Origin: Rhodospirillaceae bacterium
Lineage (GTDB): Bacteria; Pseudomonadota; Alphaproteobacteria; GCA-2746255
Assembly (NCBI GenBank): GCA_002746255.1
Contig: NVWO01000008.1
Span: 47,342-86,990, forward strand
DNA: 39,649 nt
Direction of reading: 5' to 3'
How positions within the stretch are numbered: position 1 is the stretch's first letter; every line of letters starts with the position of its first letter. The notes under the pieces were generated by a model. The model ran no database searches and was not told where the DNA came from. It was given only the letters and a program-made list of their open reading frames with translations. A program made the position numbers and the translations under genes. Shown one piece after another: positions 1 through 39,649 of the stretch.

Positions 1-1
1 T

Positions 2-1753
2 TTGCAGGATGCAAAAAATGATGGGGTGACAGAAGAACGTGATAAATTAACGCGTTTGCATGCCGCCGTGACTGCCCTGGGTGAGGCCATCTTCGAATGG
101 GACCTCGCAACGGACGCAATTCTTTGGTCGGATTGCACCCCCGCTATTCTTGATCTTCCGGTGTTGGAAAAAGTTGCAACTCGAAGCGGCCTGAACGCTT
201 TGATCGAAACGGATGACCTGACCCGCCTTCAGGAAATCTTTGTTGATCGCTACAGTTCTCGCAATCCATTTGTATGTGAATACCGGATACGCACCTCGGA
301 TGGCGATTTGCGCTGGATTCAGGAGCGATCCACGGTTGCCTTCAATCAATTCGATGAGCCGGTAAAGATCTGCGGCGTTCTTCAGCTAATCTCAAGGCCG
401 AAAGTGGATCAGGGGGATGCTGGGGGCGATGCTCCCTGTGAGGCTCTCTGTGACAAGGCCGCGGGTCAATATGGCCGTGCCGCGCTTGTGGACGCATTGA
501 GAAAAGCCATCAATCATTGCCGGCAGGGTGAAAGTTCAGGCGGCTATCTTGCGGTCGGTGTCGATCAGTTGATTGAAACTGACGACGAGGTCATGGACGA
601 AGCAACCATCAGTTCCATTGTCTCTGCCGTCCGCCAACAGCTGGAAAATTGTCTGCGCGCAACGGACGTGATCGACCGCGTTGGCAGGGATCGCTTCGGG
701 GTTGTGCTGACCCATTGCCCGGAAGAAGATATTCCGATCGTTTCCGAGACCCTGTTGCAGTCCGTTCGAGGCGTATCGGTTGATACGGTGAACGGGCCGA
801 TTGACGTCACGCTCTCGATTGGAGGTGCCGCCTTCCCGGACGTTGCCCAAACGGCTCACGACGCTTTCGCGAAGGCGGACATGGCCTTAGAGAAGGCGCG
901 GCGTATGGGATACAACTGCTACATTCCCTTTCATCAGGCAAAAATGCGTCGCCGCAGCCAACGCAAAAATCTCGCCATACTTCACGAAGTCCAACAGGCC
1001 ATTCAGGAAAGCCGCCTCGTTTTTGCATTTCAGCCGATCGTGGAGTGCAAGACAAATAGCGTTTCCTATTATGAATGTTTGCTGCGCCTGTTGCGCGATG
1101 ATGGAAGTGTTGTTACGGCGGCCAAGTTTGTGCCGGTGCTCGAACAGCTTGGTTATGCGCGTCTCATTGATCATTACGCACTCGACTTGGCGCTGAAAGA
1201 GCTTGATGCACATCCGAATGTTTCACTGGCTCTAAATGTTTCCAGCCTTACGGCTACGGATCCGACATGGCTAAGCAAATTCGTCCTTGCCATGCGGGAC
1301 CGACCGGGCATTGCAAGACGCCTTATTATCGAGATTACAGAGACAGCGCTGCTACAGGACATCGCCGAATCAGTCCGTTTCGTATCAACGTTGCGGGGGC
1401 TTGGCTGCCGTGTGGCGCTTGATGATTTTGGCGCCGGTTTCACATCCTTTCATCATTTAAAGGCGCTGCCGGTCGATATTTTGAAAATCGACGGCAGTTT
1501 TGTCATGGGCATGTCGAAAAGCCACGAGAACCAGCTGCTCGTAAAGATGCTGATTGATCTTGCGAAGGGATTGAACATGAAGACGGTTGCGGAATGTGTC
1601 GAGAGGCAGGAGGACGTGGACATCCTCTACACACAGGGCGTGCATCAAATGCAGGGCTATTATTTTGGCAGACCAGAAATCGAGCGACCGTGGCTGAAGG
1701 AATCCAGCGTCGTGCCGCTTTCCATCATGGCAGCTGGAAAAGCCCGAGCCTAA
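2..1753 (+). CDS. PAS-GGDEF-EAL cyclic-di-GMP signalling protein (5' end may lie outside the window)
   Basis: Probable c-di-GMP phosphodiesterase. The frame is open to the left edge, so the true start may lie upstream; TTG at 2 is only the first possible codon. Numbering from there, residues about 20-130 resemble a PAS domain (FEWDLATDAILWSD; the C-terminal strand has GDLRWIQER). Residues about 160-310 are a GGDEF domain whose signature reads GRDRF (228-232) instead of GGDEF, so cyclase activity is unlikely. Residues about 335-570 form an EAL domain with the metal- and catalysis-linked positions kept: ECL for EAL (358-360), NVS (412), EITE (444), DDFGAG (474), KID (495), AECVE (530) and QGYYFGRP (551). 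No membrane segment is visible, so it is probably cytoplasmic. A phosphodiesterase with a GGDEF domain serving a regulatory role is the simplest reading (inference). Confidence 0.88.
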   Translation: MQDAKNDGVTEERDKLTRLHAAVTALGEAIFEWDLATDAILWSDCTPAILDLPVLEKVATRSGLNALIETDDLTRLQEIFVDRYSSRNPFVCEYRIRTSDGDLRWIQERSTVAFNQFDEPVKICGVLQLISRPKVDQGDAGGDAPCEALCDKAAGQYGRAALVDALRKAINHCRQGESSGGYLAVGVDQLIETDDEVMDEATISSIVSAVRQQLENCLRATDVIDRVGRDRFGVVLTHCPEEDIPIVSETLLQSVRGVSVDTVNGPIDVTLSIGGAAFPDVAQTAHDAFAKADMALEKARRMGYNCYIPFHQAKMRRRSQRKNLAILHEVQQAIQESRLVFAFQPIVECKTNSVSYYECLLRLLRDDGSVVTAAKFVPVLEQLGYARLIDHYALDLALKELDAHPNVSLALNVSSLTATDPTWLSKFVLAMRDRPGIARRLIIEITETALLQDIAESVRFVSTLRGLGCRVALDDFGAGFTSFHHLKALPVDILKIDGSFVMGMSKSHENQLLVKMLIDLAKGLNMKTVAECVERQEDVDILYTQGVHQMQGYYFGRPEIERPWLKESSVVPLSIMAAGKARA

Positions 1754-1769
1754 AGCTGATCAGAAAGAT

Positions 1770-2384
1770 TCACGCGCTCGATTTCTTGGCAAGTTCTTCC
1801 AGTTGCCGCTGCATAACGTCAAGCCGCGCCTGTAACTCGTGAACGGATTGTGTGACGGGACCAGAGGCGCTCGCCACGTCTTCCGCTGTTGTCGGCTCTT
1901 GTTTCCCATTGGGGCCGGCGAAAGGGGAGAAGTTTTCCATCGCGCGTTCAAAAATAGCCATGTTCTGTTTGCCGATTTCTTCGAACGAATGAAACGGCTG
2001 GGACGCGCTAAACGTGTCTTGCATGTAGTGGCGGAGCTTGTCCTGGTTTTTCGTAAAGCTCTGCATTGAGCATTCCAGGTAGCTTGGCAAAACATCCTGG
2101 AGCCCATCTCCATAAAAACCGATGAGTTGACGAAGAAAATTAATTGGAAGCAGGTTTTGGCCTTTCGCTTCCTCTTCAACGATGATTTGCGTAAGCACGG
2201 ATCGGGTCAGGTCTTCGCCCGTCTTCGCATCGTAGACGACAAAGTCCATTTTCTCTTTTACCATTTTGCAGAGGTCATCCAGCGTGACATAGCTGCTGGT
2301 TGCCGTGTTGTAGAGTCGCCGGTTGGCATATTTTTTAATGGTGATGGGGCCGGCGCCTTCGGAAGCGGTTTTTTTTCTGCTCAT
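1770..2384 (-). CDS. phaR: Polyhydroxyalkanoate synthesis repressor PhaR
   Basis: PhaR is a DNA-binding repressor that also binds PHB and controls phasin and PHA genes. The protein has 204 residues. Its N-terminal half carries the PHB-accumulation regulator domain (IKKYANRRLYNTATSSYVTL, then LDDLCKMVKEKMDFVVYDAK and DLTRSVLTQIIVEEE). A second domain begins around NFLRQLIGFYGDGLQDVLPSYLE. The C-terminus is a helical tail (ELQARLDVMQRQLEELAKK) that may be coiled coil. The frame runs 34 codons further upstream, but MSRKKTASEG is the family-like beginning, so the ATG at 2384 was chosen. It is divergent from the phaC-side ORF, and phaB lies 1.8 kb away, which supports the assignment. Stop is TGA at 1770-1772. 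Confidence 0.93.
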   Translation of the reverse strand: MSRKKTASEGAGPITIKKYANRRLYNTATSSYVTLDDLCKMVKEKMDFVVYDAKTGEDLTRSVLTQIIVEEEAKGQNLLPINFLRQLIGFYGDGLQDVLPSYLECSMQSFTKNQDKLRHYMQDTFSASQPFHSFEEIGKQNMAIFERAMENFSPFAGPNGKQEPTTAEDVASASGPVTQSVHELQARLDVMQRQLEELAKKSSA

Positions 2385-2540
2385 GACGGGGGAACCCTGT
2401 GCGGTTGCGAATGCCGTTGCTGCAGCACAGCATAGCAGGGTTTTTCGCCTTGGGGCATAGGCCGAGATAGGCTCTAGGGGCAGCATGGCGTTGTCAGTAT
2501 GGCGCTGTCATCTGGCCGGGGGCTGTTTTATGATCCGCTC

Positions 2541-2930
2541 ATGTCACAACCCAAGGAGCCGGAAACCCCGGTAAAGCAACCCAAGGAGCCGGAAACCCCG
2601 GATCTTGAGGTTTTGGCGGCCCGTTTTCTTGAGCTTTGGCAGGATCAACTGGCGGCGATGGCGCTGGACCCGGGTAATGTCGAGGGGTTTTCGCGTTTCT
2701 ACCACCTATTTGCGGATGCCGCCCTTCCCGCTGTATCAGGAGCCGATCATTCAAACGCCGCGCCCCGAAAAGAAGAAAAAGACACCGCCGCCGACCCGGC
2801 GCCAAGGCCCACGGCCCCTGGCTCTTCATCTGGCGGCTCCGATGTTCGCGCAGATGAGTTCGAAAAGCGTCTCGCTGACCTCGAAAAACGATTGGGTGCC
2901 CTGGAGGAAAAATCTCGCCCCCGCCGTTGA
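2541..2930 (+). CDS. Small coiled-coil protein preceding phaC, possible PHA synthase partner
   Basis: I do not recognise a named family. The 129-residue product begins with two copies of a PKEPETP unit. Next comes a segment reading LAARFLELWQDQLAAMALDP, then a Pro/Ala/Ser-rich linker. It ends in a heptad-like helix (FEKRLADLEKRLGALEEK). ATG 2541 (MSQPKEPE) is preferred over ATG 2499, but neither has a good ribosome-binding site. Its end overlaps the likely start of phaC, implying translational coupling. The neighbouring PhaC is compact, like class III synthases that need a PhaE or PhaR subunit, so this ORF could encode a partner or phasin-like protein. That is inference from position and coiled coil, not from recognised homology. 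Confidence 0.6.
   Translation: MSQPKEPETPVKQPKEPETPDLEVLAARFLELWQDQLAAMALDPGNVEGFSRFYHLFADAALPAVSGADHSNAAPRKEEKDTAADPAPRPTAPGSSSGGSDVRADEFEKRLADLEKRLGALEEKSRPRR
2547..2601 (+). repeat. 25-bp direct repeat, two copies, 30-bp period
   Basis: Positions 2547-2571 and 2577-2601 are identical over 25 bases, beginning CAACCCAAGGAGCC. They encode the duplicated PKEPETP unit at the start of the small ORF before phaC. The 30-bp period keeps frame, as expected for a tandem slippage duplication. No regulatory role is evident. Confidence 0.9.
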
Positions 2931-4017
2931 AGCCCTTCGGAAAAATCTGGCGGGAATCGATCCAGAAGCCTTTCGCAAAGCCGTTGATACCGTCGCGCTG
3001 CGACAGCAATCGGACACGCTGGCGGGCGTTCTTCGCTATCGGCACCATGCGTATCAACGCACCTTGCCGGCACCACCGGTGGTTTGGCAATCCGGCGCGG
3101 TACGCCTGTTCGATTACGGAACCCAGGCAACGGCAAAGAAAAACGGCGTTCCGGTTCTCTTCGTTCCGTCACTGATTAACCGCTCCTACGTGCTCGACCT
3201 TTCCGAACGGGCCAGCATGATCCGCTATTTGGCGGGCCATGGCGTCCGGCCCTTTCTTCTCGATTGGGGGACACCAGGGGAAATAGAGCGTCGCTTTACG
3301 CTTGCGGATTATATTACCGGCCCCCTGGAAGGGGCTTTCCATGCGGCGCAGTCCCTGGCGGGCGCGCGGGTGGCCATCGCCGGTTATTGCATGGGGGGGC
3401 TGTTGGCACTGGCGCTGGCAGATCGCCAGCGGCAATCCGTTCCGGGCTTAGCCTTGCTTGCCACGCCGTGGGATTTTCATGCCGGGGAGGACGGGAAAAA
3501 TCAGGGGCAGGCGGCGAAGGTGCTTTTTGAATCTCTGGCACCTCTTGTTGATGGGCTTGGTGAAATGCCGGCCGACATTCTGCAAAGCCTTTTCTTTCTT
3601 TTAAGCCCGTTTCAGGCGGCACGAAAATTTCGCGCCTTTGCATCCCTTGATCCCAACTCTGCGCGTGCGCGAAATTTTATGGCGCTTGAGGATTGGATCA
3701 ATGACGGGACGGCCTTGGCGGCCCCTGTGGCCAGGGAATGCTTTCTCGATTGGTATGGGGCCAATTTGCCGGCGCGGGGGGAGTGGAAAATTGCGGGTCG
3801 CAAATTGCGCCCGGAAAACTTTGATCGCCCGGCTTTTCTTTGCATTCCCAGTCAGGACTATATCGTGCCGCCAGCCTCGGCCCGCGCGCTGGCCGAGGCC
3901 TTGCCCCAGGCGGAAACGCGGATACTTGCCAGCGGTCACATTGGCATGGCCGTCAGCGCCCAGGCGCGGGACACCCTCTGGCGACCTCTCGCAGAATGGC
4001 TTCGGAATCTTGTCTGA
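2896..4017 (+). CDS. phaC: Compact poly(3-hydroxyalkanoate) synthase PhaC
   Basis: Polymerises hydroxyacyl-CoA into PHA on granules. The alpha/beta-hydrolase core carries the PHA-synthase box GYCMGG, where Cys replaces the lipase Ser. The other catalytic residues are the Asp in SQDYIVPP and the His in SGHIGMAVSA. RPFLLDWGTPG is the conserved segment around the family tryptophan. About 373 residues is close to class III synthases and well short of the roughly 590 of class I. The start is uncertain: GTG 2896 is used because it gives the shortest overlap with the upstream ORF, but ATG 2854 and ATG 2842 are in the same frame, and none has a convincing Shine-Dalgarno sequence. PhaR and PhaB neighbours support the function. 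No phaA or obvious phasin gene is in view. Confidence 0.87.
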   Translation: MPWRKNLAPAVEALRKNLAGIDPEAFRKAVDTVALRQQSDTLAGVLRYRHHAYQRTLPAPPVVWQSGAVRLFDYGTQATAKKNGVPVLFVPSLINRSYVLDLSERASMIRYLAGHGVRPFLLDWGTPGEIERRFTLADYITGPLEGAFHAAQSLAGARVAIAGYCMGGLLALALADRQRQSVPGLALLATPWDFHAGEDGKNQGQAAKVLFESLAPLVDGLGEMPADILQSLFFLLSPFQAARKFRAFASLDPNSARARNFMALEDWINDGTALAAPVARECFLDWYGANLPARGEWKIAGRKLRPENFDRPAFLCIPSQDYIVPPASARALAEALPQAETRILASGHIGMAVSAQARDTLWRPLAEWLRNLV

Positions 4018-4080
4018 TCGCTGAGGGTCACTGACACGCGAAGCCGCTGCTTCCACCCTGGCCGGAAAGGCGAGCCAGTA

Positions 4081-4180
4081 CAAACAACAAATTACAATAA
4101 TATTGCTATATCAAATTAAAATATGATATTAATGCAATTAATAAATTAGATTATTAGTTTATTATTTTAATATTGGAGGG
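4081..4180 (+). promoter_or_regulatory. AT-rich leader and ribosome-binding site of phaB
   Basis: From 4081 to 4174 I count only 12 G or C in 94 bases, in sharp contrast to the flanking genes. The tract holds ATTAAT-GCA-ATTAAT (4128-4142), a dyad with a 3-base spacer, and several TATATC- or TAATAT-like possible -10 boxes. It ends in a strong GGAGGG ribosome-binding site (4175-4180) just before the phaB ATG at 4184. It is a likely promoter or operator. Control by PhaR, encoded nearby, is plausible but not shown; PhaR sites described in other alphaproteobacteria are CTGC-N3-4-GCAG-like, and that exact form is not seen here. Confidence 0.6.
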
Positions 4181-4183
4181 AGC

Positions 4184-4906
4184 ATGGGGCGCGTGGTTCT
4201 GGTAACGGGCGGCATTCGCGGGATTGGTGCCGCCATCGCAAAGACCTTGAAGGCGGCCGGTTACGAGGTGGTTGCCAATTATCATCAGGACGACAGGAAG
4301 GCGACGGAATTCCACGCCGCCACCGGCATTCCGGTCTACAAATGGAACGTTGCCGATTTTGCTGCCTGCGAGGCCGGTGTCGCGGAGGTTGCCGCCGCGC
4401 TTGGGCCGGTGGCGGTTCTCGTCAACAATGCCGGCATCACGCGTGATTCGGTTTTGCGTAAGATGACGCCGGACGCATGGGGCGAGGTTCTTCAGACGAA
4501 TCTCACCTCCTGTTTCAATATGTGCCGATGCACGATCGAGAAGATGTACGCGCAGGGTTTTGGCCGCATCATCAACATCGGCTCGATCAACGGGCAGTCA
4601 GGCCAGTACGGCCAGGTAAATTATGCTGCGGCAAAATCCGGTATGCATGGTTTCACGAAAGCGCTTGCTCTGGAGGCGGCGTCGAAGGGAATCACCGTAA
4701 ACGCGATTGCGCCCGGCTATATCGACACCGAGATGGTGCGTTCCGTTTCCCAGAAGGTGCTGGAAAAAATCGTCGCCAAGATTCCGGTTGGGCGATTGGG
4801 GCAGGCGGAAGAAATTGCCCGCGGGGTTCTTTTTTTAGCCGCCGACGAAGCGGGTTTCGTGACGGGATCGACGTTATCGATCAATGGTGGCCAACACATG
4901 TATTGA
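4184..4906 (+). CDS. phaB: Acetoacetyl-CoA reductase PhaB
   Basis: NADPH-dependent short-chain dehydrogenase that reduces acetoacetyl-CoA to (R)-3-hydroxybutyryl-CoA, the PhaC substrate. The 240 residues carry the cofactor motif GGIRGIG (9-15), NNAG (81-84), and the catalytic Ser134 (NIGSINGQ), Tyr147 and Lys151 (YAAAK). The SINGQSGQYGQ stretch and the C-terminal GGQHMY are typical of PhaB rather than FabG. Strong Shine-Dalgarno GGAGGG lies upstream. It sits 166 bp after phaC behind an AT-rich leader, so it probably has its own promoter. It is convergent with gloB, 37 bp away. Confidence 0.93.
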   Translation: MGRVVLVTGGIRGIGAAIAKTLKAAGYEVVANYHQDDRKATEFHAATGIPVYKWNVADFAACEAGVAEVAAALGPVAVLVNNAGITRDSVLRKMTPDAWGEVLQTNLTSCFNMCRCTIEKMYAQGFGRIINIGSINGQSGQYGQVNYAAAKSGMHGFTKALALEAASKGITVNAIAPGYIDTEMVRSVSQKVLEKIVAKIPVGRLGQAEEIARGVLFLAADEAGFVTGSTLSINGGQHMY

Positions 4907-4943
4907 GGGGCCTTCAAGACGGCGCAGTCTGGGAGCTGTCTTT

Positions 4944-5714
4944 CTAGAAGCTGTCTTTGCGGCGGCGGATTTCGGCAAAAACCTGGGCTGGCGGCGCGCC
5001 CTTCATGCCGACGGCCTGGGCGATGGTTTCCGTGTCTGCGCGAAGGAACGGGTTTGCCAGGCGTTCCATTGCGATCGTCGAGGGAACGGTTGAAATTCCC
5101 TGGGCGCGTTTTTTGTCGATTTCCTGAGCGCGTATCAGCAAGTCCGGATTGTCAGGGTCGATGCTTAACGCAAAATGCGCATTGGCCTGGGAATATTCAT
5201 GGCCACAGAGAACAAGCGTTTCATCCGGCAACGCACGAAGACGTTTAAGAGATTCCCACATTTCCTCTGGCTCGCCTTCAAAGAGACGTCCGCATCCTAA
5301 AGAAAAAAGGGTGTCGCCGCAAAAAAGCGCCCTGCTTTCGCGGAACCAGAAGGCAAGATGCCCATGGGTATGGCCGTCCACTGCGATCACCTCGCCCACG
5401 GCCGATCCCACGCGTATGGTGTCGCCATCCGAAACGCCAAGATCGATCCCGGGAATACGGTCGGCGTCATGCCTCGGGCCCACGACCTTGCAGCCCGTCA
5501 TCCGTTTAAGATCCAGATTGCCGCCGGTATGATCGTGGTGGTGGTGGGTGTTCAGGATGTAATTGAGACTCCAGCCGCGCTCTGTCAACGCGCGTAAAAC
5601 CGGATCCGTGACGGCGGGGTCAATGACCGCGGTGACATAGTCGACCGGATCGTGGATCAAATAGCTGTAATTGTCCTGAAGCAACGGAATTTGCTGAATC
5701 GCCAGCCTGCTCAT
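4944..5714 (-). CDS. gloB: Hydroxyacylglutathione hydrolase (glyoxalase II)
   Basis: Hydrolyses S-D-lactoylglutathione to D-lactate and glutathione in methylglyoxal detoxification. The 256-residue metallo-beta-lactamase-fold enzyme has the metal motif THHHHDH (56-62). Other ligand regions are VDGHTHGHLAFWF, FCGDTLFSLGCGRLFEG and the late CGHEYSQAN. The C-terminal HAGH domain ends in NPFLRADT and QVFAEIRRRKDSF. Start ATG 5714 (MSRLAIQQIP) has AGGGAAG upstream; a 14-codon in-frame extension is less likely. It is divergent from the methyltransferase gene that follows. Confidence 0.94.
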   Translation of the reverse strand: MSRLAIQQIPLLQDNYSYLIHDPVDYVTAVIDPAVTDPVLRALTERGWSLNYILNTHHHHDHTGGNLDLKRMTGCKVVGPRHDADRIPGIDLGVSDGDTIRVGSAVGEVIAVDGHTHGHLAFWFRESRALFCGDTLFSLGCGRLFEGEPEEMWESLKRLRALPDETLVLCGHEYSQANAHFALSIDPDNPDLLIRAQEIDKKRAQGISTVPSTIAMERLANPFLRADTETIAQAVGMKGAPPAQVFAEIRRRKDSF

Positions 5715-5824
5715 CGCGTTTCTTCCCTGCTGGTTCGCAGTCAAACCTAGCACCATTCTTTTGGCTGCGACATGTTGAAAGGATACGGAATTTTGACCCG
5801 GTTTTGTGGTAACTTGAGCGGATC

Positions 5825-6541
5825 ATGTGGCGGGACGTTGTCGACATACGCGATTTTTACGCGACCGGTCTTGGCCAGGTCGCGCGCCAGATGATTTGGG
5901 CCGGCCTGCGCGGATTGTGGCCGAATGTAACCGGGTTGTCGGTCTTGGGCCTGGGCTATGCGATCCCCTATCTTGACCCCCTCCGCAAGGAAGCGGCTTG
6001 TACGCTGGCGGTCATGCCGGCTTCCCAGGGAACCCTTCCCTGGCCGCCGAGAGGGCCGGGTCTGACGGCGCTTGCAGCGGAATTCGCCTTGCCCTTTCCG
6101 GACCTTTCGCTGGATCGGGTCCTGCTCGTCCATGGGCTGGAATTCGGCGACCAGGTGCGTCCGATGCTGCGCGAAATATGGCGGGTGCTTGGGGATGGGG
6201 GACGTCTTCTCGTCGTCGTTCCGAACCGGCGGGGCATTTGGGCCCGCATGGAACGAACGCCCTTTGGCCATGGCAGTCCCTATACGGCGTCGCAACTCTC
6301 CCGGCTGCTTCGTGACAATATGTTCACGCCGGTTGAAACCCGTCGGGCACTTTCCATGCCACCGACGTCTTCGAAGCTGTTGTTGCGTTCGACCGCAGTC
6401 TGGGAAAAAGTTGGGCTTCGCTGGTTCCCGGGCTTTGCAGGCATCCTGTTAATGGAAGCGAGCAAACAGATTTATGCCGTGACGCCCGCAACCCCGCAAC
6501 GGCGCAAAGCCTATGCGCCGGTTTCGGACAGCGTCTCTTGA
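5825..6541 (+). CDS. Class I SAM-dependent methyltransferase-like protein
   Basis: The 238-residue product has a degraded Rossmann methyltransferase pattern. A motif I-like VLGLGYAIPYLDPL follows an N-terminal helix. The motif IV/post region LDRVLLVHGLEF, LREIWRVLGDGGRLLVVVPN and a YTASQLSRLLRDN helix are typical of the Methyltransf_11 group. The glycine loop is atypical (GLGYAI rather than GxGxG), so SAM binding needs testing. The substrate is unknown. Homologues next to gloB are, from memory, common in alphaproteobacteria, but no link to glyoxal metabolism is shown. It is convergent with metW, with only 5 bp between stops. Confidence 0.78.
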   Translation: MWRDVVDIRDFYATGLGQVARQMIWAGLRGLWPNVTGLSVLGLGYAIPYLDPLRKEAACTLAVMPASQGTLPWPPRGPGLTALAAEFALPFPDLSLDRVLLVHGLEFGDQVRPMLREIWRVLGDGGRLLVVVPNRRGIWARMERTPFGHGSPYTASQLSRLLRDNMFTPVETRRALSMPPTSSKLLLRSTAVWEKVGLRWFPGFAGILLMEASKQIYAVTPATPQRRKAYAPVSDSVS

Positions 6542-6546
6542 AACGG

Positions 6547-7188
6547 TTAATCTTTGCCGCGTAACTGGAAGATGGCCTGTTCGCCAAAAAGATTTGGAAG
6601 AAGATGGGCCGCCAAATTGGATTGGCCTGTCCGTCCGGCATGGTCGAGCGAAATTCGTTTTTCTACGATAATCCCAAGTTCGTCGCAGAGGCTGATAAAA
6701 TCGCGAATGGTGCAATTGTGAATGTTCGATGTTTCGTACCATGGCGTATTGAAGGCGCCTCTTGTGGGCATTTGGCCGCGTAGTAGTAGATCCGTTCGGA
6801 CCCGCCAATACCCAAAATTATGGAAGGAAACGATCGCCCGGCGACCGATGCGCAGCATCTCGAAAAGCACCTCTCTTGGCGCACGCATCGCCTGCAAGGT
6901 CTGGCTGAGGATGACGTAATCGAAGGAATGGGACGGATAATCCTTCAAATCCATTTCCGCATCGCCCTGGATGACGGAAAGCCCGCGGCTGACACAAAGA
7001 TAGACGCGTTCCTGTTTGATTTCGATTCCGCGACCGTCGACATCTTTTTCGTGCACGAGGTAGTCGAGAAGACGGCCATCGCCACAGCCAAGGTCCAGGA
7101 CGCGGCTTTTGGGCGTGACCATCTCTGCGATGCGTTGCAAATCGACGCGGATGGCTGGAAGGCCTTTGTTTGTGAGGGGTTCCGTCAT
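6547..7188 (-). CDS. metW: Methionine biosynthesis protein MetW
   Basis: MetW is a methyltransferase-fold partner of MetX in methionine synthesis. The 213-residue product has a full SAM-binding motif (VLDLGCGDGRLL, 30-41), the acidic residue after strand 2 (GIEIKQE), QGDAEMDL, and the family segments FDYVILSQTLQA and RAIVSFHNFGYW followed by PWYETSNIHNCT. Its ATG (7186-7188) starts directly after the metX stop TAG (7189-7191) with no gap, so the two are translationally coupled. Its exact chemistry is not settled. Confidence 0.93.
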   Translation of the reverse strand: MTEPLTNKGLPAIRVDLQRIAEMVTPKSRVLDLGCGDGRLLDYLVHEKDVDGRGIEIKQERVYLCVSRGLSVIQGDAEMDLKDYPSHSFDYVILSQTLQAMRAPREVLFEMLRIGRRAIVSFHNFGYWRVRTDLLLRGQMPTRGAFNTPWYETSNIHNCTIRDFISLCDELGIIVEKRISLDHAGRTGQSNLAAHLLPNLFGEQAIFQLRGKD

Positions 7189-8337
7189 CTACGTGCCCAG
7201 ACCCCGATGTTCGGAAGCCCCGTTTAAGAACCCGCGGAGGGTTTCCATGAATTTGGGCTCGTTCAGGAGAAAGGCATCGTGACCGGTGTCGGTTTCAATC
7301 TCGATGAAGCTGACATTCGCTGCGGCCCCGTTCAGGGCGTGGACAATCTCCCGGCTTTCCGACGTTGGGAAAAGCCAGTCGCTGGTAAACGAGAGGATGC
7401 AAAAACGGGTTTTTGTCCCACGAAACGCGTTTGTCAACACGCCGTCATGTGCTTCGGCCAGGTCAAAATAGTCCATCGCGCGCGTGATGTAGAGGTAGGC
7501 GTTTGCATCGAATCGATCAACAAACGTGCTTCCCTGATGGCGCAGATAACTTTCGACCTGAAAATCCGCATCGAACCCATAGGTCACGACCTTTCGGTCC
7601 TGCAGGGCGCGGCCAAATTTTCGGGTCAAGGCCGCTTCCGATAGATAGGTGATATGGGCCGCCATGCGCGCCACGGCCAGTCCTCGCGTCGGTCGCTTCC
7701 CATAGCTGAAATAATCCCCGCCATGCCAATCGGGGTCGGCGATGATGGCCTGGCGGCCAACTTCATGAAAGGCGATGTTTTGGGCAGAGTGTCGCGCCGC
7801 CGCCGCAATGGGGACGGACGTGAACACACGTTCTGGGAAGCTGACGGCCCATTGGAGAGCCTGCATGCCTCCCATCGAACCGCCGATGACGCAAAACAGC
7901 TGGTCGATTTTCAAGTGATCAAGCAAAAGCGCCTGCGCGCGCACCATGTCGGCAATGGTGATTCCCGGAAAATTAAGGCCATATGGCTTGCCGGTGGCAG
8001 GGTCGGTTTCTTTCGGTCCGCTCGTTCCCATGCAACCGCCCAGCACGTTCGAGCAGATAATGAAGTACCGGTCCGTATCCAGTGGTCGCCCGGGGCCAAC
8101 CATAAGGTCCCACCAGCCGGGCTTCTTTTGTTCCGGATGTGGGCCGGCGACATGTTGGTCGCCCGTCAGCGCGTGGCAGACCAGGATCGCATTCGAGTGG
8201 TTGGCGTTCAGCTTCCCATAGGTTCGATAGGCGACGGAAAAAGCGCTCAGGTCGGCGCCGCAGTCGAGACGAAGCGGCGTTTCGATCCCCAGCTTGACCG
8301 TTTCACTCTTGGAAATGACGTCGCTAGCCTGGGGCAT
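7189..8337 (-). CDS. metX: Homoserine O-acyltransferase MetX
   Basis: Acylates L-homoserine, the first committed step to methionine. The alpha/beta-hydrolase product has 382 residues from ATG 8337 ([10 protein letters not shown]). Its nucleophile elbow is IGGSMGG with Ser154, and the triad is completed by Asp in FTSDWLFP and His in [17 protein letters not shown] is a family signature. Sequence alone does not separate acetyl from succinyl specificity in this family. The frame stays open to a TTG at 8421, but that TTG is the first half of a TTGACA -35 box, so the downstream ATG is preferred although it lacks a clear Shine-Dalgarno sequence. I looked for a SAM-II riboswitch in the leader and did not find one. 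Confidence 0.92.
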
Positions 8338-8392
8338 GGTTGTGCTTGCGAGGTGCTCGCGTCCTATAGAGAATGAAACAGGAATGGGTGCA

Positions 8393-8421
8393 TAGCTAGG
8401 TTCCACGGCGCGAACTGTCAA
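8393..8421 (-). promoter_or_regulatory. Candidate sigma-70 type promoter of metX-metW
   Basis: Read on the minus strand, TTGACA (8421-8416) is followed after exactly 17 bases by TAGCTA (8398-8393). Transcription would start near 8386, giving a leader of about 50 nt before the metX ATG. The -35 is perfect and the -10 weak. Confidence 0.5.
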
Positions 8422-8489
8422 TGTTTTCTTTGATTTTCGAGGGCTCTCCGATTACTACTAACGCCTTGCTGGATATGGTTTAGAGCGGG

Positions 8490-9389
8490 ATGACGGACGG
8501 AAAATCTCTTGCAGAGCTGCGCCGTGATATCGATCGGATCGACGATAGCATTCAGGAGCTTCTATGGCAGCGCACAGATGTTGTTGAAGAGGTTCGGGCA
8601 TATAAGCACAAGCGGCGTGTTTATCGACGCGGCGGATTCTTTCGGCCCAGCCGCGAAATTGAAATCTTAAGGCGATTGCTTCGCCGTCATCAGGGCCTTT
8701 TTCCGGAAAAAGGGATTGTCCAGATTTGGCGGACGATTATCGCCTCGCATTTGGCCGCTCAGGAACATTTTACCCTTGCCGTTTATCGCCCGAAATCGAA
8801 AGACCCATGCTGGAATCTTGCGCGCGAACATTATGGATCCATCGTCCCGACGACCTATGCCGCTTCGATAACAACGGTGCTTAAGAAAGTCGCGGACCGA
8901 ACTGTGTCGGCGGGCGTGCTTCCAGTGCCGCGAAAAAAGGACGATGCGTGGTGGCGGCACCTTGTCGATCGATTTGATGATTTGCGGATTGTCGCAGGCC
9001 TTCCCTTCGTTGACTTTGAAAGGGACGCGGGCGACGTACAAGCCGTGATCGTTGCGCCGATGGCGCCAGAGCCAAGCAGCAAGGACTGCAGTTTTTTTGT
9101 CGTTGAATCGGAGAGAGCAATTGGTCCGGCACGTCTTGCGGAGGCGCTTGCTTGCGAGAAGATAGCGGGCCGTTCTTTCCATGGGTGGCGAAGCCCAACC
9201 GGGCGTCGTCGGAGCTTTGCCCTGGTTGAAGCGGAAGGCTTTTTCGATGGAGCGGACCCGGTGCTGGCGCGCATTCGCCAGCACCTTGGCGAGGCGGTCC
9301 TTGGGATTCGTGTTCTTGGAAGCTACGCCGTGCCCCTGTCTGGAATGAAACCCAAGAAAAGCAGGAAATCTTCCCGTGGCCGCACTTAA
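8490..9389 (+). CDS. Chorismate mutase (AroQ domain) with long C-terminal extension
   Basis: Converts chorismate to prephenate, entering phenylalanine and tyrosine synthesis. Residues about 5-95 form the helical type II chorismate mutase domain (LAELRRDIDRIDDSIQELL, then QRTDVVEEVRAYK and a late IWRTIIASHL helix). The remaining 200 residues, with stretches such as CSFFVVESERAIGP, resemble no catalytic domain I can name. They occupy the place where a prephenate dehydratase and ACT region would be, but no dehydratase TRF motif is visible. This length is, I believe, usual in Rhodospirillales. The stop overlaps the hisC start by 14 bp, so it leads a chorismate mutase-hisC-tyrA operon. Confidence 0.85.
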   Translation: MTDGKSLAELRRDIDRIDDSIQELLWQRTDVVEEVRAYKHKRRVYRRGGFFRPSREIEILRRLLRRHQGLFPEKGIVQIWRTIIASHLAAQEHFTLAVYRPKSKDPCWNLAREHYGSIVPTTYAASITTVLKKVADRTVSAGVLPVPRKKDDAWWRHLVDRFDDLRIVAGLPFVDFERDAGDVQAVIVAPMAPEPSSKDCSFFVVESERAIGPARLAEALACEKIAGRSFHGWRSPTGRRRSFALVEAEGFFDGADPVLARIRQHLGEAVLGIRVLGSYAVPLSGMKPKKSRKSSRGRT

Positions 9390-10464
9390 AGTCCGACCAG
9401 GCATTTTGCAGATCGCACCCTATGTCGGGGGGGCTTCGCATCTTCCCGGCATGACCGATGTGATGAAGCTTTCGTCAAACGAAAGTGCGCTGGGCCCAAG
9501 CCCAAAGGCAATTGAGGCATATTTGGCTGCGGCGACCGATCTGCATCGCTATCCGGATGGCCGCGCGTGCGCCTTGCGCGAAGCCATCGGCCAGCTGCAT
9601 AGCCTGAACCCGGATCGCATCGTTTGCGGCAATGGCTCGGATGATCTGCTGGCCTTGCTGGCCCGGGCTTACGCCGGGCCGGAGGACGAAATCCTCTACA
9701 GCGCACATGGCTTTCTACTGTTTCCAATTTTGGCCCATGGCGTCGGCGCTACCCCAATTGCGGTGCCGGAAAAAGACATGACGGTCGATGTGGACGGATT
9801 GCTCGCGCGGGTAACGCCTCGAACGCGGATTGTTTTTCTTGCCAATCCGAACAACCCGACGGGAAGTTATCTGAATGGGGGGGGGCTTCGCCGCTTGCGG
9901 AAAAAATTGCCATCGGATGTTCTCTTGGTGATTGATGCGGCCTATGCGGAATTTGTGACAGCGGCGGATTATACGCCGGGGGTTGATTTGGTGGATGCCG
10001 GGGAAAATGTCGTTATGACCCGGACGTTCTCGAAAATTTTTGCCTTAAGTGCCCTTCGGCTTGGTTGGGCCTATTGTCCGGGGCCGGTTGCAGATGTACT
10101 GAATCGACTGCGCGCGCCTTTCAATGTTGTTGGCCCGGCGCAGGCGGCGGGGATCGCGGCCTTGAAAGATGTTGCGTTTTTTGACCAGGCGAAGGCGCAT
10201 AATACGAAATGGCGGGCGTGGCTTGCCGAGGCCTTGGGAAAGAGTGGACTTCACGTTTATCCGAGTGTTGCGAATTTTCTTCTTGTGCGCTTTCCTGACG
10301 ATCCGTCACGGAATGCCGAAGCTGCAAACCGGGCCTTGAACGAACGGGGCATTCTTCCCCGAAAGCTTGCGAGTTACGGCTTGCCGGATTGTTTGCGAAT
10401 TACGATCGGCAAGGAAAAGGAAATGCGCGCGGTGGCGGCGACACTTGCCGATTTTATGAAATAA
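9376..10464 (+). CDS. hisC: Histidinol-phosphate / aromatic aminotransferase HisC
   Basis: PLP-dependent class I/II aminotransferase. The 362 residues show KLSSNESALGPSP (31-43), the PLP-phosphate region GNGSDDLL, NPNNPTG (157-163), the D187-Y190 pair (DAAYAEF), PLP lysine K220 in TRTFSKIFALSALRLGWAY, and a late RITIGKEKEM. The start is GTG 9376 with AGGA upstream, overlapping the previous gene. Because it lies between chorismate mutase and prephenate dehydrogenase rather than in a his operon, it probably transaminates aromatic keto acids, possibly with histidinol-phosphate as well. That specificity is inference from context. Confidence 0.92.
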   Translation: MAALKVRPGILQIAPYVGGASHLPGMTDVMKLSSNESALGPSPKAIEAYLAAATDLHRYPDGRACALREAIGQLHSLNPDRIVCGNGSDDLLALLARAYAGPEDEILYSAHGFLLFPILAHGVGATPIAVPEKDMTVDVDGLLARVTPRTRIVFLANPNNPTGSYLNGGGLRRLRKKLPSDVLLVIDAAYAEFVTAADYTPGVDLVDAGENVVMTRTFSKIFALSALRLGWAYCPGPVADVLNRLRAPFNVVGPAQAAGIAALKDVAFFDQAKAHNTKWRAWLAEALGKSGLHVYPSVANFLLVRFPDDPSRNAEAANRALNERGILPRKLASYGLPDCLRITIGKEKEMRAVAATLADFMK

Positions 10465-10470
10465 GACGTT

Positions 10471-11394
10471 ATGGATCACGCCTCTAGGGACCCCGCAATG
10501 GCATCACCAGCATCTCCCCCTTTGTTTGAAACGGTTGCGTTGATCGGCCTGGGGCTCATTGGGTCTTCTCTTGCGCGTGTCATGAAACGCGAAGGCCTTG
10601 CCGGAAAAATTATTGGCTGCGCGCGCAGTGAGGAAAACCGCGCCCTTGCGCGCAAGCTCGGCTTCGTCGATCGCGTAGAGGCGGATGCGGCGAAGGCCGT
10701 GGAGGGGGCGGATCTTGTCGTCCTTTGTACGCCGATTGGTGCCTATAAGGCGGTTGTTGAAACCATCGCGCCGCATCTGAAAAAAGGTGCGATCTTAAGC
10801 GACGTGGGCTCGGTCAAAGAGGCCGTGTTGCGCGATTTAAGTGCGCTTGTTCCAGACGGCATTCATTTCGTTCCGGCGCATCCGGTCGCCGGGACCGAAC
10901 ATTCTGGCCCAGAGGCTGGGTTTGACACGTTGTTCGAGGGGCGTTGGTGCATTTTGACTCCGGCGGAGGGGACGGCGTCCGAGGCCATTGCGCGTGTCAC
11001 CGAACTCTGGCGGCGTGCGGGCAGCCAGGTTGAAATTATGGATGCCGCCCATCATGACAAGGTGATGGCAATTACATCCCATCTGCCGCATCTAATCGCG
11101 TACACCATCGTTGGGACGGCAACGGATCTGGAAGGCAGCGAGCGCGCCGAAGTTGTCAAGTTTTCCGCATCAGGCTTTCGCGACTTCACCCGTATTGCGG
11201 CTTCCGATCCGGTGATGTGGCGGGATATTTTTCTGAACAATCAGGATGCGGTGCTTGAGATGTTGGGCCGTTTCACGGAAGATCTTGCCGCCCTGCAGCG
11301 CGCCATTCGCTGGGGGGATGGGAAGGCGCTTGAAGAGCTGTTTACGCGCGCGCAGGCAATCCGCCGCAGTGTTGTCGACGCAAAACAGGCATAA
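10471..11394 (+). CDS. Prephenate/arogenate dehydrogenase
   Basis: NAD(P)-dependent oxidative step of tyrosine synthesis. The 307 residues carry the nucleotide-binding GLGLIG (26-31), VVLCTPIGAY, SDVGSVKEAV and the catalytic-His motif HPVAGTEHSG (137-146). C-terminal helices include DKVMAITSHLPHLIAY and ASGFRDFTRIAASDPVMW. ATG 10471 is 6 bp after the hisC stop; ATG 10498 is an alternative. There is no ACT domain. It is third in the aromatic operon. Prephenate versus arogenate preference cannot be read from sequence. Confidence 0.93.
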   Translation: MDHASRDPAMASPASPPLFETVALIGLGLIGSSLARVMKREGLAGKIIGCARSEENRALARKLGFVDRVEADAAKAVEGADLVVLCTPIGAYKAVVETIAPHLKKGAILSDVGSVKEAVLRDLSALVPDGIHFVPAHPVAGTEHSGPEAGFDTLFEGRWCILTPAEGTASEAIARVTELWRRAGSQVEIMDAAHHDKVMAITSHLPHLIAYTIVGTATDLEGSERAEVVKFSASGFRDFTRIAASDPVMWRDIFLNNQDAVLEMLGRFTEDLAALQRAIRWGDGKALEELFTRAQAIRRSVVDAKQA

Positions 11395-11430
11395 CCGAAC
11401 CAGGCTCGCATTTGTTTATAGGGATGGCGT

Positions 11431-11968
11431 ATGTCAACCGACGGCGAAACGGTCTGGGTTTTTGCCTATGGCGCGTTGATGTGGAAGCCGGAATTCGAAT
11501 ATCTTGAAATCCGGTCGGCGTTGCTGCGCGGCTATCACCGGGCGTTCTGTATTTTTTCCCATGTTTACCGGGGCTCGGTGGAAAAGCCGGGTCTGGTCCT
11601 TGGTCTTTCCCGCGGCGGTGCTTGTCGGGGGCGAGCCTTTCGTATCTTGCGCGCATGAGGCGTCAGTGCTTGCCAATTTGGACGCGCGCGAACAGGTGAC
11701 AGGTGTTTATCTGCGCCGCCAGCTTCCCATTGATTTGGGCCGAACCCTGGGCCGGACCCATGCCCATGCCTATGTGGCGGACCCGGCCCATGTTCAATAT
11801 GCGGGGAAGATGGCGTCGGCGCTGGCGGCACGCATCATTGCAGCAGGCAGCGGTTCCATGGGGACCAATCGCGACTATTTTGAAAGCACGGAAGCCCATC
11901 TCGAAGCGCTCGGCATTCGCGATACGGGCCTGCAACAGATTCGAAGATTCCTGCCGTCGGCTTCATGA
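11431..11968 (+). pseudogene. chaC: Frameshifted ChaC-type gamma-glutamylcyclotransferase
   Basis: ChaC enzymes cleave glutathione to 5-oxoproline and Cys-Gly. The first part (11431-11658) reads VFAYGALMWKPEFEYLEIRS, then LLRGYHRAFCIFSHVYRG, PGLVLGLSRGGACRGRAF, and stops at TGA 11656-11658. The rest of the same fold continues in the next frame, from about 11651: HEASVLANLDAREQVTGVYL (with the catalytic-type Glu), AYVADPAHVQYAG and SMGTNRDYFESTEAHLEALG, ending at 11968. Skipping one base near 11650 joins the two into a normal protein of about 178 residues. It is therefore a recent +1 frameshift, a sequencing or assembly error, or programmed frameshifting. The slippery-looking stretch TTGCGCGCATGA is not a known recoding signal. 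It lies downstream of the aromatic operon. Confidence 0.82.
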
Positions 11969-11969
11969 A

Positions 11970-11995
11970 GCCTGTCGCGCAACGCCTGTCGCGCA
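11970..11995 (+). repeat. 12-bp direct repeat between chaC and nrdJ
   Basis: GCCTGTCGCGCA occurs at 11970-11981 and again at 11984-11995. It lies between two convergent genes. No terminator with a T tract is seen here. Confidence 0.7.
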
Positions 11996-12034
11996 CCGTG
12001 AAAAATGTAGATATAGCCGGAAGGGTCCGTGGCC

Positions 12035-14353
12035 TTACGCGCAGCGCGAATAATCGCAAGATGTGCAAAGATCGCAGCCTTCCTGGTGGATAACGCTTGC
12101 CGCGCCGCATTTCGGGCATTGGGAAAGGCCCCGGGCGGGCGGGCTGGAAATTTTGTCTTCCGCCGGTGTTGGTGCCTTTCTTCCGGCTTTTGGTTCCGCC
12201 AGAAAACCAATTTCGATCATGTGGCGTTCAATCACTTCGCCAATGGCGGCAAGCAGGGAGGGCACGTAACGTCCACCCATCCACTGGCCGCCGCGCGGGT
12301 CGAAGACGGCTTTTAATTCTTCAACGACAAAGGATACGTCCCCACCACGGCGAAAAACGGCGCTGATCATACGGGTAAGGGCGACCGTCCAGGCGTAGTG
12401 TTCCATGTTCTTCGAGTTGATAAAAATCTCAAACGGTCGGCAGCGGCCATCTCTGAGCACGTCGTTGATGGTGATGTACATGGCGTGATCGCTGTCCGGC
12501 CATTTGAGCTTGTAGGTGCGGCCCGGCAGTTCGCCCGGCCGGTCAAGGGGCTGGGTCATGTAGACGACCCCGCTGCCCTCCAGCGCATCTTCCGGTCGCG
12601 GCCCGGCGTCACGGGAATCAAGGGGTAGTTCTTCCTGCGCCGTTTCCGTTTCCGGGGTGTCATTGGCGACCAGCACCGCACCCGTAATCGCGTTGGGACG
12701 GTACGTTGTGCAGCTTTTACAGCCCATTTCATAAGCGTCGAGATAGACGCTCTTGAAGGCTTCGAAGGAAAGGCTTTCCGGGCAGTTGATCGTTTTTGAG
12801 ATCGAACTGTCCACATAGGCCTGAACGGCAACCTGCATGTCCAGATGTTCACGCGTTGTCAGGTGCTGCGTGTTGACGAAATAGTCCGGAAGGGGGGCGT
12901 TTTTGCCTCTGAGACGGCGATAGAGACGGTAGGCGTAATCGCTTACATCTTCTTCGCGTCGGGTGCCGTCCGGCATCTGGATGGTGCGTTTGTAGGTGTA
13001 ACTGAATACCGGTTCCAGGCCGGAAGAGACGTTGTCCGCAAACAATGAGATTGTGCCTGTCGGCGCAATGGAGGTCAGCAGCGCGTTGCGCATGCCTTTC
13101 TTGCGGATGGCGTCGCGGACGTCGGCGTCCAGTTCACCGATGGTCTGGCCTGCGAGATAGCTTTCGGCGTCGTAAAGGGGAAAACAGCCTTTTTCTTCGG
13201 CAAGCGCCGCCGAGGTAAGATAGGCGGCGCGCTGGATATTGTGCATCCATTCCTTCGTCAGCTTGATTGCGCGTTTGCCGCCATACCTAGCCTCACAAAG
13301 AATAAGCGCATCCCCAAGGCCGGTCACCCCAAGGCCGATCCGCCGCTTCGCTTGCGCTTCCTCGCGCTGTTGCGGCAGGGGGAATTTTGAAATGTCGATG
13401 ACGTTGTCGAGCATGCGAATGGCCGTGGCGACAAGTTTGGAAAGGTTGTCCGGGTCGATCCGCGCGTGTTCTGAAAACGGGTTTTGAACCAGACGCGCCA
13501 GATTAATGGAGCCAAGCAGGCAGGCACCGTAGGGCGGCAAAGGTTGTTCGCCGCAAGGGTTTGTCGAACGGATGTCTTCGCAGAAATAGAGATTGTTGCG
13601 CTGGTTGATCCGGTCGATGAAGATGACGCCGGGTTCTGCATAGGCATAAGTCGCCCGCATGATTTTGTCCCACAATGCGCGCGCCGGCAGGCTGTTGTAA
13701 CAAACCCCGTTGAAGACAAGCTCCCACGACGCATCTTCCTTCAGCGCCTTCATAAACGCATCCGTCACCAGGACGGAAAGGTTGAACATGCGCAGGCGTC
13801 CTGCCTCCTGCTTCGCTTCGATGAAGGCTTCGATATCGGGATGGTCGCAGCGCATCGTGGCCATCATGGCACCGCGCCGCGAGCCGGCGCTCATGATCGT
13901 TCGGCACATGGCATCCCAGACGTCCATGAAGGAAAGCGGGCCGGAGGCATCCGCGCCGACGCCATGAACCGGGGCCCCCTTCGGACGGATTGTTGAAAAG
14001 TCATAGCCGATACCGCCGCCCTGCTGCATCGTTAGCGCCGCTTCCTTCAGATTTTCGAAGATGCCACCCATGTCATCGGGAATCGTTCCCATGACGAAGC
14101 AGTTGAAAAGCGTCACGTCGCGCCCGGTCCCGGCACCGGCGAGGATGCGACCGGCCGGCAAAAAACGGCAATCTGCCATGGCGTCATAGAAGCGGTCCGC
14201 CCAGTGCGACGCATCTTTTTCCGGCTGGGCAAGGGCGTTCGCAACCCGCCGCCAGCTATCCTCGATGGTCTTGTCCACAGGCTCGCCGGTCCTGGCCTTC
14301 AGGCGATATTTCATGTCCCAGATTTGTTGGGAGATCGGAGCAATAGAGACCAT
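12035..14353 (-). CDS. nrdJ: Vitamin B12-dependent ribonucleoside-diphosphate reductase (class II)
   Basis: Makes deoxyribonucleotides with adenosylcobalamin, independent of oxygen. The 772-residue product shows the N-terminal FLPAGRILAGAG and FNCFVMG, GGIGYDFSTIRP, SAGSRRGAMMA, the active-site region NPCGEQPLPPYGACLLGSIN, APTGTISL, and INCPESLSFE. The last 30 residues form a Cys-rich tail (CPKCGAASV, CDLCTSC) typical of NrdJ, used in redox turnover or zinc binding. ATG 14353 (MVSIAPISQQ) was preferred over a 24-codon upstream extension. It follows plsC on the same strand after 263 bp that contain their own promoter-like sequence and two DnaA boxes. I see no cobalamin riboswitch in that leader. 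Confidence 0.95.
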   Translation of the reverse strand: MVSIAPISQQIWDMKYRLKARTGEPVDKTIEDSWRRVANALAQPEKDASHWADRFYDAMADCRFLPAGRILAGAGTGRDVTLFNCFVMGTIPDDMGGIFENLKEAALTMQQGGGIGYDFSTIRPKGAPVHGVGADASGPLSFMDVWDAMCRTIMSAGSRRGAMMATMRCDHPDIEAFIEAKQEAGRLRMFNLSVLVTDAFMKALKEDASWELVFNGVCYNSLPARALWDKIMRATYAYAEPGVIFIDRINQRNNLYFCEDIRSTNPCGEQPLPPYGACLLGSINLARLVQNPFSEHARIDPDNLSKLVATAIRMLDNVIDISKFPLPQQREEAQAKRRIGLGVTGLGDALILCEARYGGKRAIKLTKEWMHNIQRAAYLTSAALAEEKGCFPLYDAESYLAGQTIGELDADVRDAIRKKGMRNALLTSIAPTGTISLFADNVSSGLEPVFSYTYKRTIQMPDGTRREEDVSDYAYRLYRRLRGKNAPLPDYFVNTQHLTTREHLDMQVAVQAYVDSSISKTINCPESLSFEAFKSVYLDAYEMGCKSCTTYRPNAITGAVLVANDTPETETAQEELPLDSRDAGPRPEDALEGSGVVYMTQPLDRPGELPGRTYKLKWPDSDHAMYITINDVLRDGRCRPFEIFINSKNMEHYAWTVALTRMISAVFRRGGDVSFVVEELKAVFDPRGGQWMGGRYVPSLLAAIGEVIERHMIEIGFLAEPKAGRKAPTPAEDKISSPPARGLSQCPKCGAASVIHQEGCDLCTSCDYSRCA

Positions 14354-14450
14354 GACGGCGCTTTCGCCTCGTGAATGGGTGGGCGTTGCAACTCCCCAGA
14401 ATAATTGGGAAGTCCTTCTAAACACTAGGGATTTTTAGATTTGACCCTTG

Positions 14451-14479
14451 ACTCTAAGGAGGTGGCTTGGCGTCGTCAA
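14451..14479 (-). promoter_or_regulatory. Candidate promoter of nrdJ
   Basis: On the minus strand TTGACG (14479-14474) and TAGAGT (14456-14451) are separated by 17 bases, in the gap between plsC and nrdJ. The resulting leader would be about 90 nt. Motif match only. Confidence 0.45.
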
Positions 14480-14568
14480 GGGAATGTTCCTGTTATGTTT
14501 CCACACGAGAGGCAGCCGGGAAGTCCATGTTTCCTAGTCATATTTTCAGGTTACCCCGGCTTTTCAAG

Positions 14569-14589
14569 TTATCCACAGCTTCATCCACA
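14569..14589 (+). promoter_or_regulatory. Pair of DnaA-box sequences upstream of nrdJ
   Basis: TTATCCACA (14569-14577) is an exact match to the consensus DnaA box TTATNCACA. TCATCCACA (14581-14589) matches with one change, in the same orientation and 12 bp further on. They lie about 90-115 bp upstream of the candidate nrdJ -35 box. DnaA control of ribonucleotide reductase genes is known from E. coli nrdAB, so a regulatory role is plausible. Two boxes are too few to suggest an origin. Confidence 0.5.
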
Positions 14590-14616
14590 CCATGGCGCTG
14601 TAAAATTTGGCCGGCG

Positions 14617-15339
14617 TTACGCTGCCCCTTCTGCTTCCGCGACAAGCCTATCGGTAGCGCCTTCAATCCGTTGCTCAACTTCTTCCAGAAAGGCGGATTT
14701 CCCGAGTCCTTCAGGAATGGGGGGCAGGAATTCCAGGACAATTTTTCCAGGGCGTTTCAGAAAACTTCGACGGCTCCAATAGAGGCCGGAATTCAATGCC
14801 ACCGGCACGACCGGCAGGTGAAGATGCGTGTAAAGCGCCACAATGCCCGCGTGATAGGGGCTGTGGCTTCCCGGTGCCACCCGCGTTCCTTCTGGGAAAA
14901 TGACGATGGGGCGGCCTTCCTCGGCGGCCTTTCCGGCGCTTCGCAGCATCCGCCGAAGCGCTGCGACGCCACGCGTTCGGTCGATTGGCACGAGGCCAGC
15001 TTTGCGGACGTAAAGGCCGAAAACCGGTATGAGGAGAATTTCGCGTTTCAGAACGAAACTTGGATCGCGGAGGAGAAAAACATACGCCATCGTTTCCCAC
15101 GCGGATTGGTGTTTCGAGGCGACAAGAAAGGCACCTTCCGGCAAATATTCCCGCCCGCGAATTTCAGCCGTAATGCCGACGACATGCGACAGCAGCCACG
15201 CCATGCCTCCGGTCCAAAATCGCTGCAGGCAAATCAGATAGCGCCGTGGAAGCAGCAGAATGGGCAGACAGGCAAATGCAAGGAACGTCGTCCCGCCAAA
15301 GAACAGCAGGTTAAAAAGGGCGGATCGCAGAAAGATCAT
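14617..15339 (-). CDS. plsC: 1-acyl-sn-glycerol-3-phosphate acyltransferase
   Basis: Acylates lysophosphatidic acid to phosphatidic acid at the inner membrane. The 240-residue product has an N-terminal hydrophobic segment (about 8-30), the acyltransferase motif KHQSAWE (His77, Glu82; HX4E where the general family has HX4D), a PIDR block near 118-121, and FPEGTR (148-153). The Glu variant also occurs, to my recollection, in other alphaproteobacterial PlsC proteins and is probably functional. Its ATG overlaps the stop of the preceding ydcF-like gene by 4 bp (ATGA), so it is translationally coupled in the ftsE-ftsX-HAD-ydcF-plsC run. Confidence 0.9.
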   Translation of the reverse strand: MIFLRSALFNLLFFGGTTFLAFACLPILLLPRRYLICLQRFWTGGMAWLLSHVVGITAEIRGREYLPEGAFLVASKHQSAWETMAYVFLLRDPSFVLKREILLIPVFGLYVRKAGLVPIDRTRGVAALRRMLRSAGKAAEEGRPIVIFPEGTRVAPGSHSPYHAGIVALYTHLHLPVVPVALNSGLYWSRRSFLKRPGKIVLEFLPPIPEGLGKSAFLEEVEQRIEGATDRLVAEAEGAA

Positions 15340-15977
15340 GATGGCAAGAAGTCATACATGATTTTGGACGCGAAAAAGCGCAAATGCGCCAAAAGAAATT
15401 TATGATATTCGAGCAGCGCTAGTTTTGCAGATCCCGGCCACCGCCACCATTGGTTGCGATGGAAGTTTTTCGGAAAAACGGGGTGAGGAATAATTTTTAG
15501 ATTCGGTAGCACTTGGCGGAATTCCAATAGGCTGCGTGGCATGTGATAGTTTGCCGTCACCAGACGCAGGGATTGCAATTTCTCCTTCGTTGCCCAGCTT
15601 GCTGTTTCGCGGGCATTGCCGATGGTGTCGCGTGCTTCGTAGCCGAGTTTGATGCAGCAATCGGCATTCTCCGATGCCAGATTTTCTTCTGGAAGGATAT
15701 CGCGTGCCTGTACACGCGCATTCACGCCGGAAATAAAAAGTTTCCCCCCCATTGCGGACCGATAGAGGCGAACGCCAACCTCCAGGCGATTGCTGCCGCC
15801 TGTGAGAACGACAATGGCGTCGGTGCGCGTTTCCGCGTCCACGACGCGTTCCGGTATCTGCTCGACAAAACGGATAAAGCCGTAAGCCCAGGCCAACCCG
15901 ATGCCGGCAAGAAAAAGGATGGCAAAAAACCATGGCCTCCGCGAGGGGCGTTTGCGAAAAATAGGCGCCCGCCTCAT
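15336..15977 (-). CDS. YdcF/ElyC-type DUF218 membrane protein
   Basis: DUF218 proteins act at the envelope; E. coli ElyC affects peptidoglycan and lipid-carrier metabolism, but the chemistry is unsettled. The 213 residues begin with a basic stretch and one transmembrane segment (about 16-36, WFFAILFLAGIGLAWAYGF). The periplasmic domain follows with TDAIVVLTGGSNRLEVGVRL, KLFISGVN, GYEARDTIGNARETASWA and LRLVTANYHMPRSLLEFR, all family hallmarks. It is joined to both neighbours by ATGA overlaps. Location between FtsEX and PlsC fits an envelope role (inference). Confidence 0.86.
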   Translation of the reverse strand: MRRAPIFRKRPSRRPWFFAILFLAGIGLAWAYGFIRFVEQIPERVVDAETRTDAIVVLTGGSNRLEVGVRLYRSAMGGKLFISGVNARVQARDILPEENLASENADCCIKLGYEARDTIGNARETASWATKEKLQSLRLVTANYHMPRSLLEFRQVLPNLKIIPHPVFPKNFHRNQWWRWPGSAKLALLEYHKFLLAHLRFFASKIMYDFLPS

Positions 15978-16522
15978 CTTCCATTCTCCAATAGGACATC
16001 CACCGCCTCGGAAAGGTTCTCATAGATTGCGACGGGAAGCACATGTTTTGGCAGCTTTGCCGCCTGGGTTGCGGCCCCCATGCCGGTGCGAACCAGAATT
16101 CGGGGGCAATGCACCGCCGCCGCTGCTTCCAGATCGCGAAGCGCATCGCCAATTATTGGCGTTGTCTTCGGGTCCGCCGAAAACCGCCGCAGCGCGTCGG
16201 TAAGCATGCCAGGGTTTGGCTTTCGGCGTGGCCCCGGCGCGTCGGGGGGGTCCGTGCAGTAGAAAATGGCATCCAGCGAGGCGCTATCCTTATGCAGTTC
16301 GTTGCGCAAATGGTTGTGGATATGATGAAGCATGGCCGTGTCGATAATCTTGCGGCCGACGACCGCCTGGTTTGTTACCAGCGCCACCCGGATATTGGCC
16401 TGATTGAGGCGCGCAATGGCCTTTCCGGCTCCGGGCAGCATGACAAGCTCGCCCGGATGCTTGACGTAATCCGTCCGGTTTTCATTCAACACGCCGTCGC
16501 GGTCGAGAAGAACAAGCTGCAT
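15974..16522 (-). CDS. HAD-IIIA phosphatase, GmhB-like but lacking the zinc-site cysteines
   Basis: The 182-residue HAD hydrolase shows motif I DRDGVLN (7-13, nucleophile Asp7 and acid Asp9), motif II TNQ, the motif III lysine in RRKPNPGML and motif IV GDALRDLEAA. It resembles D-glycero-D-manno-heptose-1,7-bisphosphate 7-phosphatase, which makes the LPS heptose precursor. Classical GmhB has a C-x-H...C-x-C zinc loop before the motif III lysine; here that region reads YCTDPPDAPGPRRKP with a single Cys. The substrate may therefore differ (histidinol-phosphate and other sugar phosphates are alternatives). It lies 3 bp after ftsX and overlaps the ydcF-like gene by 4 bp. Confidence 0.8.
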   Translation of the reverse strand: MQLVLLDRDGVLNENRTDYVKHPGELVMLPGAGKAIARLNQANIRVALVTNQAVVGRKIIDTAMLHHIHNHLRNELHKDSASLDAIFYCTDPPDAPGPRRKPNPGMLTDALRRFSADPKTTPIIGDALRDLEAAAAVHCPRILVRTGMGAATQAAKLPKHVLPVAIYENLSEAVDVLLENGR

Positions 16523-16525
16523 GGC

Positions 16526-17419
16526 CTATAGCATCCGGGAAAGTTTTCGAAGCACCGTTATTCGGGCAGCGAGCATGGCGATAAAGGCCGTCGCGATTGG
16601 CAGGGCGGCGATGGCGATCCAATGCCGGGTCGCGAGCGAAAATCCGGAGAGCATTTCAATGTCGAGGCTTTCAACCAATCTTCCGGTGATAAAGATTGTG
16701 AGGGCGGCCAGCGCGGCGCCCATTGCGCCGCCACGAAAGCCTACCCGCATCGCGTGGGATTGAAACTGTGTGGCAATATAGCTGTCCCGGGCACCAAACG
16801 TATGGAGAAGCGCAATCGTATTTTGATGGATGGCAAGCCCGGTATGCGTCGTGAAAATGATCATTGCAACCGCGGTCAGCCCGGTCAGCAGGACAACGAA
16901 GCCGGCTGCGAATTTGAGGATGCGTGCCAGGGCAGTCAGACGTTCCGACCAGCGTTTGTGATCGTCCAGAGAGGCGCCCGGCACTTCTGCGGCCAATTGT
17001 GCCTCAAGCTTTGCCAAATTGGGCGGTTGTGCCGTGTCCAGCGTCACGTCGATCAGTTTTGGCAAGGGCAGTTCCTGAAGGATGTCCCCGCTGTTGAGCC
17101 AGGGTTCGAGCAAGGTTGCGATTTCGCCGTCCGTCAAGGCCTCGGCGCGGAGGACACCCGGCGTCTGCTGTAAAATCTCGAGGGTTCTTGCGAGGCGGTC
17201 GCCGAAGGTGCCGGGGAAAGAATCTCCCGGGCCGGGCGGCAGAAGCTGGACGGTGACGGTTCCGGAAAGCCCGCGGTCCCAGCGTTCAAGCGCCACCCCG
17301 ATGGAAAGCGCGCCGCTTAGCGCGAGACCGGCCAGAAACACCATTAGGGCGATAATCCATGGCAGGGTTCGTGCCGCTGGGTCACGGCGAAACTGAAGCT
17401 CGACAGGCCGTGAAAACAT
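16526..17419 (-). CDS. ftsX: Cell division protein FtsX
   Basis: Membrane partner of FtsE; the FtsEX complex controls septal peptidoglycan hydrolysis. The 297-residue protein has a cytoplasmic N-terminus and TM1 at about 20-45. A periplasmic domain of about 120 residues follows (containing PGVLRAEALTDGEIATLLEPW). Three further membrane segments follow near 170-193, 225-245 and 262-285, with the FtsX-like GARDSYIATQFQSHAMRVG between them. The ATG directly follows the ftsE stop (TGA then ATG, no gap), indicating coupling. Confidence 0.92.
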   Translation of the reverse strand: MFSRPVELQFRRDPAARTLPWIIALMVFLAGLALSGALSIGVALERWDRGLSGTVTVQLLPPGPGDSFPGTFGDRLARTLEILQQTPGVLRAEALTDGEIATLLEPWLNSGDILQELPLPKLIDVTLDTAQPPNLAKLEAQLAAEVPGASLDDHKRWSERLTALARILKFAAGFVVLLTGLTAVAMIIFTTHTGLAIHQNTIALLHTFGARDSYIATQFQSHAMRVGFRGGAMGAALAALTIFITGRLVESLDIEMLSGFSLATRHWIAIAALPIATAFIAMLAARITVLRKLSRML

Positions 17420-18145
17420 TCAGACCATTCCCTGTATGTCGTTATTTTCCGAAGCCACGGCATCGTGCGACCGTGTTACGACATTGCCATTGGCAAGGCA
17501 GATCTGTGGGTATTCGAACTGCCCCACAAGCGCCTCGCTGTGGGTGGCGATAACGACCGTCGTGCCGATTTTGTTGAGTTCTTCAAACAGGCGAAGGATG
17601 CGCATGGCGCTTTGTTCATCGACATTGCCGGTCGGCTCGTCGGCAAGCAGAAGGCTTGGTCGCGAGATCACGGCCCGGGCAATGGCAACCCGCTGTTTTT
17701 GGCCTCCAGAGAGGGTCGGCGGGCGGGCGTTGATCTGGTCGGTAAGACCAACCCAGTTGAGCAGTTCTGTGACATGTTCGACGATCTGTTTTTTCTTCGC
17801 ACCGGCAAGGCGAAGCGGCAGCGCGACATTTTCAAGGGTGGAGAGGTGGTCAAGTAGGCGGAAATCCTGAAAAACAATGCCGATACGCCGCCGCAGGGCC
17901 GGGAGAGCGGGGCGGGGCAGAGTTGTCACATTCTTGCCAAAAAGCTGCATCTCGCCACGCGTCGGCCGCTCGGCAAGGTACATAAGCTTCAAAAGGGTCG
18001 ATTTTCCGGCGCCGCTGGGTCCGGTGAGGAAATGGAAGGACCCGGACGCCAATTCGAATGAGATGTCGTTAAGGACTTCCTCCCCAGAGCCGTAACGCAT
18101 GCCGACATTCTGGAGCCGCACCATGTGGGTCTTTTTCGTGCTCAC
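17420..18145 (-). CDS. ftsE: Cell division ATP-binding protein FtsE
   Basis: ABC ATPase of the FtsEX complex. In the 241-residue product, Walker A is GPSGAGKST (42-50), the Q-loop is VFQDFRLL, the signature is LSGGQKQRVAIARA, Walker B is LLLADEPTG, and the H-loop is VVIATHSE. The GTG start at 18145 is chosen because GGAGG lies 4 bases upstream; ATG 18124 (MVRLQNVGMRYG) is the alternative without a Shine-Dalgarno sequence. It heads a minus-strand operon with ftsX, a HAD phosphatase, a ydcF-like gene and plsC, and is divergent from the zinc-ribbon gene. Confidence 0.94.
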   Translation of the reverse strand: MSTKKTHMVRLQNVGMRYGSGEEVLNDISFELASGSFHFLTGPSGAGKSTLLKLMYLAERPTRGEMQLFGKNVTTLPRPALPALRRRIGIVFQDFRLLDHLSTLENVALPLRLAGAKKKQIVEHVTELLNWVGLTDQINARPPTLSGGQKQRVAIARAVISRPSLLLADEPTGNVDEQSAMRILRLFEELNKIGTTVVIATHSEALVGQFEYPQICLANGNVVTRSHDAVASENNDIQGMV

Positions 18146-18287
18146 TCGGCCTCCAAAAGCTAGGGAATGCAGGCGAGAGAGGATTGCACAGAGGGTGTGA
18201 CCGCGTCCAGCGCCCATGCCACGGCTCTTGCCATTCAAACGGACCTCCGACTATAAAATCAGGCAGTTCTCTTTAGGCGATTCGTAA

Positions 18288-18938
18288 ATGCTTCTTAATT
18301 GCAGTGCCTGTTCGTCGCGATATTTGGTTGATCCGCATGTCTTTAGGCAGGGCGGCCGCAAGGTCCGTTGTGCAAAATGCGCCCATGTCTGGTTTCAGGA
18401 GCCGCCATTTGATGCCCCGGAATCGGGCGCGTCCCCCTCTCTGGAACCGCGCGCCATTCCAAAAGGCTCGAACCTTCCGAGCGTCCAGAACGCCTCGACG
18501 GGGGGGCGGAATTTTCTGGGCTGGGCAACGCTTTTGCTCTTTATCGCGGGGGGACTCGCCATTGGATTTCTTGCGCGTCAGCAGGCCATCACCGCGTGGC
18601 CCCCGATTGAACGGCTCTATTCCGCAGTGGGGTTGGCACCTGAGCTTGTGGGCGCAGGGCTTGAAATTCGCAGTGTCACATCCGGGCGCATGCTTGAAGG
18701 CGACAGCCAATGGCTGGTCATAAAAGGCGAAATCCTGAATGCGTCCAGGCAGGTTCTAGACGTTCCCAGACTCTCTGGCACGCTTCAGAATTCAGCCGGT
18801 CAAACGGTTCACGGATGGTTTTTTGTCGCCAACGAGATGCGCCTTCTTCCCGGCGAAATTGTGGTTTTTAAAACACGTGTCAAAGACCCTGCGCCGACAG
18901 CCGATTCCGTGGTCGTCGGCTTTTCCAGGCGCGACTAA
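18288..18938 (+). CDS. MJ0042-type zinc-ribbon membrane protein
   Basis: The 216-residue product starts with a zinc ribbon typical of the MJ0042 family: C5-x2-C8 and C28-x2-C31, with RKVRCAKCAHVWF. A low-complexity linker follows, then one transmembrane segment (about 76-96). The extracytoplasmic domain resembles DUF3426 (WLVIKGEILNASRQVLDVP, MRLLPGEIVVFKTRVKDP). Function is unknown. Such proteins commonly sit next to ftsE in alphaproteobacteria as far as I recall. ATG 18288 has no strong ribosome-binding site. Confidence 0.85.
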   Translation: MLLNCSACSSRYLVDPHVFRQGGRKVRCAKCAHVWFQEPPFDAPESGASPSLEPRAIPKGSNLPSVQNASTGGRNFLGWATLLLFIAGGLAIGFLARQQAITAWPPIERLYSAVGLAPELVGAGLEIRSVTSGRMLEGDSQWLVIKGEILNASRQVLDVPRLSGTLQNSAGQTVHGWFFVANEMRLLPGEIVVFKTRVKDPAPTADSVVVGFSRRD

Positions 18939-18969
18939 AAATCCTGATTTTTATACAACGGTCCAGCGA

Positions 18970-19371
18970 ATGGCGCGTATTTTAGTAGCTGAAGATGACG
19001 AGTCCGTACGGCAATTCGTTGCCCGTGCGCTAACCCATGGTGGCCACGAGGTGACCGTAAGCGAGAACGGCTTGCTTGCTCTCGACAGGCTTGCGGCGGA
19101 ATCCTACGACCTGTTGTTGACGGATATTCTTATGCCGGGGATGGATGGCATCGCTCTTGCCCTGAAAGCTTCAAAAGAAAACCCAGACATGCCGATCCTC
19201 TTGATGACCGGCTATGCAGCGGAAAAACAGCGTGCGCACAATCTCAATGTTTTAATTTATCGCGTGATTTCAAAGCCTTTTACCCTTAAAGGAATATGTG
19301 ATGTCGTTGACGACGCGCTGGCGGACAAAAGCGGTCGCGGCCCTGGAAGCATCGATGGCAAAAAGCAGTAA
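18970..19371 (+). CDS. cpdR: CpdR-like single-domain response regulator
   Basis: A stand-alone receiver domain of 133 residues with no output domain. The acidic pocket is E8-D9-D10, the phospho-acceptor is Asp52 (LLLTDILMPGMDG), the switch Thr80 lies in LLMTGYAAEKQRAHNLNVL, and Lys102 in SKPFTL. The AEDDESVRQFVARAL beginning and the AAEKQRAHNL segment resemble CpdR of Rhodospirillales. In Caulobacter, unphosphorylated CpdR primes ClpXP for degradation of cell-cycle substrates. No histidine kinase is adjacent. Start ATG 18970 (MARILVAEDD) is preferred over longer in-frame options that run into the upstream gene. Function is inferred by similarity. Confidence 0.82.
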   Translation: MARILVAEDDESVRQFVARALTHGGHEVTVSENGLLALDRLAAESYDLLLTDILMPGMDGIALALKASKENPDMPILLMTGYAAEKQRAHNLNVLIYRVISKPFTLKGICDVVDDALADKSGRGPGSIDGKKQ

Positions 19372-19388
19372 TTGAAAGTCAAAGTCCC

Positions 19389-22300
19389 ATGGACAAAAAA
19401 AATAAAAAAAGAATCCTTTACGGTATTTTTGCCGCTGTTTTTTCTCTGATTTTTCTTGCGTTGATTGTTCCAAGTTTCATTGATGCGAATCAGTACAAGA
19501 ACCTCATTGCGGACGAGGTGCGTTCCGCGACGGGCCGCGCGCTTACCATTGAAGGCGATATTGATCTTACGATTCTTCCGGCACCAGCTGTCTCCATTTA
19601 CAAAATAAAATTTGCCAATCTTGAAGGGGGCGCCAGTCCCGATATGGCGCAGATTGCGGTCCTTCGCGTGCGCATTGCGCTTTTTCCTCTTTTTACCGGT
19701 CGCATCCAGGTTGAGAGCATTTCGGTGATCGATCCGGTCATTGCGTTGGAAAAATTGGCCGATGGCCGTGTGAATTGGGAGTTTGCACCGCAGGCTGGCG
19801 AGGGTGCGGTGGGGCAGGAAGCCACGGCGACATCAACGGCGGCGCCAACAGAGAAAACAGCGGATACGGGTGCGGCTGCAAACGCAATCCAGATCGATCA
19901 ATTTACGATTGAAAATGGCACGCTTATTTACCGGGATGCGAAATCGGGTGTGCTTGAGCGCATCGAAAAGTTCAATGCGACCATTCGTGCAAAATCGCTT
20001 GTTGGACCGTTCCATGTGGATGGTGGCCTCGTTGTGCGTGGCATGCCGCTCTCGCTTCGTCTTGGCACGGGGCGTCTTGTCGAAGGGCCGGGCACGCCGA
20101 TTAATCTAGAGATTGCTATTGAGGATGGGGCCGGGGGTGCGACGCTTGCTTTTTCTGGAACGCTTTCATCGCCCAATCCGATGGGGGTGCTTACCGGGAC
20201 GTTGATGGCAAAAAGCGAGAACCTTGCCGCCGTAATCGGCAGGTTTGGCGTTGCGCGAAATGCGCCTTTGCCGGGGTTTGTTGCCCAGGAATTTTCCTAT
20301 GAATCGTTGCTTGTCGCATCCGCCAGTAATTTTGAGCTTCGGGAAATCATGCTCGGTTTCGGCGATGCCACGGCCAAAGGTGGCGTGAAGCTGCGCCTTG
20401 GAAAAACCGTCGATGCCGAGGTGAACGTCCAGGCCACGACAATTGATTTTGACCGTTGGCTGGCGATGAAACCTCAGGACGCGCGCGAAAGGGAAACGGT
20501 GACGGAAACGGTTTTGCCGCGTGGTGCCGGTGCCCCTTCCCAGGCGGCCAGGAAAAAGGACGCAGAAAAAACCGCCTTCGTGCTTCCAAAGGATATCAAC
20601 GCTTCTTTCAATTTCGCCGTTGATTCAATCCTTTTCAACGGTGCGGCGATACGAAAGGCACATATCTATGCGTCACTTGGCGATGGCGAACTCACCATCG
20701 ATCAGGCAACGGCGCAATTTCCGGGGGGCGCCAGCCTTTCGATGTTTGGTTTTGTGTCTGCCGTAAAAGACGCGCCACATTTCGAGGGGGATCTGGATTT
20801 CCGTTCGGAAAATCTGCGCAGTCTCCTCAATTGGTTGCGGGTAGATATTGCTGACGTGCCTGCGAACCGCATGCGAGGGGCGTCGCTGACGGCAAAGCTT
20901 GCGGTGACTCCGGCGCGCGTGACTCTCAAAAAACTAAAGTTGAAACTTGATGAATCCCAGATGACGGGCACGCTTTCCATGGCGTTTTCGGGGCGGCCGG
21001 ACGTGCGCGGCAATCTGTCCCTGAACCGGCTGAACCTGGATGCCTATCTTGGAAAAGAAAAGAAACTTTCCCGCACGAGCACACGTGCCGCAGGCGCGAA
21101 GGCTACAGGTGCGAAGGCTGTGGCTGCGACCCCTGCCAAAAAATCTTCCGGGGGGTCGGGCAAAGAAAAGGAGGCGTTATCGGCCTTGAAAGGGTTGGAA
21201 GATTTCGATGCCGATCTTTCTTTTTCACTGGATCGGCTTGTTTTCCAGAAACAGGCAATCTCCGGCATTCGTTTAAGCGGCGCGCTTGCGAAGGGGGTGC
21301 TGACGCTTCGTGATGCCAGCGTTCGGGATCTTGCCGGCACGCGGGCGAAACTCTCCGGCCGTGCGAGTAAATTTTCCGACACGCCGCAATTCGATGTTCA
21401 TCTGGATCTTCGCTCAAAAGATGTGAGCCGACTGTTTCGCCTGACTGGCGATGCGCCGCCCCCGGCAGCAGAAAAACTTGGTGCGACAACCCTGAAGGCC
21501 CGGCTCACGGGCGGGCTTAATCGTTTGAAAATCACCGCTGATCTTGGCGTCGCAAAAGGCTTTGTACGCGTCAGCGGGGATGTTGGAAATTTGCTGGAAG
21601 CGCCGGATTTCAACCTTCACCTTGCGGTTGAACATAAAAACCTTGTCTCGCTTTTGCAGGTTTTCGACTATCGGCCAAAATCGGCAAAGCTGGGGGCGCT
21701 TTCCCTGAAGGCGCGGATGGAGGGAACGGCTGCCTCCGTGGCTTTTTCAGGGATTGATGGCCGCATCGGGCCTGTAAAAATTGCCGGGAAAATGGGGGCC
21801 AGGCTCGACGGGCCGCGACCGGTGATTACGGCCCGGCTTGAGGCCGGGGAAATTCCGGTGCATCGCTTCCTTCCGGCGGCGCGCACGCGCGCCGCTTCGT
21901 CTGCCGTTCCACGAAAGGGCGGGCCCGCTCCCCGTCAAGGTGGAAAAGGCAGTGCCTCGCATTGGTCAAAGGCACCGCTTGACCTTTCCGGTCTTCGCCT
22001 TGTCGACGCGACGATCGATCTGTCGGCGGCGGTCCTTGTCTACGACAACCTTCGCGTTAAAAATCCGCGCCTGGGCGTCGCGCTTAAGGACGGTGTGCTT
22101 GAACTCAGCAAGCTTTCCGGAAGTCTTTTTGGCGGCACGTTTGATGCGATGGCAAGCCTTGCGGATCACAAGCCTGCGACAGTGAACGGCAAGCTTGTTG
22201 TGCGCGGCGCGAACATTAAAAAAGCGTTGTTTGCCTCTTCCGGTTTCGACCTGGGCGATGGCAATCTGGATTTCGATGTGGATCTGAAGGCATCGGGGAA

Positions 22301-22883
22301 CAGCGAGCATGCCCTTGTTTCCGCTCTTCATGGCCTGGCGGACCTTCGCGTTAAAGATGGCGTCGCCAAGGGGTTTGATCTCGACGCGGTAAGTGCGCGG
22401 CTAAACAATCTGAACAGCCCGGCTGCCTTTCTCGGCCTTCTGGATTCGGCCCTTTCCGGGGGCGAGACGCGGTTTCAGGAATTGCGTGGCAAGGTCCGGG
22501 TCGCAAACGGCATCGCCAAGATGGAAGACATGCGCATGCAGGCGAAATCCGGCACCGCCGATCTTTCCGGAAAGGTGGACCTTCCGAACTGGAACATGGA
22601 CCTGCGGGCGGATTTCCATCTTGCTTCCGAGCCGGGCGCGCCGGTCTTTGCGATGCTTTTGAGGGGTCCGCTGGACGCACCGCATCGCCGTTTCGATACG
22701 AAGCAGTTCCAGAACCATCTCCTTAAAAAGGGCGTTGGCAGCCTGTTAAAAAAGATATTGCCGTTCAAGAAGAAAACGCCAGAGGCATCCACAAACGGCG
22801 AAACGGAAGGTGGCAAGGAAACAGCACCGCTGCCGGATCCGGAAAAAATCATCAAGGATCTCTTTAAGGGCTTTGGGTTCTAA
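19389..22883 (+). CDS. AsmA-family protein
   Basis: Large inner-membrane-anchored protein of 1164 residues. AsmA relatives are implicated in outer-membrane biogenesis and phospholipid transport between the membranes. A basic N-terminus and one transmembrane anchor (about 8-28) are followed by the AsmA hallmark SFIDANQYKNLIADEVRSAT and GRALTIEGDIDLTILPAP. The rest is mostly periplasmic beta-repeat sequence with two Ala/Pro/Lys-rich linkers (near residues 565-600 and 830-860). A C-terminal AsmA-like domain (SGLRLVDATIDLSAAVLVYD, FDVDLKASGNSEHALVSALH) precedes a Lys-rich tail. Its stop overlaps the stop of the convergent ribbon-helix-helix gene. Confidence 0.88.
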   Translation: MDKKNKKRILYGIFAAVFSLIFLALIVPSFIDANQYKNLIADEVRSATGRALTIEGDIDLTILPAPAVSIYKIKFANLEGGASPDMAQIAVLRVRIALFPLFTGRIQVESISVIDPVIALEKLADGRVNWEFAPQAGEGAVGQEATATSTAAPTEKTADTGAAANAIQIDQFTIENGTLIYRDAKSGVLERIEKFNATIRAKSLVGPFHVDGGLVVRGMPLSLRLGTGRLVEGPGTPINLEIAIEDGAGGATLAFSGTLSSPNPMGVLTGTLMAKSENLAAVIGRFGVARNAPLPGFVAQEFSYESLLVASASNFELREIMLGFGDATAKGGVKLRLGKTVDAEVNVQATTIDFDRWLAMKPQDARERETVTETVLPRGAGAPSQAARKKDAEKTAFVLPKDINASFNFAVDSILFNGAAIRKAHIYASLGDGELTIDQATAQFPGGASLSMFGFVSAVKDAPHFEGDLDFRSENLRSLLNWLRVDIADVPANRMRGASLTAKLAVTPARVTLKKLKLKLDESQMTGTLSMAFSGRPDVRGNLSLNRLNLDAYLGKEKKLSRTSTRAAGAKATGAKAVAATPAKKSSGGSGKEKEALSALKGLEDFDADLSFSLDRLVFQKQAISGIRLSGALAKGVLTLRDASVRDLAGTRAKLSGRASKFSDTPQFDVHLDLRSKDVSRLFRLTGDAPPPAAEKLGATTLKARLTGGLNRLKITADLGVAKGFVRVSGDVGNLLEAPDFNLHLAVEHKNLVSLLQVFDYRPKSAKLGALSLKARMEGTAASVAFSGIDGRIGPVKIAGKMGARLDGPRPVITARLEAGEIPVHRFLPAARTRAASSAVPRKGGPAPRQGGKGSASHWSKAPLDLSGLRLVDATIDLSAAVLVYDNLRVKNPRLGVALKDGVLELSKLSGSLFGGTFDAMASLADHKPATVNGKLVVRGANIKKALFASSGFDLGDGNLDFDVDLKASGNSEHALVSALHGLADLRVKDGVAKGFDLDAVSARLNNLNSPAAFLGLLDSALSGGETRFQELRGKVRVANGIAKMEDMRMQAKSGTADLSGKVDLPNWNMDLRADFHLASEPGAPVFAMLLRGPLDAPHRRFDTKQFQNHLLKKGVGSLLKKILPFKKKTPEASTNGETEGGKETAPLPDPEKIIKDLFKGFGF

Positions 22884-23155
22884 GGCAGGTCGGTTTTGCC
22901 GTCGGGTTTGCGATCCTGTGCCGCGCGCTCTCGAAACGTCTGCAGAATATGAATGCGAATTGCGCTTGAGAGATTGCTCGGGTTTTCTCGGTCAATTTCC
23001 GTGACGAGGTGATTGATCGAGATGCGGCGCTCTGCCGCCAGTTCGGCCAGGGTTTCCCAGAAAATTTTCTCAAGCGAGACGCTTGTCCGATGCCCCGACA
23101 CGATTACGGAGCGTTTGCGAATTGGATGCATGTCGGTGGCTTCCTTGGCCATCAT
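22880..23155 (-). CDS. Ribbon-helix-helix domain protein
   Basis: A 91-residue protein with a ribbon-helix-helix_4-like core: SVIVSGHRTSVSLEKIFWET, LAELAAERRISINHLVTEID, LSSAIRIHILQTF. Proteins of this family are presumed DNA-binding, but the target is unknown. The ATG at 23155 overlaps the TfoX-like gene stop as ATGA, implying translational coupling; an in-frame ATG follows directly and another is at 23131. The stop TAG (22880-22882) overlaps the AsmA stop TAA (22881-22883) on the other strand. Confidence 0.82.
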   Translation of the reverse strand: MMAKEATDMHPIRKRSVIVSGHRTSVSLEKIFWETLAELAAERRISINHLVTEIDRENPSNLSSAIRIHILQTFRERAAQDRKPDGKTDLP

Positions 23156-23538
23156 TGCCTTTTTTCCGCTGTACCTGCTGCCGATTTCCGTTTCCCTTTC
23201 TTTGGGCGTTTGGCGCGAAGTGCCACCGCAAAAGCCTTGTGTGCCCACGCGCAAAGTGCTTCCGGATCCTCCATGATGTCGGCGGGAACCTCAAAATAGG
23301 AAATCGTCATGCGGGGGTCCTTGTCGAAGGCCTGGATCGAATGGTGAATGCCATGGGCGTGGAAATCTTCACGGTTCCCATCGTCCACTTTCAGATAAAG
23401 GGTGTCGTCAAAAAGGAGGGCAAACGGAAATCCATCCCTATAAATGCAATGGCCGCCAAACATGCGGCGCTGGGAAAGCGGTCCAAGCGGCTTTAACAAA
23501 TCAAAGATATAATCAATAAATTCTGAGCTTGCAGGCAC
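23152..23538 (-). CDS. TfoX/Sxy N-terminal domain protein
   Basis: The 128-residue product matches the TfoX N-terminal domain: FIDYIFDLLKPLGPLSQRRM, FGGHCIYRDGFPFALLFDDT, LYLKVDDGNREDF, MTISYFEVPADIMEDPEAL. A Lys/Arg-rich tail follows (AKRPKKGKRKS). In gammaproteobacteria Sxy/TfoX promotes competence genes with CRP, but stand-alone N-domain proteins in alphaproteobacteria have no established role. The start is GTG at 23538 with a weak ribosome-binding site. It is coupled to the downstream ribbon-helix-helix gene. Confidence 0.85.
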   Translation of the reverse strand: MPASSEFIDYIFDLLKPLGPLSQRRMFGGHCIYRDGFPFALLFDDTLYLKVDDGNREDFHAHGIHHSIQAFDKDPRMTISYFEVPADIMEDPEALCAWAHKAFAVALRAKRPKKGKRKSAAGTAEKRQ

Positions 23539-23598
23539 GGAACGAATTTCACTTTGTCGTGGGTTGTTGAATTCGTCTGGATGGCAGCATTCAGAGGC

Positions 23599-24123
23599 TT
23601 ATTTTTTGCGGAAGCTATCCAATGGGATCACTTCTGCGGTGGTGTCGTCCTTGGTTTGATCCGCCGCGGTTTCGGTTGCCGCTTTTTTCTGGATAGCCGT
23701 TGCAGGCTGTGGCCGAGACGAGGCGTCCTGCAAGGGCGTTGCGGCACTTTCCGATTCCTTGTCGCCACGGCATTGCAGGCCGAAACGTACGGAAGGATCG
23801 ACGAAGCTGGTGATTGCCGCGAAAGGTACGATCAGCTTTTCCTGAAGATTGTTGAAGCTGAGCGTGACCTCAAACAGGCTGTCTGTGATGTTTAAATCCC
23901 AAAACTGATTTTGGAGGACAATCGTCATTTCGTCCGGGTAACGGGTTCGCAGGCTGTCTGGAATGTTGACGCCGGCATGGGTTGTCCGGAACGAAATATA
24001 AAAATGACGACCGCCAAGAAGGCCCTCTTTGGCAATTTGGGTCAGAACCGTTTGAACCAGCTGGCGCAGCGTATCCTCATAAAGACGGTCGTAGTCCATG
24101 TCGCTGTTCATGTGCCCCATCAT
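23599..24123 (-). CDS. sspB: Alpha-type SspB, ClpXP adaptor for ssrA-tagged proteins
   Basis: The 174-residue product matches the alphaproteobacterial SspB family: YDRLYEDTLRQLVQTVLTQI, GGRHFYISFRTTHAGVNIPD, YPDEMTIVLQNQFWDLNITD, FEVTLSFNNLQEKLIVPFAA, ITSFVDPSVRFGL. A flexible Ala/Thr-rich linker follows and the C-terminus is EVIPLDSFRKK, the kind of tail that docks on the ClpX N-domain. SspB binds the tmRNA-encoded degron and the ClpX hexamer. The start is uncertain among ATGs at 24123, 24120 and 24111; the last has GGGG just upstream. The gene lies just downstream of ssrA on the same strand. Confidence 0.92.
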   Translation of the reverse strand: MMGHMNSDMDYDRLYEDTLRQLVQTVLTQIAKEGLLGGRHFYISFRTTHAGVNIPDSLRTRYPDEMTIVLQNQFWDLNITDSLFEVTLSFNNLQEKLIVPFAAITSFVDPSVRFGLQCRGDKESESAATPLQDASSRPQPATAIQKKAATETAADQTKDDTTAEVIPLDSFRKK

Positions 24124-24163
24124 TTTTTCCGGCGGTCCATTTCGCCGGTGTTGCGAACTGCAG

Positions 24164-24203
24164 GCGGTGGGGGGCTTCTGTTGCCCGGTGCCCCCCGGAC
24201 CGC
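24164..24203 (-). other. Strong inverted repeat between ssrA and sspB
   Basis: GCGGT (24164-24168) pairs with ACCGC (24199-24203) and GGGGGGC (24169-24175) with GCCCCCC (24190-24196), with two unpaired bases on one side and a 14-base loop. No T tract follows on the minus strand, so it is not a classic intrinsic terminator. It may mark the 3' end or processing site of the tmRNA coding piece, or be a weak terminator partly allowing read-through into sspB. Confidence 0.65.
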
Positions 24204-24470
24204 GCTTGCTTATTTAAGCAGCGAGTGCATAACGATTGTTGTCATTGGCACTTATAAAACGACCCGATAACGGTGGTATCATACCGAGCAAAAATTAAGC
24301 CTTTACCACGCGCGTCGATCCTGTTTCGCCCCCATAAGCCCCGCTTGTCCCCTGTTGAAAATGACCCAAGGTCTGCGGGTGTAAAAAATATGGTGGAGGC
24401 GCCGGGTACTGCCCCCGGGTCCGCTACGCCTATTTCACTTAATGTTTATCGCCATAGTCGGAAAACCGAC
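24204..24470 (-). ncRNA. ssrA: Circularly permuted two-piece tmRNA gene (outer ends approximate)
   Basis: tmRNA rescues stalled ribosomes and tags the unfinished protein. Read on the minus strand, the acceptor piece comes first: a GTCGG-TTTT-CCGAC hairpin (24470-24457), then a T-arm-like CCGGG/CCCGG stem and the 3' end CGCCTCCACCA, with CCA at 24393-24391. A spacer follows. The coding piece begins GGGGGCGAAACAGGATCGAC at 24333, the classic tmRNA 5' start. GGGGGCG pairs with CGCCTCC into a 7-bp acceptor stem whose third pair is G-U, the alanine identity element. The tag frame (24249-24214) is GCC to TAA, encoding ANDNNRYALAA. This acceptor-before-coding order is the alphaproteobacterial permuted form. 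Mature ends beyond CCA and GGGGGCG are estimates. Confidence 0.95.
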
Positions 24471-24476
24471 CCTTTC

Positions 24477-24505
24477 AATATAGGCGCTTCGGGGGGCCAT
24501 GAAAA
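24477..24505 (-). promoter_or_regulatory. Candidate ssrA promoter
   Basis: Minus-strand TTTTCA (24505-24500) and TATATT (24482-24477) are 17 bases apart. Initiation about 7 bases later would fall at the first base of the acceptor-piece hairpin (near 24470). Good -10, moderate -35. Confidence 0.5.
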
Positions 24506-24600
24506 GATGGGCTGTGTCACGTTTTTGGTCTGCCGGAGCGCTGGCGTTGACCAGGGCCAGACGCTAGAGTGCCCGACCGGATAAATGTGTGGAACATGAG

Positions 24601-25545
24601 ATGCCGCTTACGCCCGAACAGCTTCAGGAAATCGAGGCCCTGCGCACGAACCAGAAGCCGACCTGTCGTGCGACGGTCCCCATGCTTGAAGAGGTCCTTT
24701 ACCAGGCCATGCCGGTGCTCGATCACGGCTTTGTCCGGGTTGTGGACTATATGGGGGATGATGGCGCCATCGTTCAGGCGGCCCGGGTTTCCTATGGCAA
24801 GGGAACGCAGAAAACCCGCGAAGATCAGGGGCTTATCAATTATTTGATGCGCCACCGGCACACGACGCCGTTCGAAATGTGCGAAATCAAATACCATATA
24901 AAACTGCCGATTTTCGTCGCCCGGCAGTGGATTCGCCATCGTACGGCCAGCGTGAATGAATATTCCGCCCGTTATTCTATTTTAGATCGGGAGTTCTATA
25001 TTCCGGCCCCGGAACAGCTTGGGATGCAGTCTTCGGACAATCGCCAGGGCCGTGGGGATGTTCTGCAGGGCGAGGAGGCGGAACGGGTTCTGCAACTGTT
25101 ACGCGAAGATTCGGACCGCGCCTATCAGCATTATATGGAAATGCTGAACACCGACGAAGAAGGCAAAATTCTTGACCCAAACCGTTCGGGACTGGCGCGC
25201 GAGCTTGCGCGGATGAATCTCTCCTTAAATTTTTACACCCAGTGGTATTGGAAGACCGATTTGCATAATTTGATGCATTTCCTGTCGTTGCGCGCCGACC
25301 CGCATGCGCAGCATGAAATTCAGGTTTATGCGCAAGTGATGCTTGATACGATGAAACGCTGGGTGCCAATGACGCATTCGGCTTTTCTTCAATACCGCAC
25401 GGGTGGTCTCCATCTTTCGGCGGCGGCGCTTCGCGTCGTTCGTCGCATGTTGGCAGGGGAAAGCGTTACTCAGGAAGAAACGGGGTTGGGCGCCCGCGAA
25501 TGGCGCGAGCTGATGGCGACCCTGAAGGACAGCACAGACGGCTAG
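24601..25545 (+). CDS. thyX: Flavin-dependent thymidylate synthase ThyX
   Basis: Makes dTMP from dUMP using FAD, NADPH and methylene-tetrahydrofolate. The 314-residue product has the ThyX signature [13 protein letters not shown] (112-124), the dUMP/FAD segment [22 protein letters not shown], and the later [20 protein letters not shown] and [20 protein letters not shown] 24601 was chosen; an in-frame GTG at 24589 would add four residues. It is divergent from ssrA and convergent with mrp (11 bp apart). No thyA is in this window. Confidence 0.94.
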
Positions 25546-25556
25546 CAGGCCGCGTC

Positions 25557-26684
25557 TTAATCCCCGGATTCTGCTTGCTGGGTTTTCAGTTTTTCCCAAA
25601 TACGATCGGCAATTTTTCGATAGGCTTTGGCGTGCGGGCCGTCCGGTTCGGCGATGACGATGGGGTTCCCGTCGTCCGCGTGCTGGCGAATGGCAATGGC
25701 CAGCGGAATTTCACCCAGAAAATCCACGTCAAGGCGATGGGCTTCCGCCTTTGCGCCACCCTGATTGAAAATCGGCGTCTGGTGGCCGCAGTGAGGGCAG
25801 GTGAAATTGCTCATGTTCTCGATGATGCCGAGAACCGGCACGTGAACTTTCCTGAACATATTTAGCCCCTTCCGGGCATCGAGAAGGGCAAGGTCTTGCG
25901 GCGTCGAGACGATCACAGCGCCGGTCAGCGGCGCGTTCTGTGCCAGGGTCAACTGGACGTCGCCCGTACCGGGCGGCAGGTCAAGGACGAGAACGTCAAG
26001 CGTCCCCCAGCGAACGTCGCGAAGGATCTGTTCAATCGCGCGCATGACGATTGGACCCCGCCAGATGACGGGTTCGCCCGCCTCGACCAACAAGCCGATG
26101 GACATGCAGGCGATACCGTGATTTTCGATGGGGAGAAGTGTCTTGCCATCGGGGGAATGGGGCTTGCCGGTCAAGCCCATCATGTGCGGAATGGATGGGC
26201 CGAAGACGTCCGTATCCAGGAGGCCAACGCGCAGGCCGTTCGCCTTGAAGGCAAGCGCCAGATTGACGGCGGTCGTTGATTTGCCGACGCCGCCCTTGCC
26301 GGAGGCCACCGCCAGTAATGCGCCCACGCCAGGCACCGGCGCGATCGCTCGCGCACCCTCCGGTGGTGCGCCCTCCGGTGGTGCACCTTCCGGCGGCTGG
26401 CGGGAAGCTTCGGCGCCTGGGGCTGTTTCGGCGGTAAGCACGACGGTTGTTGAAACGATGCCGGGAAGGGCTTGTACGGCTTTTTCGGCTGCCTTACGGA
26501 TCGGTTCGAGTTTTTGTGCCCGGGACGGCGCGACTTCCATGACGATGACGACGTTGCCGTCCTTGTTGATGACGTTCGTCACCAGGCCGCTTGTGACGAT
26601 GTCTTTGCTGCTTTTTGAGCCGTTTGCCGGATCGAGAATTTCTCGAAGGGCGTTTTGAATGTCCGGATGATCTGCAATTGCCAT
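25557..26684 (-). CDS. mrp: Mrp/ApbC-type P-loop ATPase, iron-sulfur cluster carrier
   Basis: Carries and delivers Fe-S clusters. The 375-residue product has an N-terminal DUF59/MIP18-like domain (1-80), a linker with three PPEGA repeats (97-111), and the ParA/MinD-type ATPase. The deviant Walker A is SGKGGVGKSTTAVNLA (GKGGVGKST 129-137), followed by LLDTDVFGPSIPHMMGL, VLVLDLPPGTGDVQLTL and the cluster-ligand motif TCPHC. The ribosome-binding region is AAGAGAG. It is divergent from hflK across 180 bp. Confidence 0.93.
   Translation of the reverse strand: MAIADHPDIQNALREILDPANGSKSSKDIVTSGLVTNVINKDGNVVIVMEVAPSRAQKLEPIRKAAEKAVQALPGIVSTTVVLTAETAPGAEASRQPPEGAPPEGAPPEGARAIAPVPGVGALLAVASGKGGVGKSTTAVNLALAFKANGLRVGLLDTDVFGPSIPHMMGLTGKPHSPDGKTLLPIENHGIACMSIGLLVEAGEPVIWRGPIVMRAIEQILRDVRWGTLDVLVLDLPPGTGDVQLTLAQNAPLTGAVIVSTPQDLALLDARKGLNMFRKVHVPVLGIIENMSNFTCPHCGHQTPIFNQGGAKAEAHRLDVDFLGEIPLAIAIRQHADDGNPIVIAEPDGPHAKAYRKIADRIWEKLKTQQAESGD
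26352..26396 (-). repeat. Three 15-bp tandem repeats coding PPEGA in mrp
   Basis: Three consecutive 15-bp units encode PPEGA-PPEGA-PPEGA (residues 97-111) in the linker between the DUF59 and ATPase domains of Mrp. The units differ at a few third positions. Copy number may vary between strains. Confidence 0.85.
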
Positions 26685-26864
26685 CTTTTATTTCTCTCTT
26701 TTCTTCCGCCTTGGGCCCTTTGCGGAGGCGGCGTTGCGCTGTTAGGCATTATTATGGAGGCCGTTATTGCGTGGCCACCCAAGCTGTCATATAAGGCTCT
26801 GGAGAGTGCTTGAAAAGGCGGTGCCTTTTAGTGGCGCCTTTTATGAGGGCAAGGAGAGGTTTGC

Positions 26865-27971
26865 ATGTCTTGGTCTAATCAGGGTGGAAATGGCGGTCAG
26901 GGTGGTCCTTGGGGGGGGCGTGGGTCCGGTGGTCCACAACCACCGGATATTGAGGATTTGTTGCGCCAGGGTCAGGACCGGTTCCGGAGCATGTTCCCGG
27001 GCGGCAGCCGCCGGGGCCTTGTTCTTGCCCTGTTTGTCGTGATCGGTATTTGGCTTGCCAGCGGTTTTTATAGGGTTCTTCCGGACGAACAAGGGGTTGT
27101 CCTCCGCTTTGGCGAATGGATTCTGCCGACTAAACCACCCGGCCTTCACTACCACCTGCCTTATCCGGTCGAGCAGGCCATGACGCCGAAGGTTACGCGC
27201 GTCAACCGTATTGAAGTGGGGTTTCGCTCGGCGGTCGATTCCAGAAATTCCGGCATATTGCGGGAAGTGTTTGAAGAAAGCCTGATGCTGACAGGAGACG
27301 AGAACATCGTCAGCGTCAACTTCACGGTCTTCTGGGTTATCAACGATGCTGGAAAGTTTCTCTTCAACATTCGCAATCCCGTTGAAACGGTGAAAGCCGC
27401 CGCCGAAAGCGCCATGCGCGAGATCGTCGGGCAAAAGCCAATTGCGCGTGCCTTTGCTGAAGGACGCCAGCAGATCGAGCAGGAGGCGCATGCGCTTTTG
27501 CAGGGGATTCTGGATTCGTATGAATCAGGCATTCACATTACGCAGGTTCAATTGCAGAAAGTCGATCCTCCTGGGGAGGTGATCGACTCCTTCCGCGATG
27601 TTCAGCGCGCGCGGGCCGATCTTGAGCGAAAACGCAACGAGGCGGAGACGTACCGGAACGACATCATTCCAAGGGCGCGCGGCGCGGCAGAAGCAAAAGT
27701 TCAGGAAGCCGAAGGCTACCGGCAGGAAATCATTGCCCGCGCACAAGGGGATGCAAGCCGTTTCCTTGCAGTTTATGAGGAATATCGGAAGGCGAAAAAA
27801 GTCACCGAACAGCGGCTTTATCTGGAAACGATGGAAGAGATTTTTAGCAACGCCGAAAAAGTTATCATCGATTCGGGCGCATCCGGAGGCCAGGGCGTCG
27901 TTCCTTATCTTCCGCTTCCCGAGGTGCAGAAGCGAATGAAGGGCAATAGCGGGAAGGGGGCGGCGGAATGA
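26865..27971 (+). CDS. hflK: HflK, membrane modulator of FtsH protease
   Basis: HflK and HflC form a membrane complex that surrounds and modulates the FtsH protease. The 368-residue product has a Gly-rich cytoplasmic N-terminus (GGNGGQGGPWGGRGSGG), one transmembrane segment (about 50-68) and an SPFH/prohibitin domain: SGFYRVLPDEQGVVLRFGEW, GLHYHLPYPVEQ, SVNFTVFWVINDAGKFLFNI. A long charged helix rich in Arg/Glu/Ala follows (about 240-320). AGGAG lies before ATG 26865. It overlaps hflC by 4 bp (ATGA). Confidence 0.95.
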   Translation: MSWSNQGGNGGQGGPWGGRGSGGPQPPDIEDLLRQGQDRFRSMFPGGSRRGLVLALFVVIGIWLASGFYRVLPDEQGVVLRFGEWILPTKPPGLHYHLPYPVEQAMTPKVTRVNRIEVGFRSAVDSRNSGILREVFEESLMLTGDENIVSVNFTVFWVINDAGKFLFNIRNPVETVKAAAESAMREIVGQKPIARAFAEGRQQIEQEAHALLQGILDSYESGIHITQVQLQKVDPPGEVIDSFRDVQRARADLERKRNEAETYRNDIIPRARGAAEAKVQEAEGYRQEIIARAQGDASRFLAVYEEYRKAKKVTEQRLYLETMEEIFSNAEKVIIDSGASGGQGVVPYLPLPEVQKRMKGNSGKGAAE

Positions 27972-28849
27972 GTAAAATCACTCTTGCCGTGATGGGCGGC
28001 ATTCTTGTTGCCATCATCGTGGGGCTGAATGCGATCTTTATCGTGCATCAGACACAACAGGCGATCGTCCTGCAGTTTGGTGATCCGAGGCGCGTGATCG
28101 CGGAGCCGGGGCTGAAGTTCAAAATCCCCTTCGTTCAGGATGTGATTTATTATGACAACCGGTTGCTGGATTTTCCGCATTCGGCGGAGGAAGTCATCGC
28201 CGCTGATCAGAAGCGACTGGTCGTCGATAGTTTTGCCCGTTGGCAGATTGTCGATCCGCTTCGGTTTTATGAAACGGTTGGCAATGAACGTGGTGCGCGT
28301 GCCCGGCTAAACTCGTTTATGAGCGCCGGTCTTCGGCGCGTGATCGGTAGTGTGCCATTGGCGGCAGTGCTGACGGAAAAGCGCGCCGATATCCGGAAGA
28401 AAATTCGTTCCGAGGTGGATAAGGAAGCAAAGGATTTAGGTGTTCAGGTGTTCGATGTGCGGATCCGCCGTGCGGATTTGCCGGCGGAAAACAGCCAGGC
28501 AATTTATGCGCGGATGAAAAGCGAGCGCGACCGCGAAGCAAAAGAATTCCGTGCGCAAGGGGCTGAAATTGCTCAGCGTATCCGCGCCCGTGCCGACCGC
28601 GATCGCGTTGTTATTCTTGCCGAATCCAAGAAAAAGGCGCAGATTTTGCGTGGGGAAGGCGATGCCGAATCAATTCGGATTTATGCGGATGCCTTCGGCA
28701 CGGCCCCGGACTTCTATGCCTTTTATCGTTCGCTTCAGGCCTATCGTACATCCATGCAGGGTGATAACACGACGCTCGTGCTTTCGCCGGATGGTGCCTT
28801 CTTCAAGTTTTTTAAAGATATTGGTGGAAGCAAGACGACAGGAAAGTGA
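27968..28849 (+). CDS. hflC: HflC, partner of HflK
   Basis: The 293-residue product begins with a transmembrane signal anchor (about 4-25). The SPFH domain carries HQTQQAIVLQFGDPRRVI, EPGLKFKIPFVQDVIYYDNR and DSFARWQIVDPLRFYETVG. The family hallmarks EVDKEAKDLGVQVFDVRIRR and the SERDREAKEFRAQGAEIAQR helix follow, then a C-terminal FYAFYRSLQAYR segment. Start ATG overlaps the hflK stop as ATGA. The 253-bp gap to the protease gene shows no clear terminator; it contains a short inverted repeat TTTGAA/TTCAAA (29041-29065). Confidence 0.95.
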   Translation: MSKITLAVMGGILVAIIVGLNAIFIVHQTQQAIVLQFGDPRRVIAEPGLKFKIPFVQDVIYYDNRLLDFPHSAEEVIAADQKRLVVDSFARWQIVDPLRFYETVGNERGARARLNSFMSAGLRRVIGSVPLAAVLTEKRADIRKKIRSEVDKEAKDLGVQVFDVRIRRADLPAENSQAIYARMKSERDREAKEFRAQGAEIAQRIRARADRDRVVILAESKKKAQILRGEGDAESIRIYADAFGTAPDFYAFYRSLQAYRTSMQGDNTTLVLSPDGAFFKFFKDIGGSKTTGK

Positions 28850-29102
28850 TGCGGTGCTTCCATAGGTTGGCGCGCCTCTCGCTTTCGTGATCCGCTGTGT
28901 GTGTTCTGCCCTTGATTTTTTCAGGCAAAACCTAAATCCTTTAGAAGCTTAACCCGAAGCCATGCGGAATGGTCTTGTAAAGAAGGCTCTTAGGGGTGCC
29001 TGCAAGGTCGTTTGTTAAGTTTAATTTTCCGGGGAGGGTATTTGAAGGGATCTTTTTCTTTCAAATGTGAACCGAAGACGTAAACGTAGACAGGAAACCC
29101 CT

Positions 29103-30647
29103 ATGACCCAGACAAAACGTCCACTGGTGGCGCAATCCGCGTCAATATCAAAAAAACAATTTTTGCCATTCGCCGCCTGGCCGGCGGTCGTGCTTCTACT
29201 TTTGGCCAGTTTTTTTGTTGCGGTTTCTGCCCACGCCAAGCAGGGGCCAAACGGCTTTTCGAAACTCGTAAAAGAGCTGACGCCGATGGTCGTCAATATT
29301 TCGACGACTCAGATCATCAAGCGTGACAAAGGCCGGCAACAGGAAATGTCGAAATTTCCTCCTGGCTCTCCCTTTGAGGAATTTTTTCGCGAGTTTATGC
29401 CTCGCCAGGGGCAGGGCCAGGGGCAGCGGCAGGGTCAGCCACGTCGCCCGCGCAAGGCAACGTCTTTGGGGTCCGGGTTCATCATCAGCCCGGATGGCTA
29501 CATCGTGACAAACAACCACGTCATTATGGGTGCCGATGAAGTAACGGTGATCTTGCATAACGACGTTAATTTGAAAGCAAAAATTGTCGGCCGTGATCCG
29601 AAAACGGATTTAGCGCTTCTAAAAGTCGAGACGAAGAAGCCACTTCCCGCCGTGCGCTGGGGTGATTCGGATGCGTCCGAGGTTGGCGACTGGATCATCG
29701 CTATCGGTAACCCCTTTGGTTTGGGTGGGACGGTGACCACCGGAATTATTTCGGCGCGCGCCCGTGTTATTCAGGCCGGGCCTTACGATGATTTCATTCA
29801 AACGGACGCGTCGATCAATCGCGGCAATTCCGGTGGCCCGATGTTCAACATGAAGGGCCAGGTTATTGGCATCAACTCGGTCATCCTTTCGCCATCCGGT
29901 GGCAATATTGGCATCGGCTTCGCTATTCCTTCTTCTTTGGCCCAGCCGGTGGTTACGCAGCTGAAGAAATACGGCCATACGCGCCGGGGCTGGCTTGGCA
30001 TTCATATTCAGGAAGTCACCCCGGAAATTGCGGAAAGCCTTGGTATGGGGCGCGCGCGCGGTGCAATGGTGGCAAGCGTCGTCGAGGGCAGCCCGGCGGA
30101 GAAAGCGAAGCTGGAGCCGGGCGACATCATCCTGCGTTTTGGTGATACGGAAATCGGCAAGCCGCGAAAACTTTCCCGCACCGTTGCCGAAACGACCGTC
30201 GGTAAAAAAGTCAGCCTCGAAATCTGGCGGAAAGGCAGAAAGAAGAAGGTAAAAATCGAAATTGGTCTTATGGAAGAAGCCAAAACTGCCGAGACAGGGG
30301 ATGTGCCTTTAGAGGAAGAAAGCACGTCAGAACATGCGACGGTGCTTGGGCTTTCTCTGGCCTCGATCAACGCCGAGACGCGCCGCAAGTTTAATTTGTC
30401 GCGTGACGTCAAAGGTGTGGCAATCGTCGGCGTCGATGAAGACAGCGAGGCGATGGAGAAGGGAATCCGGCCGGGGGATATTGTTGTTCTGGTTGGGCAG
30501 GATCATGAGAGCGTGAGCACGCCGGCGGATATCGTCGCGAAGGTCGAGAAGGCCGAAAAATCCGGTCAGAAATTCTTTCTTCTGCAAATCGCGCGAGGCG
30601 GTGGGCAACTGCTTTTCGTTACGCTTCGAATGGCGAAAGAAGGCTGA
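29103..30647 (+). CDS. Do/DegP-family periplasmic serine protease
   Basis: Envelope quality-control protease of the HtrA family. The 514-residue product has a hydrophobic export segment (about 26-42, ending SAHA). Its trypsin-like domain has the triad His139 (TNNHV), Asp169 (PKTDLALL) and Ser243 (RGNSGGP). Two PDZ domains follow, with a carboxylate loop region near GWLGIHIQ in the first. A Gln/Gly-rich loop (QGQGQGQRQGQPRR) precedes the protease core. ATG 29103 with AGGA upstream is preferred over GTG 29067, which would put a very basic stretch before the signal. It follows hflKC, a common alphaproteobacterial arrangement. degP versus degQ or mucD cannot be decided. Confidence 0.94.
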   Translation: MTQTKRPLVAQSASISKKQFLPFAAWPAVVLLLLASFFVAVSAHAKQGPNGFSKLVKELTPMVVNISTTQIIKRDKGRQQEMSKFPPGSPFEEFFREFMPRQGQGQGQRQGQPRRPRKATSLGSGFIISPDGYIVTNNHVIMGADEVTVILHNDVNLKAKIVGRDPKTDLALLKVETKKPLPAVRWGDSDASEVGDWIIAIGNPFGLGGTVTTGIISARARVIQAGPYDDFIQTDASINRGNSGGPMFNMKGQVIGINSVILSPSGGNIGIGFAIPSSLAQPVVTQLKKYGHTRRGWLGIHIQEVTPEIAESLGMGRARGAMVASVVEGSPAEKAKLEPGDIILRFGDTEIGKPRKLSRTVAETTVGKKVSLEIWRKGRKKKVKIEIGLMEEAKTAETGDVPLEEESTSEHATVLGLSLASINAETRRKFNLSRDVKGVAIVGVDEDSEAMEKGIRPGDIVVLVGQDHESVSTPADIVAKVEKAEKSGQKFFLLQIARGGGQLLFVTLRMAKEG

Positions 30648-30660
30648 TCGTTTTATGATT

Positions 30661-30700
30661 TCCCGGTCGCGAAAGCCATCTGCGACCGGGAGTTTTTTTT
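30661..30700 (+). terminator. Rho-independent terminator after the Do protease gene
   Basis: TCCCGGTCGC (30661-30670) pairs perfectly with GCGACCGGGA (30682-30691) in a 10-bp stem with an 11-base loop, followed by G and a run of eight T (30693-30700). It closes the hflK-hflC-protease unit. Confidence 0.93.
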
Positions 30701-30733
30701 GCTCTTGAAAAATAATCCTGGAGACGGTCTGGC

Positions 30734-31975
30734 ATGTCGCTTGTAACACCTTTTTCTGGTCTTCGGCCTGCGCCGGGCCATGCAGCTGACGTGTTAGCGC
30801 CGCCCTATGACGTTCTAAGCAGTGAGGAAGCACGGCGGCGCGCCGAGGGGCGACCGTGGAGCTTCCTTCATGTTTCGAAAGCGGAAATCGATCTGCCGCC
30901 TGGGACGAGCGTTGCCGCGCCGGAGGTCTATGCGAAGGCGGCGGAAAATTTGAAATCCATGTTGGCAAAAAACATTCTCCGTCGTGATCCGGTGCCTTGT
31001 TACTATATTTATCGCCTGCGAATGGGCACCCATGAACAGACCGGAATCGCCCTTGCCGCGTCCGTCGATGCCTATGATGCGGATCGGATTCGCCGCCATG
31101 AATTTACCCGGCCCAAGAAGGAAAACGACCGGGTGCGTCAGATCGAGGCATTGGACGCCCAGACGGGGCCGGTTCTGCTGGCGCATCGTCCGTCTTTAGA
31201 CGTTGCCACTCTGGTTGCGCGCCTGTCCGCAGGAACGCCGGAAGACAACCTTGTCGCCGATGATGGAATCGCACACAGCATTTGGGTGGTGCGCGACGCT
31301 GCCGACATTGCGGCGATCACGGAAGCCTTTGAAGCAATGCCAACGCTTTACATTGCCGACGGCCATCACCGTTCGGCCGCGGCCTCACGCGTTGCGGCAG
31401 CGAAACGCGCCGACAATCCGGATCATCGCGGTGACGAGCCGTACAACTATTTTCTTGCCGTTGCCTTTCCCTCCGATGCGCTTCAGGTGTTTGATTACAA
31501 TCGGGTTGTCCGGGATTTGAACGGCCTTGAAGCGTCGGCGTTTCTGGCGCGTGTTCAAGGGGCGTTTTCCGTCGAGGAAAGCGTCAAGGCTGTGGCCCCC
31601 GCGCGCCCGGGCGAATACGGCATGTATCTTGATGGGAAATGGTATCGGCTTGTTATTCGGACAGCGCTTGTGCCGGAGGCGGACCCCGTCGCCAGCCTTG
31701 ATGTCAGCCTGCTTGCCGATCACCTGATTGCGCCTATCCTGGGCATCGAGGATCCTCGTCGTGACGACCGGATCGATTTTGTCGGCGGCATTCGCGGATT
31801 GCAGGAACTCTCCCGCCGGGTAGATAGCGGCGAGATGGCCGTTGCCTTTTCGTTGTACCCGACGCGGCTGGACGATCTGATGGCCGTTGCCGATATTGGC
31901 AAGGTGATGCCGCCAAAATCCACCTGGTTTGAGCCGAAACTCGCCGATGGGCTGATCTCGCACATGCTATCTTAA
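30734..31975 (+). CDS. DUF1015 family protein
   Basis: The 413-residue product clearly belongs to DUF1015: PFSGLRPAPGHAADVLAPPY (6-25), RRHEFTRPKKENDR (120-133), and the invariant-looking ADGHHRSAAASR (208-219). DEPYNYFLAVAFP, DYNRVVRDLNGL and a C-terminal RIDFVGGIRGLQEL follow. The conserved polar motifs RHE and DGHHR suggest an enzyme, but no activity can be assigned from the sequence. It begins just after the terminator of the protease unit and precedes miaA by 41 bp, so the two may be co-transcribed. No signal peptide or membrane segment is seen. Confidence 0.85.
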   Translation: MSLVTPFSGLRPAPGHAADVLAPPYDVLSSEEARRRAEGRPWSFLHVSKAEIDLPPGTSVAAPEVYAKAAENLKSMLAKNILRRDPVPCYYIYRLRMGTHEQTGIALAASVDAYDADRIRRHEFTRPKKENDRVRQIEALDAQTGPVLLAHRPSLDVATLVARLSAGTPEDNLVADDGIAHSIWVVRDAADIAAITEAFEAMPTLYIADGHHRSAAASRVAAAKRADNPDHRGDEPYNYFLAVAFPSDALQVFDYNRVVRDLNGLEASAFLARVQGAFSVEESVKAVAPARPGEYGMYLDGKWYRLVIRTALVPEADPVASLDVSLLADHLIAPILGIEDPRRDDRIDFVGGIRGLQELSRRVDSGEMAVAFSLYPTRLDDLMAVADIGKVMPPKSTWFEPKLADGLISHMLS

Positions 31976-32016
31976 TTCCGGCAGCGGGTTTTCTTCACCA
32001 GGGCGGATAGAATGCC

Positions 32017-32949
32017 ATGACAGAACGCGTTCTCGCTATCTGTGGGCCGACTGCCAGCGGAAAATCCAGGCTTGCCCTTGCTGCTGCCGAAGCCTTCGAT
32101 GGTATTGTTATCAACGCGGACAGCATGCAGCTTTACCGCGAACTTCGTATTTTGACGGCGCGGCCAAACGAGTCGGAACTTGCCCGTGCGCCGCATCGCC
32201 TCTACGGCGTTTTGCCAGCGACGACGCCTGCTTCCGCAGCGATGTGGCGGGAAATGGCGCTGGACGCGATCCGCGCTGCGACTGCGGCGGGAAAACTTCC
32301 CATCCTCGTTGGCGGCACCGGGCTTTATCTTCGCGCCCTTGCTTTCGGTCTGGCACCAGTGCCAGAGATCCCGCCCGAGATACGGGCGGATGCGGCGCGT
32401 CAGTTTCAGGCCCTTGGTAACGAAGGTTTTCACGCCATGCTTCAAAAGCGTGACCCTGAAATGGCGGCGCGCCTCCATCCTGGCGATCGTCAGCGGCTGC
32501 TGCGCGCCTGGGAGGTGGTTGCGGCGACCGGGCGCTCGCTGGCGGACTGGCAGAGGGATGCCAGCGGGGACGTGACCGTTACGCTTGTGCCTATTCTTCT
32601 CGCGCCGCCGCGCCCGGCCCTCTATGAGGCCTGCGACCGGCGTTTTCTTCAAATGATCGCAATGGGAGCCCTGGATGAGGTGGCTTCCCTGGCGGGGCTT
32701 GATCCGGCGCTGCCCCTTTGCAAGGCCGTCGGCGTGCCTGAATTGCTGCGCCATCTGGGTGGGGAAATTTCCCTTGAAGCGGCCATTTCTCTGGCCCAGC
32801 AGGCGACACGGCGCTACGCAAAGCGTCAGCTCACCTGGTTCCGCAACCAGATGGCGGATGGTTTCTGGGTGAATGAGCAATATTCAGAAAGTTTAGAGCA
32901 AAAAATCTTTTCATTTATTCGTCAGTTTCGATTGACCATAGCTGGCTGA
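32017..32949 (+). CDS. miaA: tRNA dimethylallyltransferase MiaA
   Basis: Transfers a dimethylallyl group to A37 of tRNAs reading UNN codons. The 310 residues show the P-loop GPTASGKS (10-17), the substrate motif INADSMQLYREL, the RLYGVLP region, LVGGTGLYLRAL, GDRQRLLRAWEV and a C-terminal QATRRYAKRQLTWFRNQ, all diagnostic. ATG 32017 follows a GCCAGGG... region with a weak ribosome-binding site. It is followed after 117 bp by ilvI; that gap contains a small hairpin GGCGA/TCGCC (33023-33039) but no clear attenuator. Confidence 0.95.
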   Translation: MTERVLAICGPTASGKSRLALAAAEAFDGIVINADSMQLYRELRILTARPNESELARAPHRLYGVLPATTPASAAMWREMALDAIRAATAAGKLPILVGGTGLYLRALAFGLAPVPEIPPEIRADAARQFQALGNEGFHAMLQKRDPEMAARLHPGDRQRLLRAWEVVAATGRSLADWQRDASGDVTVTLVPILLAPPRPALYEACDRRFLQMIAMGALDEVASLAGLDPALPLCKAVGVPELLRHLGGEISLEAAISLAQQATRRYAKRQLTWFRNQMADGFWVNEQYSESLEQKIFSFIRQFRLTIAG

Positions 32950-33066
32950 CCGACTAGGTTTGGCCGTTTGCTGGGGGAATTCGGGGGATTCCGGTCTTTT
33001 CTCCTATGGCATCTGGGCTGATGGCGACCCGGGATCGCCGATGCGGCTCGAATAAGGACGCAGGAA

Positions 33067-34824
33067 ATGATGCAGGATCGGATGCTGGGAGCGGAAATTG
33101 TCCTTAAGGCCCTTGTTGATCAGGGGGTCGAGGTCATTTTTGGCTATCCGGGCGGCGCCGTGTTGCCGATTTACGACGCGCTGTTTCAGCAAAATAAATT
33201 GCGGCACATCCTTGTTCGTCACGAACAGGCGGCGGTGCACGCGGCGGAAGGCTACGCGCGTTCGACCGGCAAGGTGGGCGTCGTTCTCGTCACCTCCGGG
33301 CCGGGCGCGACGAATGCCGTGACCGGCTTGACGGACGCCCTGATGGATAGCGTGCCGCTTGTCTGCTTGACGGGCCAGGTGGCGACGCATCTCATCGGCA
33401 ATGACGCTTTTCAGGAAGCGGACACAACGGGAATTACACGGCCGTGCACGAAGCATAATTACCTTGCGCGCGAGGTGGATACGCTTGCGCGCATTGTGCA
33501 CGAGGCTTTCTATATTGCGCATACGGGTCGGCCGGGTCCGGTCGTCGTCGATTTGCCGAAAGATGTTCTGATGGCCAGCGGCCCCTATCATGGGCCTACA
33601 AATGTTGCGCACAAAACCTACAAGCCAAATGTGAAGGGGGATGTGGACGCTATACGCCAGGCGGTCGAACTGATGGGCTCGGCAAAGCGTCCGCTTATTT
33701 ACTATGGTGGCGGTGTCATTAATTCTGGCCTGGCGGCGTGTCAGTTGCTGACCCAGTTTGTTGAAATGACGGGCTTTCCATGTACCAGCACCTTGATGGG
33801 GCTTGGTGGCGTCCCGGCATCGCATCCCAGTTTCCTGGGAATGCTTGGGATGCACGGCACCTTTGAAGCAAATCTGGCGATGCATGATTGCGATGTCATG
33901 ATCAACATTGGCGCCCGCTTTGACGATCGTGTCACCGGGCGGCTGGATGCATTTTCGCCGGGGTCGAAAAAAATTCACATCGACATCGATCCGTCCTCCA
34001 TCAACAAAAACGTTGAGGTGGATATTCCGATTATTGGCGATGTCGCCCATGTTCTGGAAGACATGATCAAATTCTGGAAGGCGTCTCAGGCGCGGCCAGA
34101 TAGGAAAGCGTTGAAGGCGTGGTTTGAAAAAATTGCCACATGGCAGGCGAGGGATTGCCTTCGCTTTACCCAATCCGGTGATCGGATCAAGCCGCAATAT
34201 GCCATTCAACGGCTTTATGAGTTGACGAAAGACCGCGAGGCTTATGTCTCGACGGAAGTCGGGCAGCATCAAATGTGGGCCGCCCAGTACTACAAGTTTG
34301 AATCCCCGCGCCACTGGATGACGTCCGGCGGGCTTGGGACGATGGGCTATGGCCTGCCGGCGGCGATCGGGGCGCAAATCGCCCACCCGGAATCGCTGGT
34401 AATCGATATTGCAGGCGAAGCTTCCATCCTGATGAATATTCAGGAAATGTCGACAATCGCCCAGCACCAGTTGCCGGTAAAAGTCTTCATTATCAACAAT
34501 GAATATATGGGGATGGTTCGCCAATGGCAGGAACTGATGCATGGGGGCCGCTATTCTGAAAGCTATTCGGAGGCCTTGCCGGATTTTGTGAAGCTTGCGG
34601 AAGCTTTCGGCGCTTCGGGGTTGCGTGCGACAAAGCCGGAGGAGGTCGACCCGATTATCCGGGAAATGCTTGCCATTGATGGGCCGGTTATCGTTGACGT
34701 TCGCGTGGATCCTGAGGAAAATTGTTTTCCGATGATCCCTGCCGGTGCCCCCCATAATGAGATGCTGCTTGGGCCGGAAGACGTGTCGCGCAGGGTTTTG
34801 GATGAAGGAAAATCCCTTGTTTAG
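33067..34824 (+). CDS. ilvI: Acetolactate synthase large subunit
   Basis: ThDP- and FAD-dependent first step of valine, leucine and isoleucine synthesis. The 585 residues show [15 protein letters not shown], the catalytic Glu53 in [44 protein letters not shown], and the ThDP-binding region [18 protein letters not shown] through [14 protein letters not shown]. The GEAS form of the GDGS motif is, as I recall, common in alphaproteobacteria. It is the first gene of ilvI-ilvH-ilvC; the regulatory subunit starts 48 bp later. A long open frame on the opposite strand is a codon-bias shadow. Confidence 0.95.
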
Positions 34825-34871
34825 AGGGGCGTCTGTTGAGGCGGATTGCGTGATCGACCAAGGTTGGAAAC

Positions 34872-35375
34872 GTGGATAAAGTTGCAAAACATACAATCGG
34901 CGTGCTTGTCGATAACGAGGCGGGGGCGCTTGCTCGCGTTGTCGGACTTTTTTCCGGTCGCGGCTATAATATTGAAAGCCTCACCGTTGCAGAAATTGAT
35001 GGGGAGAAGGCGCTTTCCCGGATTACGATTGTTACGTCCGGCACGCCCATGGTAATCGAGCAGATCAAGACACAGCTTAACCGGCTTGTGCCTGTGCATC
35101 AGGTGAGCGATCTTACGACCGATGGGCCTTCGGTTGAACGGGAGCTTGCCCTTATCAAAGTTGCAGGCGGCGGCGAACAGCGCGTCGAATCTTTGCGAAT
35201 TGCGGACATTTTTCGTGCGCGCGTTGTCGATAGCACAAGCCATTCTTTTGTTTTCGAAATGACAGGCTCGACGGACAAACTAAATGCTTTTATCAGTTTA
35301 ATGCTCCCATTGGGACTTATCGACGTCTCGCGTACCGGCGTCGTTGCGATCTCAAGAGGGTCCAAACCGTTATAG
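34872..35375 (+). CDS. ilvH: Acetolactate synthase small (regulatory) subunit
   Basis: Activates the large subunit and confers valine feedback inhibition. The 167-residue product has an N-terminal ACT domain (HTIGVLVDNEAGALARVVGL, FSGRGYNIESLTVAEIDGEK, LSRITIVTSG) and a second C-terminal ACT-like domain (ELALIKVAGGGEQR, FEMTGSTDKLNAFISLMLPL, EVSRTG-like DVSRTGVVAISRG). The start is GTG 34872, where the conserved part begins. It is 12 bp before ilvC. Confidence 0.95.
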   Translation: MDKVAKHTIGVLVDNEAGALARVVGLFSGRGYNIESLTVAEIDGEKALSRITIVTSGTPMVIEQIKTQLNRLVPVHQVSDLTTDGPSVERELALIKVAGGGEQRVESLRIADIFRARVVDSTSHSFVFEMTGSTDKLNAFISLMLPLGLIDVSRTGVVAISRGSKPL

Positions 35376-36407
<1,032 letters not shown>

Positions 36408-36556
36408 CCAGCCCTTTCTATCCGTCCCATGCGCGGCCATCGGGTCGCGTGCGGGGCGGACGCATTCCTGTACCGAACGGTCCAAAAGTGCCATATTGGG
36501 AAACCGATATTGGAAGGTCCTCTGTTGGGGCGCGATGATCGGGACGGGTTGCGTAG

Positions 36557-37141
36557 ATGGTTCGCCCACGGGAATTCGACACAAGCGAAGCGCTGGATCA
36601 GGCGCTGCATGCCTTTCGGGAGAAAGGCTATGCGGCGACGTCTCTGCGTGACTTGATCGCGCGGATGGGCATCAGCAAAAGCAGCTTTTACGAGGCCTTT
36701 GGCAGCAAGCGCGCGCTCTTCCTTGCGGTTCTGGACCGCCATGGCGAAAGGAACCTGGAGCAGACCAAAGCGCACCTTGATGGGGACGTTTCGCCACGCC
36801 AGGCGATTGCGGATTTCTTCGGCATGGCCGTTGACGGGCTGTTGACGCAAGAGGGCCGGCATGGCTGTCTGGCGGTTAATATTGCTATTGAACTTGCCGC
36901 CCACGACCCTGAGGTAGCGGCGAGGGTGAATGCGATCTTTGAACGCATGGCATCGGCGCTGCAACAGGTCATCGCCCGCGGCCAGGCGGCTGGCGAAATT
37001 CGTGCGGACCGCAGTTCCGGCGTGCTTGCGGGCTATTTGGTGAGCAGCCTTAGCGGCCTGCGCGTTCAGGGCAAGGCAAGGCCGGACCGGGCCGCGCTGA
37101 ACGATATTGCGCGCATCACATTGGCGGCCCTCGACAGGTAA
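36557..37141 (+). CDS. TetR/AcrR-family transcriptional regulator
   Basis: The 194-residue product has an N-terminal helix-turn-helix (about 26-52: ATSLRDLIARMGISKSSFYE, AFGSKRALFLAVL) and a helical ligand-binding C-terminal domain with the segment TQEGRHGCLAVNIAIELA typical of the TetR_C_16/YcdC-like group. ATG 36557 is the first start giving MVRPREFD. The 149-bp gap before it holds AACCGATATTGG (36502-36513), resembling half of the palindromes found 12 and 104 bp after the gene. The regulator therefore may bind both sides of its own gene (inference). No effector can be guessed. Confidence 0.9.
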   Translation: MVRPREFDTSEALDQALHAFREKGYAATSLRDLIARMGISKSSFYEAFGSKRALFLAVLDRHGERNLEQTKAHLDGDVSPRQAIADFFGMAVDGLLTQEGRHGCLAVNIAIELAAHDPEVAARVNAIFERMASALQQVIARGQAAGEIRADRSSGVLAGYLVSSLSGLRVQGKARPDRAALNDIARITLAALDR

Positions 37142-37152
37142 GCGCCTCATTC

Positions 37153-37168
37153 TGAACCGATCGGTTCA
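37153..37168. promoter_or_regulatory. TetR-type operator palindrome, copy 1
   Basis: TGAACCGATCGGTTCA is a perfect 16-bp palindrome, 12 bp after the tetR stop. A possible plus-strand -10 box TATACA (37177-37182) would place the -35 position (37154-37159) inside the palindrome, so binding would block the promoter. Binding by the adjacent TetR protein is inferred from proximity and form. Confidence 0.72.
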
Positions 37169-37244
37169 AAGTGTTTTATACATTCACACACAAGCGACCA
37201 AACCCTTCGGGCCAGTTTTTTTCAGGCTTTTCTCCTCAATGTTC

Positions 37245-37260
37245 TGAACCGATCGGTTCG
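37245..37260. promoter_or_regulatory. TetR-type operator palindrome, copy 2
   Basis: TGAACCGATCGGTTCG repeats the 14-bp palindromic core GAACCGATCGGTTC of copy 1, 92 bp further on; both are preceded by TTC or TTCT-like bases. A TATAGC -10-like box follows directly (37261-37266), so the site would sit between -35 and -10. Confidence 0.72.
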
Positions 37261-37639
37261 TATAGCCTGCTCTTTCCGATGGCCTGGTCCAGAAAAAAAG
37301 AAGAAAATTGCCCGGATTGTTGCAAAAAGGCTTGCAGAAGCGCACATTCTTCAGGCGTACAAAGAAAGTGTTAACCAATTTTGTTGACAATCCCTCTTGG
37401 TTGCTCATCCCAACCGCAAGGGATGTAAGGCAATTTTCTGGTTCGACTCTGGTTCGGCAATGGCTCTGGAACAACAACTTCAGGGTTAACGGGAAGATGG
37501 CAGGCATGTTTGCATGTTTCAAAAATGGCGTTGCTTCGGCACCCTTTCGGGTGGTCGTTTCGCACGGGGTCCGCGCTATGGCCGCTTTCCGGGTTGGTTT
37601 TTTTCAGATTTTTTCCTCGTCCTCATTCGTTGTGAATTT

Positions 37640-37691
37640 GGGCGCGAAGATTCTTCGACTTAGGCGCCCTGGGCGTTGTCGGCATATGCCG
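37640..37691 (+). promoter_or_regulatory. Inverted repeats in the leuA leader
   Basis: GGGCGC (37640-37645) pairs with GCGCCC (37664-37669), enclosing a smaller GAAGA/TCTTC pairing. CGGCATATGCCG (37680-37691) is a perfect palindrome. Both lie 65-117 bp before the leuA ATG and are followed by a short T-rich stretch (TTTCTTTTT). They could form an RNA control structure; no Leu-rich leader peptide was found to support classic attenuation. Confidence 0.4.
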
Positions 37692-37756
37692 GCGGACGTT
37701 CAGGGGTTTCTTTTTCAGGCCTGATATCAACACGAAGAATCTGAAGGAACATTCCG

Positions 37757-39310
37757 ATGAACAGCCACACAGACAAAGACCGAATTATTATTTTTGATAC
37801 GACCTTGCGCGACGGCGAACAATCGCCCGGCGCGTCGATGAATCTCGAGGAAAAACTGCGCATTGCGCAAGCGCTGGCCGACCTTGGCGTCGATGTGATT
37901 GAAGCGGGGTTTCCAGTCGCCTCGAAGGGCGATTTCGAGGCGGTGCAGCAAATCTCCAGGACGATCGACGGACCGATCATTTGTGGTCTGGCGCGTTCGA
38001 GCCGCGAGGACATCGAGCGGGCCGCGGAGGCGCTGAAGCCCGCGAAGCGAAAACGCATTCACACATTTATTTCGACCAGTCCTCTGCACATGAAATACAA
38101 GCTGCAAATGGAGCCGGATGCCGTTCATGAAGCGGTGATCGCCAGCGTTTCTCATGCCCGGAATTTTACGGACGATGTTGAATGGTCCTGCGAGGATGGA
38201 TCGCGGAGCGAACGGGATTTTCTTTACCGCTGCATTGAAAGTGCGATCAAGGCCGGGGCGACGACCATCAATGTCCCCGACACGGTCGGCTATGCGGTGC
38301 CAGATGAATTCGCGGATTTAATTGCCTCGATCATGAACCAGGTGCCGAACATCGATAAAGCGGTTCTTTCCGTGCATTGTCACAATGACCTTGGCCTGGC
38401 CGTTGCAAATTCGATCGCGGCAATCCAAATGGGTGCACGCCAGGTCGAATGTACGGTAAACGGCCTGGGCGAGCGGGCCGGCAATGCGGCGATGGAAGAG
38501 ATCGTTATGGCGCTTCATACGCGCGCAGACGTGCTTGGCTATACGACGGGAATCAAAACGGAAAACATCACGAAAACCTCACGGCTTGTCTCGACGATCA
38601 CCGGTTTTACAATTCAGCCGAACAAGGCCATCGTTGGGGCGAATGCGTTTGCCCATGAATCCGGTATTCACCAGGACGGCATGCTGAAACATGCCGGTAC
38701 TTACGAGATCATGACACCGGAATCGGTCGGCTTGACCAAGTCGACACTGGTCATGGGCAAGCATTCCGGTCGTCACGCTTTTCGAGTGAAACTGAAAGGT
38801 TTCGGTTACGAGCTTGGCGACAATGCCATCGAAGACGCCTTCCGGCGGTTTAAAGACCTCGCCGACAAGAAGAAGGATATCTACGACGAGGACATTATCG
38901 CGCTTGTTGACGATGCGCTGATGCAGGTGAACAACCGGATCAAATTTGTAAGTTTGCGAGTCGTGTGTGGCTCGACAGGCCCACAGACGGCAGCGCTTGA
39001 GCTGGAAATCGATGGGCAGACGCACAAGACGACGGCAACCGGGGATGGGCCGGTCGATGCGACCTTTAACGCCATTCGTGAGCTGTTTCCCCATGACGCG
39101 CAGTTGCAGCTTTATCAGGTGCACGCGGTAACCAGGGGAACGGACGCGCAAGCTGAAGTCACGGTGCGGCTGGAAGAGAATGGCAAGACAGTGAACGGTC
39201 AGGGGGCAAACACGGATACGCTGGTAGCTTCCGCGCGCGCCTATATTAATGCGTTGAATAAGTTGCTCGTCAAACGGGAGAAGACAGCCCCGGCGGCTCT
39301 TACAGCTTAG
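37757..39310 (+). CDS. leuA: 2-isopropylmalate synthase
   Basis: First committed step of leucine synthesis: condenses 2-ketoisovalerate with acetyl-CoA. The 517-residue product has the catalytic-metal motif FDTTLRDGEQSPGASM near the start, GLARSSREDIERA, HTFISTSPLHMKYKL, the metal ligands in VLSVHCHNDLGLAVANS, and VNGLGERAGNAAMEE. HESGIHQDGML is the HxH-region helix. The C-terminal regulatory domain (about 395-510, FVSLRVVCGSTGPQTAALEL, TGDGPVDATFNAI) mediates leucine feedback. GAAGGAAC lies before ATG 37757. It probably has its own promoter in the 615-bp gap. Confidence 0.96.
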   Translation: MNSHTDKDRIIIFDTTLRDGEQSPGASMNLEEKLRIAQALADLGVDVIEAGFPVASKGDFEAVQQISRTIDGPIICGLARSSREDIERAAEALKPAKRKRIHTFISTSPLHMKYKLQMEPDAVHEAVIASVSHARNFTDDVEWSCEDGSRSERDFLYRCIESAIKAGATTINVPDTVGYAVPDEFADLIASIMNQVPNIDKAVLSVHCHNDLGLAVANSIAAIQMGARQVECTVNGLGERAGNAAMEEIVMALHTRADVLGYTTGIKTENITKTSRLVSTITGFTIQPNKAIVGANAFAHESGIHQDGMLKHAGTYEIMTPESVGLTKSTLVMGKHSGRHAFRVKLKGFGYELGDNAIEDAFRRFKDLADKKKDIYDEDIIALVDDALMQVNNRIKFVSLRVVCGSTGPQTAALELEIDGQTHKTTATGDGPVDATFNAIRELFPHDAQLQLYQVHAVTRGTDAQAEVTVRLEENGKTVNGQGANTDTLVASARAYINALNKLLVKREKTAPAALTA

Positions 39311-39374
39311 GCGACGCATCACAGAAATGTTGCGGGGAACGCCATTGTTCGTCGTATGACAGAAATTAGGGTGA

Positions 39375-39649
<275 letters not shown>

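Follow-up and report, generated by a model that had tools for sequence, protein, structure and literature searches.

The permuted tmRNA gene ssrA and the adaptor gene sspB are neighbours in most alphaproteobacterial families sampled and may share a transcript

Introduction

In a 39,649-nt stretch of a Rhodospirillaceae bacterium genome (contig NVWO01000008.1; hereafter the window), ssrA, the permuted gene for the two-piece tmRNA, is followed by sspB, the gene for the adaptor SspB. This arrangement raises the question of whether one transcript supplies both the RNA that tags stalled proteins and the adaptor for the tag, and whether the order is peculiar to this genome. In E. coli the gene next to ssrA is smpB, while sspB lies elsewhere, in the sspA-sspB operon. 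According to the accessible part of a 2007 study, the genes on both sides of tmRNA are conserved in Alphaproteobacteria, and their functional links were deemed uncertain (PMC2245857); that part of the study does not name sspB as a flanking gene. No paper naming an ssrA-sspB linkage was found in a literature search that did not extend to the key SspB paper, Lessner et al. 2007.

The tmRNA gene and its 3' end

The original prediction placed a permuted ssrA and sspB consecutively on the minus strand, and the RF01849 and ARAGORN calls for the one and the PF04386 and PDB matches for the other agree with it (Table 1). The RF01849 match covers 24509-24166 on the minus strand at 267.2 bits (threshold 50), with model positions 1-355, the full model length, aligned. 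ARAGORN called a permuted tmRNA with the tag ANDNNRYALAA. The gene is like those of the RF01849 family, including Caulobacter and S. meliloti ssrA, in its full-length match, the upstream CCTATATT element, a tag of the form ANDN... and the permuted order with an intervening segment. Set beside these relatives, it is marked by its own tag, ANDNNRYALAA, and by the lack of a T-rich tract 3' of the pseudoknot, and is otherwise without notable features. The intervening segment of the permuted precursor is cut away on maturation in the Alphaproteobacteria studied. Maturation of the tmRNA into two RNA pieces was shown in S. meliloti (PMC2873474).

A permuted alphaproteobacterial tmRNA was also seen on the Acetobacter persici plasmid pAC1084_1 (2944-3357, 219 bits, tag ANDNRVALAAVA), where it adjoins type I-F CRISPR cas genes and a recombinase gene and has no annotated sspB close by.

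The 3' end of ssrA had been put at about 24204, with a strong hairpin between the two genes, but both statements had to be revised. The RF01849 alignment carries the gene to about 24166, and the GGGGGGC/GCCCCCC hairpin is mostly the 3' pseudoknot of the tmRNA, within the model. The spacer is therefore only about 42 nt, or about 54 nt if sspB starts at the in-frame ATG at 24111, which may be the true start, as it matches the start of the congeners in the alignment. The sole stem truly within the spacer is CCGGCG/CGCCGG (24148-24143 with 24134-24129). When this stretch was folded alone (z = -1.97), the predicted structure contained the arms of the pseudoknot as well as the small stem. The small hairpin was considered as a conserved regulatory element and rejected, and it is given no role here, because it is missing in three congener loci (L062, L063 and L064, of which L063 and L064 are identical in this region).

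Table 1. Features of the ssrA-sspB locus and its flanks, in window coordinates
Feature	Position	Strand	Basis and remarks
RHH_4 (ribbon-helix-helix) gene	22880..23254	-	PF13467 1.2e-22
TfoX N-terminal-domain gene, downstream of sspB	23152..23538	-	PF04993 8.3e-27
sspB, alphaproteobacterial SspB adaptor, 174 aa	23599..24123	-	PF04386 5.5e-42; PDB 2nys, 2qas, 2qaz
ssrA-sspB spacer, about 42 nt to ATG 24123	24124..24165	-	no promoter-like site; small stem inside
tmRNA coding piece	24166..24333	-	RF01849 alignment
tmRNA 3' pseudoknot stem GGGGGGC/GCCCCCC (24196-24190 with 24175-24169)	24169..24196	-	inverted repeat inside RF01849
Tag reading frame ANDNNRYALAA and stop	24214..24249	-	ARAGORN, sequence
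Intervening segment of permuted precursor	24334..24390	-	RF01849 alignment, inserted region
tmRNA acceptor piece with T arm and 3' CCA, the first-encoded part of the permuted gene	24391..24470	-	RF01849 / RF04321 alignment
Sigma-70-like promoter of ssrA, TTTTCA - 17 nt - TATATT	24477..24505	-	consensus scan; expected transcription start about 24471
thyX, divergent neighbour upstream of ssrA	24589..25545	+	TIGR02170 5.1e-62; start provisional, GTG 24589 being the first start codon following a stop

The SspB adaptor and the tagging pathway

The SspB substrate-binding domain is matched by PF04386 at 143.9 bits over profile positions 3-155 of 156, and the nearest solved structures are 2nys, 2qas and 2qaz. 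Compared with the alphaproteobacterial SspB proteins of this family and these structures, the window protein shares with them the domain, over 152 residues, and the conserved tail, in which VIPLDSFRKK aligns with the family consensus VVxLDxFRKK; identity with the other aligned proteins is 38-56%, an ordinary divergence. By likeness to E. coli SspB, the C-terminal tail is probably the ClpX-binding module. In this genome smpB and clpX are present together with a clpP match that falls slightly below the curated cut-off, so that the tagging-degradation pathway is complete, and the window SspB presumably binds the tag of the window tmRNA and aids degradation by ClpXP.

Distribution of the gene order

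A survey of the order in alphaproteobacterial genomes, which the original prediction had proposed, found the same arrangement widely. For this survey, 241 alphaproteobacterial genomes were searched for tmRNA and SspB. The tmRNA loci fetched were the 150 best-scoring matches and one congener, 151 loci in all rather than a full census; SspB was sought in the DNA of these loci, and adjacency was taken as sspB within 300 nt downstream of tmRNA on the same strand. The two genes are adjacent at 111 of these 151 loci and, with one genome taken per family, in 57 of 75 families among the matches listed. The best-scoring tmRNA and SspB matches listed overlap in 113 genomes, 84 of which have the SspB domain no more than 300 nt downstream on the same strand; among the matches listed, only two genomes have the genes on one contig yet hundreds of kilobases apart. 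By ARAGORN alone, a tmRNA lies just upstream in 59 of 80 named SspB loci, including those of Azospirillum, Reyranella, Bradyrhizobium, Methylobacterium, Magnetospirillum, Devosia and a Paracaedibacteraceae MAG. Adjacency of ssrA and sspB is far beyond chance, with the same order in most alphaproteobacterial families sampled; it is the usual alphaproteobacterial order, deeply conserved, and the window is an ordinary instance.

The SspB gene, and not smpB, is the genomic partner of ssrA in Alphaproteobacteria. In all 38 genomes compared, smpB is at least 409 kb from ssrA or on another contig, and none of the 38 has it near ssrA. The pathway of tag, adaptor and ClpXP is alike in E. coli and the Alphaproteobacteria, whereas the neighbour of the tmRNA gene differs, being smpB in the former and sspB in the latter.

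Insertion of a mobile element was considered as the cause of separation at the loci where ssrA and sspB lie apart. This remains unsupported, because none of the ten ORFs between or just downstream of tmRNA at separated loci matched an integrase; their matches were hydrolase, quorum-sensing, histidine-kinase and unknown proteins. In some near-complete alphaproteobacterial genomes (e.g. G025, G039, G083, G145 and G226) a tmRNA was matched and SspB was not.

The likeness extends to the flanking genes. The window reads ssrA, sspB, TfoX_N, RHH_4 and a convergent AsmA gene, and S. meliloti (CP090106.1) reads ssrA, a gene for an SspB family protein, DUF4169, RHH and a convergent AsmA gene, so that the order is alike except that TfoX_N replaces DUF4169. 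The TfoX_N gene comes after sspB in the congeners too. The run of sspB, a small gene, RHH and convergent AsmA is common to S. meliloti and window positions 19389-26684. The window and several relatives have thyX as the divergent gene next upstream of ssrA, whereas in S. meliloti thyX is not beside ssrA and the upstream region holds an annotated thymidylate synthase gene at a distance of about 2.2 kb.

Promoters and spacers

Upstream of ssrA a promoter pattern, CTT..N17..TATATT, is conserved, and its -10 / CCTATATT element belongs to the RF01849 consensus. TATAT occurs near the ssrA 5' end in 76 of 105 adjacent loci and before sspB in 6 of 105, among the matches listed. Class-wide, the best promoter score near the ssrA 5' end was 7.23 against 5.60 for shuffles (sd 0.18), whereas before sspB it was 4.99 against 4.35 (sd 0.19), slightly above the shuffles. 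Furthermore, the consensus scan, which has low power and misses many GC-rich alphaproteobacterial promoters, found no sigma-70-like promoter in the window spacer, in keeping with the expectation that sspB has no obvious separate promoter. Promoters of unlinked sspB were tried as a positive control for the scan and had no power: linked and unlinked sspB were not separated (p=0.23), and the motif filter misfiled some linked loci as separated. A missing consensus match is for that reason weak evidence.

It has to be asked whether sspB instead has its own promoter, not sigma-70-like, within the 3' region of ssrA or between the two genes, so that adjacency would be inherited synteny with unshared transcription. 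Such a promoter is unlikely here, but it would fit the low power of the scan and the spacers of many relatives, which are 45 nt or longer in 80 of the 111 adjacent loci among the matches listed and reach nearly 300 nt. The spacer of S. meliloti is about 200 nt compared with 42 nt in the window; this leaves room for a separate promoter, so that a shared transcript may not hold class-wide. Against it stand the lack of a promoter-like site in the window spacer and the class-wide scores, which are near shuffle level before sspB and prominent at ssrA. The congener spacers from tmRNA to the sspB start, about 28 and 42 nt, are too short for a separate promoter and leave no room for one outside conserved tmRNA sequence. 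Read-through from the ssrA promoter is favoured in this lineage because of the promoter signal at ssrA, these short congener spacers, and spacers shorter than 45 nt in 31 of the 111 adjacent loci among the matches listed.

The T-rich tract after the pseudoknot

The hairpin had been described as lacking a T tract, which is true in the window, although not a rule of the class. Among the 151 tmRNA loci from the matches listed, the 7 nt after the pseudoknot stem contain on average 3.3 T at adjacent loci (background 1.6) and 3.6 T at separated loci (background 1.8). Only one of the seven bases is T in the window genome and in G241, which are among the lowest, whereas the congener G082 has five (ATTTTT), a terminator-like sequence. 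Loss of the tract was considered as a mark of adjacency and rejected, the T excess being equal in adjacent and separated genomes (p=0.62). A cruder measure, the maximum number of T in 8 consecutive nt, gave a slight difference between adjacent and separated loci (p=0.009), and the T-run measure gave p=0.41.

The combination of a GC-rich stem and T residues after it looks like an intrinsic terminator, and part of the transcription may therefore end there in many Alphaproteobacteria. A model can be proposed in which the pseudoknot and the T-rich tract form a leaky terminator, most transcripts ending as tmRNA and a minority reaching sspB, which would fix a high ratio of tmRNA to SspB. The T-rich stretch, about 7 nt long, that immediately follows the GC-rich stem across the class would suit this model, as would the sequence of G082, but the tract is missing in the window genome and G241. 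It is also equal where sspB lies elsewhere, and for that reason may be no more than a mark of the tmRNA 3' end; it may instead serve 3'-end formation of the tmRNA. On balance such a terminator is improbable as the explanation of this locus. A broader version is just as doubtful: class-wide, the tmRNA precursor would be the 5' part of the adaptor mRNA, and its pseudoknot and T-rich tail, as a point of leaky termination or of processing, would determine how much tagging RNA there is relative to adaptor, while some lineages, including this one, would have lost the tail and rely on processing alone. Chance adjacency or an annotation artefact is already refuted by the recurrence of the order across the families sampled.

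Conclusion

The reading preferred here, with a probability of roughly 0.6, is that the window holds a standard ssrA-sspB locus with one ssrA promoter, read-through into sspB, and processing. In this mechanism the single conserved promoter upstream of ssrA would drive the permuted tmRNA precursor, and RNA polymerase would continue across the roughly 42-nt spacer into sspB. RNA processing would then excise the tmRNA pieces and leave an sspB message starting downstream of the 3' pseudoknot. The tmRNA would append (A)ANDNNRYALAA (reporter tag form AANDNNRYALAA) to stalled proteins, and SspB would hand these to ClpXP. Read-through, processing and tag recognition by this SspB are proposed steps. The original prediction of one unit for both products thus stands as the best reading in this genome, where there is a conserved promoter at ssrA, none seen before sspB, a spacer of about 42 nt and no terminator tract, and co-transcription is rather probable; as a general rule it is weakened, since many relatives may partly terminate at the T-rich tract.

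In conclusion, the survey makes the proteolysis adaptor SspB, not SmpB, the genomic partner of tmRNA in Alphaproteobacteria; where the two genes lie closest, the layout is that of a shared promoter. A shared transcript might keep tagging and degradation in step. If co-transcription is true, the link between tagging and delivery would lie at the level of RNA, and processing of the tmRNA would be needed for the adaptor mRNA.
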